The notes under the pieces: model-generated
Seen by the model: the letters and a program-made list of their open reading frames with translations, nothing else
Told to the model about the DNA's origin: nothing
Database searches by the model: none
Made by a program: the position numbers and the translations under genes
Shown here: positions 1 to 64,000 of the stretch, one piece after another
Layout: every line of letters starts with the position of its first letter
Numbering within the stretch: position 1 is the first letter of the stretch
Assembly: GCF_001043175.1 (NCBI RefSeq)
Contig: NZ_CP011494.1
Span: 3,348,001-3,412,000 of the forward strand
Length of the DNA stretch: 64,000 nucleotides
Direction of reading: 5' to 3'
Source of the DNA: Marinobacter psychrophilus
Lineage (GTDB): Bacteria > Pseudomonadota > Gammaproteobacteria > Pseudomonadales > Oleiphilaceae

Positions 1-21
1 TCAAAAAGTTCTAATCTCGAT

Positions 22-375
22 TCAGGAAAACCTGACCGAGCGGTATTCAGCCGGCGACGAACCCATCCAACGTTTGAACGCCCGGCTGAATGCGCTCAGT
101 TCTGAGAACCCAAGCTGTTCGGCAATCTCTACCAGCGGCTTGGTTTTGTCCTGCATGTAGGCCAACGCCTGCTTGCGGCGAACGTCCTCCAATATACGTG
201 CAAAGGTCAGCCCTTCCGCTTTCAATTTTTTGTGCAAGGTATAGCGGCTCATGTGTAGCTGCGATGCCACCACCTCTACACCAACCTTTCCTCTGGCCAG
301 CTGGCCGTCAATTAAAACACGCACGCGGATACTCAAAGATGCCCGCACAGCCTGCTGCTGCCCGTTTACAGCCAT
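22..375 (-). CDS. Small AraC-type DNA-binding regulator
   Basis: A 117-residue protein consisting almost only of an AraC/XylS DNA-binding domain with two helix-turn-helix units. The first includes VASQLHMSRYTLHKKLKAEG and the second IAEQLGFSELSAFSRAFKRW, ending in the family signature GSSPAEYR. It lacks the 150-200 residue N-terminal sensing domain of most family members, so it is MarA/SoxS-sized. A strong ribosome site (AGGAGGGG) lies 5 bases before the ATG, which argues for a genuine short gene. A decayed remnant of a longer regulator is possible, because the first third of the ORF is not typical of the domain. Target genes cannot be told. It is divergent from trhP. Confidence 0.7.
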   Translation of the reverse strand: MAVNGQQQAVRASLSIRVRVLIDGQLARGKVGVEVVASQLHMSRYTLHKKLKAEGLTFARILEDVRRKQALAYMQDKTKPLVEIAEQLGFSELSAFSRAFKRWMGSSPAEYRSVRFS

Positions 376-591
376 GAAGCCCCTCCTGACTCAGAATTTA
401 TTGTCATCTTTAAAAAAATTCGGTGGTGAAAGATAAACCATCAGAGCATTCAGCGTACAGATGTTAGCTGAAATTAATCCATAATACCCTTGAGCGAGGT
501 CAACTGAAATTCCGATTGGCTCGGGCACAATGGCGCGCTCGCTACTCTTGATAAGCGCCCTATCCTCAACATACTCATCCTGGAGCCCGTT
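376..591. promoter_or_regulatory. Divergent intergenic region between the AraC-type gene and trhP
   Basis: Non-coding gap holding the promoters of the two divergent genes. A GGAG ribosome site sits a few bases before the trhP ATG. I see no convincing operator or hairpin here. Confidence 0.4.
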
Positions 592-1917
592 ATGAACACC
601 CCAGAATTGCTTGCGCCTGCCGGCACCCCTGAGCACCTTGAAACCGCCTTTGCCTATGGCGCCGATGCGGTTTATGCCGGCCAGCCACGCTATTCTTTGC
701 GGGTTCGCAACAACAGTTTCAAGAACGCAGCCGCCCTGGGTGCCGGTATCGAGCGCGCTCACAGTTTGGGCAAGCAATTCTATGTGGTATCTAACATTGC
801 ACCCCACAACGACAAGGTTCGCTCCTATCTGAAAGATCTGGCGCCGGTACTGGAGCAACAACCCGATGCACTTATCATGTCCGACCCGGGTTTAATCATG
901 CTGGTAAAGGAGCAGTGGCCAGACCAGCCCATACACCTGTCTGTTCAGGCCAACGCGGTAAACTGGGCAACGGTGGAGTTCTGGCGCCGCCAAGGCATCA
1001 ACCGGGTCATTCTGTCACGGGAACTGGCACTGAACGAAATTCGCGAGATCCGCGAGCGGGTGCCGCAGATGGAATTGGAAGTGTTTGTACATGGCGCCCT
1101 GTGCATGGCCTACTCCGGCCGCTGCCTGTTGTCGGGCTACATGAACCACCGCGATGCCAACCAAGGCGCCTGCACTAACGCCTGTCGTTGGAACTACAAA
1201 CCGGTGGCACACGGCCACGATCAAACCGGCGACTTGATCGCCCGCACTTCTGATTGCCCTGTGCAGGAGGTTGAACCCAGGGAAATTTTGCTGGAAGAAC
1301 CCAACCGTCCTGGCAGCTTAATTCCCGCTTATGAAGACGAACACGGCACCTACATCATGAATTCTCGTGACCTGCGCGCGGTGCAGCACGTGGCCGCCCT
1401 GTCTGAAATGGGCGTGCACTCACTGAAAATTGAAGGCCGCACCAAAAGCACTTATTACGTCGCACGCACTACCCAGGCCTACCGCCGGGCCATCGACGAA
1501 GCGGTACAAGGCAAGCCTTTTGACATGAGCCTGATGGACGAGCTCGAAGCTCTATCGAACCGCGGTTACACCGAAGGGTTCCTGCGCCGCCACCTGCCCC
1601 AGGAATATCAGAGTTACGAGCAGGGTTCATCCTATCTCGGCAGTCAGCAGGTGGTGGGTGCCATCGCTGACGCCAACGACCAGTGGCTTACCATCACCGT
1701 GAAAAACAAATTCTCCATCGGTGACCTGCTGGAACTGGTCACCCCCAGCGGCAACCTGCGATTCAGCCTGCCTGCTATGGAAAATTTCAATGGGGGCGCC
1801 ATGGATTGCGCCCCCGGCAGCGGCTACATTGTACGTATTCCCGTGCCTCAAAACGCTCCCGCGCAGCTTGTTAACAGCTACCTGACACGTATCCTACCGA
1901 ATGGCATACAAAGCTAA
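592..1917 (+). CDS. trhP: tRNA 5-hydroxyuridine synthesis protein TrhP (YegQ, peptidase U32 family)
   Basis: 441 residues, close to the roughly 450 of E. coli YegQ/TrhP. The N terminus carries the U32-family start (ELLAPAGTPEHLETAFAYGA, then GADAVYAG). The centre has the U32 signature region EVFVHGALCMAYSGRCLLS followed by further cysteines in GACTNACRWNY, and the C-terminal domain is of the U32 type. In E. coli, TrhP acts with prephenate and an Fe-S cluster in forming 5-hydroxyuridine at position 34 of certain tRNAs, and the conserved cysteines here fit that. It is not a peptidase despite the family name. It lies immediately upstream of the SUF Fe-S operon but is separated from it by a hairpin and a regulated promoter. 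Confidence 0.9.
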   Translation: MNTPELLAPAGTPEHLETAFAYGADAVYAGQPRYSLRVRNNSFKNAAALGAGIERAHSLGKQFYVVSNIAPHNDKVRSYLKDLAPVLEQQPDALIMSDPGLIMLVKEQWPDQPIHLSVQANAVNWATVEFWRRQGINRVILSRELALNEIREIRERVPQMELEVFVHGALCMAYSGRCLLSGYMNHRDANQGACTNACRWNYKPVAHGHDQTGDLIARTSDCPVQEVEPREILLEEPNRPGSLIPAYEDEHGTYIMNSRDLRAVQHVAALSEMGVHSLKIEGRTKSTYYVARTTQAYRRAIDEAVQGKPFDMSLMDELEALSNRGYTEGFLRRHLPQEYQSYEQGSSYLGSQQVVGAIADANDQWLTITVKNKFSIGDLLELVTPSGNLRFSLPAMENFNGGAMDCAPGSGYIVRIPVPQNAPAQLVNSYLTRILPNGIQS

Positions 1918-1957
1918 ACTGCACGTATAATAGTGCGCACTGACCGTAACCCAGACG

Positions 1958-1984
1958 CGCAAACCGCTTTAAAAATGGTTTGCG
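1958..1984 (+). terminator. Hairpin after trhP, possible terminator
   Basis: Perfect 8-bp inverted repeat, CGCAAACC and GGTTTGCG, around an 11-base A/T-rich loop. No clean T tract follows at once (the next T run is about 12 bases on), so termination efficiency is uncertain. It separates trhP from the suf promoter. Confidence 0.45.
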
Positions 1985-2010
1985 GCCTAAAAAGGGTTTT
2001 CCTCGATTTA

Positions 2011-2043
2011 ATACCTGACTAAATTACTCTGGTATTGTACAAT
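2011..2043 (+). promoter_or_regulatory. suf promoter overlapped by an IscR type 1 site
   Basis: Bases 2011-2035 match the published IscR type 1 consensus (ATASYYGACTRWWWYAGTC followed by RRSTAT) at 23 of 25 positions, with perfect outer arms ATACC and GGTAT. The site lies across a plausible sigma-70 promoter: -35 CTGACT (2015-2020), 17-base spacer, -10 TACAAT (2038-2043). This is the geometry of repression by [2Fe-2S]-IscR, which would lift repression when clusters run short. No iscR gene is in the window, so it would have to act from elsewhere. Confidence 0.8.
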
Positions 2044-2141
2044 CACAGTCAGCAAGCAACAGATCAGCCCTGCAACCCTTGCGGTTGCTAGCAAATTAAA
2101 GGGCGTCACAGCCCACGATAAAAGAACACGGAGCGACGATT

Positions 2142-3590
2142 ATGGCGACCACAGACAAAGAGGTAAGAGAACTCATCAAGCGGGATTACGAACACGGTTT
2201 CGTAACCGAGATTGAGTCAGATACCTTTGAGCCGGGCCTTAATGAAGACGTAATTCGCCGTCTTTCTGCACTTAAGCAAGAACCCGAATTCATGCTGGAG
2301 TGGCGCCTTAAAGCCTATCGTCGCTGGCTCGATATGGAAGAGCCTGACTGGGCACACGTTAATTACCCAAAGGTAAAATACAACGACATTTCCTATTATT
2401 CCGCGCCCAAGCGCCCGGAAGATATGCCTCAGAGCCTCGACGAAGTCGATCCCGAGCTGCTGCGCACCTATGAAAAATTGGGTATTCCGCTGCACGAACG
2501 GGCTAAATTAGCGGGCGTTGCTGTAGACGCAGTATTTGACTCTGTCTCTGTCGTGACCACCTTCAAAGAGCCCCTGGAAAAAGCCGGCGTTATCTTCTGC
2601 CCGATTTCAGAAGCGGTTCAGAAATACCCGGAACTGGTGAAAAAGTATCTGGGCAGCGTGGTTCCTGCCGCTGACAATTATTTTGCTGCGCTGAATTCGG
2701 CGGTATTCTCCGACGGCTCCTTTGTGTACATCCCCAAAGGTGTGCGTTGTCCGATGGAATTGTCGACCTACTTCCGCATCAATGCTGCCAACACCGGTCA
2801 GTTCGAGCGCACCTTGATCATTGCCGACGAAGGCAGTTACGTCAGCTATCTGGAAGGTTGCACTGCACCTATGCGCGACGAAAACCAGCTGCACGCTGCA
2901 GTCGTCGAACTGGTGCTGCTAAAAGACTCCCAGATCAAATACTCCACGGTACAGAACTGGTACCCAGGCGACGAAAACGGCAAAGGCGGCATCTTCAACT
3001 TCGTCACAAAACGCGCCGCCTGCATCGGTGACAACTCCAAAGTATCCTGGACCCAGGTCGAAACCGGTTCAGCGGTCACCTGGAAGTACCCCAGCTGCGT
3101 ACTGCGCGGCGACAACAGCGTCGGTGAATTTTACTCAGTCGCGCTGACCCACAACTACCAGCAGGCCGACACCGGCACAAAAATGATTCATTTGGGTAAA
3201 AATACCCGCAGCACGGTAATTTCCAAGGGTATTTCTGCCGGTCGCAGCTCAAACACCTACCGCGGCCTGATCAAGTTCAATCCGGGAGCCGAAGGTGCAC
3301 GAAACTTCACCCAGTGCGACTCCCTGCTGATTGGTGACCGCTGCGGCGCCCACACTTTCCCGTACATAGAAAGCAAGAATAAGTCGGCCATCGTGGAACA
3401 CGAGGCGACCACGTCAAAAGTCAGCGACGAACAGATGTTCCTTTGCCGCCAGCGCGGTATCAACGCGGAACAGGCCGTATCCATGATCGTTAACGGTTTC
3501 TGTAAAGAAGTCTTTAAAGAGCTGCCCATGGAGTTTGCAGTAGAAGCCGGCAAACTGCTGGAAGTCAGCCTGGAAGGCTCGGTCGGTTAA
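2142..3590 (+). CDS. sufB: Fe-S cluster scaffold protein SufB
   Basis: 482 residues (E. coli SufB 495), first gene of sufBCDSATE. SufB, with SufC and SufD, forms the SufBC2D scaffold in the cytosol on which Fe-S clusters are built. Recognisable family blocks include [45 protein letters not shown], the SCVLRGDNS region, and the C-terminal MFLCRQRGI and VNGFCKEVF segments. Cysteines C255 (EGCTA region) and the late ones are candidates for sulfur transfer or cluster ligation. A GGAG site precedes the ATG. Transcription is expected from the IscR-controlled promoter upstream, with a leader of roughly 90 bases that contains a small hairpin (GCAACC/GGTTGC). Confidence 0.97.
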
Positions 3591-3653
3591 GCTTTATAAC
3601 AGCCCAAAATTTGATTGAAACGAATTCAAAAGCTTAAAAGAGAGAAATTACAA

Positions 3654-4418
3654 ATGCTGAGCATCAAAAACCTGCACGCCTCCGTTGAAGGCAAACAGAT
3701 TCTCAAAGGCATCAATCTGGAAATAAAAGCCGGCGAAGTCCACGCCATCATGGGCCCCAACGGATCCGGTAAAAGTACCCTGTCGCAGGTGCTGGCAGGC
3801 AATGACGCATTTGAAGTCACCGAAGGCGAAGTTACCCTCAATGGCGACAACCTGCTTGAACTACCCACCGAAGAGCGTGCCCGCGAAGGCGTTTTTCTGG
3901 CGTTCCAATATCCGGTTGAAATTCCCGGCGTCAGCAACCTGCAATTCCTGCGCACCGCCGTTAACGCGATGCGCAAGCACCAGGGTAAAGACGACATGAA
4001 CGCCGCTGAATTCATGAAGCTGGCTAAAGAGGTCTCCAAACAGGTCGACCTGGACCCAGCGTTTCTCAAACGCGGCGTGAACGAAGGCTTCTCTGGTGGC
4101 GAAAAGAAGCGTAACGAAATCATGCAGGCGTTGCTGCTGCAGCCAAAACTCGCCATTCTTGACGAAACGGACTCCGGCCTCGATATAGACGCCCTGAAAG
4201 TGGTTTCTGACGGCGTAAACGCCTTACGTGCACCCGATCGCGCCATTCTGATGATTACCCATTATCAGCGCCTGCTGGACCACATAATTCCAGATTACGT
4301 ACACGTACTGGCTGATGGTAAAATCATCAAATCAGGCGGCCGCGAACTGGCCTTGGAACTGGAAGCGAAAGGCTATGGTTGGCTCGGCGTCAAAGATAAC
4401 ACAGCTGCCAGCCACTGA
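3654..4418 (+). CDS. sufC: Fe-S assembly ATPase SufC
   Basis: 254 residues, the usual size. An ABC-type ATPase without membrane partner that drives conformational change of the SufBC2D scaffold. Visible motifs: Walker A GPNGSGKST, signature FSGGEKKR, Walker B LAILDETDSGLD and the H-loop ITHYQ. An upstream in-frame start near 3615 would add 13 residues with no ribosome site; the ATG at 3654 follows an AAGAGAGAAA site and gives the canonical MLSIKNLHA start, so I chose it. It follows sufB by 63 bases. Confidence 0.97.
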   Translation: MLSIKNLHASVEGKQILKGINLEIKAGEVHAIMGPNGSGKSTLSQVLAGNDAFEVTEGEVTLNGDNLLELPTEERAREGVFLAFQYPVEIPGVSNLQFLRTAVNAMRKHQGKDDMNAAEFMKLAKEVSKQVDLDPAFLKRGVNEGFSGGEKKRNEIMQALLLQPKLAILDETDSGLDIDALKVVSDGVNALRAPDRAILMITHYQRLLDHIIPDYVHVLADGKIIKSGGRELALELEAKGYGWLGVKDNTAASH

Positions 4419-4433
4419 TCGGGAGGTCGCGAC

Positions 4434-5735
4434 ATGAAATCTGCATCTACGCTTTCCAGTGCCTTTTTGCAATCAGCGGGTCAGGCTCTGCCCGAGCCAT
4501 TGCTAACACTACGCGCTAACAGAGCCAGCGCTCTGACGGGTTTGCTGCTGCCGACGCGCAAAACTGAAAACTGGAAGTACTCAGCCAAGCATCTGAAACT
4601 GACCGATGACATGGCCAGCTCTTTGCCACTGAACGCCAGTGCCGGCGCCGAAGCCGACATTCAGGGTTACACCGTGGTGCTGGTAAATGGCGTTGTGCGC
4701 CCCGAAGCCAGCAACTACCCAGCGCTGAAAGGCCTTAGCATACAGCGTTTCAGTGATTTGGACGGCGATGACGCCGAGCTTGCCGCCGACCTGCTTGGCA
4801 AATCCATCAGCGATCAGCCAGCAAAACACGGTTCGATAAACCTGACGTCGCTGAACGCTGCGCGCTTTGAAGACGGCCTGCTGATTCAGTTGCAGCCAGG
4901 CACCGTGCTCGACCAGCCGCTGTTTGTGATTCACCACACCAGCGCCAGCCACAGCGGGTCTGCCTTCCCTTGTATTTTGGTAGCCGCAGGCAGCAACAGC
5001 CAGCTCACCCTGGTGGAAGACTATGTTTCCAGCGGCGAAAGCCCGGTGATGGTCAACACCGCCACCGAGTTCAGCCTGGGCGATGGCGCTAACATCACCA
5101 GTGTGCGCCTGAATACCGAAGGTCAGAATGTGCAGCACATGGGCACCACCGGCGTGCGCCAGCAGCGCAACTCGCGTTTTGAAAGCCACAGCGTTGGCTT
5201 TGGTGGCACCTTGCGCCGTCACGACTTGCATGTGCGCCTTGAAGGCGAAGGTGGCGAGTGCAAGCTCAATGGCGTGGTGGTTACCCAGGGTACCCAGCAT
5301 TACGACAACCACACCACCATCGAACACGTTGCGGCCCACTGCAACAGCGAAGAAAGTTATCGCAACATTGCGGCAGACAAATCCCACGCTATTTTTAACG
5401 GCCGTATACACATTCATCAGGATGCGCAAAAATCCAACGCCAACATGAGCAACAAAAACCTGCTGCTCACCAACGGTGCGGAAATTAACACCAAGCCAGA
5501 ACTGGAAATTTACGCTGACGACGTAAAGTGCGCCCACGGCGCGACCATTGGCCAGCTTGATAACGAATCCATATTTTATCTTGTATCCCGTGGCCTTAGC
5601 CGCCGTGATGCAAAAGTTCTGCTGACCATGGCGTTTATCAATGAACTGGTGGCGCAGATTCCGGTGGAACTGGTGCGTAACACCGCCAACACCGGACTGA
5701 ACCAGTTTTTCGACCAGGCATTCCAAGAGGTATAA
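4434..5735 (+). CDS. sufD: Fe-S assembly protein SufD
   Basis: 433 residues, paralogue of SufB with the same parallel beta-helix core, and third subunit of SufBC2D. Family features: early TRKTENWKYS, central NGVVVTQGTQHYDNHT, and HIHQDAQKSNANMSNKNLLL with KCAHGATIGQLD near the end. The KCAHG cysteine and HGAT histidine are the conserved C-terminal residues shared with SufD of E. coli, where they matter for cluster assembly. A GGGAGG ribosome site lies before the ATG. It is 15 bases after sufC and 6 before sufS, so the genes are surely co-transcribed. Confidence 0.96.
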   Translation: MKSASTLSSAFLQSAGQALPEPLLTLRANRASALTGLLLPTRKTENWKYSAKHLKLTDDMASSLPLNASAGAEADIQGYTVVLVNGVVRPEASNYPALKGLSIQRFSDLDGDDAELAADLLGKSISDQPAKHGSINLTSLNAARFEDGLLIQLQPGTVLDQPLFVIHHTSASHSGSAFPCILVAAGSNSQLTLVEDYVSSGESPVMVNTATEFSLGDGANITSVRLNTEGQNVQHMGTTGVRQQRNSRFESHSVGFGGTLRRHDLHVRLEGEGGECKLNGVVVTQGTQHYDNHTTIEHVAAHCNSEESYRNIAADKSHAIFNGRIHIHQDAQKSNANMSNKNLLLTNGAEINTKPELEIYADDVKCAHGATIGQLDNESIFYLVSRGLSRRDAKVLLTMAFINELVAQIPVELVRNTANTGLNQFFDQAFQEV

Positions 5736-5741
5736 TCGGTT

Positions 5742-6995
<1,254 letters not shown>

Positions 6996-7008
6996 TGGAG
7001 GTGAAATT

Positions 7009-7362
7009 ATGACAGCCCAAGTATTCACCCCAACCATTGCAGTCACCATGACTCCCAGTGCGATTAAACACGTGCGCAAGCAGTTGGACAAAAGGCCCGA
7101 AGCGCTAGGCATTCGTCTTGCCATTAAAAAGAGCGGATGTTCCGGCTTTAAATACGAAACCCAGTGGGTGGAAGAGTCCGGCAGCGATGACCAAATATTT
7201 CATATCGACGGCGTAGACCTGTTTGTAAAAGACGAACACATGTCACTGGTGAACGGTATTGAAATTGATTTTGTTACCGAAGGCGTGAACTCCACCTTCG
7301 AGTTTCGCAACCCCAACGCCACCGCAGAATGTGGCTGCGGCGAAAGCTTTACAGTGGTATGA
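7009..7362 (+). CDS. sufA: A-type Fe-S carrier protein SufA (IscA/HesB family)
   Basis: 117 residues. A-type carrier that receives clusters from the scaffold and passes them to target proteins. The three conserved cysteines are present: one in KKSGCSGFKY and two in the C-terminal ECGCGESF. The start at 7009 has a strong GGAGGTG site 5 bases upstream. A start at 6988 would overlap sufS and lacks such a site. I call it SufA from operon context, since A-type carriers cannot be told apart from sequence alone. Confidence 0.88.
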   Translation: MTAQVFTPTIAVTMTPSAIKHVRKQLDKRPEALGIRLAIKKSGCSGFKYETQWVEESGSDDQIFHIDGVDLFVKDEHMSLVNGIEIDFVTEGVNSTFEFRNPNATAECGCGESFTVV

Positions 7363-7373
7363 CGGAGTAACAG

Positions 7374-7916
7374 ATGCAAGAACGGGAAGTTGTACTGACC
7401 AAACGCGAAGTGGAAGCCCGCCTGGTTCCCTCCGGAACGGAAATCATGATTCCTTCGGATACCTTTGTCACCATTACCCAATCACTGGGCGGCACATTTA
7501 CAGTGGCGGTTAATGGCAATTTAGCGCGCATTGAAGGCCACGACGCCGACGCTTTGGGCAAAAAGCCACTGGTCAGTAATTTTGATACTCCGGAAGATGG
7601 CACGGTAAACGAAAATCAGATGTGGGAAGCTCTGCGTAACTGTTATGACCCAGAGATTCCGGTCAACGTTGTAGAACTGGGGCTGATTTATAACTGCTCC
7701 ATCAAGCAAGAACCAGAGCACGGCAATCACATTCACATCACCATGACGCTTACCGCCGCGGGTTGCGGCATGGGCCCGGTGATTGCCGAGGATGTGAAAA
7801 CCAAATTGGAACATGTGCCCAACGTTGATAAGGTCACTGTAGACCTGACCTTTGACCCGCCCTGGAACAGCGATATGCTGACCGACGAAGCCAAACTGGA
7901 ACTGGGGATGTTGTAA
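7374..7916 (+). CDS. sufT: SUF-associated Fe-S protein maturation factor SufT (MIP18/DUF59)
   Basis: 180 residues. The C-terminal two thirds is a MIP18/DUF59 domain, with YDPEIPVNVVELGLIYN and the conserved cysteine in TAAGCGMGPVIAEDV. The N-terminal extension (MQEREVVLTKREVEARLVPS and following) is characteristic of the SUF-linked SufT subfamily. SufT proteins aid Fe-S protein maturation in several bacteria. Its stop codon overlaps the sufE ATG by one base (TAATG). Confidence 0.9.
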   Translation: MQEREVVLTKREVEARLVPSGTEIMIPSDTFVTITQSLGGTFTVAVNGNLARIEGHDADALGKKPLVSNFDTPEDGTVNENQMWEALRNCYDPEIPVNVVELGLIYNCSIKQEPEHGNHIHITMTLTAAGCGMGPVIAEDVKTKLEHVPNVDKVTVDLTFDPPWNSDMLTDEAKLELGML

Positions 7917-8374
7917 TGACCAACAGCGCAACCGACTTCACGAAAAATCCGCTGGGTACCAGCACCACAATGGAAGACGTGTTTGAAGCCTTCGAGCTGC
8001 TGGACGACTGGGAAGATCGTTACGCGTTCATCATCGACCTAGGTAAACAGCTACCACCGTTTCCAGATTCCGAACGCAATGAAAAGAATTACGTGCACGG
8101 CTGCCAGAGCCAGGTGTGGCTGACTCACCACTACGAAGAAGCCAGCGGCAAGCTGTTCCTGCTGATCGATTCTGATGCCATTATTGTGCGTGGGCTGGCG
8201 GCGATCATTCTGGTGGCGCTGAACAATCACGAACCCCGTGAACTGCTGGCCATCGACATCGACGAGCTGTTTGAACGCCTGGATTTATTCCGCCACATTT
8301 CGCCAACCCGCGGCAACGGTCTGCGTTCGATGATCAGCAAAATCCGCGATGTCGCCTCTAAGGAAGCCGCATAA
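7916..8374 (+). CDS. sufE: Sulfur acceptor and desulfurase activator SufE
   Basis: 152 residues. Accepts persulfide sulfur from SufS and hands it to SufB. The active cysteine is in YVHGCQSQVWL; other family blocks are LGKQLPPFPDSERNE and SDAIIVRGLAAIIL. Last gene of the operon, translationally coupled to sufT and followed by a strong terminator. Confidence 0.95.
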   Translation: MTNSATDFTKNPLGTSTTMEDVFEAFELLDDWEDRYAFIIDLGKQLPPFPDSERNEKNYVHGCQSQVWLTHHYEEASGKLFLLIDSDAIIVRGLAAIILVALNNHEPRELLAIDIDELFERLDLFRHISPTRGNGLRSMISKIRDVASKEAA

Positions 8375-8402
8375 CCGATAACTGTTTTGGCCCAGACACA
8401 TC

Positions 8403-8436
8403 AGAAAAGGCCCGCATATGCGGGCCTTTTCTTTGG
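8403..8436. terminator. Strong bidirectional terminator between sufE and flgT
   Basis: Near-perfect hairpin with GGCCCGCATATGCGGGCC at the core, extended by flanking AGAAAA and TTTTCT. T runs occur on both strands, so it can stop both the suf operon and the converging flgP-flgT transcript. Confidence 0.9.
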
Positions 8437-8459
8437 CAAACGATAATTCACGCAACGCA

Positions 8460-9689
8460 CTACCACACCACGGCGATATCGTCCTGCTGGATATTGGTTT
8501 GGCCACCATGGGCCGACAACTTACCGGAAGCGAACTCGGGATGAACATTGTTGAGTGTGATGTTGACCCCGGTTTCCGTCAGCTCAGGTGTTGCGTCCAG
8601 AGCCTCAAAATGCTGTGCACTGCGGTACACCTGCAGCGTTGCTGACGGCCTTAATCCGGAGGTGGCTCCCGATTCAATAGTGGCAAGTTCACCGTCAACG
8701 CGATTGATTCGGGTCATAAACGGCTGGCAATTCAGCGCATCCGTCACTGACTTGGCCATGTCATCCATTACCTGCGCTACCGCTTTACCATAGTCGGTTT
8801 GTTCAAAACCGGCCGAAGCAAAACCCTTGGCACTGCCGAGGCCAGCGTTCCATTGCTCGCGGGCACTAAAGCGCTGCTGGTAAACCGGCGCCCCACTAAA
8901 ACCATCGTAAATCACCATATCCGCAATAAAGCGCCGGCTCTGGTCTACCGCCCCCACGCTACGCTTCAATTTGCCGAGTACCGACGTATTCCAGGCCGAA
9001 GGGTCAGCCACATCCAGGTCTCGTATAACACCGCTAACTACAAACTGGGCGCCCAGTTCCCGAGCCAACTGGCGTACATTGGTCAGCCGATTGTCATCTT
9101 GCTGGGCAGTCGGTGCGTTCAGTAAATCGCCATACATCCGCAAATTGGTCGCCGCAAGAATCTGCACGCTACCGGCTTCACGCAAACGCATTTGTAACTG
9201 CTGCGGCAGCATTTCGCCGGCATCATCCAGCCGCCCAACGCGGGCGTGATCAGGGTACAACAATGGAAATCCGGTAATCGCCACGCGTTTTTTCAACGTC
9301 GACGCAGCACCGTGACCACAACTGCGTTGCTGGGAGGTCATGTCTGCGCGCAGAGTCAAGCGCAGCAACTGGCCGCTGCGAAACTCATCCACCACCTGCA
9401 CATTGCGGGCGCCGACATTGCTGGTAACGCGCAAGCGCGAATTCGTCAGCACGCCGTTTTCAATTGTATCGCTGTTGCTGATACGGGCGTCGTATTGCAA
9501 TGCCATGTCGCGCATAGCCGCCTGCCGTGCCTGGGCTCTGGCGCTTTCAATGTCACCATTCTGGATGCTGGCATGGCCGACCCCCTCAACAACCGCGGCC
9601 AACAGCGACTGGCTAGCAAGAACCAGTGCTAAAGCACAGGCAGCCGAGATTGTAATACGCTGTTTGAGCCTTCGGTAGAAAGCAGTCAT
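8460..9689 (-). CDS. flgT: Flagellar assembly protein FlgT
   Basis: 409 residues with a clear signal peptide (hydrophobic stretch about residues 12-31 ending LLAA-V). In Vibrio, FlgT is a periplasmic part of the H ring around the flagellar basal body, with three domains. The N-terminal block here (GVGHASIQNGDIESARAQA and following) matches the FlgT N domain. The middle carries the GFPLLYPDHARVGRLDDAG region, with KRVAITGFP as in peptidoglycan-associated TolB-like folds. The last 80 residues resemble the FlgT C domain. It starts 3 bases after the flgP stop, so the two form one operon. Confidence 0.85.
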   Translation of the reverse strand: MTAFYRRLKQRITISAACALALVLASQSLLAAVVEGVGHASIQNGDIESARAQARQAAMRDMALQYDARISNSDTIENGVLTNSRLRVTSNVGARNVQVVDEFRSGQLLRLTLRADMTSQQRSCGHGAASTLKKRVAITGFPLLYPDHARVGRLDDAGEMLPQQLQMRLREAGSVQILAATNLRMYGDLLNAPTAQQDDNRLTNVRQLARELGAQFVVSGVIRDLDVADPSAWNTSVLGKLKRSVGAVDQSRRFIADMVIYDGFSGAPVYQQRFSAREQWNAGLGSAKGFASAGFEQTDYGKAVAQVMDDMAKSVTDALNCQPFMTRINRVDGELATIESGATSGLRPSATLQVYRSAQHFEALDATPELTETGVNITLNNVHPEFASGKLSAHGGQTNIQQDDIAVVW

Positions 9690-9692
9690 CGC

Positions 9693-10226
9693 TTAATCCA
9701 GGTAGTAAAGAGAATCGGTGTTGCTGCTGCGAACATCGCCGGCACTGTCATTTTCACCGGGCAAGGATAATGAGCAATAACGGGCAACCTGAGTGTCGGG
9801 CACACTGGCAACGCACTGACGAAAGCGTGGCTCCAGTTTCAATTCGACAACCGTTTCCACGACGCCGTCACTATGTTCGTTCACAGATACAGTTTTCATA
9901 CCGCGCAAATAGCTGTCAACGTAGGCGCGAAAGTCGTCGCTCTGCAGTACAAAGTCGTTCACCGTCGCACCGCCGTAAACCACCGTACCGTAAACCCGTT
10001 CCGCCAGGTTACGATAAGCATCGAGCTGTGAGGCCCTGCGCGCCATCAGGCGCTTGCGTGTGTCCAACCGATCTTTGGTGGCGTCTACATAGGTGCCATA
10101 GCCGCTAACCCGCAGGGTAATCGGCGCGAAGCGGTTAGCATCTGCGTTGCGGCCCTGCTGCCCCGTGGGAGCGCAAGCTGTCGTCATCAACAGCGCCAGT
10201 AACGCGGTTATAACGCGAAGTGTCAT
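9693..10226 (-). CDS. flgP: Flagellar H-ring lipoprotein FlgP
   Basis: 177 residues from the ATG at 10226. The longer reading to 10346 adds 40 residues without a signal sequence or ribosome site. The chosen start has GGAGA upstream and gives a lipoprotein signal, ALLALLMTTAC, with the lipobox cysteine at about residue 18. The mature part is of the LPP20/FlgP type (RLMARRASQLDAYRNLAERV, then GVVETVVELKL). FlgP is an outer-membrane-linked H-ring protein in Vibrio and related bacteria. Its usual partner FlgO is not in this operon. Confidence 0.82.
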   Translation of the reverse strand: MTLRVITALLALLMTTACAPTGQQGRNADANRFAPITLRVSGYGTYVDATKDRLDTRKRLMARRASQLDAYRNLAERVYGTVVYGGATVNDFVLQSDDFRAYVDSYLRGMKTVSVNEHSDGVVETVVELKLEPRFRQCVASVPDTQVARYCSLSLPGENDSAGDVRSSNTDSLYYLD

Positions 10227-10260
10227 TACTAATCTCCGAAAATGCGGTTTGACCACTACA

Positions 10261-10276
10261 TGAAAGAATCGGGCCA
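10261..10276 (-). promoter_or_regulatory. Possible sigma-54 promoter for flgP-flgT
   Basis: On the minus strand TGGCCC-GATTC-TTTCA, 9 of 11 fixed positions of TGGCAC-N5-TTGCW, but the -12 element is TC rather than GC. It lies about 35 bases before the flgP ATG. Flagellar middle genes are often sigma-54 dependent, which makes it plausible but not firm. Confidence 0.35.
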
Positions 10277-10440
10277 GGTTATACAAGTCGCTGACCGTGC
10301 TAATATTTTTACGAAGGCGCCTAAATATATCCAGCGTAGACGGCAAAAAACCGCCGCGCCGGCATAACCGGCAACAACTTGTGTAGCAGCGGCTTCTGAC
10401 CTAATCTGCGCCACAACTTCTCGTTATTATGGACACCTTT

Positions 10441-11589
10441 ATGAACATCTACCTGGTTGGCGGCGCAGTGCGCGATCAACTGCTGGGCCTGCCAGTGAAA
10501 GACCGCGACTGGGTGGTGGTGGGCGCCACACCCGAAGCCATGCTGGCACAAGGTTTTCGCCAGGTGGGCGCTGATTTCCCTGTGTTCCTGCATCCGCATA
10601 CCCACGAAGAGTATGCGCTGGCCCGCACCGAGCGAAAGCAAGGCACTGGCTACCACGGGTTCACGGTGCACAGCGCACCCGACGTAACCCTCGAAGAAGA
10701 CCTGAAGCGCCGCGATCTGACAGTTAATGCCATGGCGCAGGCCAAAGGCGGCGAGATTATCGATCCTTTCGGCGGCCAGCAGGATCTTCAAGACCGCCTG
10801 TTGCGTCACGTTTCCGAAGCCTTCGCTGAAGATCCTCTGCGCATTCTGCGCACCGCACGTTTTGCCGCCCGCTTCGCGCCTCAGGGTTTTACTATTCACC
10901 CCCACACCTTGCAATTGATGCAGGCCATGACTGACGCCGGCGAAGTGGGCCACCTGGTACCTGAACGGGTGTGGCAAGAGCTTCAGCGCGCCTTACACGA
11001 GGCTTCTCCAGTGACGTTTTTTGAGGTGCTACACCGTTGTGGCGCCCTGATTGAACTCCTGCCAGAATTTGCAGCACAGCCAGAACGCCAGCAGGCCCTT
11101 AACGCCCTGCAGCAATTGCACCAGAATTTACCCGGCGCCAACACAGCGCAGCGAATTGCAGCGTTGTTACTGCCGCTTTCCAGCGCACAAGCCAACAATC
11201 GAGCGACTTTATTAAAGGCGCCAAAAGTCTGCCAGGAGCTTGCCACCCTGGCCTGCACCCTGCGCTGTTCATCCTGCATGAACACCACCCATAGCCAAAA
11301 CGAACTGGCGGAGCAGCTGCTGGAAACCCTTAACGCGGCAGACGCCTGGCGCCGGCCAGAACGCCTGCAAGAAGCGCTGCAGTTGTTGCGCGTCACATTG
11401 CCCCTTCAAAACGGCCTCGACCTGCCTTTACAACAGATCAGGCTGCAACAGCTGGCAGAATCGTTGCAGGCGGCTGCAGGGGTACAAGCCAAAACTTTAC
11501 TGGCCCAGGGTTACCGGGGGCCAGAACTGGGCCAGGCTATGAACCAGAGCCGGCTGGAGGCCGTCCACAGCGTAATAAACAAGCGCTAA
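10441..11589 (+). CDS. cca: CCA tRNA nucleotidyltransferase
   Basis: 382 residues from the ATG at 10441; an ATG 12 bases upstream is also open. Class II nucleotidyltransferase that adds or repairs the CCA end of tRNAs. Motifs: GGAVRD, the metal-binding pair in [49 protein letters not shown] and [12 protein letters not shown]. The E. coli enzyme has a C-terminal HD phosphohydrolase domain; here the HD histidine/aspartate signature is absent and the protein is shorter, so phosphatase activity is not expected. Confidence 0.95.
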
Positions 11590-11700
11590 AACGGTCACAA
11601 AGTCAGCGGTTGGTGCTCGCCGGTCAAACGGCTACAATGTGGATAGTTTGACTCAGGCGCGGCAAACCTGTCGCCCGCATGCTAAAAAGGGAGAATGCTC

Positions 11701-12879
11701 ATGCGTGATGTTGTCATTGTGGCCGCCAAGCGGACAGCGGTTGGCGGTTTTGGTGGGGGATTATCAACCCTGCGCGCTGACCAGCTTGGAACGGCTGTCA
11801 TCAAAGCGCTGATGGAAGAAACCGGCATTGCCGGTGATCAGGTCAGCGAAGTTGTTATGGGCCAGGTACTCACCGCGGGCTGCGGCCAGAATCCGGCGCG
11901 CCAGGCCTCTATTAACGCCGGGCTGCCGGTGACTGTGCCGGCTATGACCATCAATAAGGTTTGCGGTTCTGGCCTGAAAGCCGTGCACATGGCAGTGCAG
12001 TCTATCCGCAACGGCGACGCAGAAATCGTCATTGCCGGTGGCCAAGAAAGCATGAGCCAGGCGCCCCACGTTCTCCCCAACAGCCGTAATGGTCAGCGTA
12101 TGGGCAATTGGGCATTGGTAGACACCATGGTTAATGACGGTCTGTGGGACGCTTTCAACGACTATCACATGGGCATAACCACCGAAAATATCGTTGAAAA
12201 ATACGGCATCAGCCGTGAAGAGCAAGATCAATTCGCAGCTGCGTCGCAGCAAAAAGCCGTAGCAGCGCAAAAAGCCGGTCGCTTTGACAACGAAATCGTG
12301 CCGGTTTCGATTCCTCAGCGTAAGGGCGACCCGATTGTTGTCGCCAAAGACGAAGGCCCACGCGATGGCACTACAGCCGAAGGCCTGTCTAAGTTGCGCC
12401 CTGCGTTCAAAAAGGACGGCACAGTAACGGCCGCTAACTCCTCGACCCTCAACGATGGCGCAGCCGCCGTTATGGTGTGCAGCGCTGAAAAAGCCAAAGA
12501 ACTGGGCTTGACCGTACTTGCCACCATCAAAGCCCAGTCCAGTGCTGGCGTAGACCCCAGTGTTATGGGCACCGGCCCAATTCCTGCCAGCAAACGCTGC
12601 CTGAAACTGGCGGGTTGGGACGTTAGCGATCTGGACCTGATTGAAGCCAACGAAGCCTTCGCGGCACAGGCTATTTCGGTCAACCGCGATATGGGCTGGG
12701 ACCTAGCCAAGGTTAACGTCAACGGTGGCGCTATTGCCATGGGCCACCCGATCGGTGCTTCCGGCTGCCGTATTCTGGTCAGCCTGCTGCACGAAATGGT
12801 GCGTCAAGATGCCAAAAAAGGCTTGGCAACACTGTGCATCGGTGGCGGCATGGGTGTGGCGTTGGCGGTTGAGCGCTAG
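11701..12879 (+). CDS. Acetyl-CoA C-acetyltransferase (biosynthetic-type thiolase)
   Basis: 392 residues, cytosolic homotetrameric thiolase that joins two acetyl-CoA to acetoacetyl-CoA or runs in reverse. The acyl-accepting cysteine is in [14 protein letters not shown], the catalytic histidine in [16 protein letters not shown], and the second cysteine in [11 protein letters not shown]. The ATG at 11701 is preferred because the GGGAG site is 7 bases upstream. No polyhydroxyalkanoate or fatty-acid partner genes lie next to it, so phaA, atoB or another role cannot be decided. Confidence 0.92.
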
Positions 12880-12972
12880 CTCAACATGCTAAATAGAACG
12901 CTAGCTCAACATGTTAAACGGAGCGCTATCTCAAGATGTTAAACGGGACGCTAATTTAATATGCTGAATATC
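12873..12972 (+). repeat. Four tandem copies of a 25-bp unit spanning the thiolase stop and the trmL start
   Basis: Exact 25-base period: 12873-12897, 12898-12922, 12923-12947 and 12948-12972. Each unit has the form rCGCTAnnTnAAnATGnTrAA plus five bases. Copy 1 contains the thiolase TAG stop and copy 4 contains the trmL ATG. Copies 2 and 3 are closest to each other; copy 4 is the most diverged. Every copy has an ATG in the same place, so the array looks like an amplified translation start region. Confidence 0.85.
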
Positions 12973-13425
12973 GTGCTGTACGAGCCGGAAATTCCTCCAA
13001 ATACCGGGAACATTATCCGGCTCTGCGCCAACACCGGTTGTAAGCTGCACCTGATTGAACCACTGGGGTTTACTCTGGAAGACAAACAGATGCGGCGTGC
13101 CGGGCTGGATTACAGCGAATACGCCAGTGTAAAAGTACACAAAAGCTACCCGGCGTTTTTACAATCCGAGCAGCCGCAACGGCTGTTTGGGCTGACTACG
13201 AAAGGCAGTCACTACTATCATGAGGTCAGTTACCATGACGGTGACTATCTGATGTTCGGGCCGGAAACCCGCGGCTTGCCCGCACCGGTTCGCGATTCCC
13301 TAGCCGATGGCCACTGCCTGAGAGTGCCCATGTGCGCTCACAGCCGCAGCCTGAATCTGTCGAATACTGCGGCTCTGGTGGTTTACGAAGCTTGGCGGCA
13401 ATTGGCATTTTGCGGCTCTGAATAA
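12961..13425 (+). CDS. trmL: tRNA (cytidine/uridine-34 2'-O)-methyltransferase TrmL
   Basis: 154 residues, SPOUT-class methyltransferase (E. coli TrmL/YibK 157). It methylates the ribose of the wobble base in two leucine tRNAs. Family features: [20 protein letters not shown] near the start, LHLIEPLGF, then the knot region with [29 protein letters not shown] and the C-terminal VVYEAWRQL. The ATG lies inside the last unit of a 25-bp tandem repeat and there is no good ribosome site upstream, so expression may be unusual. Confidence 0.93.
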
Positions 13426-13455
13426 AAAACCCGGCTCTCAAGCTGGGTTTTTTGC
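13424..13455. terminator. Bidirectional terminator between trmL and secB
   Basis: Hairpin with arms ACCCGGCT and AGCTGGGT around the loop CTCA, flanked by six A on the left and six T on the right, so it serves both converging genes. It begins at the trmL stop. Confidence 0.9.
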
Positions 13456-13467
13456 TCGTTCAGAAAG

Positions 13468-13974
13468 TCAGTGAGTTTTGGCGTCACTGGTGGCTTCTGC
13501 AGCCGTCACTTCTTCTTGCTTGCGCTGAAGTGCCTGGGCATAAATCGCGTCGAAGTTAACCGGCGCCAGCATCAGTGCCGGAAAGCTACCACGGCCTACC
13601 AAATTATCAATGGCTTCGCGGGCGTAAGGGAACAGGATAGTCGGGCAGTAGGCACCCAACATGTGGTCCAGTTGCTGAGGTTCCACGCCGTTTACCAGAA
13701 AAACGCCGGCCTGTTGGATTTCAACAATGTAGGCCACTTTCTCTTCAATTTTTGCCGTTACCGTGAGTGACAGCACAACTTCGTACTGATTATCGCTGAC
13801 TTTGCTATGCCCTGTGTTCAGATCAAGATTGACCTGCGGCTTCCACTGATCCTGAAACACCGTCGGAGCATTGGGGGATTCGAAAGAAAGATCTTTTACA
13901 TAAATGCGCTGCATGGCGAACTGTGGTTGATTCTTGTTTTCATTGCCTGCTGCAGCTTGCGAATTCTCAGCCAT
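13468..13974 (-). CDS. secB: Protein-export chaperone SecB
   Basis: 168 residues, tetrameric cytosolic chaperone that keeps preproteins unfolded and passes them to SecA. Family blocks: QRIYVKDLSFESPNAPTVFQ, VAYIVEIQQAGVF, and GAYCPTILFPYAREAIDNLV followed by RGSFPALMLAPVNFDAIY. The ATG at 13974 has a GAGG site 7 bases upstream; a TTG two codons earlier is unlikely. The order yibN-like, secB, with gpmI divergent, recalls E. coli yibN-grxC-secB, here without grxC. Confidence 0.96.
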   Translation of the reverse strand: MAENSQAAAGNENKNQPQFAMQRIYVKDLSFESPNAPTVFQDQWKPQVNLDLNTGHSKVSDNQYEVVLSLTVTAKIEEKVAYIVEIQQAGVFLVNGVEPQQLDHMLGAYCPTILFPYAREAIDNLVGRGSFPALMLAPVNFDAIYAQALQRKQEEVTAAEATSDAKTH

Positions 13975-14060
13975 GTTCAATCCTCTATTATCAATCTGGG
14001 CTTGATTGCCCCGTGGATTAAGCGACGTTCTGCGGCGCTAGGCGGCAACACGACCCTTCG

Positions 14061-14477
14061 TTATTTCTTTACCAGCGGCAAATTGCTGGCTCTCCAGTCA
14101 GCAATTCCACCGCTCAGGCGTACCACATTGGCAAAACCGTCAGTATTAAGCTGTTTGACCGCCATAGCAGAATGCTGCCCCATCTTGTCGACCACAATCA
14201 GCTGCTTTTCTTTGTGCTTGGACAGCTCACTGCTGCGGCTTTTCAAAGCGCTCAATGGAATATTCATCGAGCCCGTGATGCGCCCTTCGTTGAATTCTTT
14301 GCGGTCACGGATATCCACCACCACCGCTTCGTCCCGGTTAATGAGGCTTACAGCGCCTTGGGCGGAAATTTTGGCACCACCGCGGCGAGTTTCCAAGGCC
14401 AGCAGCGCCAGAAGCAAGGCCACGAATACCGACACCAGAATGTAATGGTTAACAACAAATTCAAACAAGCGATCCAT
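14061..14477 (-). CDS. Membrane-anchored rhodanese-like protein (YibN type), catalytic cysteine absent
   Basis: 138 residues: one N-terminal transmembrane helix (about residues 9-28, VVNHYILVSVFVALLLALLA) followed by a rhodanese domain with VVVDIRDRKEFNEGRI and GSMNIPL. The active-site loop reads VVDKMGQHS where active rhodaneses have C-R-x-G-x-R/S, so the persulfide cysteine is replaced by aspartate and sulfurtransferase activity is not expected. The start at 14477 is an ATG with AGGGTG upstream; an upstream TTG is less likely. It probably shares a transcript with secB 86 bases downstream. Confidence 0.85.
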   Translation of the reverse strand: MDRLFEFVVNHYILVSVFVALLLALLALETRRGGAKISAQGAVSLINRDEAVVVDIRDRKEFNEGRITGSMNIPLSALKSRSSELSKHKEKQLIVVDKMGQHSAMAVKQLNTDGFANVVRLSGGIADWRASNLPLVKK

Positions 14478-14628
14478 GAAAACACCCTGCAAAATAATTT
14501 GGCAAGATTATACACACCCGCAGCCCTGCGCAGAAGGTAACCGGCGTGGCATGAGCAAATGAAAGCGGTTAGAATCTTGAATCCCACTCATATCGACAAC
14601 AACATACTGCCATTAACTGGAGCACGTC

Positions 14629-16176
14629 ATGACAGCGATTCGCACGCCAACAGCACTCATTATTCTTGACGGCTGGGGCCACCGCGACCCGGCCGAAGAC
14701 AACGCTATCAGCAACGCCAATACACCGTTCTGGGATGGTTTGTGGCAAAACAACCCGAAAACGCTGATTAACACCTCCGGAATGTTTGTAGGCTTGCCCA
14801 GCGGACAAATGGGCAATTCCGAAGTAGGCCACATGAATCTTGGCGCCGGTCGCGTTGTATACCAGAATCTGACCCGCATCGACAAAGACCTGAAAGACGG
14901 TGGTTTCCAGAAAAACCCGGCCCTGTGCAAAGCTATAGATGCCGCTGTAAGCCAGGGTAAAGCCGTTCACCTGATTGGTCTGCTGTCGCCAGGCGGCGTT
15001 CACAGCCATGAAAGCCACATTCTTGCCGCCGCAGAATTGGCTGCAGCACGCGGCGCTAAAGCCGTTTACCTGCACGCCATTCTAGATGGCCGCGACATGC
15101 CCCCGCGCAGCGCCAAAGCGTCGCTGGAAAAAGCCTCGGCCAGCCTTGCCGCACTTGGCGTTGCCCGCATTGCGAGCGTTACCGGGCGCTACTTTGCCAT
15201 GGACCGCGACAACCGCTGGGACCGCGTAGAATCTGCTTACAACGTCATGACACTAGGTCAAGCTGAATACGCTTGCGAAAGCGCGGCAACTGCTCTGGAG
15301 CAGGCTTACGAACGCGATGAAAATGATGAATTTGTAAAACCAACCCGCATTCAGGCCGAAGGTGATACCACCGCCACTATTAACGATGGCGACGCCGTGT
15401 TGTTTATGAACTTCCGCGCAGACCGCGCCCGCGAACTGACACGCACCTTTGTTGACGCCGATTTTGACAGTTTCAAACGCAAAAAAGTGCCCCAGTTGGC
15501 CGACTTTGTAATGCTGACGGAATACGCCGCCGATATTAAAGCAAGCTGCGCTTATCCGTCGGCGCAGTTGGTGAATGGCCTGGGCGAATATCTGGCCAAC
15601 GCGGGCAAAACCCAACTGAGGATTTCAGAAACCGAAAAATACGCCCACGTTACCTTCTTTTTCAACGGCGGCCGCGAAGAGCCATTTACCGGAGAAGACC
15701 GCATTCTGGTACCGTCCCCAGACGTTGCGACCTATGACATGAAGCCGGAGATGAGCGCCCCGGAGGTGACAGACAAACTGGTTGAAGCCATTAAAAGCGG
15801 CAAATACGACTTGATCATCTGCAACTATGCCAACGGCGACATGGTGGGCCACACGGGCAAGCTGGACGCTGCCATCAAAGCGGCCGAATGCCTGGACGCC
15901 TGCGTAAAGCGTGTTGTAGAAGCGCTTGCAGAAGTGGATGGCGAAGGCCTGATCACTGCTGACCACGGCAACTGCGAGCAAATGCAAGACCCGGTGTCCG
16001 GCCAGGTACACACTGCCCACACCACTGGCCCTGTGCCCCTGGTATACACCGGCCCAAAACAGATAACGCTGAACGACGGTGGCGCCCTGAGCGATGTGGC
16101 GCCTACGCTGCTAGCGCTGATGGGCGTGGCTCAACCCACCGAAATGACAGGCCACAGCCTGGCTGAGATCGGTTGA
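14629..16176 (+). CDS. gpmI: 2,3-bisphosphoglycerate-independent phosphoglycerate mutase
   Basis: 515 residues, the typical length. Cofactor-independent, metal-dependent enzyme converting 3- to 2-phosphoglycerate in glycolysis and gluconeogenesis. The N terminus has [10 protein letters not shown], the phosphoserine lies in [18 protein letters not shown], metal ligands appear in [12 protein letters not shown] and [11 protein letters not shown], and histidine in [14 protein letters not shown]. First gene of gpmI-envC-ctpA-yibQ, a conserved gammaproteobacterial block. Confidence 0.97.
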
Positions 16177-16196
16177 CTGTAAACGGACCGGTTGCC

Positions 16197-17393
16197 ATGT
16201 TACGCACGCTACTGGTGCTACCCTTGCTACTGGCGCTGGCCTTTGCCAGCGCAGCCCCGGTAGCCGCGCAAACAGCGGCTGCACAGCAGGCAACTTCTCA
16301 ACAGGTAACTCCGGCCCAGATTGAAAAGCTGAAAAAGCAGATTGGCGCCATTAATCAGTGGCTAACCAAGGCGGAAAAAGACCGCTCGCAACTGCAACAA
16401 CAGCTAACCGGCCTGGAGCGCAGCATCAGCGACCTGACCCGAGAAGCCCGCAACCTAAAGCAGCAGGCCGCCAACCAGCAAACACAGCTGGCAGAATTGG
16501 ACACCCGGCAACAGCAGTTGACCCTCGTCCTCAACAGCCAGCGCGAACAGCTCAAGAAGCTGCTGCGCCAGGCATGGATGGAAGGTGACGCCAGCGCCCT
16601 GAAAGTGCTGTTCAACGAAACCGACCCCAACAATATTGCCCGCACCCTCACCTATTACGAATATCTGGGCAATTACACAGTCGACCAGGTACAGGCTTTT
16701 CAGGCCAGCCTGGCAGAGCTGAACCAAACCCGCACGCAAATGCAGAATACCCGCGCCAGACTGGCCACCACCGAAGCTGATGTAGAGCAACGCCAACAAG
16801 AACTTGCGCAAACCCGCAAGCAGCGCGAACAGACTCTAGCAAGCCTGAACGCAGACATCGGCCAGCGTCGCAGTGAGCGCGACGGACTGGCCGCCGATCA
16901 AAAACGCCTGGAGGCCCTGTTAAAGGAAGTGCAACAGGTCATCACCAGCATACCTGCGCCAAATCCTAACCAGCCATTTGCGACACTGCGCAAAAAAATG
17001 CCCTGGCCCGCTGCTGGAACGGTCGTCAGCAGCTTTGGCGAAACCTATGCCGACGGCAAACTACGCCGCAACGGCTTACTAATGCACACCGACACAAGCG
17101 CAGAAGTGCGGGCTATTCATTACGGCCGTGTTGTATTCGCCAATTTCCTGCGGGGCTTTGGACTGCTAACCATTATTGACCACGGCGACGGTTATATGAC
17201 CCTGTACGGCCATGCCAGCAGCCTTTACACCACAACCGGAGACTGGGTGGATGCCGGCGAGGCCATTGCTCAGGCAGGCCAGACCGGCGGCACCGACAAA
17301 ACCGCGCTGTATTTTGAAATACGCCACAACGGCAAACCCGATAATCCGTCACGCTGGCTGGCCGGGCAACCCGCGAAACCCGGCAAGAGCTGA
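16197..17393 (+). CDS. envC: Murein hydrolase activator EnvC (degenerate LytM)
   Basis: 398 residues from the ATG at 16197. An upstream TTG at 16173 overlaps gpmI and would spoil the signal peptide. Signal peptide about residues 1-24 (LLVLPLLLALAFASAAPVAA). Residues about 40-250 form a long glutamine-rich coiled coil. The C terminus is a LytM/M23 domain (RAIHYGRVVFANFLRGFGLL, DHGDGYMTLYGHAS). The first metal-site motif is altered (MHTDTSAEV), as expected for EnvC, which activates AmiA/AmiB amidases at the septum through FtsEX rather than cutting peptidoglycan itself. Confidence 0.9.
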   Translation: MLRTLLVLPLLLALAFASAAPVAAQTAAAQQATSQQVTPAQIEKLKKQIGAINQWLTKAEKDRSQLQQQLTGLERSISDLTREARNLKQQAANQQTQLAELDTRQQQLTLVLNSQREQLKKLLRQAWMEGDASALKVLFNETDPNNIARTLTYYEYLGNYTVDQVQAFQASLAELNQTRTQMQNTRARLATTEADVEQRQQELAQTRKQREQTLASLNADIGQRRSERDGLAADQKRLEALLKEVQQVITSIPAPNPNQPFATLRKKMPWPAAGTVVSSFGETYADGKLRRNGLLMHTDTSAEVRAIHYGRVVFANFLRGFGLLTIIDHGDGYMTLYGHASSLYTTTGDWVDAGEAIAQAGQTGGTDKTALYFEIRHNGKPDNPSRWLAGQPAKPGKS

Positions 17394-17471
17394 CAAACGC
17401 CAGCGCTCCCGCCATACTGTGGCGAATTAGCGAAAACCTGCCAACCAGCGGAATAAATACAGGATAAGTGA

Positions 17472-18860
17472 ATGAAACTTGCCCAACGCACTCGTCATGC
17501 TTTACCGATGCAGGCCCTCGTCATGGCCTCCTGTTTTGCCGCTTCCGGTTGGGCTTTCGCGCAGCAGACGCCGACCAGCACAATAGCCGATGCTCACGCA
17601 GGCATCGACATGCCTGCCGAGCGCGAGCTGCTGCCGCTGGACGACCTGCGTAAATTTACCGCTGTGTTCAGTCGCATCAAAGACGCTTACGTGGAGGAAG
17701 TGACAGACAGCCAGCTGCTTGAAAGCGCCATAAAAGGCATGCTGTCAGAGCTCGACCCGCATTCCACTTATCTGGCTCCAAAAGATTACGAAGACCTGGA
17801 AGAAAGCACCAGCGGTGCCTTCGGTGGTTTGGGCATCGAAGTGGGCATGGAAAACGGCTTTGTTAAGGTTATTACCCCCATAGATGATACCCCTGCGCAA
17901 AAGGCCGGCGTGCGGTCTGGCGACGTCATCATAAAACTGGGTGAGCAACCGGTAAAAGGCATGTCGCTGCAAGACGCGGTAGAACTGATGCGCGGCGAAC
18001 CCGGCAGCATTCTGCAACTGACGATTATCCGCGACGGCGAAACAGGGCCGCTGGTCATTCCGGTAGAGCGTGCCATCATCAAGGTCACCAGCGTGAAATC
18101 CCGTATGCTGGATGACGGTTACGGCTATGTCCGCATCACCCAATTCCAGGCCCAAACCGGCAGCCAGTTCCGCGACGCCCTGACGGCCCTGAAAAAAGAC
18201 GCCGGTGGTGCGCTTAAAGGTGTCGTTCTGGACGTACGCAATAACCCGGGCGGCGTACTACAGGCCGCAGTAGACACTGTTGACGCTGTGCTCAACGAAG
18301 GCCTGGTGGTCTATACCGAAGGCCGCATTCAGAGCTCACGTATGCGCTTCAGCGCCACAGAAGGCGACATATTGGCAGACACGCCCATGGTAGTTCTGAT
18401 CAACGGCGGTTCCGCGTCTGCATCCGAAATCGTCGCTGGCGCCTTGCAGGACCATCGCCGCGCCGTGGTAATGGGCACCCAGTCATTTGGCAAAGGCAGC
18501 GTGCAAACTGTGATTCCGCTGGATGAAACCCACGCCATAAAAATGACCACAGCCCGCTACTACACCCCAGACGGCCGCTCCATTCAGGCCACCGGCATAA
18601 AACCGGATATCGAAGTAAAACCGGCAGAGCTGAAAGAACTGGAGGTCCAGCCGATGTTTACTGAAGCTGATTTAAGCGGTCATCTGGAAGGCAAGAACGA
18701 AGCAGAAAACCGTAAAAACCAAGCTCAGGATGTACGCGATAGCGCCAAGAAATCCGCTGAAGCGGTTCTGGATCGTGACTACCAGTTGCGCTCAGCACTG
18801 AACCTGCTGAAGGGGCTGAACATCATCAGCCGCGCCGGCACGTCCAGCACTCAGCAATAA
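17472..18860 (+). CDS. ctpA: Carboxyl-terminal processing protease (S41)
   Basis: 462 residues, exported serine protease of the CtpA/Prc type. Signal peptide about residues 1-31 (ending GWAFA-QQ). PDZ domain roughly residues 110-195 (FGGLGIEVGMENG, AGVRSGDVIIKLGEQPVKG). The Ser/Lys dyad is visible: serine in NGGSASASEIVAGAL and lysine in GTQSFGKGSVQTV. A C-terminal charged tail follows. In Pseudomonas, CtpA with a lipoprotein partner degrades peptidoglycan hydrolases, which suits its place next to envC. Confidence 0.93.
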   Translation: MKLAQRTRHALPMQALVMASCFAASGWAFAQQTPTSTIADAHAGIDMPAERELLPLDDLRKFTAVFSRIKDAYVEEVTDSQLLESAIKGMLSELDPHSTYLAPKDYEDLEESTSGAFGGLGIEVGMENGFVKVITPIDDTPAQKAGVRSGDVIIKLGEQPVKGMSLQDAVELMRGEPGSILQLTIIRDGETGPLVIPVERAIIKVTSVKSRMLDDGYGYVRITQFQAQTGSQFRDALTALKKDAGGALKGVVLDVRNNPGGVLQAAVDTVDAVLNEGLVVYTEGRIQSSRMRFSATEGDILADTPMVVLINGGSASASEIVAGALQDHRRAVVMGTQSFGKGSVQTVIPLDETHAIKMTTARYYTPDGRSIQATGIKPDIEVKPAELKELEVQPMFTEADLSGHLEGKNEAENRKNQAQDVRDSAKKSAEAVLDRDYQLRSALNLLKGLNIISRAGTSSTQQ

Positions 18861-18861
18861 G

Positions 18862-19770
18862 TTGCTTTGCGTGAGGCACTTTTCAAGAAGCGCTTTCCAT
18901 GGGGCACGCCCCAAGAAGCACTTTGTGACACCGCGGCTATCGAATACTCCGATTCGCATATTGCTGGCCATGCTTCTGGGCATGGTCAGCAATATAGTGC
19001 TGGCCGGGCCACCACCCACTATCGCCATCATCATTGATGACATGGGCCACGACCGGCTGGAAGGGGAGCGCCTGGCGCGTCTGGAACAGCCCATCACACT
19101 GTCGTTTCTGCCTTACCGCCGCCATACCGTAGAGCTGGCCAAACTGTCACACAGCCTGAATAAGGAAATTATGCTGCACGCGCCCATGGCCAATACCCAG
19201 CATTTCGGCTTGGGGCCAGGCGGCTTGTCTGAAAATATGAATCAAGCCCAAATTACCCGCACATTGCGGCGGGCTTTGCAGTCGGTGCCTCACGTTCAGG
19301 GTGTCAATAACCACATGGGCAGCTTGCTAACGCAGCGACTGCAACCCATGGACTGGGTGATGACAGAACTGGACCAGTACCCGCTGTACTTCGTTGATAG
19401 CCGCACCATCGCAAGCTCGATAGCCGGTGATGTAGCCCGTGCCCACGGCATCCCCAGCTTGACCCGCGATGTGTTTCTGGACCACGAACAAACCGAAGAA
19501 TTTGTTGACCGGCAATTCAAACTGTTGATTCAACGTGCGCGGCAACAGGGCACGGCCATCGCCATCGGCCACCCTCACAAGATCACCGTAGATTATCTGG
19601 AAAAGCACCTACCCCTGCTGGATGAGCAAGGTATTGCAATAGCAACTGTCAGCGGCATTTGGGCCATTCGCAATGACAACAGAACCATGTTTGCAAACGA
19701 AAAAAAGCAGGCCATAGTGCCTGCTTACGCGAGAAAACCGGAATCGAACAACAGCGCTGCCCAATTGTAA
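18862..19770 (+). CDS. Divergent polysaccharide deacetylase family protein (YibQ)
   Basis: Up to 302 residues. Periplasmic protein with a polysaccharide-deacetylase-like fold. Signal-like segment IRILLAMLLGMVSNIVLA followed by the fold start TIAIIIDDMGHDRLEG; further blocks EIMLHAPMAN, NNHMGSLLT, YFVDSRTIASS and GTAIAIGHPHKITVDYL. The start is uncertain: the frame opens at a TTG (18862), with GTG codons at 18871 and 18925 and ATG only at 18970. The GTG at 18925 would give a neat signal peptide. It ends 12 bases before the converging hisF. The function of YibQ is not established. Confidence 0.82.
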   Translation: MLCVRHFSRSAFHGARPKKHFVTPRLSNTPIRILLAMLLGMVSNIVLAGPPPTIAIIIDDMGHDRLEGERLARLEQPITLSFLPYRRHTVELAKLSHSLNKEIMLHAPMANTQHFGLGPGGLSENMNQAQITRTLRRALQSVPHVQGVNNHMGSLLTQRLQPMDWVMTELDQYPLYFVDSRTIASSIAGDVARAHGIPSLTRDVFLDHEQTEEFVDRQFKLLIQRARQQGTAIAIGHPHKITVDYLEKHLPLLDEQGIAIATVSGIWAIRNDNRTMFANEKKQAIVPAYARKPESNNSAAQL

Positions 19771-19782
19771 TTGCTTGGCAGG

Positions 19783-20556
19783 CTAATCCCGCACTTCAAT
19801 CCCCTGAGCTTTCATAAATGCTTTTGCCTCTGGAATGGTGTGCTCGCCGAAGTGGAATATCGACGCCGCCAGAACCGCATCTGCGCCACCAATGGTTACG
19901 CCATCGGCCAGATGCTGTAACTCGCCGACCCCACCAGACGCAATCACCGGTACCGTTACGGCATCGCTGATGGCGCGGGTAAGGCCCAGATCAAAGCCGA
20001 TTTTGGTGCCGTCGCGGTCCATACTGGTTAGGAGCAATTCGCCCGCACCCAGCGCTACCATTCTCTGCGCCCATTCCACCGCATCCAAACCTGTTGGCTT
20101 GCGGCCACCGTGGGTAAAAATCTCCCACTTTGGCTCTTCGCCCTCGACACTCACCCGCTTCGCATCAATCGCCACCACAATGCACTGACTGCCAAAACGC
20201 TCGGCCGCGGTTCTTACAAATTCAGGATCAAACACCGCCGCGGTATTGATGGCCACCTTATCGGCACCCGCATTCAGCAGTTTGCGAATGTCTTCCACCG
20301 TGCGCACACCGCCGCCGACGGTCAAGGGAATAAACACTTCTGACGCCATTCGCTCTACCGTTTCATAGGTGGTGTCACGGCTTTCGTGGCTGGCGGTAAT
20401 ATCCAGAAAGGTAATTTCATCGGCACCCTGCTCGTTGTAACGGCGGGCCACTTCCACCGGGTCGCCAGCGTCGCGGATATCGACAAAATTCACGCCTTTC
20501 ACTACCCTGCCCTTGTCTACATCCAGACAGGGAATAATGCGCTTGGCCAATGCCAT
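19783..20556 (-). CDS. hisF: Imidazole glycerol phosphate synthase, cyclase subunit HisF
   Basis: 257 residues, (beta/alpha)8 barrel. With HisH it makes imidazole glycerol phosphate and AICAR in histidine synthesis. Catalytic aspartates are in [13 protein letters not shown] and VVAIDAKRV. Phosphate-binding GG motifs occur in VGGGVRT and ASGGVGE. The ATG at 20556 has GGAG 8 bases upstream and gives [11 protein letters not shown]; the frame extends 7 residues further with no site. Confidence 0.97.
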
Positions 20557-20611
20557 GGAAATGCTCCGTACAGTCAAGGTCTTGAAGGTGATGAATCAGA
20601 AGGTCAGGCGT

Positions 20612-21349
20612 TCAGGCGTTCAGGCTGTCACAATAAGCCTGCGCTTCGGCTACATCCAGAGTGCCTTCATAAATCGCACGGCCGGTGATGGCGCCCAGGA
20701 TACCCTGATCGGCCACAGCGCCCAGGCGTTTTAAATCGTCCATATTGGTCACGCCGCCAGAAGCGATCACCGGTATACCGCAAGCCTTGGCCAGCGCTGC
20801 GGTGGCTTCTACGTTTACGCCCTGCATCATGCCGTCGCGGGCAATGTCGGTGTACACAATAGAGTCTACGCCGTCGTTCGCAAAACGCTGGGCCAGATCG
20901 GTTGCCATAACCTCAGATACTTCGGCCCAGCCATCGGTGGCCACGCGGCCGTCTTTGGCGTCCAGGCCCACAATAATATGGCCGCGGAAACGTTTGCACA
21001 TTTCGGTCACAAATTCGGGTTCCTTCACCGCTTTGGTGCCAATAATCACCCACTGCACACCGGCCTGCAGGTAGCTTTCAATAATCTCTGCGGAGCGGAT
21101 ACCACCCCCAATCTGAATCGGTAAATCAGGATACTTGCGCGCGATCGCCTTCACAATTTCACCGTTAACCGGCTCACCGGCAAACGCACCGTTCAAATCC
21201 ACTAGGTGAAGGCGCCGCGCACCAGCCTCTACCCAGCGGGTTGCCATATCAACCGGATCGCCGCCGAACACGGTGGAATCGTCCATCCGGCCCTGGCGCA
21301 GGCGTACACATTTGCCGTCTTTCAGATCGATAGCGGGGATAATCAGCAT
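20612..21349 (-). CDS. hisA: Phosphoribosylformimino-AICAR isomerase HisA
   Basis: 245 residues, TIM barrel related to HisF. It catalyses the Amadori rearrangement of ProFAR to PRFAR. Catalytic aspartates in [17 protein letters not shown] and [12 protein letters not shown]; phosphate motifs in IGGGIRS and ASGGVTN. The stop lies beside a short run of repeated TTCAGGCG units (about 20600-20625). Confidence 0.97.
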
Positions 21350-21497
21350 AGCGTTTGTTTGTCCTGATTTTCAGTAATGACGTCGTTGTTGTGCCGTAGT
21401 TCGGTGTTGCGGTCTTTGCCCCGAACTCTCGTTCATGAACACGCCGTGAAGGAGGCTACGGGGCAAAGCCAGACTGAATTGGGCGTTTCCAGCCTAA

Positions 21498-22136
21498 CTA
21501 ACTTCCGTTCCAGCTCACAAAGTTCTTCAACAGCTGCAGGCCTGCATCAGCACTCTTTTCCGGGTGGAACTGCACCGCAAAAATATTGCCTTTGGCGACC
21601 GCCGCCGCAAGGTCAACACCGTAACGGGTGCGGCCGGCAATGTCGGCGTTACCTTCAGCTTCGGCGTAATAACTGTGCACAAAATAAAAGCGCTCATCAT
21701 CAGCGATTTTGTGCCACATGGGGTGATCTTGTACCTGTTGCACCTGGTTCCAGCCCATGTGCGGCACTTTCAGTCGTTTGCCGTTTTCGGTCAGCTTATG
21801 GCCGAAAAAGCGAACGTGGGCGGGGAATACGTCAATGCAGTCAACTCCGCCGTTCTCTTCGCTGTCGGACATCAGCGCCTGCATGCCTACGCACACACCC
21901 AGCAGTGGGCGATCACGGGATACTTCTTTCACCAGTTCATCCACGCCCAGCCGACGAATTTCCGCCATGCAATCGCGAATTGCGCCAACGCCGGGAAATA
22001 TCACCCGGTCGGCGCTGCGAATAAGGTCGGCGTTGTCGGTCACCAGCACCCGGGTATCCGGGGCTACGTGTTCTACGGCTTTGCTCACGGAATGCAGGTT
22101 GCCCATGCCGTAATCAATGATGGCAACGGTCTTCAT
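21498..22136 (-). CDS. hisH: Imidazole glycerol phosphate synthase, glutaminase subunit HisH
   Basis: 212 residues, class I glutamine amidotransferase that supplies ammonia to HisF. Triad: cysteine in [13 protein letters not shown], histidine and glutamate in [14 protein letters not shown]. Starts with [13 protein letters not shown], typical. The ribosome site is weak. A 148-base gap without recognisable signals separates it from hisA. Confidence 0.97.
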
Positions 22137-22181
22137 AAATTCATCAGTCCAACAGTTGGAAACAGTTGCGGGCGCCTCGGA

Positions 22182-22775
22182 TCAGAGCGTGCCTTTGGTG
22201 GAAGGCATAATACCAGCCATGCGGTCATCCAGCTCAATGGCCATGCGCAAAGCGCGGCCAAATGCTTTAAACACCGTTTCAATTTGGTGGTGGGTATTTT
22301 TGCCCTTCAGGTTGTCAATATGCAGGGTAATCAGCGCATGGTTCACAAAGCCCTGGAAAAACTCGGCGAACAGGTCAACGTCAAAGCCACCAACGGTTGC
22401 CCGGATGAAAGGAACATCCATGTGCAGGCCGGGGCGACCGGACAGGTCCAGCACTACCCGAGACAAAGCTTCGTCCAGCGGCACGTAGGCGTGGCCGTAG
22501 CGGCGGATGCCTTTTTTGTCGCCCACAGCTTTAGCGAACGCCTGGCCCATGGTAATGCCCACATCTTCTACGGTGTGGTGATCGTCAATATGCAAGTCGC
22601 CATCACACACGACATCCAGGTCCACCATGCCGTGGCGGGCAATCTGATCCATCATGTGGTCCAGAAACGGCACGCCGGTCTGGAAGTTGGTTTTACCGGT
22701 GCCATCAAGATTTACTTCAACACTGATCTGGGTTTCAAGGGTATTGCGTTCTACCCGAGCCTTGCGTTCGGCCAT
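22182..22775 (-). CDS. hisB: Imidazoleglycerol-phosphate dehydratase HisB
   Basis: 197 residues, the single-domain dehydratase without the N-terminal phosphatase found in E. coli HisB. Mn-binding histidine motifs: [24 protein letters not shown], the C-terminal [10 protein letters not shown] and [21 protein letters not shown] precedes the ATG. First gene of hisB-hisH-hisA-hisF. Confidence 0.97.
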
Positions 22776-22913
22776 GTGAACTCCGTAACTAACTGTTTAA
22801 AATCGATTTTAAAAGTTTCCGGCATCATCAACGCCAATTAATAATCAACTTGAGTATACCGCTTATTCATACCGGAGTCCTGCCGGTGGATTCATCGCAA
22901 CCATTGCTCTGCG

Positions 22914-23378
22914 CTATGCAAACACTTTCTTCAGATTGCGCATGTACTGGTCTACCAGCGAGTTAAACTCGTGCTTGATGACCGGACTAATGGCCAGCTT
23001 AAGCAGGCTGGGCAGTGGCAACGTCAATTTCGCATTGGTCTTGAACTTCAGAGTGGACATCGTATCGCCCTTGGCGGTTATAACCCAAGACCCGCTCACT
23101 ACGCCATTGCCCTGGCCCGCAACAGGCTCCCAGCGAATGGTGCCGGCATCGCGGTCAGACACATAATGGCAGGCGTATGCCGTTTGGATCGAGTACTTGT
23201 CGACACCTACCTTCTCCATTTCCCAGAGGTAGCTATTATTGCCCAAGTCAGTCAACTTATGCACTTTCGGAAAGTGGCCGACCGACCGGGGCACATCCGC
23301 CAGCAGGTCAAACACCTCATCGTAACTGCCGTCAATTTCCAGTTCGCGGCTGAGCTCTATTGATACGTTTATCGCCAT
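22914..23378 (-). CDS. SRPBCC-fold lipid/ligand-binding family protein
   Basis: 154 residues from the ATG at 23378 (AAGGAG 6 bases upstream). The layout is that of START/SRPBCC proteins: DGSYDEVFDLLADVPRSVGHFPKV at the start, then an antiparallel sheet (GTIRWEPVAGQGNGVVSGSW) and a long C-terminal helix (VIKHEFNSLVDQYMRNLKKV). Such proteins bind hydrophobic ligands in a cavity. The specific ligand cannot be told and no neighbour suggests one. Confidence 0.75.
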   Translation of the reverse strand: MAINVSIELSRELEIDGSYDEVFDLLADVPRSVGHFPKVHKLTDLGNNSYLWEMEKVGVDKYSIQTAYACHYVSDRDAGTIRWEPVAGQGNGVVSGSWVITAKGDTMSTLKFKTNAKLTLPLPSLLKLAISPVIKHEFNSLVDQYMRNLKKVFA

Positions 23379-23565
23379 TGCCAACTCCTTGTTGTGATTA
23401 TTAGAGACTCTTCTTGTCGTTTTTAAAGATTACGATCGCCAAAGAAATACCGTGGTATTTTGGCCTAACGCCGCGGCATTGTCATACACTCACGCTGTTA
23501 ATTTACCAATCCTGCGTTATCCTTCACACCATCGCACATTGATCTGAACGAACAGGACGCACCCA

Positions 23566-25746
23566 ATGAAAGCACTACGTTACCTGCTCATTACTATTGT
23601 GGCACTGATTTTACTGGCCGTAGCGGCAGTAGCCATCGCCATGCTGGTGATCGATCCCAATACTTACAAGCCGCAAATTGAGCAGGCCGTAGAAAAGCAA
23701 ACCAATCTCGACCTAACTCTAGACGGCGACATCAGCTGGTCGTTCATTCCCATCGGCCTGGAGCTGAATAACGTTGAAGCCAAACTTGACGGCGAACGCT
23801 TTATTGCGCTCGAACGCTTGGTCGCAGAAATCGATTTCTGGTCATTGTTAGCCATGTCGCCCCAAGTGAACAACTTTGTGCTGGACGGGCTGGATGCACA
23901 TCTGAGCGTTAACAAAAAAGGCGAGGCTAACTGGACCCGCATAATACCGGAGAAAGACGCACAGCAAGCTGCCTCCAGCGAGCCGGCTCCGGACGCGACT
24001 GCTTCAGAAACAGCGAGTGAGAGCTCGTCAGAACCGCTGAATTTCAACGTCAGCAACGTCGAAATCGCCAATGCCCGGGTGCACTACACCGACGCCACCA
24101 CCGGCCAGGAAATTACTCTGGAAGATTTCACTCTAGGCGCCAGCAACATCACTTTGGGTTCCGAGTTTCCATTAGACATCAGCTTCCGGGTAGAAACCAC
24201 CGAGCCGCAAATGAGCGTAAAAGGCAGCATTGCAGCCCGCCTGTTGGCCAACCAGGCCTTAGATGCATTTAGCGCATCGGGCCTGGACGCAAGCTTCGAC
24301 ATAAAAGGCGATGCATTCGCCGGTAAAACCGTCACCGCTAAAATCAGCGGATCACTGGCCGCCAACCTGGCTAACGAAACCGCGAATCTCAAAGACATCA
24401 GCTTCAGCTTTGCCAACCTAAGCGCCAACACCAATCTGACTGTAGAAGGCTTTGGCGACAAGCCAAAATTGGCCGGTAACATCGCCATCAACGAATTTTC
24501 TCTGAAAAAACTGCTGGAGAATCTGGGCCAACCCGCTATTGAAACCAGTGACGGCAACGTGCTCACCGCCCTGGCCTTCAGTACTAACATTGGCGGAGCA
24601 GCTGGCAAGCCAGAGCTAACCAATTTAGCCCTGAAACTGGATGACACCACGTTCGATGGTTCAGGCAGTTATAACCTGGCCAGCTCCGCCCTTGTTTTTC
24701 GCTTGACCGGTGACGCACTGAACGCCGATCGCTACCTGCCGCCACCATCGGACACCCCGGCGACTGCAAGCAGCACTGGCTCTAATTCTGGCACTGGCAC
24801 TAGCACTGCGTCAGCCCAGGCAGACCCGGACTCGCAATTGCTGCCTTTGGACACTCTGCGCGCGCTGTTATTAGACATAGATTTGGGGTTGAACAAGCTA
24901 ACCGTCAGTAATCTCCAGATCAATGAGATAAAAGCCAGCGCCCTGGCCAAAAACGGCGTGCTGGAAATCGACGAATTCAGCGGCAAACTCTACTACGGCA
25001 GCTTTAATACCACTGCCACCATTGACGCCCGCTCTAACACTCCGAAATGGAGCATAAACACCAACGTGGCAGACGTACAAACACTGCCACTACTGAATGA
25101 CCTGGCGGAAGTAGACATGCTCTCTGGCGGAGCAAACCTCAAAATAAACGCCAAATCCACCGGCAACACCATGTCCGCTTTGCGCGGTAACGCCGATGGC
25201 AAAATTACCTTTAACCTGGCAGAAGGCGAGTTCCGCCGCATGAACTTGACCCGCCTGGCATGTCAGGGCATTGCGCTGGTCAATCAGGAAACCCTGGGCA
25301 CGACCGACTGGGGCACCGCTACACCGTTTAATGACATGCGCGGTACCCTGGACATTAACGGTAACACGCTGAACAACACCGAACTGCTGGCATCGCTTGC
25401 CGGCATGCAGCTGGAAGGCCAAGGCAACGTGGACATGCAGCAAACCCTTGTGGACTACGAACTCGGTCTGCGTATTGTGGGTGAAATCCACCGTGACCCA
25501 GCCTGCCGGGTAACCGACATTGTACGGAACGTGGTTATACCCCTCGAGTGCCGCGGCAACCTGAGCGATGACCCAGCAGGGCTTTGCTCCTTCGACGGTT
25601 CGCGCTTCCGCGACAGCCTGCAAGACATCGCCAAAAATGCAGCCAAGGCCAAAGCAGAAGAAAAAATAAAAGAGAAACTGCAGGAAAAACTGGGTGAAGC
25701 CGCCGGTGACAAAGTAAAAGACGCGCTCAAAGGGTTCTTTAACTGA
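23566..25746 (+). CDS. AsmA family protein
   Basis: 726 residues. N-terminal transmembrane helix (about 5-28) then an AsmA-type domain (DPNTYKPQIEQAVEKQTNLDL, DISWSFIPIGLELNNVEA). AsmA-like proteins are inner-membrane anchored, mostly periplasmic, and linked to outer-membrane phospholipid transport. Two low-complexity Ala/Ser/Thr linkers are seen (about residues 133-160 and 395-425). The C-terminal AsmA region (NADGKITFNLAEGEFRRMNL, GSRFRDSL) ends in a lysine/glutamate-rich tail. Its TGA overlaps the mutY ATG by one base. Confidence 0.88.
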   Translation: MKALRYLLITIVALILLAVAAVAIAMLVIDPNTYKPQIEQAVEKQTNLDLTLDGDISWSFIPIGLELNNVEAKLDGERFIALERLVAEIDFWSLLAMSPQVNNFVLDGLDAHLSVNKKGEANWTRIIPEKDAQQAASSEPAPDATASETASESSSEPLNFNVSNVEIANARVHYTDATTGQEITLEDFTLGASNITLGSEFPLDISFRVETTEPQMSVKGSIAARLLANQALDAFSASGLDASFDIKGDAFAGKTVTAKISGSLAANLANETANLKDISFSFANLSANTNLTVEGFGDKPKLAGNIAINEFSLKKLLENLGQPAIETSDGNVLTALAFSTNIGGAAGKPELTNLALKLDDTTFDGSGSYNLASSALVFRLTGDALNADRYLPPPSDTPATASSTGSNSGTGTSTASAQADPDSQLLPLDTLRALLLDIDLGLNKLTVSNLQINEIKASALAKNGVLEIDEFSGKLYYGSFNTTATIDARSNTPKWSINTNVADVQTLPLLNDLAEVDMLSGGANLKINAKSTGNTMSALRGNADGKITFNLAEGEFRRMNLTRLACQGIALVNQETLGTTDWGTATPFNDMRGTLDINGNTLNNTELLASLAGMQLEGQGNVDMQQTLVDYELGLRIVGEIHRDPACRVTDIVRNVVIPLECRGNLSDDPAGLCSFDGSRFRDSLQDIAKNAAKAKAEEKIKEKLQEKLGEAAGDKVKDALKGFFN

Positions 25747-26807
25747 TGACTGATAGCTTTGCCCCAGCCCTGTTGAACTGGTTTGATGAACACGGCAGGC
25801 ACAACCTGCCGTGGCACCACAACCGCACCGCATACCGGGTGTGGGTGTCAGAAATTATGCTGCAACAAACCCAGGTCGCCACGGTTATACCTTACTACCA
25901 GGCGTTTATGCATCGCTTTCCAGACGTTCACTCACTGGCGTTAGCACCGACAGACGACGTGCTCAGCCACTGGTCCGGCCTGGGTTATTACGCCCGCGCC
26001 CGCAACCTGCAAAAAGCCGCGCAAGCCGTGGTGAAAGAACACAACGGCGAATTCCCCCGCGACCAGCAGCAATTGGAAGCCCTGAGCGGCATCGGCCGTT
26101 CAACCGCCGCCGCCATTCTGGCGCAATCCTACGATATAAAAGCCGCCATACTAGACGGCAACGTCAAGCGGGTACTGGCGCGCTATCACGCTATAACAGG
26201 CTGGCCAGGACAAACTGCTGTATTACAGAAACTTTGGCAATTCGCCGAACAGCATACGCCCAACGACCGTATTCGCGATTATACCCAAGCCATTATGGAC
26301 CTGGGCGCCCTAGTATGTACCCGCAGCCGCCCAAGCTGTGAACGCTGCCCGGTGCAGCAAACCTGCCTGGCCTACGCCAATAATGAAACCACACTGTATC
26401 CCGGCTCGAAACCGAAAAAAACCAAGCCCGAAAAAACCACCTGGATGCTAATACTGGAAGACAGCGAAGGCCGCATACTGCTTCAGCGCCGGCCACCCAG
26501 TGGCATCTGGGGCGGCCTATGGAGCCTGCCAGAGCTTGACCCAGCATTGGGCGAAGACGAACTACAGCAGGCCTGCGAACAACAGCTAGGCCTAAGCTGT
26601 GGTGATCCACAACGCATCAGCGGTTTTCGTCACACCTTTAGCCATTACCACCTGCATATACAGCCAGCGCGAATGAGCGCCGAACCCAAGAACCGCGTTG
26701 CCGACGACAATCACCGCTGGCTGCACCGTGATCAAGCATTGAGCCTGGGCTTGCCAGCACCCATACGCACACTGCTGACAGACCCCGAACAGACCACGCT
26801 GCTGTAG
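25746..26807 (+). CDS. mutY: A/G-specific adenine glycosylase MutY
   Basis: 353 residues. Removes adenine mispaired with 8-oxoguanine. Helix-hairpin-helix motif LEALSGIGRSTAAAIL, catalytic aspartate in AILDGNVKRVLAR, catalytic glutamate in WVSEIMLQQTQV, and the 4Fe-4S ligands C-x6-C-x2-C-x5-C in CTRSRPSCERCPVQQTC. The C terminus is a NUDIX-like 8-oxoG recognition domain (LLQRRPPSGIWGGLWSLPE). It is coupled to the asmA-like gene upstream and followed by yggX, as in many gammaproteobacteria. Confidence 0.97.
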   Translation: MTDSFAPALLNWFDEHGRHNLPWHHNRTAYRVWVSEIMLQQTQVATVIPYYQAFMHRFPDVHSLALAPTDDVLSHWSGLGYYARARNLQKAAQAVVKEHNGEFPRDQQQLEALSGIGRSTAAAILAQSYDIKAAILDGNVKRVLARYHAITGWPGQTAVLQKLWQFAEQHTPNDRIRDYTQAIMDLGALVCTRSRPSCERCPVQQTCLAYANNETTLYPGSKPKKTKPEKTTWMLILEDSEGRILLQRRPPSGIWGGLWSLPELDPALGEDELQQACEQQLGLSCGDPQRISGFRHTFSHYHLHIQPARMSAEPKNRVADDNHRWLHRDQALSLGLPAPIRTLLTDPEQTTLL

Positions 26808-26888
26808 CAACCCAGCAACCTTATTGCTGATACAATGCGTGAAATCTGAGTTGCCTCTTCATATCCCAAAATACCCACAGGAGCCCCC

Positions 26889-27161
26889 ATGAGCCGTAAC
26901 ATTTTCTGCCGCAAGCACCAAAAAGAAATGGAAGGTCTAAACAACCCGCCCATGCCCGGCGCCCGTGGCCAAGACATCTACGACAACATCTCCAAAGCCG
27001 CCTGGGACGAATGGCAAAGCCAGCAGACCATGCTGATTAATGAAAAGCACCTGAGCCTGATGGACCCGAGCACCCGCAAATACTTACAGGCGCAGATGGC
27101 ACACTTCTTTAACAACGAACCCTTCGACAAAGCCGAAGGCTACGTACCACCTGAGAAGTAA
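26889..27161 (+). CDS. yggX: Oxidative damage protection protein YggX
   Basis: 90 residues. YggX-family protein linked to iron trafficking and protection of Fe-S clusters. Typical sequence: N-terminal IFCRKHQKEMEGLNNPPMPG with the conserved cysteine, then WDEWQSQQTMLINEKHLSL and a C-terminal EGYVPP. AGGAG lies 5 bases before the ATG. Downstream of mutY, the common arrangement. Confidence 0.95.
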   Translation: MSRNIFCRKHQKEMEGLNNPPMPGARGQDIYDNISKAAWDEWQSQQTMLINEKHLSLMDPSTRKYLQAQMAHFFNNEPFDKAEGYVPPEK

Positions 27162-27220
27162 CCCCTAAACGCGGCGTAACGGGCAGCACTGAAAACTTTA
27201 ACAAATTTTCAAAAGCCCTC

Positions 27221-27249
27221 TTGACTCAGTGCAGCCAAACCGGTTTAAT
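27221..27249 (+). promoter_or_regulatory. Sigma-70 promoter of tRNA-Phe
   Basis: -35 TTGACT (27221-27226), exactly 17 bases, -10 TTTAAT (27244-27249), about 30 bases before the mature tRNA. Confidence 0.75.
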
Positions 27250-27280
27250 AGCGCCCCGTTGCAGAGCAGTATTGCAGCAT

Positions 27281-27356
27281 GCCCGGATAGCTCAGTCGGT
27301 AGAGCAGAGGATTGAAAATCCTCGTGTCGGTGGTTCGATTCCGCCTCCGGGCACCA
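27281..27356 (+). tRNA. tRNA-Phe (anticodon GAA)
   Basis: 76 bases including encoded CCA. The acceptor stem GCCCGGA pairs with TCCGGGC, then A-CCA. D arm has CTCAGTCGGTAGAG; anticodon stem GAGGA/TCCTC with loop TTGAAAA (anticodon at 27314-27316); T arm GGTTCGATTCC. The IS-littered accessory region starts directly after it. Confidence 0.98.
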
Positions 27357-27372
27357 TTAGATTCAACGACTT

Positions 27373-27397
27373 AGCCCGCTTAATTGCGGGCTTTTTC
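27373..27397 (+). terminator. Terminator after tRNA-Phe
   Basis: Hairpin AGCCCGC / GCGGGCT with loop TTAATT followed by TTTTT. Confidence 0.9.
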
Positions 27398-27468
27398 GTT
27401 TCTGGGTTTCAAATGTAAATGACGCTCTGTAACAGTGAGGCTTTTGCCCGCCTGCGCCGAGTCAGATT

Positions 27469-27936
27469 GTGCCGTGCCTAGCCGATCAGGGCCGTTATAT
27501 CTGCTCTGAAAGCAGCTTTTACCGGGTGCTGCGTGCTGCCCATCAGCAATACCGTCGGGGCCGCAGTTTACCGCATCATCGGCATCCGATGCCGACCACC
27601 CATGTCACCCGCAAGCCCAATCAGGTCCGGTCTTGGGGCATCATCTACTTGCCCTTGCCAGTGCGTGGCCAACATTACTATCCGTACCTGATCAAGGATA
27701 TTTACAGTCGCAAAGCCGTTGGATGGGAAGTTCACCTCGCCGAGTCTGGCGACGAGGCGGCGACCTTGCTGGCCAAGATGTATGACTTGGGCATCACGCC
27801 ACCGTGGTCTGGACGCCGGGATCCTGGGATGGCGTCATTCGCCGTGTCAGCGGGGTCGATCTTACGGACCAAGTACCCGCTTTGTTCAAGGTGGCGACGC
27901 AAATCATTGATGAATTGCTTTTTGATTTGTAGTTAG
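27469..27936 (+). pseudogene. Decayed IS3-family transposase (OrfB) fragment fused to unrelated coding debris
   Basis: Residues about 1-110 of this frame resemble IS3-family OrfB around the start of the integrase core: SESSFYRVLRAAHQQYRRG, then HVTRKPNQVRSWGIIYLP and YLIKDIYSRKAVGWEVH. The first catalytic aspartate (normally in SWDITYL) is glycine, and the DDE core is cut off after LAKMYDLGIT, so it is dead. From about 27805 another frame carries a C-terminal piece of a different protein (VSGVDLTDQVPALFKVA through DELLFDL, stop near 27934) that I do not recognise. Confidence 0.75.
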
Positions 27937-28367
27937 TCGGCGAGTTCAGTAGGGCGCTGTCCATCGAGTGTGGGATGCCGGCAAAGATTTGCTCGCATAC
28001 CCATTGCCAGATGACGCTGTTGGCTGAAGTTCGGTGCCGGGAAAAAAGGGAACGCATTTATTGAATTGGCACCGGGGTCTGCTTGTGGCTAAAGATTGCC
28101 TTAACCCCTGGCGTTAAGAGTGATTGCTTTTGCAATACTTGCCACATAACGCCCAGCTTAATTGGGTTGTTGCAAAGTGCTTGACCACTCCATTTTTAAT
28201 TTCCTGTGCCTGATATCGGTGAAGTGTCGATCAGAAGCGTTATTTCTGAGACATTTTGCACCAGCTTCAGCCAAGCGCACCACATTGACGCATAATAGCC
28301 GCATGCCTTCACCCTTCTTTTTACCGAACTCGGGTAAATTTCATTTATTTCAGCACTATAGAATCAT
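27937..28367. other. Non-coding region between IS debris and the guanidine operon promoter
   Basis: No supported gene. It contains an inverted repeat CTTAAC-N7-GTTAAG (28100-28118) and an NtrC-like half site TGCACC (28257-28262) about 110 bases upstream of the sigma-54 motif. The rest is featureless to my reading. Confidence 0.4.
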
Positions 28368-28383
28368 CGGCATGGAGATTGCT
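28368..28383 (+). promoter_or_regulatory. Sigma-54 promoter motif upstream of guanidine riboswitch 1
   Basis: CGGCAT-GGAGA-TTGCT against TGGCAC-N5-TTGCW: the invariant GG and GC are present at the right spacing, and 9 of 11 fixed positions match. Start of transcription would be near 28395, about 55 bases before the aptamer. Confidence 0.65.
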
Positions 28384-28449
28384 TTGGTTTGAGCATGCTG
28401 CGAGAAGCGGGTTACAAACACCAATTATCAACGCGAAAAAATCTGACAA

Positions 28450-28556
28450 AGAGGTCAACTAGGGTTCCGATCTGTTGTTAACAGCACAGGTGACTGGTCC
28501 GAGAGTTGACGGCCTTTTCCAAGGCTACACGGCGGGACAAAAGCCCGGGAGAATCG
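28450..28556 (+). ncRNA. Guanidine-I riboswitch (ykkC) 1
   Basis: The conserved blocks of the ykkC/guanidine-I aptamer appear in order: CTAGGGTTCCG, ACTGGTCCGAGAG, then ACGGCGGGACAAAAGCCCGG with GAGA. It lies in the leader of the carboxyguanidine deiminase / carboxylase operon. The aptamer's last bases (GGGAGA) take part in a downstream terminator, so guanidine binding would be expected to turn the genes on. The gene context favours the guanidine-binding subtype over ppGpp or PRPP variants. Confidence 0.93.
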
Positions 28557-28585
28557 TTCAGTGACTGACGCCTCTCGTTTTTTTT
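28549..28585 (+). terminator. Riboswitch-controlled terminator
   Basis: GAGA (28549-28552) can pair with TCTC (28573-28576), with an inner stem TCAG-TGA-CTGA, and eight T follow (28578-28585). The 5' arm is also the 3' edge of the aptamer, so the two structures compete. Confidence 0.65.
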
Positions 28586-28604
28586 CCAACCAAGCTAAGA
28601 GAAA

Positions 28605-29339
28605 ATGGCCATGCTCGAAACAGCAACCCCTCTCTACGACGATCTAATTCCCGGCGGATCCCACTGGTCCTTCATTGTGCGCCGCGGCCATGTACTGCGC
28701 CTGATTGACGAAACCGGCGGTGCCAGCGTCGGCATGTTGATGTACAACCCCGAGAACCCTCTCGAACGGTACAACATGCCGGACACCCTGAAGAACCAGC
28801 ACACCTTTCTGCTTACCCAGGGCCATGTCCTGTTCTCTGATATGGGCCGCGTCTTTGCTTCCATTATTCGCGACGATCTGGGCTGGCACGACACGGTCAG
28901 CGGCACCTGCAATGCCGATATGGTTGAGCAGCGCTGGGGCAAAAAGACCTATCAGGAAGCCCATAACCATCATCATCGCAACGGTTTTAGCAGCTTTCTG
29001 AACGAACTGGCCAAATACGGTCTCGGCAAAAAAGACCTGACCGCCAATCTGAACTGGTTCAGTAAAGTGAAGACCGATGATGGCGGCAATATGGCCTATG
29101 TCAGCGATCACTCCTACGCTGGCGCCACCGTGGACCTGAGGTTTGAGATGGACACCATCGTGGTGTTGCACACCTGCCCGCATCCGCTCGATACCGCGCC
29201 CGAGTACCCGAGCCACCCTCTGCGCTATCAGCTTTTCAAAGCGGCACCCGTCACCGATGCCGATCCTTGCAAGAACTCGTCGCCGGAGGCCACCCGCGCC
29301 TTCGCCAATACCGCCCTGTATCACATGATGCAGTCCTGA
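28605..29339 (+). CDS. Carboxyguanidine deiminase subunit (urea-amidolyase-associated protein 1, DUF1989)
   Basis: 244 residues. Belongs to the UAAP1 family, commonly annotated as urea related. Published work shows UAAP1 and UAAP2 together form carboxyguanidine deiminase (CgdAB), which converts carboxyguanidine to allophanate plus ammonia. Family blocks: [48 protein letters not shown], and [21 protein letters not shown] second ATG at 28611 is possible. First structural gene after riboswitch 1; UAAP2 follows by 17 bases. Confidence 0.9.
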
Positions 29340-29356
29340 TCGCGAGGAGGCCGACC

Positions 29357-29995
29357 ATGATTAAAAAGAGCGCACTGAACCCAGAGAACGCCATTTTTCG
29401 CGAGACAGTACCCGCGGGCGAGTATTTCCTGAAAGTTGTGAAGGCAGGTGAAACCGTTCAAATTCTGGACCTAGAAGGCAATCAGGCTGCAGATACACTG
29501 TTTTACAACGCCCACAACCCGACCGAGCGCTACAGCGCGGTGGACACCATCCGTGAGCAGGGCAATGTGTATCTAACCGCCGGTTCCAAATTGATGTCCT
29601 CCGAAAACAACGTGATGCTGGAGATTACCGCTGATACCTGTGGACGCCACGACACCCTGGGCGGTGCCTGCTCAGCGGAAAGCAACACCACCCGCTACGC
29701 CCTGGAAAAGAAATGTATGCACGCCTGCCGCGACAGTTGGCTGGTGGCGGTTACCGAGCACGAAGAGCTGGGCATGACCAAGCGGGATATTACCCACAAC
29801 ATCAACTTTTTCATGAACGTGCCGGTCACCGCTGAAGGTGGCCTCACGTTTGAAGACGGCATTTCCGACGCCGGCAAGTACGTCGAACTAAAGGCCGAGA
29901 TGGATGTGCTGGTGATGATTTCCAACTGCCCTCAGCTGAACAATCCCTGTAACGCCTACAACCCGACGCCCATTGAGGTGCTGGTATGGAGCTGA
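29357..29995 (+). CDS. Carboxyguanidine deiminase subunit (urea-amidolyase-associated protein 2, DUF1989)
   Basis: 212 residues from the ATG at 29357, which has a GAGGAGG site; the open frame extends 30 codons upstream into UAAP1 without support. UAAP2 family: [68 protein letters not shown], and the C-terminal [18 protein letters not shown]. It works with the UAAP1 product. The coding end overlaps the carboxylase start by 10 bases, so the two are translationally coupled. Confidence 0.9.
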
Positions 29996-32900
29996 ACGAG
30001 GCGTTAGACAAGGTTCTGATCGCTAACAGGGGCGCCATTGCCTGCCGAATCATCCGCACCCTGCGGGCCATGGGTATCACCTCGGTGGCGGTGTATGCCG
30101 AGGCTGACGCTGACTCGCTGCACGTACGCCAGGCCGACGAGTCGTATTCGTTAGGTGAAGGCTCGGCTGCGGCCACCTATCTGGATCAGAACAAACTGTT
30201 CGAAGTGATTGGCAAGAGCGGCGCCGGGGCCATCCATCCGGGCTACGGCTTTCTCAGTGAGAACGCCGACTTTGCCCGCCGCTGCGAAGCGAAAGGCGTG
30301 GTGTTCCTCGGGCCTACGCCGGGGCAGATGGAGGAATTCGGCCTCAAGCACACCGCTCGCGCCCTGGCCGAGGCCGCCGGCGTGCCACTGTTACCCGGCA
30401 CAGGGCTGCTCGCCAGCCTGGACGATGCCTTGGCGGCAGCCGATACCATCGGTTACCCGGTGATGCTCAAAAGCACGGCCGGCGGCGGCGGCATCGGTAT
30501 GTCACGCTGCTACAGCGCGGAAGATCTGAGCAAAAGCTTCGAGTCGGTTCAGCGTCTAAGCCAGAACAACTTCAGTAACAGCAGCGTGTTTCTGGAAAAA
30601 TTCGTAGAATACGCCCGCCACATTGAAGTGCAGTTGTTCGGTGACGGACAAGGGAAGGTAATCACTCTTGGCGAACGGGACTGCTCGGCCCAGCGCCGTA
30701 ACCAGAAAGTGATTGAAGAGGCGCCAGCACCAGGCCTGACCGAGGACGTGCGTACCCGCATGCACGCCACTGCCCGCCAGCTTGGCGAAAGCATCGGCTA
30801 TCGAAGCGCCGGCACGGTGGAGTTTATCTACGACCCGGACACCAACGAGTTCTACTTTCTGGAGGTAAATACCCGCTTACAGGTAGAACACGGCGTCACC
30901 GAGCAGGTTTACGGCGTGGACCTGGTGCGCTGGATGGTGGAACTGGGCGCTGGTTCCCTGCCGGATCTTGCAGAACTGGGCGCTAATCTCAAGGCTTCCG
31001 GCCATGCCATTCAGGCCCGGATTTATGCGGAGGATCCCAACAAGGACTTTCAGCCCGGTGCCGGCCTGCTGACCAACGTGGCCTGGCCCGAAGAGGATGG
31101 CCTGCGAATCGACACCTGGATCCAGCCGGGCACCGAGGTGTCTCCGCTGTTCGACCCCATGCTGGCCAAGGTCATCGTGCACGAAAGGGATCGTGAATCG
31201 GCCCGCAAACGGCTGATACAGGCTCTTGATCAGAGTCAGTTGTATGGCATTGAAACCAACATGAAGTATGTTGGACAGGTGCTGGACGACCCGCGATTTG
31301 TGGAGGGCCGTCTGTTTACCCGCACCCTGAGCGAATTCGATTACCGGCCATCCACTGTGGATGTTCTCAGCGGCGGCACCATGACCACAATTCAGGATTA
31401 CCCGGGCCGTATCGGCTACTGGGAAATCGGCGTTCCACCGTCCGGTCCGTTCGACAGCTATTCCTTCCGTCTGGGGAATCGACTGCTGGGCAACCTGGAG
31501 GGAGCACCGGGACTGGAAGTCACCCTCAAGGGGCCTGTACTCACCTTCAACCGCGCCACCCAGATTGCCCTGACCGGTGCAGCGCTCGAGGCCAGGCTCA
31601 ATGACGAGCCGGTCAATTTCTGGCAAATCATTGATGTACCCGCCGGCGCCACTCTGAAACTCGGCGCCACCACCGCCGATGGCGCTCGGGCCTATGTGCT
31701 GTTCCGGGGAGGCCTGAACTGCCCCGAATACCTCACTTCCTGCAGCACCTTTACTCTTGGACAATTTGGCGGCCACTGCGGCCGCGCCCTTCGAGCCGGC
31801 GACGTACTTGCCTTAGGCCAAGCGGAGCCTGTAGGTCCCGCTACCCTGCCAACGGACCTGAAGCCGTCTATTGGCAAGACCTGGAAACTCCACGTCACCT
31901 ATGGCCCCCACGGCGCACCGGACTACTTCACTGGCCAGGACATCGACACGTTCTTTGCCAGCGAATGGGAGATTCACTACAACTCCAGCCGCACAGGCGT
32001 GAGGCTGATCGGCCCGAAACCGGAGTGGGCACGCAGCGATGGCGGCGAGGCCGGCATGCACCCCTCCAACATCCACGATAACGCCTATGCGGTGGGTACC
32101 GTGGACTTCACCGGTGACATGCCGGTTATTCTAGGCCCTGACGGCCCCAGCCTGGGTGGTTTCGTGTGCCCGGCAACCGTGATCAGCGCCGATCTCTGGA
32201 AACTGGGGCAACTCAAGGCGGGTGACAAGGTGCAGTTTGTACCCGTCAGCCAGGATCAGGCGGTGGCCCTGCGGGAAGCGCTGGACGAGTCAGTGGCCAC
32301 ACTGACGGCGGTAACTACCCATATCACGCCCATCAAACCAGACACTCCGATCCTCGATTCACTGAGCACCAGCGACCATGAAGCCGGTGTGGTTTACCGG
32401 GCCGCCGGCGACAACTATGTGCTGGTGGAATACGGGCCCATGGAGCTGGATATCCGGCTACGGTTCCGGGCCCACGCGCTTATGCTCTGGCTGCGGGAGC
32501 AGAATCACCCGGCCATTCTGGAGTTGACCCCCGGCATCCGCTCCCTGCAGGTGCACTACAACAGCCAGAAACTGAACCAGCGAACGCTGTTAGACCTGCT
32601 GATCCGTGCGGAGCAGGAACTTGAAAAACAACCGGAATGGGATGTCCCCGCCCGCATCGTGCACCTGCCCCTGTCCTGGGATGACAAGGCCTGCCAGACC
32701 GCCATCGCAAAATACATGCAGTCGGTACGCAAGGACGCACCCTGGTGCCCGAGCAACCTGGAATTCATTCGCCGCATTAACGGGCTGGAGAGCATCGACG
32801 AGGTTAAAAAGACCCTCTTTGAGGCCACTTACCTGGTGATGGGACTGGGCGATGTCTACCTGGGCGCCCCGGTAGCCACACCGCTGGATCCGCGCCATAG

Positions 32901-33612
32901 GCTGGTGACGACCAAATACAATCCGGCCCGCACCTGGACGGCAGAAAACTCCGTGGGCATCGGCGGTGCCTACCTGTGCATTTACGGCATGGAAGGCCCT
33001 GGCGGCTACCAGTTTGTGGGTCGCACCTTACAGATGTGGAACCGCTATCGCACCACCGAGTTCTTTGAGGAGGGTAAGCCCTGGCTGCTGCGGTTCTTCG
33101 ACCAGGTGCGTTTCTATGAGGTCAGTGCGGAAGAGTTGCAACAGATCCGGCGGGACTTCCCAAATGGTGACTACCCGATCCGGGTCGAGGAAACCCGCTT
33201 CAATCTGGGGGATTACGAGAACTTCCTGGCGGATAACGACGACGAAATCCGTGAGTTCACTGGCAAGCGTCAGCAGGCCTTTGATGAGGAGCTACAACGC
33301 TGGATCGAATCTGGCCAGATTAACTTCAGTTCCGAGGCACCGGAAGAAGACACCGGCGAAGACAACATCGCAAATCTGCCCCACGGCCAGCACGCCGTGG
33401 AAAGCCACATAGCAGGCAACCTCTGGGAGTGCCTGGTTAAGCCCGGCGACATCATTGAGGCACAACGCCCGGTGGCGATTATCGAATCCATGAAAATGGA
33501 AATCGAATTGCTAAGCCCGGTCAGCGGTCGCGTAGTCGATGTGCGCCGGGAAGCGGGTCAGGCGGTTTCACCGGGCACACCGGTGGTGATCGTGGAAGAA
33601 ACAACTGAGTGA
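29986..33612 (+). CDS. Biotin-dependent guanidine carboxylase (urea carboxylase family)
   Basis: 1208 residues, the full multidomain length. Order: biotin carboxylase domain (residues about 8-450; [20 protein letters not shown], glycine-rich [27 protein letters not shown]), then the KipA/KipI-like carboxyltransferase halves (about 465-1000; [26 protein letters not shown]-like [16 protein letters not shown]), and a C-terminal biotinyl domain with the biotin lysine in [12 protein letters not shown]. Automated annotation would call it urea carboxylase. The riboswitch and CgdAB-type partners indicate guanidine as substrate, giving carboxyguanidine. The choice of substrate is by context, not by a residue I can prove. 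Confidence 0.88.
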
Positions 33613-33693
33613 TGCCATCAACTCAAGCACTGCGTGACAACAGACTTAGAACACAAACCCTGAAAACACGGGCAAGGCCCGAGGAGATACACC

Positions 33694-34761
33694 ATGAAAA
33701 AACGTGATTTCAGCAAGCGTCTTGCGGCCGGTCTGTTAACAGCCGGTTTGTCTATGGGCGCCCTCGCCCAGGAGAAAGACTCCTTCAGTATCGCCTGGAC
33801 CATCTACGCCGGCTGGGTGCCCTGGCAGTATGCCGAAGACAGCGGCATCATGAAAAAGTGGGCAGACAAGTACAACATCGACGTCGATATCGTACAAATC
33901 AACGACTACATCGAATCCATCAACCAGTTCACTGCCGGACAGTTTGACGGCGTGGTCGCCACCAGTATGGACGGCCTGTCCATTCCGGCCGCCTCCGGTG
34001 TCGATACCACCGCACTGATTGTGGGTGACTACTCCAATGGCAACGACGGCCTGGTGTCCAAGGACGCCAAGACCATCGGCGAGCTGCAAGGCGAAACCGT
34101 GCACCTGGTGGAACTGTCTGTATCCCATTACCTGCTGGTTCGCGCCCTGAACACTGTCGGGCTGGAAGAGCGTGACATCAGCGTAGTCAACATTTCCGAC
34201 GCGGACCTGCTCTCTGCGTTCCAGACCGACGACGTTCGCCACGTGGCAACCTGGAACCCGCTTTTGGCGGAAGTGGAAGCCTTTCCGGGGACCACCAAAC
34301 TGTTCGACTCCAGTGCGATTCCGGGCCATATCAAGGATCTGACTCTGGTGAACACCGAGACTCTGGCCGACAATCCGAAGCTGGGCAAGGCACTGGTTGG
34401 CGCCTGGTATGAAACCATGAGCATTCTGGCGTCCGACAGCGAGGAAGGTCAGGAAGCCCGCGCGATGTTGGGCGAGCTGTCCGGTACCGATCAGGTAGGC
34501 TATGAAGCCCAGCTGGCCGGTATGAAGATGTTCTGGGTGCCGCAGATGTCGGTGGACTTCATTAACAGCAAGGAAGCCCACGAGGCGATGGACAGTGTTC
34601 GTCAGTTCTCTTTTGAAAAGGGGCTGCTGGGCCAGGGTGCCATGAGCCCGGACTTTGTGGGTATCGAGTTTCCGGACGGTTCGGTGATGGGCGATGAAGG
34701 CAATGTGAAGCTACGCTTTGACGATAGCTACATGCAGATGGCGGCAGACGGCGAGCTTTAA
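33694..34761 (+). CDS. Substrate-binding protein of a guanidine-linked ABC transporter (NitT/TauT class)
   Basis: 355 residues with a signal peptide (about residues 1-25, LAAGLLTAGLSMGALAQ). The periplasmic binding fold is of the NitT/TauT type: FSIAWTIYAGWVPWQYAED, DGVVATSMDGLSIPAASGVD, HLVELSVSHYLLVRAL. It ends the first guanidine transcription unit. The matching permease and ATPase are in the second riboswitch-led unit 3.6 kb downstream, so transporter parts are split between two units with the same ligand control. Guanidine or a guanidino compound is the inferred cargo. Confidence 0.82.
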   Translation: MKKRDFSKRLAAGLLTAGLSMGALAQEKDSFSIAWTIYAGWVPWQYAEDSGIMKKWADKYNIDVDIVQINDYIESINQFTAGQFDGVVATSMDGLSIPAASGVDTTALIVGDYSNGNDGLVSKDAKTIGELQGETVHLVELSVSHYLLVRALNTVGLEERDISVVNISDADLLSAFQTDDVRHVATWNPLLAEVEAFPGTTKLFDSSAIPGHIKDLTLVNTETLADNPKLGKALVGAWYETMSILASDSEEGQEARAMLGELSGTDQVGYEAQLAGMKMFWVPQMSVDFINSKEAHEAMDSVRQFSFEKGLLGQGAMSPDFVGIEFPDGSVMGDEGNVKLRFDDSYMQMAADGEL

Positions 34762-34791
34762 GCAAGTTCGGGCTTGCCTGATTGAAAACCG

Positions 34792-34818
34792 AAGGGCACG
34801 ATGTTCGTGCCCTTTTTT
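34792..34818 (+). terminator. Terminator of guanidine operon 1
   Basis: Perfect 10-bp hairpin AAGGGCACGA / TCGTGCCCTT, loop TGT, followed by T4. Confidence 0.93.
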
Positions 34819-34869
34819 GTTGGCTTGGAAATAGGTTTGTGTACAGTTAACCGGAGAGAATTAATACCC

Positions 34870-35481
34870 ATGCGCCGTACCAAGGAAGATGCCGAAAAAA
34901 CCCGCCAGACGGTTCTCGAAGCCGCGTTAACGCTCTTTAGCCGCGATGGTTACTCGCTTACTACGCTCAGCCGTATCGCCAAAGAAGCCGGCTGCAGTCG
35001 CGGGCCGATTTACTGGCATTTTCAAACCAAAGATGACCTATACGAGGCGGTGCTGACTTATTCCCAAGAGCCGCTTGAGGGACTGGTTGCTGAGTGCACT
35101 GGCATGCGGGAAACACCGGTAGAGGCTATGGATCATTTTGTTGAGCGGTGGCTAGGGTTGCTGGCAAATAACAGGAAATACCGCCAGTCGTTCGAGATTC
35201 TGTTGAACAAAACGGAGCTGACGGATGCGATGAGTCGCACACTGAAGCGGGAGCGAGCGCTGACGGACTCTATTATTTCACTGTTTCAGGATCTCGTTGC
35301 GCAAGCTGTGGAACGTGGTTCAATTGCAGCAGACGAAGACCCGAAAGGCCTCGGACTGCTGAGTTATACCTACCTGATGGGCATTACCCAGACTTGGCTG
35401 TTTTCACCAAAGCTGTTTTCTTTAAAGGAAGAAACGCCGTTTTTTCAACGGCGATTCTGGGCATTGCTGGGCAGGAAATAA
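34870..35481 (+). CDS. TetR/AcrR family regulator
   Basis: 203 residues from the ATG at 34870; the frame is open 23 codons further up, through the terminator, without a start signal. The N-terminal helix-turn-helix is very AcrR-like: KTRQTVLEAALTLFSRDGY, LSRIAKEAGCSRGPIYWHFQ. The ligand domain is of the AcrR/TtgR C-terminal type, but no efflux pump is adjacent. It sits inside the guanidine cluster and converges with glnT with only 3 bases between. AcrR-type repressors bind TACAT...ATGTA palindromes, and such a sequence lies 1.4 kb away upstream of glnT, so autonomous control of that promoter is possible. Confidence 0.85.
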   Translation: MRRTKEDAEKTRQTVLEAALTLFSRDGYSLTTLSRIAKEAGCSRGPIYWHFQTKDDLYEAVLTYSQEPLEGLVAECTGMRETPVEAMDHFVERWLGLLANNRKYRQSFEILLNKTELTDAMSRTLKRERALTDSIISLFQDLVAQAVERGSIAADEDPKGLGLLSYTYLMGITQTWLFSPKLFSLKEETPFFQRRFWALLGRK

Positions 35482-35484
35482 CGA

Positions 35485-36843
35485 TCAGAACATCTTCAGG
35501 TAGCGGTCTACTTCCCAGGACGACACATGGTTCTGGTAACTCTCCCACTCCCCTTTCTTGTACTCGATAAAGCTGTTGAACATGGCTTCGCCGAAGACTT
35601 CTTTCGCCAGCGGATCTGCTGCGAATGCCTCCACGGCCTCTCCCAGATTCCTTGGCAGATACTCGATGCCCTGCGCTGCAATTTCTGCGTCGCTGTAGTT
35701 GTACATGTTCTCGTGGTGAGGATCGCCGGCATCGAGGCCCTCGCGGATACCTTCCAGGCCCGCCGCCAGGATGAGGGCACTTCCGAGGTAGGGGTTGCAG
35801 GCGATATCCGCTGCACGGCACTCAATGCGGCCACCCATGCTGGGAATACGGATCATGTTGGTACGGTTGTTGGGGCCGTAGCACATGAACACCGGTGCCC
35901 AGGTCGAGCCCGACATGCTTCCCTGGCGCACCAGGCGCTTGTAGCTGTTGACCGTGGGGGCGATGACGGCGGTGATTGCGGCGCCGTGCTTCAGCACGCC
36001 GGCGATAAAGTGGTAGGCGATTTTGCTGATACCACAGTTATGCAGGTCGTCATTCTTGGGTTCGAACAGGTTCTCGCCGGTTTTGATGTCGGCCAGCGAC
36101 ATATTGTAGTGAGCACCGCTGCCAGTCCGGTCGGCGAAGGGTTTGGGCATGAAGCTCGCGAAGGCGCCGTGTTTGCGGGCGATTTCGTTGGCCATCATGC
36201 GGAAGAACACCAGGCGATCGGCCATGGTCAGGCCATCAGCGTACTTGAAGTCGGTTTCGAACTGGCCGTTGGCGTCTTCATGGTCGAACGAATACACATC
36301 CCAGCCCAACTCGTTCATGGCGTCCACCAGCTCGTCCAGAATGGGCAGGTTATCCATCAGAGTGCGCGGGTCGTAGCAGGGCTTGCCAAGGTTGTCGCGA
36401 TCACTCAACGGAGCAAAGCCGCCGCCCTCGGTGTCCCGGAACAGGAAAAACTCGGTTTCGATACCCAGATTGAAGCGGTAGCCCATATCTTCGGCGACAC
36501 TTAACTGGCGCCGGAAAATATTGCGCGAGCAGGCTTCAAACGGCTCGCCATTGAGGTAAAGATTTCCGGGAAACCAGGCCAGCTTCCGGTTCCAGGGGCA
36601 AATGGCGAGGCCCTCTGCATCCGGCATGGCGGCCACTTCGTCGTCAGAGATGTCCTGGGGAACACCATCCAGAGCGGCACCGGTATAAAGCTCGGAGCCT
36701 TTCATCATTTGGCCAAGATGGGCCACAGGCACAAACTTGCCCTTGGTAATGCCATGGATGTCCACGTAACTGGCAATGGCGTATTTGACGCCCGCATCCG
36801 CCAGCTTCTTCTTAAGGGCCTGGGTATTGATCAGGTCATTCAT
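35485..36843 (-). CDS. glnT: Type III glutamate-ammonia ligase (GlnT-like glutamine synthetase)
   Basis: 452 residues from the ATG at 36843 (GAGAGGAAA upstream); an 18-codon N-terminal extension is open but unsupported. Glutamine synthetase fold of the GlnT group (about 440 residues). Motifs: YVDIHGITKGKFVPV, metal and glutamate site in NLGIETEFFLF, FDHEDANGQFETDF, GSGAHYNMSL, and the ammonia/ATP region VNSYKRLV then NNRTNMIRIP with GRIECRAAD. Members make glutamine or, in methylamine users, gamma-glutamylmethylamide; no methylamine genes are visible here. Beside a guanidine degradation system it most simply assimilates the ammonia released. Confidence 0.87.
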   Translation of the reverse strand: MNDLINTQALKKKLADAGVKYAIASYVDIHGITKGKFVPVAHLGQMMKGSELYTGAALDGVPQDISDDEVAAMPDAEGLAICPWNRKLAWFPGNLYLNGEPFEACSRNIFRRQLSVAEDMGYRFNLGIETEFFLFRDTEGGGFAPLSDRDNLGKPCYDPRTLMDNLPILDELVDAMNELGWDVYSFDHEDANGQFETDFKYADGLTMADRLVFFRMMANEIARKHGAFASFMPKPFADRTGSGAHYNMSLADIKTGENLFEPKNDDLHNCGISKIAYHFIAGVLKHGAAITAVIAPTVNSYKRLVRQGSMSGSTWAPVFMCYGPNNRTNMIRIPSMGGRIECRAADIACNPYLGSALILAAGLEGIREGLDAGDPHHENMYNYSDAEIAAQGIEYLPRNLGEAVEAFAADPLAKEVFGEAMFNSFIEYKKGEWESYQNHVSSWEVDRYLKMF

Positions 36844-36921
36844 GGTATTTCCTCTCTTCAGCCCGGCAAGGCGAGCCGTCGGTTTATGTTCTGGCATGTT
36901 TCTTTCTTGATTTTAACCATT

Positions 36922-36948
36922 CAATATACATGCCATAGTGTATGTAAA
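36922..36948. promoter_or_regulatory. Palindromic operator candidate between glnT and the hydrolase gene
   Basis: TACATGC (36929-36935), six bases, GTATGTA (36942-36948): a near-perfect inverted repeat in the divergent promoter region. The minus strand also shows TGGCAT-GTATA-TTGAA (36937 to 36922), a weak sigma-54-like element (the -12 C is A) that overlaps the palindrome and faces glnT. The same arm sequence and spacing recur at 47885-47904. Confidence 0.5.
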
Positions 36949-37001
36949 AAAAGAAATCCAAGTTGAACAGGCCGCAAAACGCCCCGAGGGAGAGAACTAA
37001 A

Positions 37002-38033
37002 ATGACTGTAAAGCAATGGCTTACAGAGGATTTTGAGGCGGGCGACTTACCCCTTTACTGTGGTGAAACGCTGCGCTCGGCACGCCTCCACTATCACCAG
37101 ATTGGGGAGCTGAATGCACCAAAAGACAACCTGATACTGCTGCCCACGTACTACGGTGGTGCAGCCACCGGCAACCATCCCTGGGTTGGCCGCAACAGCC
37201 CCCTTGATCCGGATGAATACTGCATAGTGATTCCTTCACTGCTTGGCGCCGGTGAGTCTTCGTCTCCGTCAAACACACCCGGAGAACAGGCAGGCCCGGG
37301 CTTTCCGACAGTCAGTCTCTACGACAATGTGATGTTGCAGAAACGGCTGGTGGACGAGGTATTTGGCGGCGCCAGTATTGCCTTGGTGATGGGCTGGTCT
37401 ATGGGCGGAATGCAGGCGCTTCAGTGGGGTTGCCTGTTTCCGCAGCAGGTACGCTCCGTGCTGGCCACCTGTTGTACCGCACGCTGTTACCCCCACAATC
37501 AGGTCTTTCTGGAGGGCGTCAAAGCCGCCCTGACCTGTGACCAAAACTTTCAGGGTGGCCACTACCAGAATCCACCTGAGCACGGGCTCAAGGCCTTTGG
37601 CCGAGTGTACGCTGGCTGGGCCTATTCCCAGGCCTTCTTCCGCCATGAACTCTGGCGAAGCCTCGGGTTCAATTCCATTGAAGCTCTGCTGCAATTCTGG
37701 GAACAGGACCACCTGACTCAGGACGCCAACAATCTGCTGACTGTTCTGGACACCTGGCAACGGGGCAATATCAGTGACAATCCGGTGTTTAAGGGCAATT
37801 ACAACTCAGCCCTTAACGCGATCACCATGCCCACGCGGGTGATGCCGAGTACCACAGATCTCTATTTCACCGCCGAGGATGCCAGGCAGGATGCCCATCA
37901 AATGCCGGGGGCCGCGTTTGACGCACTAACTTCTGACTGGGGACATATTGCCGGTGGTGCCGGGCGAGAACCACAGAGCCACCAGAAAATTCTGGCGGCG
38001 GCCCAATCTCTGTTGCCGGAAATAGAGCCATGA
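37002..38033 (+). CDS. Alpha/beta hydrolase of the MetX (homoserine acetyltransferase-like) group
   Basis: 343 residues from the ATG at 37002 (GGGAGAG upstream); a TTG 13 codons earlier is weaker. Alpha/beta hydrolase fold with nucleophile elbow GWSMGGMQALQWG, an aspartate in STTDLYFTAED and the histidine in DWGHIAGGAG, so the triad is complete. Similar to MetX in NLILLPTYYGGAATGNHPWVG but without methionine genes nearby. It lies between glnT and the second riboswitch. The substrate is unknown; an amide or ester formed in guanidine or amine metabolism is a guess. Confidence 0.78.
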   Translation: MTVKQWLTEDFEAGDLPLYCGETLRSARLHYHQIGELNAPKDNLILLPTYYGGAATGNHPWVGRNSPLDPDEYCIVIPSLLGAGESSSPSNTPGEQAGPGFPTVSLYDNVMLQKRLVDEVFGGASIALVMGWSMGGMQALQWGCLFPQQVRSVLATCCTARCYPHNQVFLEGVKAALTCDQNFQGGHYQNPPEHGLKAFGRVYAGWAYSQAFFRHELWRSLGFNSIEALLQFWEQDHLTQDANNLLTVLDTWQRGNISDNPVFKGNYNSALNAITMPTRVMPSTTDLYFTAEDARQDAHQMPGAAFDALTSDWGHIAGGAGREPQSHQKILAAAQSLLPEIEP

Positions 38034-38053
38034 CAGTGCAGCTGAACGCACAA

Positions 38054-38070
38054 TGCACAAAAATAGAGCA
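38054..38070 (+). promoter_or_regulatory. NtrC-like enhancer site upstream of guanidine operon 2
   Basis: TGCACA-AAAAT-AGAGCA resembles the NtrC dyad TGCACC-N5-GGTGCA and is about 80-100 bases upstream of the sigma-54 start. Exactly the same arms occur at 47932-47948. Confidence 0.55.
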
Positions 38071-38125
38071 AGCCTCTATCCATCATTTACACCAGGCCGC
38101 ACCGAATATACCGTTTTCACGAAGC

Positions 38126-38141
38126 TGGCACGCCATCTGCA
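38126..38141 (+). promoter_or_regulatory. Sigma-54 promoter of guanidine operon 2
   Basis: TGGCAC-GCCAT-CTGCA, 10 of 11 fixed positions of the consensus. Transcription would begin near 38153, leaving about 90 bases before riboswitch 2. Confidence 0.75.
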
Positions 38142-38244
38142 ACAATTCGGGTAGATGGTTTTGATAAACCTGATCCGTTGACAGCATCGTTCACAGCGCC
38201 CTTCACGAAAGGGCAAGCCACGCTTCGAAACAGACGGATACAAT

Positions 38245-38353
38245 GGGTGACTAGGGTTCCGGTCCGGGCGAATCTGCAACAGCAGCCCGGATGGCTGGTC
38301 CGAGAGTTACCGACCTCTGGGAGGTTACACGGCGGGACAAAAGCCCGGGAGAC
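38245..38353 (+). ncRNA. Guanidine-I riboswitch (ykkC) 2
   Basis: Same conserved blocks as copy 1: CTAGGGTTCCGG, CTGGTCCGAGAGTTACCGA, ACACGGCGGGACAAAAGCCC with GGGAGA. It precedes the permease-ATPase-allophanate hydrolase unit. No T tract or terminator follows. Instead CCTCTGG at 38314-38320, inside the aptamer, is complementary to CCAGAGG at 38404-38410, the ribosome site of the permease gene, which hints at translational control. Confidence 0.93.
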
Positions 38354-38419
38354 TGAATCGCAAGTGATGCTGTTACCCGCGATGATTGTGCCGTGTTGTC
38401 TAACCAGAGGAGAAAACGT

Positions 38420-39235
38420 ATGCGACTGATCAACCGCCACCCGGGGCGGGTTTCGGCCACCCTGTTAGGCCTGCTGCCCTTCCTGTTGATCATGCTGATC
38501 TACAGCCTGGCCTCCCAGGAGCGCCTGGCGGACAACCCCAACGACAAACTGCTGCCCGGCTCTGAACAAATGATGGCCGCGGTTGATCGCATGGCGTTTC
38601 AGGAAGACCGTCGCAGTGGTGATTACCTGATGTGGCAAGACACCGCCGCAAGCCTCCAGCGTTTGGGCTTAGGTGTCGGTATTGCCGCGTCGCTGGCGCT
38701 GGTGGTGGGGTTGATCAACGGGGTTCTGCCCCTGATAAGAGCAAGCCTTGCGCCTCTGGTGTCGACACTCTCGATGGTGCCACCGCTCGCGATATTGCCC
38801 ATCCTGTTTATCGTGTTTGGTCTTGGCGAACTCTCCAAAGTCATGCTTATCGTCATTGGCACCGCGCCCATCATGATGCGGGATGTGGCTCAGCGAGTCC
38901 GGGAACTCCCCGGTGAGCAACTGATCAAAATTCAAACCCTGGGCGCCAACTCCTGGCAAGTCATTACCCGCATGGTGTTGCCTCAGATTCTACCCCGCCT
39001 GATCGATGCGGTTCGGCTCAGCCTGGGCCCGGCCTGGCTATTCCTGATTGCGGCGGAGGCCATAGCGTCCACCGAAGGACTGGGCTACCGCATCTTCCTG
39101 GTAAGACGCTACCTGGCGATGGATGTCATATTGCCCTACGTCATCTGGATTACCATTCTCGCCATCGTTATCGACCAGTGTCTGGGCTTAGCCAACCGCA
39201 AACTGTTCCCTTGGTACAATGCGGGAGGCCACTGA
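38420..39235 (+). CDS. ABC transporter permease (NitT/TauT class), guanidine-linked
   Basis: 271 residues from the ATG at 38420, which has an AGAGGAG site; the frame is open 9 codons upstream. Inner-membrane protein with about six helices and the ABC coupling motif region (LPGEQLIKIQTLGANSWQVITRMVLPQILPRLIDA, typical EAA-G loop). SsuC/TauC-like. Its TGA overlaps the ATPase ATG by one base. Partner binding protein is probably the one encoded at 33694-34761. Confidence 0.88.
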   Translation: MRLINRHPGRVSATLLGLLPFLLIMLIYSLASQERLADNPNDKLLPGSEQMMAAVDRMAFQEDRRSGDYLMWQDTAASLQRLGLGVGIAASLALVVGLINGVLPLIRASLAPLVSTLSMVPPLAILPILFIVFGLGELSKVMLIVIGTAPIMMRDVAQRVRELPGEQLIKIQTLGANSWQVITRMVLPQILPRLIDAVRLSLGPAWLFLIAAEAIASTEGLGYRIFLVRRYLAMDVILPYVIWITILAIVIDQCLGLANRKLFPWYNAGGH

Positions 39236-40020
39236 TGAGTTTCATTACCGTCAAAAATCTTTGGAAACAGTACGGCGATCAAATCGTGCTGGAAAACCTC
39301 AACTTGAGTGTAAGTCAGGGCGAGTTCTGCACGTTGGTAGGTGCATCCGGCTGCGGCAAGTCCACCTTCTTGAAAATGCTTCTGGGCCAGGAAACATCAA
39401 GCCAGGGCAAGCTGTTGCTTGAGGGCAACACCTTTCCCAGAGAACCGGACCGTAACCGCGGCGTCGTGTTCCAACGCTATTCGGTGTTTCCGCACCTGAC
39501 TGTGCGCCAGAACGTGCTGCTGGGGCTGGAGCTGGAGCAGCGACCCTTCCTGGGCAAACTGTTCGGGTCAGCACGCCGGGAAGCATTAAAAGAAGTCGAC
39601 GCCATGCTGGAGTCTGTGGGGCTGGCCCATGCCGCCAACAAATGGCCCCACGAACTGTCCGGTGGCATGCAGCAACGCCTGGCCATTGCCCAATCCTTTG
39701 TCATGAAACCCCGAATTCTGCTGCTGGATGAGCCCTTCGGTGCGCTGGATCCAGGCATCCGTGGCGACATGCATGAACTGATTCTCAAACTCTGGCGCGA
39801 TACCGGCACCACCATCTTCATGGTGACCCACGACCTTTACGAAGGTTTTCATCTTGGCACTCGCCTGCTGGTGTTCGACAAGGTCCGTAACGATCCGCAA
39901 CAACCGGAAGCCTTCGGCGCCACCATCACTTACGACCTGCCGATCGGTCAGAACGACCGGAAGATCTATAAATCCATTGAAACCTCCGTGTCGAAGACGG
40001 CCCGGAGCCTGTCAGCATGA
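39235..40020 (+). CDS. ABC transporter ATPase (NitT/TauT class), guanidine-linked
   Basis: 261 residues from the ATG at 39235, coupled to the permease. Walker A VGASGCGKST, Q-loop VVFQRYSVFP, signature LSGGMQQRLAIAQ, Walker B ILLLDEPFGALD, H-loop MVTHDLYEG. A C-terminal extension of about 40 residues follows the ATPase core. Supplies energy for the import system whose permease precedes it. Confidence 0.92.
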   Translation: MSFITVKNLWKQYGDQIVLENLNLSVSQGEFCTLVGASGCGKSTFLKMLLGQETSSQGKLLLEGNTFPREPDRNRGVVFQRYSVFPHLTVRQNVLLGLELEQRPFLGKLFGSARREALKEVDAMLESVGLAHAANKWPHELSGGMQQRLAIAQSFVMKPRILLLDEPFGALDPGIRGDMHELILKLWRDTGTTIFMVTHDLYEGFHLGTRLLVFDKVRNDPQQPEAFGATITYDLPIGQNDRKIYKSIETSVSKTARSLSA

Positions 40021-40027
40021 GAACCCC

Positions 40028-41821
40028 ATGAAGACCACAATCAATCTTGACATTCCGTCATTGTTACAGGCCTACCGCAGCGGCAACCTCACACCCGCCA
40101 CAGTGGTGTCCCACTTGCTGCAACGGGCGGCGGAGTTCAGCGACCATAACGCCTGGATATTCCTGGCCAGCGAAGAGGACTTGGCCCCCTACCTCGAACG
40201 CCTGCAGCAGACCAGCCCGGATGAGCTGCCTCTGTATGGCATACCGTTTGCCGTGAAAGACAACATTGACGTGGCTGGCATGCCCACCACCGCAGCCTGT
40301 GAGGCCTATCGCTATCACCCGGAACGGCACGCTGCCGTAGTCGAGGCCCTGGTTAGCGCCGGTGCTATTCCATTAGGCAAGACCAACCTCGATCAGTTTG
40401 CCACCGGGTTGGTGGGTACACGCTCACCGGAACCCTGGGGAGCCTGCCATAACAGTTTCAATACCGACTATATTTCCGGCGGGTCGTCTTCCGGTTCCGC
40501 CGTTGCCACCGCCCTGGGGCTAGTCAGCTTTGCCTTAGGCACGGATACCGCCGGTTCCGGCCGGGTACCCGCAGCATTCAATAACCTGATCGGGCTAAAA
40601 CCCACACTGGGAAGACTAAGCGTGCGCGGCGTAGTGCCCGCCTGTCAGAGCCTGGACTGTGTCGCCATCTTCGCCCGTACCGCCGGCCAGGCCCAAAGCG
40701 TACTGTCTGTCGCTTCCGAAACCGACCTCGACGACCCTTGGCAGCGCGAACCCCCCACCGGGAACCGCCCTCTGCCGGAACATTTTCGCTTTGGTATACC
40801 GGCAGATGAGCAGCTGGATTTTGATGGCGATAAGGGCGCCCGGGCGCTGTTTGCCGAGTCCATTCGCCAACTGGAATCCCTGGGTGGCGAAAGGGTCACG
40901 GTGGATTTCCAACCCTTCCTGGATGCCGCCAGACTGCTGTACGAAGGCCCTTGGGTGGCGGAACGCTACCTCGCCACCAGCCCGCTGATCCAGGAACAAC
41001 CAAACGCCCTGCTTGCGGTAACCCGTGGCGTTATCAGTCAAGGCGCTGATGGCTCCGCTACCGATGCATTTCAAGCCCAGTACCGACTGAAGGCATTGAA
41101 ACATAGGGCGGACAGGGTATGGGAGCAGGTCGACGTTATGCTAACTCCGACTACCCCGACCATCTACACCATCGATCAGTTGAAACAAGAACCGGTGGCC
41201 CACAACAGTCGCTTGGGCACTTACACCAACTTCATGAACCTGCTGGACTACAGCGCCATCTCGGTGCCGTCCGGGTTCCTCGATACCGGGCTGCCGCTGG
41301 GCTGCACATTGTTCATGCCAGCCTTCCAAGACGAGGCCCTGTTGGCTCTGGCCAGCCGCCTACACCCCCTGACAAGCGACACCGTTGGCGCGCTCGAAGA
41401 TACCCTGGTCAGTCCGGCACTGACGGCCACAGTCGGCACAATAGAGGTACTGGTGTGCGGCGCCCACCTCACCGGGCTGCCCCTGAACCATCAGCTCACC
41501 AGCCGCAACGCGGTGTTGTCGGAAACCACCGAAACAGCCAGTTGCTACCGCATGTACCTGCTGGCAGGTGGGCCGCCATTGCGCCCTGGCATGTTCCGTG
41601 ATGAAACTAGCGGCATCAGTCTGCCAGTGGAAATCTGGCGGGTACCGGAGGATCAGTTCGGCAGTTTTGTGGCGGGCATTCCAGCGCCCCTTGGTATCGG
41701 CAAAGTAGAACTGGCGAATGGTCGATGGGTGTCAGGCTTTATCTGCGAGCCCATAGGGCTGGAAGGCGCCGACGAAATCACACACTTGGGTGGTTGGCGA
41801 GGTTTTCTTGAATCCTGCTAG
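40028..41821 (+). CDS. atzF: Allophanate hydrolase
   Basis: 597 residues from the ATG at 40028. Amidase-signature enzyme splitting allophanate into CO2 and two ammonia, the last step after carboxyguanidine deiminase. Catalytic Lys in PFAVKDNID, Ser pair in SGGSSSGSAVATAL and DTAGSGRVPAAF. The C-terminal domain of AtzF (from about residue 470, EVLVCGAHLTGLPLNHQL; EIWRVPEDQFGSFVAGIP; ending EGADEITHLGGWRGFL) is complete. With the carboxylase and UAAP1/2 it completes guanidine to ammonia and bicarbonate. Confidence 0.94.
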   Translation: MKTTINLDIPSLLQAYRSGNLTPATVVSHLLQRAAEFSDHNAWIFLASEEDLAPYLERLQQTSPDELPLYGIPFAVKDNIDVAGMPTTAACEAYRYHPERHAAVVEALVSAGAIPLGKTNLDQFATGLVGTRSPEPWGACHNSFNTDYISGGSSSGSAVATALGLVSFALGTDTAGSGRVPAAFNNLIGLKPTLGRLSVRGVVPACQSLDCVAIFARTAGQAQSVLSVASETDLDDPWQREPPTGNRPLPEHFRFGIPADEQLDFDGDKGARALFAESIRQLESLGGERVTVDFQPFLDAARLLYEGPWVAERYLATSPLIQEQPNALLAVTRGVISQGADGSATDAFQAQYRLKALKHRADRVWEQVDVMLTPTTPTIYTIDQLKQEPVAHNSRLGTYTNFMNLLDYSAISVPSGFLDTGLPLGCTLFMPAFQDEALLALASRLHPLTSDTVGALEDTLVSPALTATVGTIEVLVCGAHLTGLPLNHQLTSRNAVLSETTETASCYRMYLLAGGPPLRPGMFRDETSGISLPVEIWRVPEDQFGSFVAGIPAPLGIGKVELANGRWVSGFICEPIGLEGADEITHLGGWRGFLESC

Positions 41822-43100
41822 TTAGTGGCATCGCCGAAAAATGACGTGCCAATAGACTTTCTCCAAAGGCCGATGCCAGCAGGAGAGTGCCCCGGAAGGT
41901 GAAGCACCTCAAACGCTGAGTTGCTGAGCAAGTTTGGTCATCACGCCTGTCAGGCTGGCTGCGGCAAGCGGAGGTCGGTGGTGAAGTTCCGGCTCAGGAA
42001 CCAGTAAACGATGGTCTGGTTGTCCGACTCGCCGTTAGCGAAACTGAGAAACATTAACGACAGGTAGTGACTGTAACGCACTGTGCCCAGTAGATGCGGG
42101 AGTTGTTGCTGACATTTCGATAACCTCACATTGCCAAAAGGTCATCTGGTCGTCCAAACAGAAAGACAGCTGAAAAGCCGTCCGGGTTTTCCCGGAAGTA
42201 CAAGTAAGAGTGCAAGCCCAACAGTTGGAGCTCCACTGATTTCTCAAGTTAGGGTGAAATCTGTGCCAAAACTCAGATTAATTTGAATAACCGTATTATA
42301 TACAACTAGTTGCGAAGTTAAGCTTGGCTGTTGCCCGGCGAAAAATCAACCGGATTCATGGGTCGTGATCGTTAAAATAGAGCGTGCGCATCCTATTGAT
42401 GTTTCATTCTGGTGCAAGCGAGTTGCAGGGCATTCAGTGTAAGACGAAGCAGCCACCAGTTTCCTCGCTCAATCTTTTCCACTCGGTGTGCGTCGTGATA
42501 GTGGCTTCGGTCAGGAAATTCTTCGGCTCACTGCCCCATCGCGCCGAGTGCTAGGATGAACGTGCCTGCAGAGCACACCAGCATACTGACTACGATGGGC
42601 AGCAGAGCGTCGCCGCCGTAGATCGAGGACAGACCACTATAGATAAAAGATGAGTGGGTAATGAACCGCAGCACTTTGAGATGACGAGGTGAAAATGGGG
42701 GACCGTTGCCGATATCCTCATTCGCTTTGCCGACCGAAGTGAAGGAAATCACGGGGTATCGACAGCTAGTTCAGGCACCAAGATGCCAAATTTCAGCGCT
42801 ATTGACTGTAAGCCAAAGCCGGCGGCAGATTGCAGATACGGTGGGCTGTCACAACACGACGATTAACGAGTGCAGGTCTTGGAAAAATTCTGAACTACAC
42901 CAGGATTGAGCAGCGCCCAGCAAAGATTGAGACCCAGCTTACGATCGACTACTAAGAAAGGAAACAATATGATTCCAGACCATAAGTAACGACGGCACTG
43001 CAACCTTGGTTGAGAGCTGCAGTAGCCAACTCCTAGCGGGTCAGCTACCGGAGGTGAATGCCACATCAATGCGATAGCCCTCTCAGTCAACGAACGAACA
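41822..43100. other. 1.3-kb gene-poor region after the guanidine module
   Basis: No intact gene. It holds an IS30-like fragment (given separately). On the minus strand about 42425-42720 there is coding debris in two frames, a hydrophobic piece ending TFILALGAMGQ and a tail NFLTEATITTHTEWKRLSEE, which looks like a frameshifted end of a lost gene that I do not recognise. The remainder shows nothing. Confidence 0.5.
42751..42909 (+). pseudogene. IS30-family transposase N-terminal fragment
   Basis: The frame reads YRQLVQAPRCQISALLTVSQ then RRQIADTVGCHNTTINECR, recognisably the N-terminal helix-turn-helix of IS30 transposases (usual form: L-x-x-x-x-R-Y-x-I, then R-x-I-A-x-x-x-x-x-H-x-S-T-I-S-R-E). 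It stops after about 50 residues; the catalytic core is missing. Confidence 0.65.
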
Positions 43101-43910
43101 TCAATGTCCGCCTTCCTCCCGCATCATGCCTAGAATCTGCTTCTCCATCGCTGCATATTCAGGGTGACCACGCATATCCTCACGGGTGTTGATCTCCTTG
43201 CAGGCCTTAAAGGGTGGGTACAGAATGGTTTTCACGCGTCCCGGATGACGTGACAGGAAGACGATTTGGTCGCCCAGCAGCAACGCTTCCTCGACATCGT
43301 GGGTAACCATCACCACCGTCATACGTTCTTTGCGGATCACGTCGAGCAGCAGCTCCTGCATTTGCCAACGCGTCTCCGCGTCCAGTGCGCCGAAAGGCTC
43401 GTCCATCAGCAACACTTTGGGGCTATTGGCCAGGGCGCGTGCCAGGGCGACGCGTTGGCGCATGCCACCGGATAATTGGTGAGGATAGGCACCGGCAAAA
43501 GCACTCAGGCCGACACGCTCGAGAAAATAATCGACCGTGCCCTCCCTTGACGCAATGACGTCCCCGTTGATTCGCAGACCGTACGCCACGTTCTCACGGA
43601 CCTTGAGCCAGGGAAATGAGGTATAGCCTTGAAACACCATGCCCCTATCCCTGTTCGGCCCGCGCACCAATTCACCATTGAGGCTGACGTTGCCGCTGGA
43701 CGGACGTTCAAGCCCGGCCATCATGCGTAAAACGGTGGACTTGCCGCAGCCCGAAGGGCCAAGCAGGACGCACACCTGCCGTGGGTCGACGTCAAAACTG
43801 ACGCCTTCCACGGCAACGACTTGTTTGCCGTTGTCGGCAAACACCTTGCCAACCTGATTAATCTGCAAACCTTGAAAGCCGGCATCCAGATTGACTGCTT
43901 GCGCACTCAT
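43101..43910 (-). CDS. ABC transporter ATPase (NitT/TauT class), module 2
   Basis: 269 residues. Walker A LGPSGCGKST, Q-loop MVFQGYTSFPWLKV, signature LSGGMRQRVALARA, Walker B VLLMDEPFGALD, H-loop VMVTHDVEEALLL. The start overlaps the binding-protein stop by four bases (ATGA). Last gene of the five-gene module 2. Confidence 0.93.
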   Translation of the reverse strand: MSAQAVNLDAGFQGLQINQVGKVFADNGKQVVAVEGVSFDVDPRQVCVLLGPSGCGKSTVLRMMAGLERPSSGNVSLNGELVRGPNRDRGMVFQGYTSFPWLKVRENVAYGLRINGDVIASREGTVDYFLERVGLSAFAGAYPHQLSGGMRQRVALARALANSPKVLLMDEPFGALDAETRWQMQELLLDVIRKERMTVVMVTHDVEEALLLGDQIVFLSRHPGRVKTILYPPFKACKEINTREDMRGHPEYAAMEKQILGMMREEGGH

Positions 43911-44956
43911 TTTGCTTTCAGCGCCGCCTTGAGCGGGCTCAGTTCAACACCGGTAGTCCAATCGTGCATGGCGTCGGCCATACCGAACTTTTGCCACCAG
44001 GTATTGGTGGTGTTCCAGTGCTGAACAATCTGGCCATTGGTCATACCTAACGGCAGCTCGCCCTCGGCCACACCCATAAAGCGCCCGGCTTCCTCCAAAT
44101 CGAACACCATGATGCCGCCCTTGTAGATCTCACCATCAGTACCGATGACCATCTCCACATCGCTGACATTGAACTGAATCGCTTCAGCAATAATACGATT
44201 GCCTTCTTCCGGATTGGCCTTCCAGTAATCGACTGCCTTGAAATAGGCTTCCACCGCCAGATTGGCTGCTTCCGGGCGCTCAGTCAGAAAGGCTTCGCTC
44301 ATATACATGCCGTCGCCCAGCAACGCGGTACTGATCCAGTCATCTTCGCTCGAATCCGCAACCACCCGGGCGCCAGGCATATTTTTCAGCAGCTGGCTGC
44401 CAAAGGGCTCCCAAAGCTCGACCGCACTGACACTGCCGCCCAGCATGGCGCCCACGGCCTCATCCATGATCACGTTGACGAACTCAACTTGATCGATGGA
44501 AACACCATTTTGTTCCAGCCAGATACCCATGAAGATCTGCGTCAGGCCTCCTTCCATCACTGCGATTTTCTTGCCAATCAGGTCCTTTGCAGATTCGATG
44601 CCCGGTGCCAAGATGATTTTGTCGGTACCGAACGAAGGGTTGGTATAGGTCACCAACTTGACTGGCACACCCTTATCAACCGCAATCGGGCCGTACTCGA
44701 CTGTGCTAGAGGTAATATCCAACTGACCGGCTGTCATCAGGCCAAAGCTTTCATACGGATCCTCAATAATAATGATATTCAGGTCCAGTTTGGGCACCAG
44801 GTTTTTTTCCTTAGCGATGAACCAGAAGCCATAACCAGGCCACGAGAACAACGACACATTAACCTTCTCCGTCGCCTGAGCGATCCCTGTAGCGCACGTG
44901 AATGCTGCGCCCAGTAAACACCCTTTGGCTGCCTTGCTCCAGTTACTCGATCGCAT
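43907..44956 (-). CDS. ABC transporter substrate-binding protein (NMT1/TauA-like), module 2
   Basis: 349 residues from the ATG at 44956 (AGGAG upstream). Signal peptide about residues 1-28 ending IAQA-TE. NitT/TauT-class binding fold: VNVSLFSWPGYGFWFIAKEK, IIEDPYESFGLMTAGQLDIT, AVELWEPFGSQLLKNMPGAR. Aromatic-rich start (SWPGYGFWF) suggests a cationic or aromatic ligand, but this is a guess. Confidence 0.88.
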   Translation of the reverse strand: MRSSNWSKAAKGCLLGAAFTCATGIAQATEKVNVSLFSWPGYGFWFIAKEKNLVPKLDLNIIIIEDPYESFGLMTAGQLDITSSTVEYGPIAVDKGVPVKLVTYTNPSFGTDKIILAPGIESAKDLIGKKIAVMEGGLTQIFMGIWLEQNGVSIDQVEFVNVIMDEAVGAMLGGSVSAVELWEPFGSQLLKNMPGARVVADSSEDDWISTALLGDGMYMSEAFLTERPEAANLAVEAYFKAVDYWKANPEEGNRIIAEAIQFNVSDVEMVIGTDGEIYKGGIMVFDLEEAGRFMGVAEGELPLGMTNGQIVQHWNTTNTWWQKFGMADAMHDWTTGVELSPLKAALKAK

Positions 44957-45018
44957 AGTCAATCTCCTAAATGAATGAATCTTTGAACCCTTTCCGCGAC
45001 GGCCGCGGCGCGAAAGGC

Positions 45019-45834
45019 TTACCTCTCCCGCTGCCGTAAATACGGAAACGCCAACCAGTGCACCCCTCGAAAAGCCAAATCACACAACAATCCCAGCGCG
45101 CCGATCACCACAATCCCGGCCATGATGTCATCCACGTAAACAAAACGTCTGGCCCGCATCATCATTGCTCCGATGCCGTCTGTGGCAGCGACGATCTCCG
45201 CAATCACCAGGTAAGTCCAACTCACCGCGAGCATCTGACGGCAAGTATCAACAATTCCAGGCAATGCCGCGGGTACCACTACCGTCCAAAGAATCACTCG
45301 GCGTGAGCCGCCCAGAGTCTTTGATGTCTCAATAAAATCTGCAGGCACTTGCCGCACCACATCACTGACAAGTGTGATCAGAAACCACACCACGCCGAGG
45401 ACCAGCAGCGCAATCTTCTGTTCATTCCCCGTACCTAGCCACATCAACAAGAGTGGAATAAAAGCGGGCGCAGGCAAGTAGCGAAAGGCCGAAACCAGGG
45501 GATTGAAAAACGCCGCCACCAGCGGGAACGCTCCCATCAGCACCCCCAGCGGAACAGCAACCGCCACCGCCAGTGCAAAACTAACACCAATGCGCTTGAG
45601 ACTACTCAGCACGTCAACGCTGAACTCGCGCTCCAGAAACAGTTCACGCAGCGCCTCAAACACCTGTAGCGGCCCCGGAAAAAGCGGGCTTAGTGTTCCC
45701 GTAGCTGTTGCAGCGAAATGCCACGTTAGTACAAAAACCAACCACGCTGTCACGCCTAACATCAGTTTGACACCCGGTGCTACGGGCTGCTTGAAGTCAA
45801 GACTATCCCAGACTGCTGCCATGAATCCCGACAT
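45019..45834 (-). CDS. ABC transporter permease (SsuC/TauC-like), module 2
   Basis: 271 residues, about six transmembrane helices; LVFVLTWHFAATATGTLSPL near the start, then the coupling loop VPADFIETSKTLGGSRRVIL. GGAG lies before the ATG. Follows the desaturase gene by 43 bases in the same transcript. Confidence 0.92.
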   Translation of the reverse strand: MSGFMAAVWDSLDFKQPVAPGVKLMLGVTAWLVFVLTWHFAATATGTLSPLFPGPLQVFEALRELFLEREFSVDVLSSLKRIGVSFALAVAVAVPLGVLMGAFPLVAAFFNPLVSAFRYLPAPAFIPLLLMWLGTGNEQKIALLVLGVVWFLITLVSDVVRQVPADFIETSKTLGGSRRVILWTVVVPAALPGIVDTCRQMLAVSWTYLVIAEIVAATDGIGAMMMRARRFVYVDDIMAGIVVIGALGLLCDLAFRGVHWLAFPYLRQRER

Positions 45835-45877
45835 CAGTGCACTCCACCCAAAGCCTGCTCAGCAAGAAAAAAAAGCA

Positions 45878-46891
45878 TCAGAATGCAGTGAGGAACGACA
45901 ATGCATTAACCCCCACTGCCTTGCCGTCACGTACCGTTTCGCGCACATCCGCCGTGCCGTATTCTTCAGCCAGCACCCGACTAACCCGGTGTTGATGAAA
46001 ACTCTTCACCTGCCCCCACATACTCAGCTGCTGCGGGCAGTTATCACCGTATAGACTGTCGTGAAACGTGGGCAATCGATACCAGGCAGTGTTGGGTTTG
46101 GTGTGGTGAGCGTTGTGGTAGGGAAAATTTAACGCCAGCAGATTCAACCAAGGCCACCGCGCCGAAATCAAATTGCTATAGGTATTGTGCTCTTCGTATT
46201 CACGGTTCCCTTTGTAAGGCGGTTTGATATCGGCTGTGTCCAACGTGTAGAAAATTTCGTAATTGTGTTGAAAGGAATCCATGAACCGCAAAACCGTCAA
46301 AAACAGGCAGTAAGCAACGGAATACCCCAGCGCCACCGGGGGCGCAAGCCACACAAGTAGTGCAAAGAAACTGAAGCGCAGCAAAGTCACCCGCACCACA
46401 CGGCCACGCTGGGCTTTTTTGCTTTCATAGACAAAGGGCGCTGCGATCAACATGCCGTGCATGACCAGCTCCACCGCCGGGATGTAACACCATTCCAGAC
46501 CGCAGACGATCTTGTACAGCACCGGCCGCTCTTGCAACCAGACCCGGTAGTCGAAGGCTAACGGCTCGCAGTTGTCGACGTGATGGCGCATATGTTTGTA
46601 ACGCATGTCTTCATAGGTGCCGTAATGGGAACCGGTGATCACGTTCATCCAGCGCCCGACTCGGGTGTTGTGTTCAACTTTCTTGCACAACGCGTTGTGC
46701 CCGCAGTCATGCAACAGATACGCCGCAATTGTCATACCGTGGGCCACCGCGATTACCCCCAGCACTAGGCTCCACCAGGTACCCACAAATAACAGGGCCC
46801 AGCCACCAAAATAGGTCAACAGCACATATCCGATAGCTAGGGTGTTGGGCAGCATGCCCTCGTCACGCCAGATGTTCTTGTAAACCTGCAT
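45878..46891 (-). CDS. Membrane fatty-acid-desaturase-type di-iron oxygenase, module 2
   Basis: 337 residues with several hydrophobic helices and the three histidine boxes of the membrane desaturase/hydroxylase superfamily: HDCGHNALC (about residue 62), HMRHH (about 99) and the last box HNAHH (about 254). These bind a di-iron centre that desaturates or hydroxylates with O2. Placement between a TIM-barrel enzyme and an ABC importer suggests oxidation of an imported small molecule rather than membrane lipid modification; this is inference. A short-chain amine or amide would fit the nitrogen context. Confidence 0.85.
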   Translation of the reverse strand: MQVYKNIWRDEGMLPNTLAIGYVLLTYFGGWALLFVGTWWSLVLGVIAVAHGMTIAAYLLHDCGHNALCKKVEHNTRVGRWMNVITGSHYGTYEDMRYKHMRHHVDNCEPLAFDYRVWLQERPVLYKIVCGLEWCYIPAVELVMHGMLIAAPFVYESKKAQRGRVVRVTLLRFSFFALLVWLAPPVALGYSVAYCLFLTVLRFMDSFQHNYEIFYTLDTADIKPPYKGNREYEEHNTYSNLISARWPWLNLLALNFPYHNAHHTKPNTAWYRLPTFHDSLYGDNCPQQLSMWGQVKSFHQHRVSRVLAEEYGTADVRETVRDGKAVGVNALSFLTAF

Positions 46892-46948
46892 TGCATGCGA
46901 CTCCTGTAATGACCTGCAAAACGTCAGATTCTGTTGACCGGCAGACTG

Positions 46949-47797
46949 TTATTGTTGCGCAGCCTGCCAAAGTACAAACTGATCACGCTCACGCTCTCCA
47001 ATCCAGCGATTCATCTGCCAGAGATCCGCAACGGGCATGCCAGTGAAAGGTTGTGTATGCAAATAACCGTCGGGGCCGAATTCCGGGGTCATGCTGCTGG
47101 CGGCATAACCGCGACGTACCTGGCTAGCCCAAATGGCTTGCCAACAACGCTCGTGCGAAGCCAGCGCCTCAGCATATTCCGGCGCTGCAGGGTGAGGAAC
47201 CTGTGGGCCTTGGTCGTAGCCAACACGGCTGTGCACATGATGGGCCTTCTCCGCCACTTCCAAAATGGTGTCCCACTCGGTATCCATCTGCCTCTCACAG
47301 ACCACCACCCAGTGACTGAAATCACAGGTTATGAGCAGATCAGGCAAAGCGCGCAAAACATCGCGCGTTATCCAGGGATTAAAGAACGAGCGACTGCGGT
47401 GGGTTTCGAAGCTACAAAGCACGCCATAGCGCTCAGCCATGTCCTGGGCGCGGCGGAAGAAATCGATTTGCACGTCCAGAGGCCATGCGTCGCAGCCACC
47501 CATCACATTGCAAAAACGCGGATTCAACATCAGGCTGCGCTTGATCTTTGTTTCAAGCGAGGCCAAGTGCTCATCTGGCGTGGCATGACGATCAGGCACA
47601 TAGCTGCCCGTCGTGCATATCTCGGCAATGTAACTCAAACCATGGTCGGCGAATGTTTGCGCCATACGCTCCCGATCACCTTCATCAGCAGGGGCCGGGG
47701 CTTCAATTCCGGTAAAACCAGCATCAACAGCCAGCACCGCGCCCTGCTCAACCGTACCCTCATGGCCCCACAAGGTCTTGTAGATATCCAGTTGCAT
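46949..47797 (-). CDS. TIM-barrel sugar phosphate isomerase/epimerase-like enzyme, module 2
   Basis: 282 residues, xylose-isomerase-like (AP endonuclease 2) fold. Candidate metal ligands are in the expected strands: glutamate in CSFETHRS, aspartate in ITCDFSHW, histidine in HHVHSRVGYD and glutamate in MTPEFGPDGY. Family members are isomerases, epimerases, dehydratases or hydrolases, so the reaction cannot be named. First gene of module 2, with GGAG 8 bases before the ATG and a sigma-54 motif 40 bases upstream. Confidence 0.82.
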   Translation of the reverse strand: MQLDIYKTLWGHEGTVEQGAVLAVDAGFTGIEAPAPADEGDRERMAQTFADHGLSYIAEICTTGSYVPDRHATPDEHLASLETKIKRSLMLNPRFCNVMGGCDAWPLDVQIDFFRRAQDMAERYGVLCSFETHRSRSFFNPWITRDVLRALPDLLITCDFSHWVVVCERQMDTEWDTILEVAEKAHHVHSRVGYDQGPQVPHPAAPEYAEALASHERCWQAIWASQVRRGYAASSMTPEFGPDGYLHTQPFTGMPVADLWQMNRWIGERERDQFVLWQAAQQ

Positions 47798-47837
47798 GCG
47801 ACGTGCTCCAGCTCGATAGATTGACTAACAAAGCATT

Positions 47838-47853
47838 AGCAAACGGCATGCCA
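47838..47853 (-). promoter_or_regulatory. Sigma-54 promoter of module 2
   Basis: Minus strand TGGCAT-GCCGT-TTGCT, 10 of 11 fixed consensus positions, ending 41 bases before the ATG at 47797. Confidence 0.75.
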
Positions 47854-47883
47854 TATAGAAGCGACTTTGCATAGGCTTCTGTT

Positions 47884-47905
47884 TTACATGCTAATAGGCA
47901 TGTAA
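47884..47905. promoter_or_regulatory. Perfect palindrome between enhancer and promoter of module 2
   Basis: TTACATGC-TAATAG-GCATGTAA, a perfect 8-bp inverted repeat about 60-80 bases upstream of the predicted start. Its core TACATGC-N6-GCATGTA matches the site between glnT and the hydrolase gene. Probably the operator of a dimeric regulator. Confidence 0.65.
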
Positions 47906-47931
47906 GTAGGCTCGGCAGCCTATTAATACAC

Positions 47932-47948
47932 TGCACACCATTAGAGCA
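47932..47948 (-). promoter_or_regulatory. NtrC-like enhancer site of module 2
   Basis: TGCACA-CCATT-AGAGCA on the plus strand, about 105-125 bases upstream of the predicted start. Both arms are identical to the site at 38054-38070. Confidence 0.55.
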
Positions 47949-48037
47949 ACAGGCGGATCCACGCACCAGATTGCCGCGCTAACCAGCGCCTTTGACAACA
48001 AAACCAGCCAGACACCTATGATGAGTTATCGTGCACC

Positions 48038-48208
48038 GAACGCCTGGAACTGTTGCTCGACCGAGAGTTCCAGGCACGGGAGCATCAAAAACAGGCTCGC
48101 TTTAAGCTCTGCGCCTCGGTTCAGGACATCGATTACCAACACCGGCGCAATCTCAAAAAAGCACAGGTGCGCAAATGGCCCAAATCGATTGGCTGGAGCG
48201 GGGAAAAA
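48038..48208 (+). pseudogene. IS21-family IstB helper fragment
   Basis: One frame reads ERLELLLDREFQAREHQKQA, RFKLCASVQDIDYQHRRNL and KKAQV, matching the N-terminal part of IstB ATPases (the CVEDIDYRHPRGLD region). The ATPase core is missing, so it is a remnant. Confidence 0.6.
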
Positions 48209-48307
48209 AACTGCTGACAACCGGTCTCTGTGGCAGCGACTTCAGGAAATTGACTGGACGTGAACACCGAGGCACAAACCTCGGTAGGTGATGTGTTAGG
48301 AAAAAGG

Positions 48308-48350
48308 GTGTTCACGTTCAGCCAGAATGAGTGTTCACGTTCGCCGGAAT
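48308..48350. repeat. Repeated ends resembling an IS21-type terminus
   Basis: Two adjacent copies of GTGTTCACGTTC followed by (A)GCC-x-GAAT (48308-48330 and 48331-48350). Another GTGAACACC lies at 48260 in the opposite sense. Multiple terminal repeats of this sort are typical of IS21 elements and fit the IstB fragment just upstream. Confidence 0.45.
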
Positions 48351-48789
48351 ACGCAAGAGATTCAAAACTAGACAATAAAGGGGGTATGTCGCTGCCTAAG
48401 TACATGAACTACGGTTGGTTTGATATCCCACAACGCTCTCAAAAAGCCCCCCTAGTTTACTAAAGCCTTCCAGAAACGCTTGACGTTAATGTTTGAGATT
48501 CGGCCGGCTGAAAAAGAACGAGGCTGATGTGCACCAAATCGTTACTTTTGCGCTTTCGTAGTGCGCAACATGGAGAGTTTTCAGGATTTTTAAACTGATA
48601 TGTGGCAACTGTGGACTGTTTTAATGGGCTTTTACTCAAAGGTGCTTTCTGGTGCAGTTTTTGCGCCGCGCTCTTGATGTCGGACGAGATGAATCATACG
48701 CGCTGACAGACCAGTTGAGTGAGCAGGAGCCGGTTGAGATGGTCTGAAGTAGATGCCGAACGAGTGGTTCTGCGAGCTGTGTAAACCGG
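48351..48789. other. Gene-free stretch between IS remnants
   Basis: No supported gene. Short frames on both strands lack recognisable domains. It probably belongs to decayed insertion elements. Confidence 0.4.
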
Positions 48790-49017
48790 ATATTTCGCAA
48801 GAGTCGAAGCTCGGCAGGAAGCCGGATGATCACCATCATGCTCAACAACGAAGACGTTTTGATTGGACGCTTCAAGGTTCGTCGACTGATGAGTGAACTG
48901 GGGCTGATCTGCAAACAGCCAGGGCCGCATGCATACAAACAGGCAACAGTAGAGATGCCAGACATTCCCAATAGACTGAATCGTGAGTTCGGCGTCAGTC
49001 GCCCAGACCGGGCCTGA
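48790..49017 (+). pseudogene. IS3-family transposase (OrfB) N-terminal fragment
   Basis: SRSSAGSRMITIMLNNED, IGRFKVRRLMSELGLICKQP, HAYKQATVEMPDIPNRLNREF, which is the usual IS3 OrfB segment before the integrase core. The frame ends right after, where the DDE domain should start. The stop is at 49015-49017. Confidence 0.7.
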
Positions 49018-49282
49018 TGCTGAATTGGTGGTAAAGGGGGTACACCGAGCGAACTTGCGGGAACACTGAACCACCGAACCGAACATTGTGTAAAGAAAAA
49101 AAGAAGTTCGGTAGGGTTTCCGAAATTCAAGACTTTGTTTTTAATCTAAAATCGAGTCTTTCAAGCGGATCAGAAGGGGTCTATTTTTTCTGTTCGTAAT
49201 GATCAAATTCTGAGTTTCCAAATGCTCAACTGTGTCCGAAACCGCTCGCCTAGTTGGAGCTTTGGTGTTCCCAAACCTTGGC

Positions 49283-49450
49283 TTTCACACAGTTTCTAGC
49301 CAAAGTATCAACCACGATCAAAGCAGGTGCGCCATGCTCTTCAGTCAGCCTCCGAATCATCCTCACCAAGGCTTCAACATTCTCTCTTTCCGTGAGTGCT
49401 ACAGCGGTATTGCTGACCATGATGTTTTCAAGATTCATCCCTCGGTACTT
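49283..49450 (-). pseudogene. Fragment of a RepA/DnaB-like AAA ATPase
   Basis: A minus-strand frame contains [21 protein letters not shown] then [13 protein letters not shown], which resembles the Walker B region of RepA-type replicative ATPases of plasmids and phages ([10 protein letters not shown]). Nothing else of the protein is left. It abuts the end of the amidase gene. Confidence 0.45.
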
Positions 49451-49473
49451 GCACCAGGCGTGAAGCCTGCGAC

Positions 49474-50835
49474 CTATACCGGCGCACCAGGCTGGACGCC
49501 GCTGATCTGTTCCCACTGCTTCGCCAAGGCGAGCATTTGATAATCGCTGTATCTTGGTCCGGCGAAACTGACCCCAAATGGCAAACCATCATCGCGCATG
49601 CCACCCGGCACAGAAACCACGGACAGTTCGAGCAGATTACCGAAATTCGTGTAGTAAGCCATGTTCCGATTCAGTTCCAGCGGGTCGGCTTTTACTTCGT
49701 CACACCGGTAGAGCGTGCCAGCGGTGGGCATTAGCAAGCAGTCGAAAGAGGCCAGAAGCTGGTGGGCGGCGGTTTTCAAATGGTTCAGCCGGGCGACATC
49801 AGTCCAGATGTCATGGCTGGTGACCGTTTCACCTTTCAAAATACAACCTGCAACCACTTCATTCACACTGTCGGGGTGCTGTTTAACGAAGCTACCCACG
49901 GAGTCGTATCGTTCGCTGACAAAAGCACCGTCAAACAGCATAGCGCCCGCTTCTACAAACACACTGAAATCGACCGGTTCAATCTGGGCGCCCTGCGCTT
50001 CAAGCGTCTTCAACACGTCTTTGAAGCAGGCTTCGGCCCGAGCATCACCAAAGAAGTTAAGCCCCTCAGCGCCGGGAATTGCGATCCGAATTCGCTTTAA
50101 ATCCGGTATTGAGTCCGCCAGTAAACCGGCCGCTCTGTTGTTTTCCATGAGCTGGCGGAACACACACTCCGCCTCAGCTGCAGTGCGGGCAAACACGGGT
50201 ATACAGTCAATGCTTTTATTAGCGTAAACCATACCCTCATTGGATAGCAGGTGCGGCGTCGGCTTAAAGCCGACAATATTGCACATAGCCGCGGGCAATC
50301 GTCCGGAACCGCCGGTATCGCTGCCCAGAGAAAAAGTCACGCAGCCGGTGGAAACCACTACGCCAGACCCAGAGCTGGAACCACCCGGAATAAAATCCGG
50401 ATTGAACGGGCTGACCGGGTGCGGATCGCTGCGAACGCCTACCACTCCGGTGGCGAATTCATCCATGGTGTTTTTGCCAATCAGCATGGCGCCCAGATCC
50501 AACAGGCGCTGAACAACTGGTGATGTGGTTGTGGAAAGTGTCCGGTAATCTGGGCAGCCTGCCGTCAGCGGCAGCCCTTCAACATGAATGTTGTCTTTTA
50601 TCGCAAAGGGAATTCCGTAAAGCGGCAAATTAGCATCAAGGGTTGCCAAATGTTCGGCGCGGGCCAGTAACTCTGCCTCCGGCACGAGACAAATCCATTC
50701 GGCACGCGAGCTTCTCTCGCTGATTCGGCGCAACACCTCCTCAGCAACCTGCCTGGGCACAAACCGCCCTGCTGAATAACCTTCCCTGAGATGGAACAGA
50801 TCCAGCCCCTGATAAGACGTCAGAGAAACTCGCAT
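49474..50835 (-). CDS. Amidase-signature enzyme related to allophanate hydrolase, module 3
   Basis: 453 residues. Amidase domain with Lys in [12 protein letters not shown], Ser pair in [15 protein letters not shown] and [12 protein letters not shown], and the same LPLYGIPFA block as the AtzF at 40028. It lacks the roughly 140-residue C-terminal domain of AtzF. Closest relatives in function would be amidases acting on small carbamoyl or ureido compounds; the true substrate is unknown. Last gene of module 3, with a weak ribosome site. Confidence 0.87.
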
Positions 50836-50879
50836 GTCCGAATGTATCCTGTCGTTATGGGTGAATGAACATTAGCCTA

Positions 50880-51887
50880 TTATTTTACAACGCTTTCCAA
50901 GTACCCAGGCACGAGGAAGTTTTCGAAAGTTTCTCTTGAAGGCACGTTCGGCAAGCGCTTCTGCTCAAACAGGAAGGTCGAGGTAGAAAGAAGGGTATCT
51001 ACGAACTGGCCGCGTTTGTTGCTGTCTCCGATGTATTCTGCCGTCAGTTGATCATCACATGAAACCATCTTGGTGCCCTTCATCATGCGCGCAGCGTCCG
51101 GCAAGTCCAGTTGGAGTTCCTTGGCGATGATTTCCGCCGTCTCAGCCGGGTTGTTCAGCCAAAAGTCGATGCCTTTGCATTCCGCGCGGACAAACTTCTC
51201 GACGTAATCCGGGTACTTTTCGGCAAAATCATTCATCACAACGCCCACATCCCAAGTGGGATATCCGCGGGAGGTCATCATACCGGACGTCATGAACAGG
51301 TTGGCATCGCCTTCCAGAACACGGCCCAGTGCAGGTTCCCAGAACCAAGCCGCATCGATATCGCCACGGAACCACGCCAGTGCGATGTCGTTGGGCCGCA
51401 AATCGATGATATTCATCGATGCGGGGTCGATACCCTCATCATTCAGGGCGTTCATCAACAGGTAATGGGTGGTGGAGCCAAACGGCGCAGCGATTGTCTT
51501 GCCCTTAAGGTCTTCCAGACGCTTTATATTCGCCGAGGTGCGAACCGCCATCGCCTCAACATAGTCGAGCATGTTCAGAACCATGATGCCCTGGATCGGC
51601 AGGCCCCGGGTAACACCGATCGCCGTGGGCGGGTTGCCCAGACCACCAAAATCTACCTGATCCCCTGCGATGGCCCTCAGCATGTCGCCACCGCCACCAA
51701 CATTGATATAGTTGATCTTCACACCAGGCATTTCCTTTTGCACAAGCCCTAATGACTTGGTCACTAACTGGGCGTTAACCAGATTCAAGTAACCGATGGT
51801 CACTTCTTCTGGCGCGGCGGCTTGGGCTTGTGCGGCTCCAATACTGAGGCCCAATGCGGTTACAGCTGAAAGTATTAACGTTTTCAT
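50880..51887 (-). CDS. ABC transporter substrate-binding protein (TauA-like), module 3
   Basis: 335 residues from the ATG at 51887 (GGAG 5 bases upstream); a GTG ten codons earlier is less likely. Signal peptide about 1-24 (LSAVTALGLSIGAAQAQA). Binding fold: VTIGYLNLVNAQLVTKSLGL, NVGGGGDMLRAIAGDQVDFG, DIDAAWFWEPALGRVLEGD, all typical of taurine-type binding proteins. The cargo need not be a sulfonate, although a TauE/SafE exporter is in the same operon. Confidence 0.9.
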   Translation of the reverse strand: MKTLILSAVTALGLSIGAAQAQAAAPEEVTIGYLNLVNAQLVTKSLGLVQKEMPGVKINYINVGGGGDMLRAIAGDQVDFGGLGNPPTAIGVTRGLPIQGIMVLNMLDYVEAMAVRTSANIKRLEDLKGKTIAAPFGSTTHYLLMNALNDEGIDPASMNIIDLRPNDIALAWFRGDIDAAWFWEPALGRVLEGDANLFMTSGMMTSRGYPTWDVGVVMNDFAEKYPDYVEKFVRAECKGIDFWLNNPAETAEIIAKELQLDLPDAARMMKGTKMVSCDDQLTAEYIGDSNKRGQFVDTLLSTSTFLFEQKRLPNVPSRETFENFLVPGYLESVVK

Positions 51888-51917
51888 GGTGTTCTCCGTA
51901 GGGTTTTTGATATTCAC

Positions 51918-52784
51918 TCAAAGAGTCTTGAGTTTGGTCCAGGGCATGATGATTCGGCCTGCGAGCTTGAGAACCTGATCCAGTGCCATTCCGGTGATTC
52001 CCAAGACAATCAGGCCCATGATGACGATGTCGCCCATCAGGAACTTGGCGGCATCCCAGATCATCCAGCCAATACCCGCCGTGGCCGCGACTATCTCCGC
52101 CGCGACCAAAACGGTGTAAACGAATCCGAGCGAAATCCGCATCCCGGTGAGGATGGTGGGGCCGGAACCGGGCAGATAGACTTCCCGGACAAGGTCCCAG
52201 CGACTGGCGCCCAGCGAACGCGCTGCACGGATGTAATTCGGGTTGATGTCCGACACTGCCTGAATGGTGGCGATGATGATGCCGGGCAAGCCGGCCAAGA
52301 AAAGCAACGCCAGCTTTGACGATTCACCAATACCCAGCCACATCACCAGTAAGGTATAGAGCCCCAGTGGCGGCAGCGGTCGGTAGAATTCGATGATCGG
52401 GTTACAGATCCGGTGAGCAGACCGGGAAGTACCCATCATCACACCCAGCGGAATGCCCACCAGACAAGCTGCTGCAAAAGCAGTAAGAATTCGGTACAGG
52501 CTGGTCGCGATGTGTTCAACCAGCGTGGAGCCCTGATAGCCGGTCGTTGCCACCTCGACAAACGATTGCCAGACACTGACCGGCGACGGCAGAAACAGCG
52601 GATTGGCCCAGCCCATGCCTGTCACCAGGAACCAGGTACCAAGCACCACTGCAACCGTCAGAAAGGACAGGTATTTGCCGTTCTCAATGTTTTTGCGAAT
52701 TATCGGAGGCATTCGCATCTGTCGCTGGGGTATTCCGTCGTCGAAGGAAATCGCCCGCGGGGTGTCTTCGTTATGAATACCCAT
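51918..52784 (-). CDS. ABC transporter permease (TauC-like), module 3
   Basis: 288 residues from the ATG at 52784 (AGGTGA upstream; a GTG at 52793 is possible). Long cytoplasmic N terminus of about 40 residues, then about six helices. Coupling loop NPNYIRAARSLGASRWDLVREVYLPGSGPTI. Confidence 0.92.
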   Translation of the reverse strand: MGIHNEDTPRAISFDDGIPQRQMRMPPIIRKNIENGKYLSFLTVAVVLGTWFLVTGMGWANPLFLPSPVSVWQSFVEVATTGYQGSTLVEHIATSLYRILTAFAAACLVGIPLGVMMGTSRSAHRICNPIIEFYRPLPPLGLYTLLVMWLGIGESSKLALLFLAGLPGIIIATIQAVSDINPNYIRAARSLGASRWDLVREVYLPGSGPTILTGMRISLGFVYTVLVAAEIVAATAGIGWMIWDAAKFLMGDIVIMGLIVLGITGMALDQVLKLAGRIIMPWTKLKTL

Positions 52785-52793
52785 TTCGTTCAC

Positions 52794-54083
52794 CTACTCT
52801 GCAACGCCGAGAATGTTGGGAATGGCCAGCGCCAGTATCTTCATGGCAGCCACCGATTTAGTTATCGAAATACTTTCATTCACCGGCGACCAACCGTCCT
52901 CACCAGGCCCGAAAGTCACCGCGTTCATTCCCGCCTCGCGAAAACGGATGGTGTCGTTAAACGCATTCTTGCGGTTCGGAATCGGAGCTTCGCCCAGCAC
53001 TTTGCGATAGGCCGCAGCCAGCGATACATTCGGTTCTTCCTGCATCGGAACTGGCTCTGTGCCGTTGACAAACAGGGAGCCGAATAGCTGCGCCACTTCG
53101 AATTCCGTATCCTTATGACCGATGAGCGTTTCGGAGACGGTGGCTGAGATATCCTCTACCACCGATTCAATGGTCATCCCGGGAAGAATGCCGACCACTG
53201 CCAGCGTCAGTTCGCAGGAATCCGGGGTGAACTGCATTTCACCGGGCAGGCCGCCTGCCATCCTGACCACGCAAGCGCAGGGTGGCGTATGGCCCGGAAA
53301 CTCGGAGGGGTTGTGGCGAAAAGCCATGGCGTTGATCACCGGCACCAGCTCCGATGCTTCGGAAATAGCATTAACGCCGGTATCCGGACGCCAGATGTGG
53401 GATTTGATTCCCCGCACCACCAGCCGCACCAGACAGTGTCCGGAGTTGGCCACCGATAGGTTCATACCCCAGTCTTCGGCGCTCTTGCCCCAAGCTGTTG
53501 GTTCTATGGTGATGGAGTGGTCGGCGCTGATGCCGATGGTTTTGGTAAGGTAGATCGAGCCGTGAACCCCGTCTTTTTCCTCATCCACCGTATAGCAGCA
53601 GATCAGATCGCCTTTGAGCCTGACGCCGCTGTCTAGCACCGCCTTGACCGCCAGCAACGAGGCTGCCAAATTGGCTCTGGTGTCCGACGTGCCGCGGCCG
53701 TAGATCCAGTCGCCATGGCGGGTCGCCTTGAACGGGTCACCGCCGCACTTGTCCCAGCGCTCGGGCTCAACCGCCGGATAGGTATCCAGGTGATCATTAA
53801 TCATTAACGACGGGCCGCCACCCTCGCCTTTCAGCACCCCAACTATGTTCGGGCGCTTGCTCTGGGAGGCGTATTTTTTCACTTCGAAACCCATGGATTC
53901 CAGCTTACCCGCAACAAACAATGCGTAAGCTTCTTCTTCACCAGCGGGGATGTCAGGGTCCAGCGGATTGGTTGAATTGGGCTGACCGATGGCCACCATT
54001 TCAATGGTCAGATCGATCCATTCCTGCTCATCAATGCTCCCGATCAGGGAAGCTTGCAGGGATTCTGCGAAATTAATTGTCAT
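52794..54083 (-). CDS. M20-family deacylase/peptidase (ArgE/DapE type), module 3
   Basis: 429 residues. Zinc-dependent hydrolase fold: first ligand in LMINDHLDTYP, bridging aspartate in YGRGTSDTRANLA, general base pair in YTVDEEKDG, next ligand in TIEPTAWG, and the dimerisation-domain histidine in VRGIKSHIWRP. At the C terminus, where most M20 enzymes have a metal-binding histidine before x-x-N-E, this one reads GEDGWSPVNES, with tryptophan in that place. It may be a subfamily trait. Likely removes an acyl or carbamoyl group from an imported amide. Confidence 0.86.
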   Translation of the reverse strand: MTINFAESLQASLIGSIDEQEWIDLTIEMVAIGQPNSTNPLDPDIPAGEEEAYALFVAGKLESMGFEVKKYASQSKRPNIVGVLKGEGGGPSLMINDHLDTYPAVEPERWDKCGGDPFKATRHGDWIYGRGTSDTRANLAASLLAVKAVLDSGVRLKGDLICCYTVDEEKDGVHGSIYLTKTIGISADHSITIEPTAWGKSAEDWGMNLSVANSGHCLVRLVVRGIKSHIWRPDTGVNAISEASELVPVINAMAFRHNPSEFPGHTPPCACVVRMAGGLPGEMQFTPDSCELTLAVVGILPGMTIESVVEDISATVSETLIGHKDTEFEVAQLFGSLFVNGTEPVPMQEEPNVSLAAAYRKVLGEAPIPNRKNAFNDTIRFREAGMNAVTFGPGEDGWSPVNESISITKSVAAMKILALAIPNILGVAE

Positions 54084-54099
54084 AGTCTGTCCTTGAATG

Positions 54100-54861
54100 T
54101 CAGAAATCAGCGTTTATAATTTTCAGACCCAGCACCGCCAGCGTTGACAGCATCAGCAGGGTCGTTATCAGGTCAAAAAGCAGAGTCGGCAGCCGGTTAA
54201 CCAGAAACTGCCCGACAACCAGGCCGCCGAACGTGGGGGCCAGGTAGAACACCACGCTGTCCAACACGTTCTGGGAAAGCCCACTCAGTAGCACCGAAAT
54301 AATCAGCATGCCGCTGTAAGAGCCAACCATCAGAGCGAACACAGTTGCTCGCACCCGGTCTGGAGCATGCCCCCTGCTCCTCAGAAAAATCAGCGCCAAG
54401 GGTCCTGGCATGGCCAGGGTTGCACTCATTGCACCGGATCCCATGCCGTACATCAGGCCGGCCAGACTGCGTGAAGGTTGCGTTTCTTCCGGCGCAGTCG
54501 GTGCGGCGGATCGCATCAGTGCATTGACATACCGGACCAGGGAGTAGCCCAAGGCAACAAGCGCCGCCAGCCGGATACCAGTGATCGGCAAAACCAGCAG
54601 TAACCCGCTCCCCAGCAGCAAACCAATCCCACTGCCTGTGGCAAGCCCGGCCAGTTCTTTCGGCACAATATGACCGCGCACAAAGGGCGTAATAACACCC
54701 GCCAAAATCAGGGTCAGAGTGCCGGTGATCTGTATGGCATCCACCGGTTCGTGAAACACCAGCAACATTGGCGCGACAATCAGACCAAAACCCAGCCCTG
54801 TCGTGGTCTGCACCAGTGCACCCAGAAAACACACCATCAGAATCAACATTTCCATCGACAT
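54100..54861 (-). CDS. TauE/SafE-family membrane exporter, module 3
   Basis: 253 residues, seven to eight hydrophobic helices, with the two TauE/SafE halves: GALVQTTTGLGFGLIVAPML near the start and YGMGSGAMSATLAMPGPLAL in the second half. Such proteins export sulfite, sulfoacetate or other organic anions. In this operon it may discharge an anionic by-product. AGGA precedes the ATG. Confidence 0.87.
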   Translation of the reverse strand: MSMEMLILMVCFLGALVQTTTGLGFGLIVAPMLLVFHEPVDAIQITGTLTLILAGVITPFVRGHIVPKELAGLATGSGIGLLLGSGLLLVLPITGIRLAALVALGYSLVRYVNALMRSAAPTAPEETQPSRSLAGLMYGMGSGAMSATLAMPGPLALIFLRSRGHAPDRVRATVFALMVGSYSGMLIISVLLSGLSQNVLDSVVFYLAPTFGGLVVGQFLVNRLPTLLFDLITTLLMLSTLAVLGLKIINADF

Positions 54862-54869
54862 AGGCGGTC

Positions 54870-55685
54870 CTAAAACGTGCTCAGGGCTTCAGCACGGATG
54901 ATTTCCATACAGTCACGTTTAATTTCCAAAAACTTGGCTTCAGATGAAATCATTTGCGTTCTCGGCCGGGGCAGCGGATTGGCGATGTCTTTCACGATTC
55001 GCCCCGGCGACGCGCTCATCAACAGAATGCGATCAGAAAGGAAGATCGCCTCGTCCACATCGTGAGTTACGAACACAACCGTGGTGCCAAACTCTTCCCA
55101 CAGGCTCAGCAGGTTCTCCTGCATCATCAGACGGGTCTGGTAGTCCAGCGCGGCAAAAGGCTCGTCCATTAATAAAACTCTGGGAAAGGTTGCCAGCGCG
55201 CGGGCAATGCCTACCCGTTGTTGCATCCCGCCAGATAGCTGATCCGGATAGTGGTTCTCGTATTTTTGCAGCCCTACCATCTTCAGGAAGTGGTTGACTG
55301 TGCTGGAAGCCTCTATGTCTCCTGTGAACTTCGGGCCCAGCTCAATGTTCGCCCGAACTGTTTTCCATGGCAGCAAGGAGTGCTGCTGGAACACCATGCT
55401 GCGGTCCGCGCCTGGTTGCTCGATAGCGTTGCCGTCCAGCAGGGCCCGACCTTCTGTCGCTTTCACAAACCCGGCAATCACGTTTAACAGCGTGGATTTT
55501 CCGCATCCAGACGGCCCGAGTACGCAGACAAATTCGCCGGGGTGAATGGTCAGGCTGGTTTTGGAAAGGGCCACGGTCTGACCGACATCCGAGTTGTAGG
55601 TAACTTCCAGACCCTCTGTCCGGATCTCACCCTTGTCAGTCACTTTTCGGACCCCGGTTTTCTCGTTTTGCTGCGCTGTGTTCAT
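54870..55685 (-). CDS. ABC transporter ATPase (TauB-like), module 3
   Basis: 271 residues from the ATG at 55685 (a TTG two codons earlier is open). Walker A LGPSGCGKST, signature LSGGMQQRVGIARA, Walker B VLLMDEPFAALD, H-loop VFVTHDVDEAIFL. Follows the regulator gene by 21 bases. Confidence 0.93.
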   Translation of the reverse strand: MNTAQQNEKTGVRKVTDKGEIRTEGLEVTYNSDVGQTVALSKTSLTIHPGEFVCVLGPSGCGKSTLLNVIAGFVKATEGRALLDGNAIEQPGADRSMVFQQHSLLPWKTVRANIELGPKFTGDIEASSTVNHFLKMVGLQKYENHYPDQLSGGMQQRVGIARALATFPRVLLMDEPFAALDYQTRLMMQENLLSLWEEFGTTVVFVTHDVDEAIFLSDRILLMSASPGRIVKDIANPLPRPRTQMISSEAKFLEIKRDCMEIIRAEALSTF

Positions 55686-55706
55686 GATCAATGGCCTGTC
55701 GCTGAA

Positions 55707-56459
55707 TTAACCCAGATGGGCCCGGACGATTTCCATGCCGAAACGAAACCGGTCACCGCGGTAAAAAAGGTTTTCGTAAAGCAGAGGTTCACCTGAACGA
55801 TCCAGAATCGTTCTCTCGATGTGCAGCGCTGCGCTGCCCGGCTCCATGTTGAGAAACCCGGCAAGCTCGCTGTCACAGATCATGGATTCCAGATTGACTC
55901 GGGCCGAACCGATGGCAATTCCGCATTCATTTTCAAGCACATCGAAAAGGTCCCGCTGCTCAAGATCGGCATTGCCAAATCCATCGCTGACATGGGTGGG
56001 TGCGTAGGTGATATCGAAGGCCAGAGGTTCACAGTTCAGGTATCGCAGCCGCTGAATCCGTGTGGCGCGCACACCGTTAGCAAGCTTTAGACAGCTGGCC
56101 ACGGTGTCTTTTGGAACCTCTGTGGTGATTGAAATAAGCTTGGAAAAAGCAGCCTGTCCAATGCTGGCGGCGCTCTCACCAAAGCCTTTCAGTGTTGACA
56201 CGTCAAACTGGGCTTTCGCTAACGATACAAAGGTGCCTTTACCGTTGATCTTGAAAATCAGGCCATCCCGCTGAAGCTGGCTTAGTGCCTGCCGGACGGT
56301 GATGCGGCTGACCGAAAAAGCCTCGATCATTTGCCGCTCACTGGGCAGCTTCTGGTGCGGAACGTAAGTACCGTCCAGAATTTTCCGCCGGATACTTTCC
56401 TTCACTTGCTGGAAAAGCGGCATCGGTACAACGTTTACATCGCTTAGTTGATTTTCCAT
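55707..56459 (-). CDS. GntR-family (HutC subfamily) regulator, module 3
   Basis: 250 residues. N-terminal winged helix: IRRKILDGTYVPHQKLPSER, FSVSRITVRQALSQLQRDGL, INGKGTFV. C-terminal UTRA ligand-binding domain (TRIQRLRYLNCEPLAFDITY, EPGSAALHIERTILDRSGEP, LYENLFYRGDRFRF). First gene of the operon it presumably controls. An inverted repeat CAACCTA-N16-TAGGTTG sits just upstream of its ATG, suiting autorepression released by the pathway substrate. Confidence 0.92.
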   Translation of the reverse strand: MENQLSDVNVVPMPLFQQVKESIRRKILDGTYVPHQKLPSERQMIEAFSVSRITVRQALSQLQRDGLIFKINGKGTFVSLAKAQFDVSTLKGFGESAASIGQAAFSKLISITTEVPKDTVASCLKLANGVRATRIQRLRYLNCEPLAFDITYAPTHVSDGFGNADLEQRDLFDVLENECGIAIGSARVNLESMICDSELAGFLNMEPGSAALHIERTILDRSGEPLLYENLFYRGDRFRFGMEIVRAHLG

Positions 56460-56472
56460 ACCTGTTTCGTTG

Positions 56473-56502
56473 CAACCTATTATGACCAGTTACATTAGGT
56501 TG
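56473..56502. promoter_or_regulatory. Inverted repeat operator candidate for the GntR regulator
   Basis: CAACCTA (56473-56479) and TAGGTTG (56496-56502) are perfect 7-bp inverted arms 16 bases apart, between the sigma-54 motif and the GntR ATG. Confidence 0.55.
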
Positions 56503-56518
56503 TGCATGGGTTATGCCA
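56503..56518 (-). promoter_or_regulatory. Sigma-54 promoter of module 3
   Basis: Minus strand TGGCAT-AACCC-ATGCA, 9 of 11 fixed consensus positions with GG and GC correctly spaced, about 43 bases before the GntR ATG. Confidence 0.6.
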
Positions 56519-56613
56519 GGCTGTAAAAACTCATATTTTTCAGTTTTATATGGATTTTCGCAATGTAGGCTTTGCTTAAAAAATGCACTCATCCGAGCCA
56601 GAAATCAGGGGGA

Positions 56614-56630
56614 AGCACCTTTTGCGTGCG
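56614..56630 (-). promoter_or_regulatory. NtrC-like dyad upstream of module 3
   Basis: AGCACC-TTTTG-CGTGCG resembles TGCACC-N5-GGTGCA (9 of 12 arm positions), about 125-140 bases upstream of the predicted start. A weaker TGCACT half site lies at 56584-56589, one helical face spacing nearer. Confidence 0.4.
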
Positions 56631-56913
56631 TCTTTCACCGTCAGACGCCGTTGAGCCGGAGAACCTGTACTATTAGCGGACCAGAAGAAATGAGCATGTC
56701 AGTATTTCAGCCCTGGGGAACCGCAATCTGATAGGCCAAATCAAAAACCGTCCTCAGGCGTAGGACCAGACTCTCAACATGTATCTTAACTTTGCGTTGC
56801 CATAGCCCTGCCAGATGTCTACTGTGGCGGCGACCCGTTGGCCGGCTTGATCATTTTCCCCAATCGCCAATCAAATCACTGTCCGTTTTTCAAAACCATA
56901 CCCTGAGGTTTTC

Positions 56914-58140
56914 ATGTTTTCTGGATTGAGCTCTGTTTTCCGATCAGTGATGCGGCTGAGTCTTGTTTCTCAGATTGCCATCGGCATTGCAGCCGGTGTA
57001 CTGCTGGTCATTATATCGCCAGAAGTTGCGGGCTCTTTTGCGCTTCTCGGTCAGCTGTTTGTCTCGGCCTTAAAAGCCGTGGCGCCTGTATTAGTTTTTG
57101 TGCTGGTGGCTGCAGCCATCTCAGGGCATAAACAAGGGCAGCCCACCCATATCCGCGGGGTATTGGTTCTTTACATCACAGGAACGCTTGCGGCAGCCGT
57201 GGTTGCAGTGACGGCCAGTTTTCTGATGCCCACAGAGCTAACACTTGACCTGACTGGCGTGACTGGCAACCCGCCTTCGGGTGTTGGCGAAATTCTGACA
57301 AATTTGTTACTCAGCGCTGTCGCCAATCCTGTAACCGCAATGATGGAAGCCAACTTCATCGCCATACTGGCTTGGGCGATTGGTCTTGGTTTTATGTTGC
57401 GTAACGCCAGCGAGGCCACGCGCCAGGGTCTTAACGACCTTTCTGACGCTGTCTCCGGAATTGTTCGTGGCGTTATCCGCCTTGCGCCTCTGGGCATTTT
57501 CGGGCTTGTTGCTAATACGCTGGCAGAGGCGGGCGTGGGTGCTTTGCTGGAGTATGGCCAGCTGCTTGGGGTTATTGTCGGCTGCATGGTGTTTGTGGCG
57601 CTGGTAACGAATCCGCTACTGGTGTTCTGGCAGATTCGCAGCAACCCTTACCCGCTGGTGTTCGAATGTTTGCGCGGCAGCGCTATCACCGCTTTTTTCA
57701 CCCGCAGCTCGGCTGCTAACATACCCGTTAATCTTGCGCTGTGTGAGCGCATGAAGCTGGATCCAGACACCTACGCAATTTCTATCCCACTGGGCGCAAC
57801 CATCAACATGGCCGGCGCCGCTGTCACCATTTCGGTGATTACTCTGGCTACGGCGAATACCCTTGGCATTCCCGTTGATTTTCCCACCGCACTGATTCTT
57901 TGCGTGGTCTCGGCCCTGGCGGCTTGCGGTGTTTCCGGCGTCGCCGGCGGCTCGTTGCTTTTAATTCCTCTGGCAACCAGTCTTTTTGGCGTGCCCATTG
58001 AAGTTGCCATGCAGGTGGTCGCTATTGGCTTCGTGATCAGCGTGGTGCAAGATTCCACTGAAACAGCCCTTAACTCTTCCACCGACGTGCTGTTCACTGC
58101 GGCAGCCTGTCGACGGGCAGAAGCCCGGCAAAAAGGATGA
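56914..58140 (+). CDS. sstT: Sodium:serine/threonine symporter SstT
   Basis: 408 residues, dicarboxylate/amino acid:cation symporter family. Inner-membrane protein importing serine and threonine with sodium. Family blocks: [15 protein letters not shown], the serine-rich hairpin [20 protein letters not shown], the NMAG motif in [18 protein letters not shown], and [21 protein letters not shown] near the end. AGG lies before the ATG. It marks the return from the accessory region to ordinary genes. Confidence 0.94.
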
Positions 58141-58188
58141 GTTTTGAAGATTGAAGGTTAAGCGGTCTCGCAAATCAGGGTGTACGAC

Positions 58189-58725
58189 ATGCTAGAAAAG
58201 TCCCAGAACCTCATCTTTGTTGGTATGCCCGGCAGCGGTAAAAGCACGGTGGGTGTGCTGGTTGCCAAGAGACTCGGACTGGGCTTTATCGACACCGATT
58301 TATTGATACAGCAAGAAACTGGCCGTACGCTTCAGCACATTGTTGACCAGGATGGATACGTTGCCTTGCGCAAGGCAGAGGAACAGGTGCTGTTGAACTT
58401 GAATGCGCAACAGCACGTCATCAGCACCGGTGGCAGCGCCGTCTATAGTGACGCAGCCATGAGGCATCTCAAGACCGGAGGCACCGTTGTCTTCCTCGAT
58501 ATCTCTCTGGATACCGTGTTTGCGCGGATTGGTGATTTCAGCCTCAGGGGTATTTCAAAGAAGCCTGACCAATCGCTTTTAGAGCTTTATGAGGAGCGGT
58601 CCGCCCTGTATTCCCGCTATGCTGATCTGACGATTCGGGGCGATGTCCTGAACCACGAGCAGGTTTGCGACGCTTTGATAGACGGCCTGAGCAGCATTAA
58701 AAACCCGGCGGCACCAAACAGTTAA
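58189..58725 (+). CDS. Shikimate kinase
   Basis: 178 residues from the ATG at 58189 (AGGGTG upstream). P-loop GMPGSGKSTVG, shikimate-binding DTDLLIQ, GGS in STGGSAVYS and the lid region RGISKKPDQSL. Phosphorylates shikimate in aromatic amino acid synthesis. It is not next to aroB as the housekeeping aroK usually is, so it may be a second, AroL-like copy. Its end is 10 bases from the converging gene. Confidence 0.85.
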   Translation: MLEKSQNLIFVGMPGSGKSTVGVLVAKRLGLGFIDTDLLIQQETGRTLQHIVDQDGYVALRKAEEQVLLNLNAQQHVISTGGSAVYSDAAMRHLKTGGTVVFLDISLDTVFARIGDFSLRGISKKPDQSLLELYEERSALYSRYADLTIRGDVLNHEQVCDALIDGLSSIKNPAAPNS

Positions 58726-58735
58726 GTCGCTGGCG

Positions 58736-59365
58736 TCACGGCACCATGTCATCTGGATCGACTAATCCCAGTTCGAGCCCGACCGTGTAAAAACCGGTAA
58801 CCGAAAATTCACTGATTTCACTGGACGTGTGGGCAACCGTAATACCTTGACACAGCTGCGAGCACGCGGCCTTGGTCACTTCCTGCAACAACGCAAAATC
58901 ACGGAAGTAGTCTTTTAGTGGGTTTTCGCCCAGAGCTTTACGTTTTTGATTCTTCCTGTCGATGCGATCCTCGATTGCCCTTTCCAAACGCTCCATTACT
59001 CCTGGCCGGCTATGGTTTAACACAGCAACTAGCTGGGAATATTTAACCTCCAGAATCACATTGTCTCGGTCAGCATTGGGCGAGTGGTACTCAGCGATCT
59101 CCTCGTCTAGACAGACAAGGCCGCGGGACAAACCAAATCTGGCCGCAACCAAAGGTGTAATTGCAGAGATACCCCGCTCTTCCAGCGGGTCACCTTGTGT
59201 GATGAGAAGCTTTGGCTTTTGTACCTGATTTTGGCCCCAGTACGACATAAGTCGCTCTGAGACCTCAGCTGCCACAAGCGCAGGATCCCGTGGGTCGTAG
59301 CCACCCATTCCCTCGATCACAACAGGATGATACTGGCCGAGTAATAACAGTAAGTTTTGTGTCAA
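58736..59365 (-). CDS. Protein of unknown function
   Basis: 209 residues; I recognise no family. It is a soluble protein with an apparent Rossmann-like beginning (LLLLGQYHPVVIEGMGGYDP, then KPKLLITQGDPLEERGISAI) and a charged helical middle (MERLERAIEDRIDRKNQKRK). The C terminus reads SEFSVTGFYTVGLELGLVD. No signal peptide or membrane helix. The longest start is a TTG at 59365 and an ATG lies at 59308, so the start is uncertain. It converges with the shikimate kinase gene and is followed upstream by a chemoreceptor gene. Confidence 0.6.
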   Translation of the reverse strand: MTQNLLLLLGQYHPVVIEGMGGYDPRDPALVAAEVSERLMSYWGQNQVQKPKLLITQGDPLEERGISAITPLVAARFGLSRGLVCLDEEIAEYHSPNADRDNVILEVKYSQLVAVLNHSRPGVMERLERAIEDRIDRKNQKRKALGENPLKDYFRDFALLQEVTKAACSQLCQGITVAHTSSEISEFSVTGFYTVGLELGLVDPDDMVP

Positions 59366-59448
59366 CGTTATTCATCCCCACTACACAGCGCTACCAATGT
59401 CATTTGCCAAGCACTTAATTTTTAACTCACGCTCACCATCATTCCCAC

Positions 59449-61143
59449 TCACACGCGGTAACGGCTGACCTGGTCTGACATATCTGCCGCCAGCGCCTTG
59501 AGCCGTTGTGTGGCCGCCCCAGCCCTACGAGTTCCTTGGGCGGTTTGCTCTGTTATAGCAACGATCTCGTGAACATTCTGATTGATGGTCTCGGAGACGC
59601 TGGTTTGCTCCTCGGCAGCACTGGCAATCTGGATGTTCATCTCGTTGATGGTACCAACAGCCAGATTAATTCTCTTCAGCGCTTCATTTACTTGACGGGT
59701 TTCCACGACGGTCGCTTCACTCCGTTCACTGATTGCACCAATCAGCTTCACAGCATTGCTTGCGCCGGTTTGCAGCCGTTCAATCGTCTCTTGAATTTCC
59801 TGGGTACTCTTTTGAGTCCGGCTTGCCAATGTGCGAACTTCATCTGCGACCACCGCAAAGCCTCGACCAGCTTCGCCGGCGCGCGCAGCCTCTATGGCCG
59901 CATTCAGGGCCAGCAGGTTGGTCTGATCGGCAATCGCACGAATCACTTCTAAAACACTGTCGACTTTCCGGGAGTCCACACCCAGTCTTTCAATCACCTT
60001 AACGCCTTCCGCAACCTGCTCCGATAAACCGCCGATTACCTCGATGGTCTGATGTACCAAGCCCTGGGCATCCACTACCTGAACGTTGGCACGGTCCGCA
60101 GCATCAGAAGCTTCGCTGGCGTTATTAGCCACTTCCTGTGCTGCCGCTGTCATCTCGTTCATGGCGGTTGCCACCTGATCACTCTCGGATTTTTGACGCT
60201 CCACGCCCTGCGTTGACTCCTCCATTACCTGACTCAGTTCTGCAGAGGCTTCGTTCAAAGTACCCGTGGATGAGAGAACCTGCTCAACCAGTCCGTGCAC
60301 CTGATCCGCAAAGCTGTTAAATGCGATTGCCAACTGACTCAACTCATCTTTACCGTCTATGTCCAGTCGACGGGTCAAGTCGCCGTCGCCGCTGGCGATA
60401 TCGTTCATTGCAGATACTGCGGATTTCAATGGGCGGATAATGCTACGGACAACAACCAGGGCAAAAAGCCCAATAATAACCAGCGCAATCAGTGAGGTCG
60501 TCACTGAACCAATGACAGCGTTATCCAATGCATCCCCGACTTTGCTGTCCATGGCAGCGACCTGTTCTTCCAGACCGTCTACCCAGAACCCTGTACCAAT
60601 CATGATATTCCACTGCGGTAGCATCTCTGCGTAACCCAGTTTCGGGGCCACTTTGCCTGTGGCTTCGTTCTGCCACCCATAAGAAACGTAGCCACCGCCG
60701 TCAGAAGCCACTTTTACCAGTTCGCGGATCAGGTAAATCCCATTAGGATCCTGAAAGTTCCAGAGATTCTTGCCTTCGAGCGCCGGTTTCACGCCATGCA
60801 TGACACTTACGCCACTGGTGTCGTAGGCGAAAATGTAACCCGGACTTCCGGAGTCATTAAATCTCAGCTGACGCAGTATTTCCCATGCTTTCTGACGCAC
60901 ATCAGGATCTTTAGCAGAACCAGGCTGGTTATAAAGATGGGCAATTGAAGTACGCGCAAGCTCAATATAGTTTTTCAGCTCCTGGCGCTTGCTTAGCTCC
61001 ATGTCGGAGGAAAAACCCGCCACTGCGCTGTCGCCAATACCCTTGGCCTGATTCAAGTTATACGTGGTCAGAAACGCCGTAAGTACGATTACAGGCAAGA
61101 GTGCGAGCAACAGCACACGCGTCTGAATGGTCAGATTTTTCAT
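59449..61143 (-). CDS. Methyl-accepting chemotaxis protein with single Cache domain
   Basis: 564 residues from the ATG at 61143, which gives [20 protein letters not shown] with a proper first membrane helix; the longer frame adds 54 residues of no use. Periplasmic sCache_2 domain about residues 30-185 ([30 protein letters not shown]), second helix about 190-212, HAMP, then the signalling hairpin [20 protein letters not shown]. Single Cache domains bind small organic acids such as acetate or pyruvate. No C-terminal CheR-tether pentapeptide. Confidence 0.92.
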
Positions 61144-61307
61144 CGCTGGTAGGTCTTTTGTGTGTGTCAGGGAATGGGCGGAAATTTTCGCCCGCGTCAT
61201 TGAGGGGCAATAGTACCGGTTATCCCCTAGATTATCAGTGGGGACACTTCGCGTTTTGTCTATAAAGTGTAAAGAGGCAAAATGGAACACGTCAAACCAA
61301 GGCATGA

Positions 61308-61736
61308 CTAGCTTTCAGTCGGCTCTACCACCACAATAATGCGCCTGACCATGCCCTTATTGATTCTTACCGGCAGATAACGTGCATTCAGCCAAACACC
61401 CTGCCCGCTTGCATCAAGATTCAGAAAACGCCCGTTCTGTGCAACGCCAATAACCAGACTTCGCCAGAACACGATGTATTCTTCGCTACGGGTATAGGCT
61501 TTCTCGCACAGCACACGGTGATGCTTCCCGGTTAACTCTTCAGCCTTGTATCCCAGCAGCGCAAGAAATGCGTCGCTTACCCGGTCAATCAGGCCATCCG
61601 GGGTAAGCACCAGAACGGCCGAGGATTCTTTAATGGCCTCGAAATCCGCCTCCAGCTCGATAATCCGCTTTTCGGCAACCTCAAGCTTGTCGAGAGCGGC
61701 CTGCAGTGCTTGTTTTTTCTTACCAAAAAATGCCAT
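61308..61736 (-). CDS. Single PAS-domain protein
   Basis: 142 residues from the ATG at 61736 (GAGG upstream). Short N-terminal coiled coil ([20 protein letters not shown]), then one PAS domain ([40 protein letters not shown]) of the kind found at the start of Aer-like receptors. No output domain. It lies 164 bases upstream of the chemoreceptor gene on the same strand, so the two may act together. Confidence 0.8.
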
Positions 61737-61825
61737 CAAATAGCCTCTTCATGCAAAAGGAGAGCTTTGGAAAACCGGCGCAGCTGGCGATGTGTGTTAA
61801 ACCATGCGTGTTAAACGATTTGCCA

Positions 61826-63031
61826 TCATATGGTGATGAGAATGCCGCCGCTTGCCAACACAATCACCACTACCCACGCCGGTAATTTCCATACGCTTAA
61901 AAGGAGAAAGCCGGTCAGTGCCAACGCAAATTCGTAGGCGCCCAGAATGGCGCTGGTCCACACCGGCTGATAAAGCGCTGCCGCCAAAATGCCTACCACG
62001 GCTGCATTGGCACCACTCATCAATGCCCGCGCGCTGCCCCAACGCCGAAACCGATTCCAGTGAGGCAACACCGCCAGCAGTAACAGCATTCCGGGCAAAA
62101 AGATCATAAATAGCGCCAGGGCAGCTCCGAACAGGCTACCTCCGAGCGGTGTCATCACTGCGCCAAGATAGGAGGCAAAGGTGAACAAAGGCCCGGGCAC
62201 GGCCTGAGCGGCACCATAGCCTGCCAGAAATTCGTTCGCCCCAACCCAACCGGATTGCACCACCTCGGCTTCCAGTAAGGGCAACACCACGTGACCACCG
62301 CCAAACACCAGGGCGCCAGCGCGATAAAAGGCATCCATAACCGCCACAGTGGCTGAAGGGGTAACCCAAGCCAGTAACGGCAGGCCGACCAGCAAAACAA
62401 CGAAGATGAGCCCCGCCAAGAAGCCGACACGGGCAGAAACCGGTAACAGCAACTCGGGTGAGTCGTTGTCAGCCTGAACCCGGCACAGCACCATGCCCGC
62501 TAAGGCGCCAATTACGATGGCCGTGACTTGGCCCAACGAGCCGTTGAACAACACCACAGTGAACACCGCTGCCAGAGCGATGCCCGCGCGCTGGCGGTCA
62601 GGGCATAAATTGCGCGCCATTCCCCATACCGCATGAGCGACTATCGCCACCGCTGTCACTTTCAAGCCGTGAATGATGCCTTGGCTTACGGGGCCATCAA
62701 GCATCCCGGCACCCAAAGCGAACAGCACCAATACAATGGCTGAAGGCAGCATGAAAGCTGCCCAGGCTGCAGCTGCACCCCAAGGGCCGGCTCGCATCAG
62801 GCCCAGTGCGAAACCTACCTGACTGCTGGCTGGTCCGGGTAAAAACTGACACAAGGCGACAAGGTCGGCGTAAGCCTGCTCGGAAAGCCAGCGACGGCGT
62901 TCTACAAACTCCGTACGAAAGTAGCCAAGATGGGCAATAGGACCGCCAAAGGACGTCAGGCCCAGTAGTAGAAATGCGCTAAAAACCTCTCTGATGCGCT
63001 CTCTATTGTATCGGGGCAGGTTTGTTTTCAT
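61826..63031 (-). CDS. chrA: Chromate transporter ChrA
   Basis: 401 residues, the long two-domain form of the CHR family of inner-membrane chromate efflux proteins. Each half starts with the family signature: FLLLGLTSFGGPIAHLGYFR in the first and YRAGALVFGGGHVVLPLLEA in the second. WLSEQAYADLVALCQFLPGP and GAAQAVPGPLFTFASYLGA follow, as in ChrA. GAGAGGG precedes the ATG. Confidence 0.94.
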   Translation of the reverse strand: MKTNLPRYNRERIREVFSAFLLLGLTSFGGPIAHLGYFRTEFVERRRWLSEQAYADLVALCQFLPGPASSQVGFALGLMRAGPWGAAAAWAAFMLPSAIVLVLFALGAGMLDGPVSQGIIHGLKVTAVAIVAHAVWGMARNLCPDRQRAGIALAAVFTVVLFNGSLGQVTAIVIGALAGMVLCRVQADNDSPELLLPVSARVGFLAGLIFVVLLVGLPLLAWVTPSATVAVMDAFYRAGALVFGGGHVVLPLLEAEVVQSGWVGANEFLAGYGAAQAVPGPLFTFASYLGAVMTPLGGSLFGAALALFMIFLPGMLLLLAVLPHWNRFRRWGSARALMSGANAAVVGILAAALYQPVWTSAILGAYEFALALTGFLLLSVWKLPAWVVVIVLASGGILITI

Positions 63032-63071
63032 AAATCCCTCTCAGTTGCGGCCAGCCGACCACTTTCTCCCT

Positions 63072-63111
63072 ATTCAGAACAGTCACTGCTGATTCAGAAC
63101 AGTGACTGCTG
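63072..63111. repeat. 20-bp tandem duplication at the end of the photolyase gene
   Basis: Two adjacent copies of ATTCAGAACAGTsACTGCTG (63072-63091 and 63092-63111) differing at one base. The photolyase stop lies in the second copy; the first repeats the last codons beyond it. Confidence 0.85.
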
Positions 63112-64000
63112 AAAATCCTGCTTGTGTTCGCTCGACTTCTCCACGAACGCTCTGTGGCGGTCTGAATCGCTTCGTCGCAAATCGCTCACCCTGTCTTTGG
63201 CTTTTTTTGCCGTTGTCCGATGATCCACAATGGCTTCCGGGTAAGGCATATAACCGAGAATTTCGGCGTTTTTTGACAGCCTGAACGCCGTCTTAGACAA
63301 GTCATGAAGTTCACTGCCGGGCACATCCGCAAGTTCCGGAACCCACTTGTGGATAAAATGCCCGTCAAGATCATGGTCCCTGCCCTGTTTTACCGGGTCA
63401 TAAACCATAAGCTCGTTGAATTCTGTGGTGCCCGCTATAATCTGATGAATAACATGATGAATGCCCGGCTCGTAATCCAGAAACTCGGTGGCCAGATATT
63501 CCGCCACTTTGGTGGTGGGTATCCACAGATTCATAGTAGCGAATGAGACCAGGGTTGCCCGCAGACGCATGTTAATCCAACCGGTTTGGTTGAGGAACCT
63601 CATCGCCGCATCAACATAGGGGAACCCGGTCAGCCCCTGTTTCCAAGCAATGAAGTGTTGTTCAGATTGTCCTAAAAAAGGCGTTAAAGAATGCGTTAAA
63701 GAACGCCCTTCCCAGTAATCTGCCTCGCGGACACCGTTAAACTGTGCAAGCATGCACTCAAATTCCAGCTCGGGGCGGGTTTCAAATGTTTGCATATACT
63801 GCCGGCGCCAGCTCAACCTATCTAGATAGAAACGCGCGTTTTCCTGAAACTTACTGAACTGGTCAGCGTTCATCCGGCTGTGTGCGTCGGTTACTACTCG
63901 ATCCACAGCCTGGAATATCTCTCTGTCTGAGACAATACCGTATGCCAGATACGTTGATATCCGCGAACAGCCCTGCCAAGCCGTATTCGGGCTGGATATC
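63094..64000 (-). CDS. Cryptochrome/photolyase family protein, 5' part outside the window
   Basis: The frame is open to the right edge, so the N terminus is missing. An internal GTG at 63906 is not the start: upstream codons read SSPNTAWQGCSRISTYLAYG, a photolyase FAD-domain block. Visible parts: WRRQYMQTFETRPELEFECM, FPYVDAAMRFLNQTGWINMR, LATEFLDYEPGIHHVIHQ, GRDHDLDGHFIHKWVPEL, all of the C-terminal FAD-binding half. Members repair UV dimers with light or act as blue-light receptors; the class cannot be settled without the N-terminal half. Confidence 0.88.
   Translation of the reverse strand, partial: ISSPNTAWQGCSRISTYLAYGIVSDREIFQAVDRVVTDAHSRMNADQFSKFQENARFYLDRLSWRRQYMQTFETRPELEFECMLAQFNGVREADYWEGRSLTHSLTPFLGQSEQHFIAWKQGLTGFPYVDAAMRFLNQTGWINMRLRATLVSFATMNLWIPTTKVAEYLATEFLDYEPGIHHVIHQIIAGTTEFNELMVYDPVKQGRDHDLDGHFIHKWVPELADVPGSELHDLSKTAFRLSKNAEILGYMPYPEAIVDHRTTAKKAKDRVSDLRRSDSDRHRAFVEKSSEHKQDFQQSLF

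Follow-up and report, generated by a model that had tools for sequence, protein, structure and literature searches.

Two Guanidine-I riboswitches, RS1 and RS2, lie in the 64,000-nucleotide stretch of Marinobacter psychrophilus DNA analysed here (the window), both on the same strand as, and upstream of, genes of guanidine metabolism; together they probably switch on the uptake and breakdown of guanidine, RS1 through a terminator combined with a layer acting at the ribosome-binding site (RBS) and RS2 through the RBS layer alone. Comparison of leader sequences and modelled folds suggests that both leaders are able to hide the RBS by pairing it with hairpin P2 of the aptamer; the response to the ligand, the direction of both switches and the dual layer are what we infer. 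The aptamer, the pathway and the placing of a guanidine switch ahead of a carboxylase wrongly named for urea are known biology in a new genome, since the consulted parts of a 2025 review (PMC12186494) treat the control by Guanidine-I of so-called urea carboxylases that really use guanidine as established. Beyond an earlier note on this DNA, the present analysis adds the second switch, RS2, and the P2-RBS layer, the latter as a comparative prediction.

Scanning of the window with cmscan gave a full-length match of RS1 to RF00442 (model positions 1-107, E 1.3e-14) at 88.9 bits (gathering score 63). The covariance search on the Guanidine-I model, which the earlier note had itself named beforehand as able to overturn it, thus upheld the intact ykkC aptamer placed at 28450. 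No other riboswitch family rose above its own cut-off in the window, nor did any Guanidine-II element, and by the family cut-offs the RF00442 matches do not belong to the subtype-2 ykkC RNAs (ppGpp, PRPP). The elements of the first leader up to the T run are as follows.

28448-28553, + strand: RS1 aptamer, Guanidine-I (ykkC), from cmscan with RF00442.
28546-28577, + strand: RS1 intrinsic terminator hairpin, from sequence, fold and conserved stem.
28578-28585, + strand: terminator run of eight T, from sequence and shuffles.

The RS1 terminator is well supported. Its 5' arm, CGGGAG (28546-28551), is the 3' end of the aptamer itself and its 3' arm is CUCUCG (28572-28577), with an inner stem sitting between these two outer arms, so that a GC-rich hairpin sharing aptamer bases is followed directly by a T run, as previously claimed. 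The assignment of GGGAGA as the 5' arm holds in part: the hairpin uses these bases, but the last A (28552) faces a C and is unpaired. At this last stem position a standard pair (G-C, A-T or G-T) occurs in 39 of 41 orthologous RS1 leaders, with G-C in 30, G-T in 5 and A-T in 4, the window being among the two with A-C; over the outer stem as a whole, 285 of 287 cells in the 41 leaders are standard pairs. Dinucleotide shuffles of the RS1 leader produced an aptamer-overlapping terminator with at least seven T in eight in 5 of 1000 cases and one with eight of eight in none of 1000, and a terminator-like site was present in 40 of the 41 orthologous leaders at a threshold of at least 5/8 T, 34 at 6/8, 15 at 7/8 and 3 at 8/8. 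The folding energy of RS1 was unremarkable against shuffles (z -0.87 and -0.38 for two stretches) and was dropped as proof, and a generic terminator scan did not pick up the hairpin; the case is therefore carried by three features, namely the shared aptamer bases, the T run and conservation within the genus. In the cmscan structure line, C28546 and G28548 of the terminator arm are paired in aptamer P3, which makes the full hairpin and the full aptamer mutually exclusive; with the aptamer enforced, the folding model still forms a shortened hairpin, GAGA/UCUC (28549-28552 with 28573-28576), at 28585.

The genes downstream of the two aptamers, all on the + strand, are the following.

28605-29339, + strand: UAAP1 (DUF1989), carboxyguanidine deiminase subunit type; TIGR03425 324.2 bits (cut-off 205.95), PF09347.
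29267-29995, + strand: UAAP2 (DUF1989), probably starting downstream of the listed TTG; TIGR03424 338.4 bits (cut-off 284.7).
29986-33612, + strand: biotin carboxylase of 1208 aa annotated 'urea carboxylase'; TIGR02712 1862.6 bits, Asp707.
33694-34761, + strand: ABC transporter substrate-binding protein of the 'putative urea' type; TIGR03427 499 bits (cut-off 333.9).
38420-39235, + strand: ABC transporter permease; PF00528, taurine/nitrate-type permease families.
39178-40020, + strand: ABC transporter ATPase, true start probably later; PF00005.
39854-41821, + strand: allophanate hydrolase with C-terminal domain, true start probably later; TIGR02713 764 bits, PF21986.

UAAP1 and UAAP2 we take to be carboxyguanidine deiminases. 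In the carboxylase, Asp707 aligns with an Asn of the K. lactis urea carboxylase (3va7/5i8i), a specificity column that presumably corresponds to N1330 of the K. lactis enzyme, the number matching the 5i8i numbering. According to the consulted parts of the review, Asp marks guanidine carboxylases and Asn urea carboxylases at that column (PMC12186494), and by this residue the enzyme of the window is of the guanidine and not of the urea kind. Asp was found at this position in 78 of 80 relatives and Asn in L048 and L051. Two loci outside the operon match urease-alpha, and the genome as a whole has a single TIGR02712 match above the cut-off. The guanidine-type Asp together with UAAP1 points to a guanidine-assimilation operon in Marinobacter, and these observations support, at the level of sequence, the earlier proposal that the substrate of the operon is guanidine rather than urea.

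The stretch between the RS1 and RS2 gene groups encodes a TetR-type regulator and an alpha/beta hydrolase and, on the opposite strand, a type III glutamine synthetase. In other genera, many loci have one gene run, SBP-PERM-ATP-UAAP1-UAAP2-carboxylase, and Marinobacter therefore seems to have split this run in two; not every member of the genus shows the split, as the elements L083, L087, L101 and L109 of other members instead precede a binding-protein gene.

Several side observations concern these neighbourhoods. L048 and L051 have an Asn carboxylase despite an upstream Guanidine-I aptamer, and L054, the second Vreelandella utahensis locus, is counted with the Asp enzymes. The type III glutamine synthetase (window 35485-36897, - strand) adjoins or lies inside guanidine carboxylase clusters in several genera: of 30 Marinobacter loci, several of them truncated by contig ends, 19 have it together with the TetR and hydrolase genes; in L031-L033 and L078 it is part of the gene run, and in four Thalassolituus-like loci (L073, L074, L080, L082) it is divergent. 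The enzyme may assimilate the released ammonia. Among loci in which no Guanidine-I was found, Guanidine-II was present in 8 of 9 tested (L032-L034, L044, L049, L072, L078, L079), shortly before the carboxylase gene in seven of the 8. Further along the window, a second amidase resembling allophanate hydrolase but lacking the C-terminal part (49474-50835, - strand) has nearby a taurine/nitrate-type ABC transporter and an ArgE/DapE deacylase (43101-45834, - strand); this neighbourhood possibly belongs to another nitrogen-compound pathway.

RS2, which had been overlooked before, precedes the permease, ATPase and allophanate hydrolase genes.

38240-38353, + strand: RS2 aptamer, Guanidine-I; cmscan with RF00442, 85.3 bits, full length.

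RS1 and RS2 are the only Guanidine-I matches in the 4.0 Mb genome (3,998,597 bases, one contig), and Guanidine-I occurs in 52 of 124 genomes of the genus, with two copies in 41, one in 10 and three in 1. RS2 lacks the GC-rich, aptamer-sharing hairpin with T run that defines the RS1 terminator. A permissive rule (5 T of 8) flagged 26 of 36 RS2-family leaders, among them a site in the RS2 of the window with the tract TGTTGTCT; in a stricter scan, which demands that the 5' arm lie inside the aptamer end and counts T over 8 positions, 0 of 36 had a terminator at T of at least 6/8 and 14 of 36 at the loose threshold of at least 5/8, and an RS2 terminator was rejected. As separate observations on arrangement, genomes G433, G178, G159 and G793 each have a region with two divergent Guanidine-I aptamers separated by a few hundred bases, and in genomes G534, G841, G856 and G731 same-strand Guanidine-I aptamers are stacked at a spacing of about 1.4-1.6 kb.

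The segments of the two leaders that take part in the predicted pairing of P2 with the RBS are listed here.

28511-28526, + strand: RS1 P2 hairpin, GGCCTTTTCC-AAGGCT, putative alternative partner of the RBS; cmscan structure, full-leader MFE and permutation tests.
28593-28613, + strand: RS1 RBS and start region, AGCTAAGAGAAAATGGCCATG, complementary to P2; full-leader MFE and pair counts.
38314-38320, + strand: RS2 P2 5' arm and loop, CCTCTGG, predicted anti-Shine-Dalgarno; MFE pairing with 38404-38410.
38327-38333, + strand: RS2 conserved aptamer segment ACACGGC, predicted to pair with GCCGTGT (38390-38396) in the alternative fold; MFE.
38390-38422, + strand: RS2 leader end, with GCCGTGT at 38390-38396, CCAGAGG of the RBS at 38404-38410 and ATG at 38420; sequence and MFE.

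In the full-leader MFE of RS1, P2 is opened; its new partners are AGCT (28593-28596) and GAAAATGGCC (28601-28610), and the pairing encloses the terminator hairpin. The RS1 of the window gave 14.0 expected P2-RBS pairs, more than its RBS region forms with each of 45 other aptamers, and its Shine-Dalgarno (SD) core is left in an internal loop when P2 and the RBS pair; many relatives show a tighter match, in which GGCCTTTTCC faces GGAAAAGGCC immediately before the ATG. The RS1 start codon is likely the ATG at 28611 and not the alternative at 28605, since it alone is present in most listed orthologues. In RS2-type leaders CCTCTGG is constant and the 3' side of P2 is variable (exceptions L020, L086 and L102); across 37 leaders, 98.8% of cells of the nearly invariant CCTCTGG:CCAGAGG helix and 253 of 256 cells of the ACACGGC:GCCGTGT helix are standard. 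The RS2 leader folds with a z of -2.17.

Individual leaders differ in this region. The extra in-frame ATG at 28605 is shared, among the listed leaders, with L003/L098 and L013/L095 only, and the RS1 RBS of the window reads AAGAGA where 19 of 41 RS1 leaders have AGGAGG. The RBS region of L167 has the P2-complementary motif GGAAAAGG twice and that of L168 has it once plus a near copy. L170, by scan the sole terminator-less leader among the 41 RS1 leaders, has a large insert in the P2 loop after TTTTCC and nonetheless retains GGCCTTTTCC and GGAAAAGG.

P2-RBS complementarity is non-random. In a first sample, 143 distinct leaders (7 of 210 skipped at extraction) were grouped by shared words into 46 clusters with one representative each, and the number of pairs expected to join P2 to the region from -22 to +3 was compared between each leader's own aptamer and aptamers permuted among clusters. 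The mean was 6.71 for own aptamers versus 3.18 for permuted ones (sd 0.50), with 0 of 20,000 permutations as high, and the unpaired probability of the RBS was 0.381 versus 0.435 (0 of 20,000 as low). The control hairpin P1b showed no excess (0.80 versus 0.89; 12,042 of 20,000 as high), and the 3' part of the aptamer showed a mild one (1.84 versus 1.46; 352 of 20,000). A second sample, taken from further families of the phylum of which several belong to the same order, comprised 41 usable hits (5 skipped) in 26 clusters and partly overlaps the first, L220 having the same leader end as L037; here P2-RBS pairs numbered 5.04 versus 1.72 (0 of 20,000 as high), the RBS unpaired probability was 0.365 versus 0.417 (5 of 20,000 as low) and the control hairpin gave 2.23 versus 1.55 (1777 of 20,000). 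With longer transcripts the excess at the RBS persisted (0 and 1 of 20,000) and was strongest there; against coding windows P2 had a small excess, with 320 and 561 of 20,000 for the first set, and a lesser one, with 1126 and 6406, for the second, and none against the leader upstream of -22 (18,307 and 3461 of 20,000). Because of the mild excesses at the aptamer 3' part and the coding windows, part of the P2-RBS signal may be composition.

The pair count was adopted after a measure of SD-hexamer accessibility had given no support in the UAAP1 and permease groups, and was thus selected with the folds in view; it was already fixed before the second sample. The hexamer test started from the 86 distinct records that remained once exact duplicates, 5 records lacking a start and one element whose next gene was not known had been set aside; L045, L101, L109 and L102 were removed by hand to give 82, and all four are back in the 46-cluster sample. 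Accessibility was not lower than in chimeras in the UAAP1 group (0.54 versus 0.46, n=35) or the permease group (0.41 versus 0.40, n=24), and was lower only in the SBP group (0.08 versus 0.26, n=23). The RS2-type permease leaders L020 (1.5 pairs) and L102 (0.0 pairs) show no P2-RBS excess. By platform, the 46 clusters divide into 9 with both, 7 with the terminator only, 11 with P2-RBS pairing only and 19 with neither, under the permissive terminator rule, which counts the RS2 of the window as terminator-bearing.

Covariation was evaluated within the RS1 and RS2 families. The RS1 P2 5'-arm:RBS helix within Marinobacter scored 372 of 405 cells against a shuffle mean of 373.3, with no covariation above shuffles. 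When the 3' arm of P2 was set against the RBS side in 41 RS1 leaders, C stood opposite A in none of the aligned rows: leaders with GGCT have AGCC or AGCT opposite in 17 of 19, the remaining 2 not being alignable there, and those with GGTT have AACC in 14 of 22, TACC or CACC in 3, AGCC as a wobble match in 3 and a different form in the last 2. A tree test on the downstream gene yielded 3 supported independent pairs only, too few for significance, and was not significant; the RS2 helices are almost invariant.

Energies from the folding model indicate where the competition may lie. Keeping the aptamer, with the cmscan structure enforced, costs about 7.5 kcal/mol at 28549 and 7.9 kcal/mol at 28585, a rise so small that the terminator adds little competition in the model; the 7.5 kcal/mol baseline probably stems from lone pairs and from tertiary terms that the model lacks. 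After synthesis of the RBS, the cost reaches 13.7-16.6 kcal/mol, about 6-9 over baseline, and as modelled the RBS would be a stronger competitor of the aptamer than the terminator. With the Kd of 44 uM given for the Guanidine-I of V. boliviensis in the consulted parts of PMC12508155, guanidine at 1 mM contributes a binding bonus of about 2 kcal/mol. Since the RBS-paired gap exceeds equilibrium ligand binding, kinetic locking would be needed, with guanidine acting during transcription, before the RBS emerges.

Under the mechanism that we propose, the 3' end of RS1 would, at no guanidine, be taken by the terminator hairpin and transcription would end at the T run; in those transcripts that read through, P2 would unfold and pair with the RBS, so that translation would be blocked as well. 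Guanidine would lock P1-P2-P3, shortening the terminator stem and freeing the RBS. RS2 would operate by the RBS step alone, assisted by the second helix, ACACGGC/GCCGTGT, which would disrupt P3. More broadly, we see roughly even chances that the Guanidine-I elements of Pseudomonadota commonly possess an overlooked translational platform, in which the 5' arm and loop of P2 would serve as anti-RBS because the RBS mimics the 3' half of P2, the terminator being an added layer in some lineages (RS1) and absent in others (RS2, Vreelandella utahensis, Halospina).

A somewhat unlikely alternative is that RS1 is an ordinary transcription-terminating Guanidine-I and that its P2-RBS match is a by-product of the resemblance of a GACCT-type arm to an anti-Shine-Dalgarno sequence. 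Such a reading agrees with the usually transcriptional action of Guanidine-I stated in the consulted parts of the review (PMC12186494), with the strong T run behind the overlapping RS1 hairpin, with the lack of covariation above shuffles for the P2 5'-arm:RBS helix in Marinobacter and with hexamer accessibility that is not reduced in the UAAP1 and permease groups. It does not account well for the permutations, in which swapped aptamers, many of them with a P2 of the GACCT kind, pair less than own partners, for the reach of the GGCCTTTTCC/GGAAAAGGCC match of relatives well past the Shine-Dalgarno core, or for the constancy of CCTCTGG beside a varying P2 3' side (apart from the three exceptions named) in RS2-type leaders that are terminator-less at T of at least 6/8.

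The converse, translation-only control by P2 with a weak or vestigial RS1 hairpin and T run, and with transcripts lost through Rho or decay after translation stops, we hold to be quite improbable: the eight of eight T and the overlapping stem in the window, and the near-complete pairing of the terminator stem across the 41 leaders, argue against it, even though T runs are weak in several lineages (34 of 41 at 6/8 falling to 15 of 41 at 7/8), RS2 of the same cluster does without a terminator and the modelled RBS competition is far above that of the terminator. Very little credence is left for an operon serving urea as annotated with the riboswitch as a bystander; NCBIfam does name a urea carboxylase and a putative urea ABC transporter, but urea was rejected as the substrate on Asp707 in place of the K. 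lactis Asn, on the gene partners and on the two urease-alpha loci elsewhere in the genome, and two guanidine aptamers in one cluster tell against it as well. Dual control of RS1 and RBS control of RS2 remain our preferred reading.

In ykkC of the Bacillus subtilis type, the terminator overlaps the 3' end of the aptamer. RS1 resembles this type, in which guanidine prevents the terminator and favours read-through according to the consulted parts of PMC12186494, and differs from it by the predicted extra sequestration of the RBS by P2. As far as the consulted parts of PMC12508155 and PMC12186494 go, the Guanidine-I operons of Vreelandella boliviensis, Raoultella and Klebsiella michiganensis have the same aptamer class in an ON switch and share the pathway genes found here (ABC importer, CgdA/B, carboxylase and allophanate hydrolase); those operons combine Guanidine-I with Guanidine-II, whereas the present cluster has two Guanidine-I, one per pathway half, of which a single one has a clear terminator. 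The Guanidine-I of V. boliviensis is presumed to act through a terminator in the same parts of PMC12508155; by scan, L051 and L054 of Vreelandella utahensis and L053 of Halospina are leaders with no terminator, and their cluster has 17.1 expected P2-RBS pairs, a comparison drawn on those relatives. There is also a likeness to the Guanidine-II and Guanidine-III translational switches, in which guanidine is thought to expose the Shine-Dalgarno sequence (PMC12186494, consulted parts); these use other aptamers, whereas the anti-RBS strand here would be P2 of Guanidine-I. No description of P2 as anti-RBS was found in the surveyed parts of the literature on Guanidine-I translational control (including PMC7266159, PMC6031431, PMC9800807 and PMC13296017), the founding papers lying outside that survey.

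If P2-RBS pairing works, the view of Guanidine-I as a transcription switch would be an incomplete picture for many bacteria of the phylum, and transcription assays alone would misjudge its dynamic range. The cluster of M. psychrophilus would then be a natural matched pair, in which one ligand in one cell acts on a dual switch governing the enzymes and binding protein (RS1) and on a translation-only switch governing the permease, the ATPase and the last enzyme (RS2).
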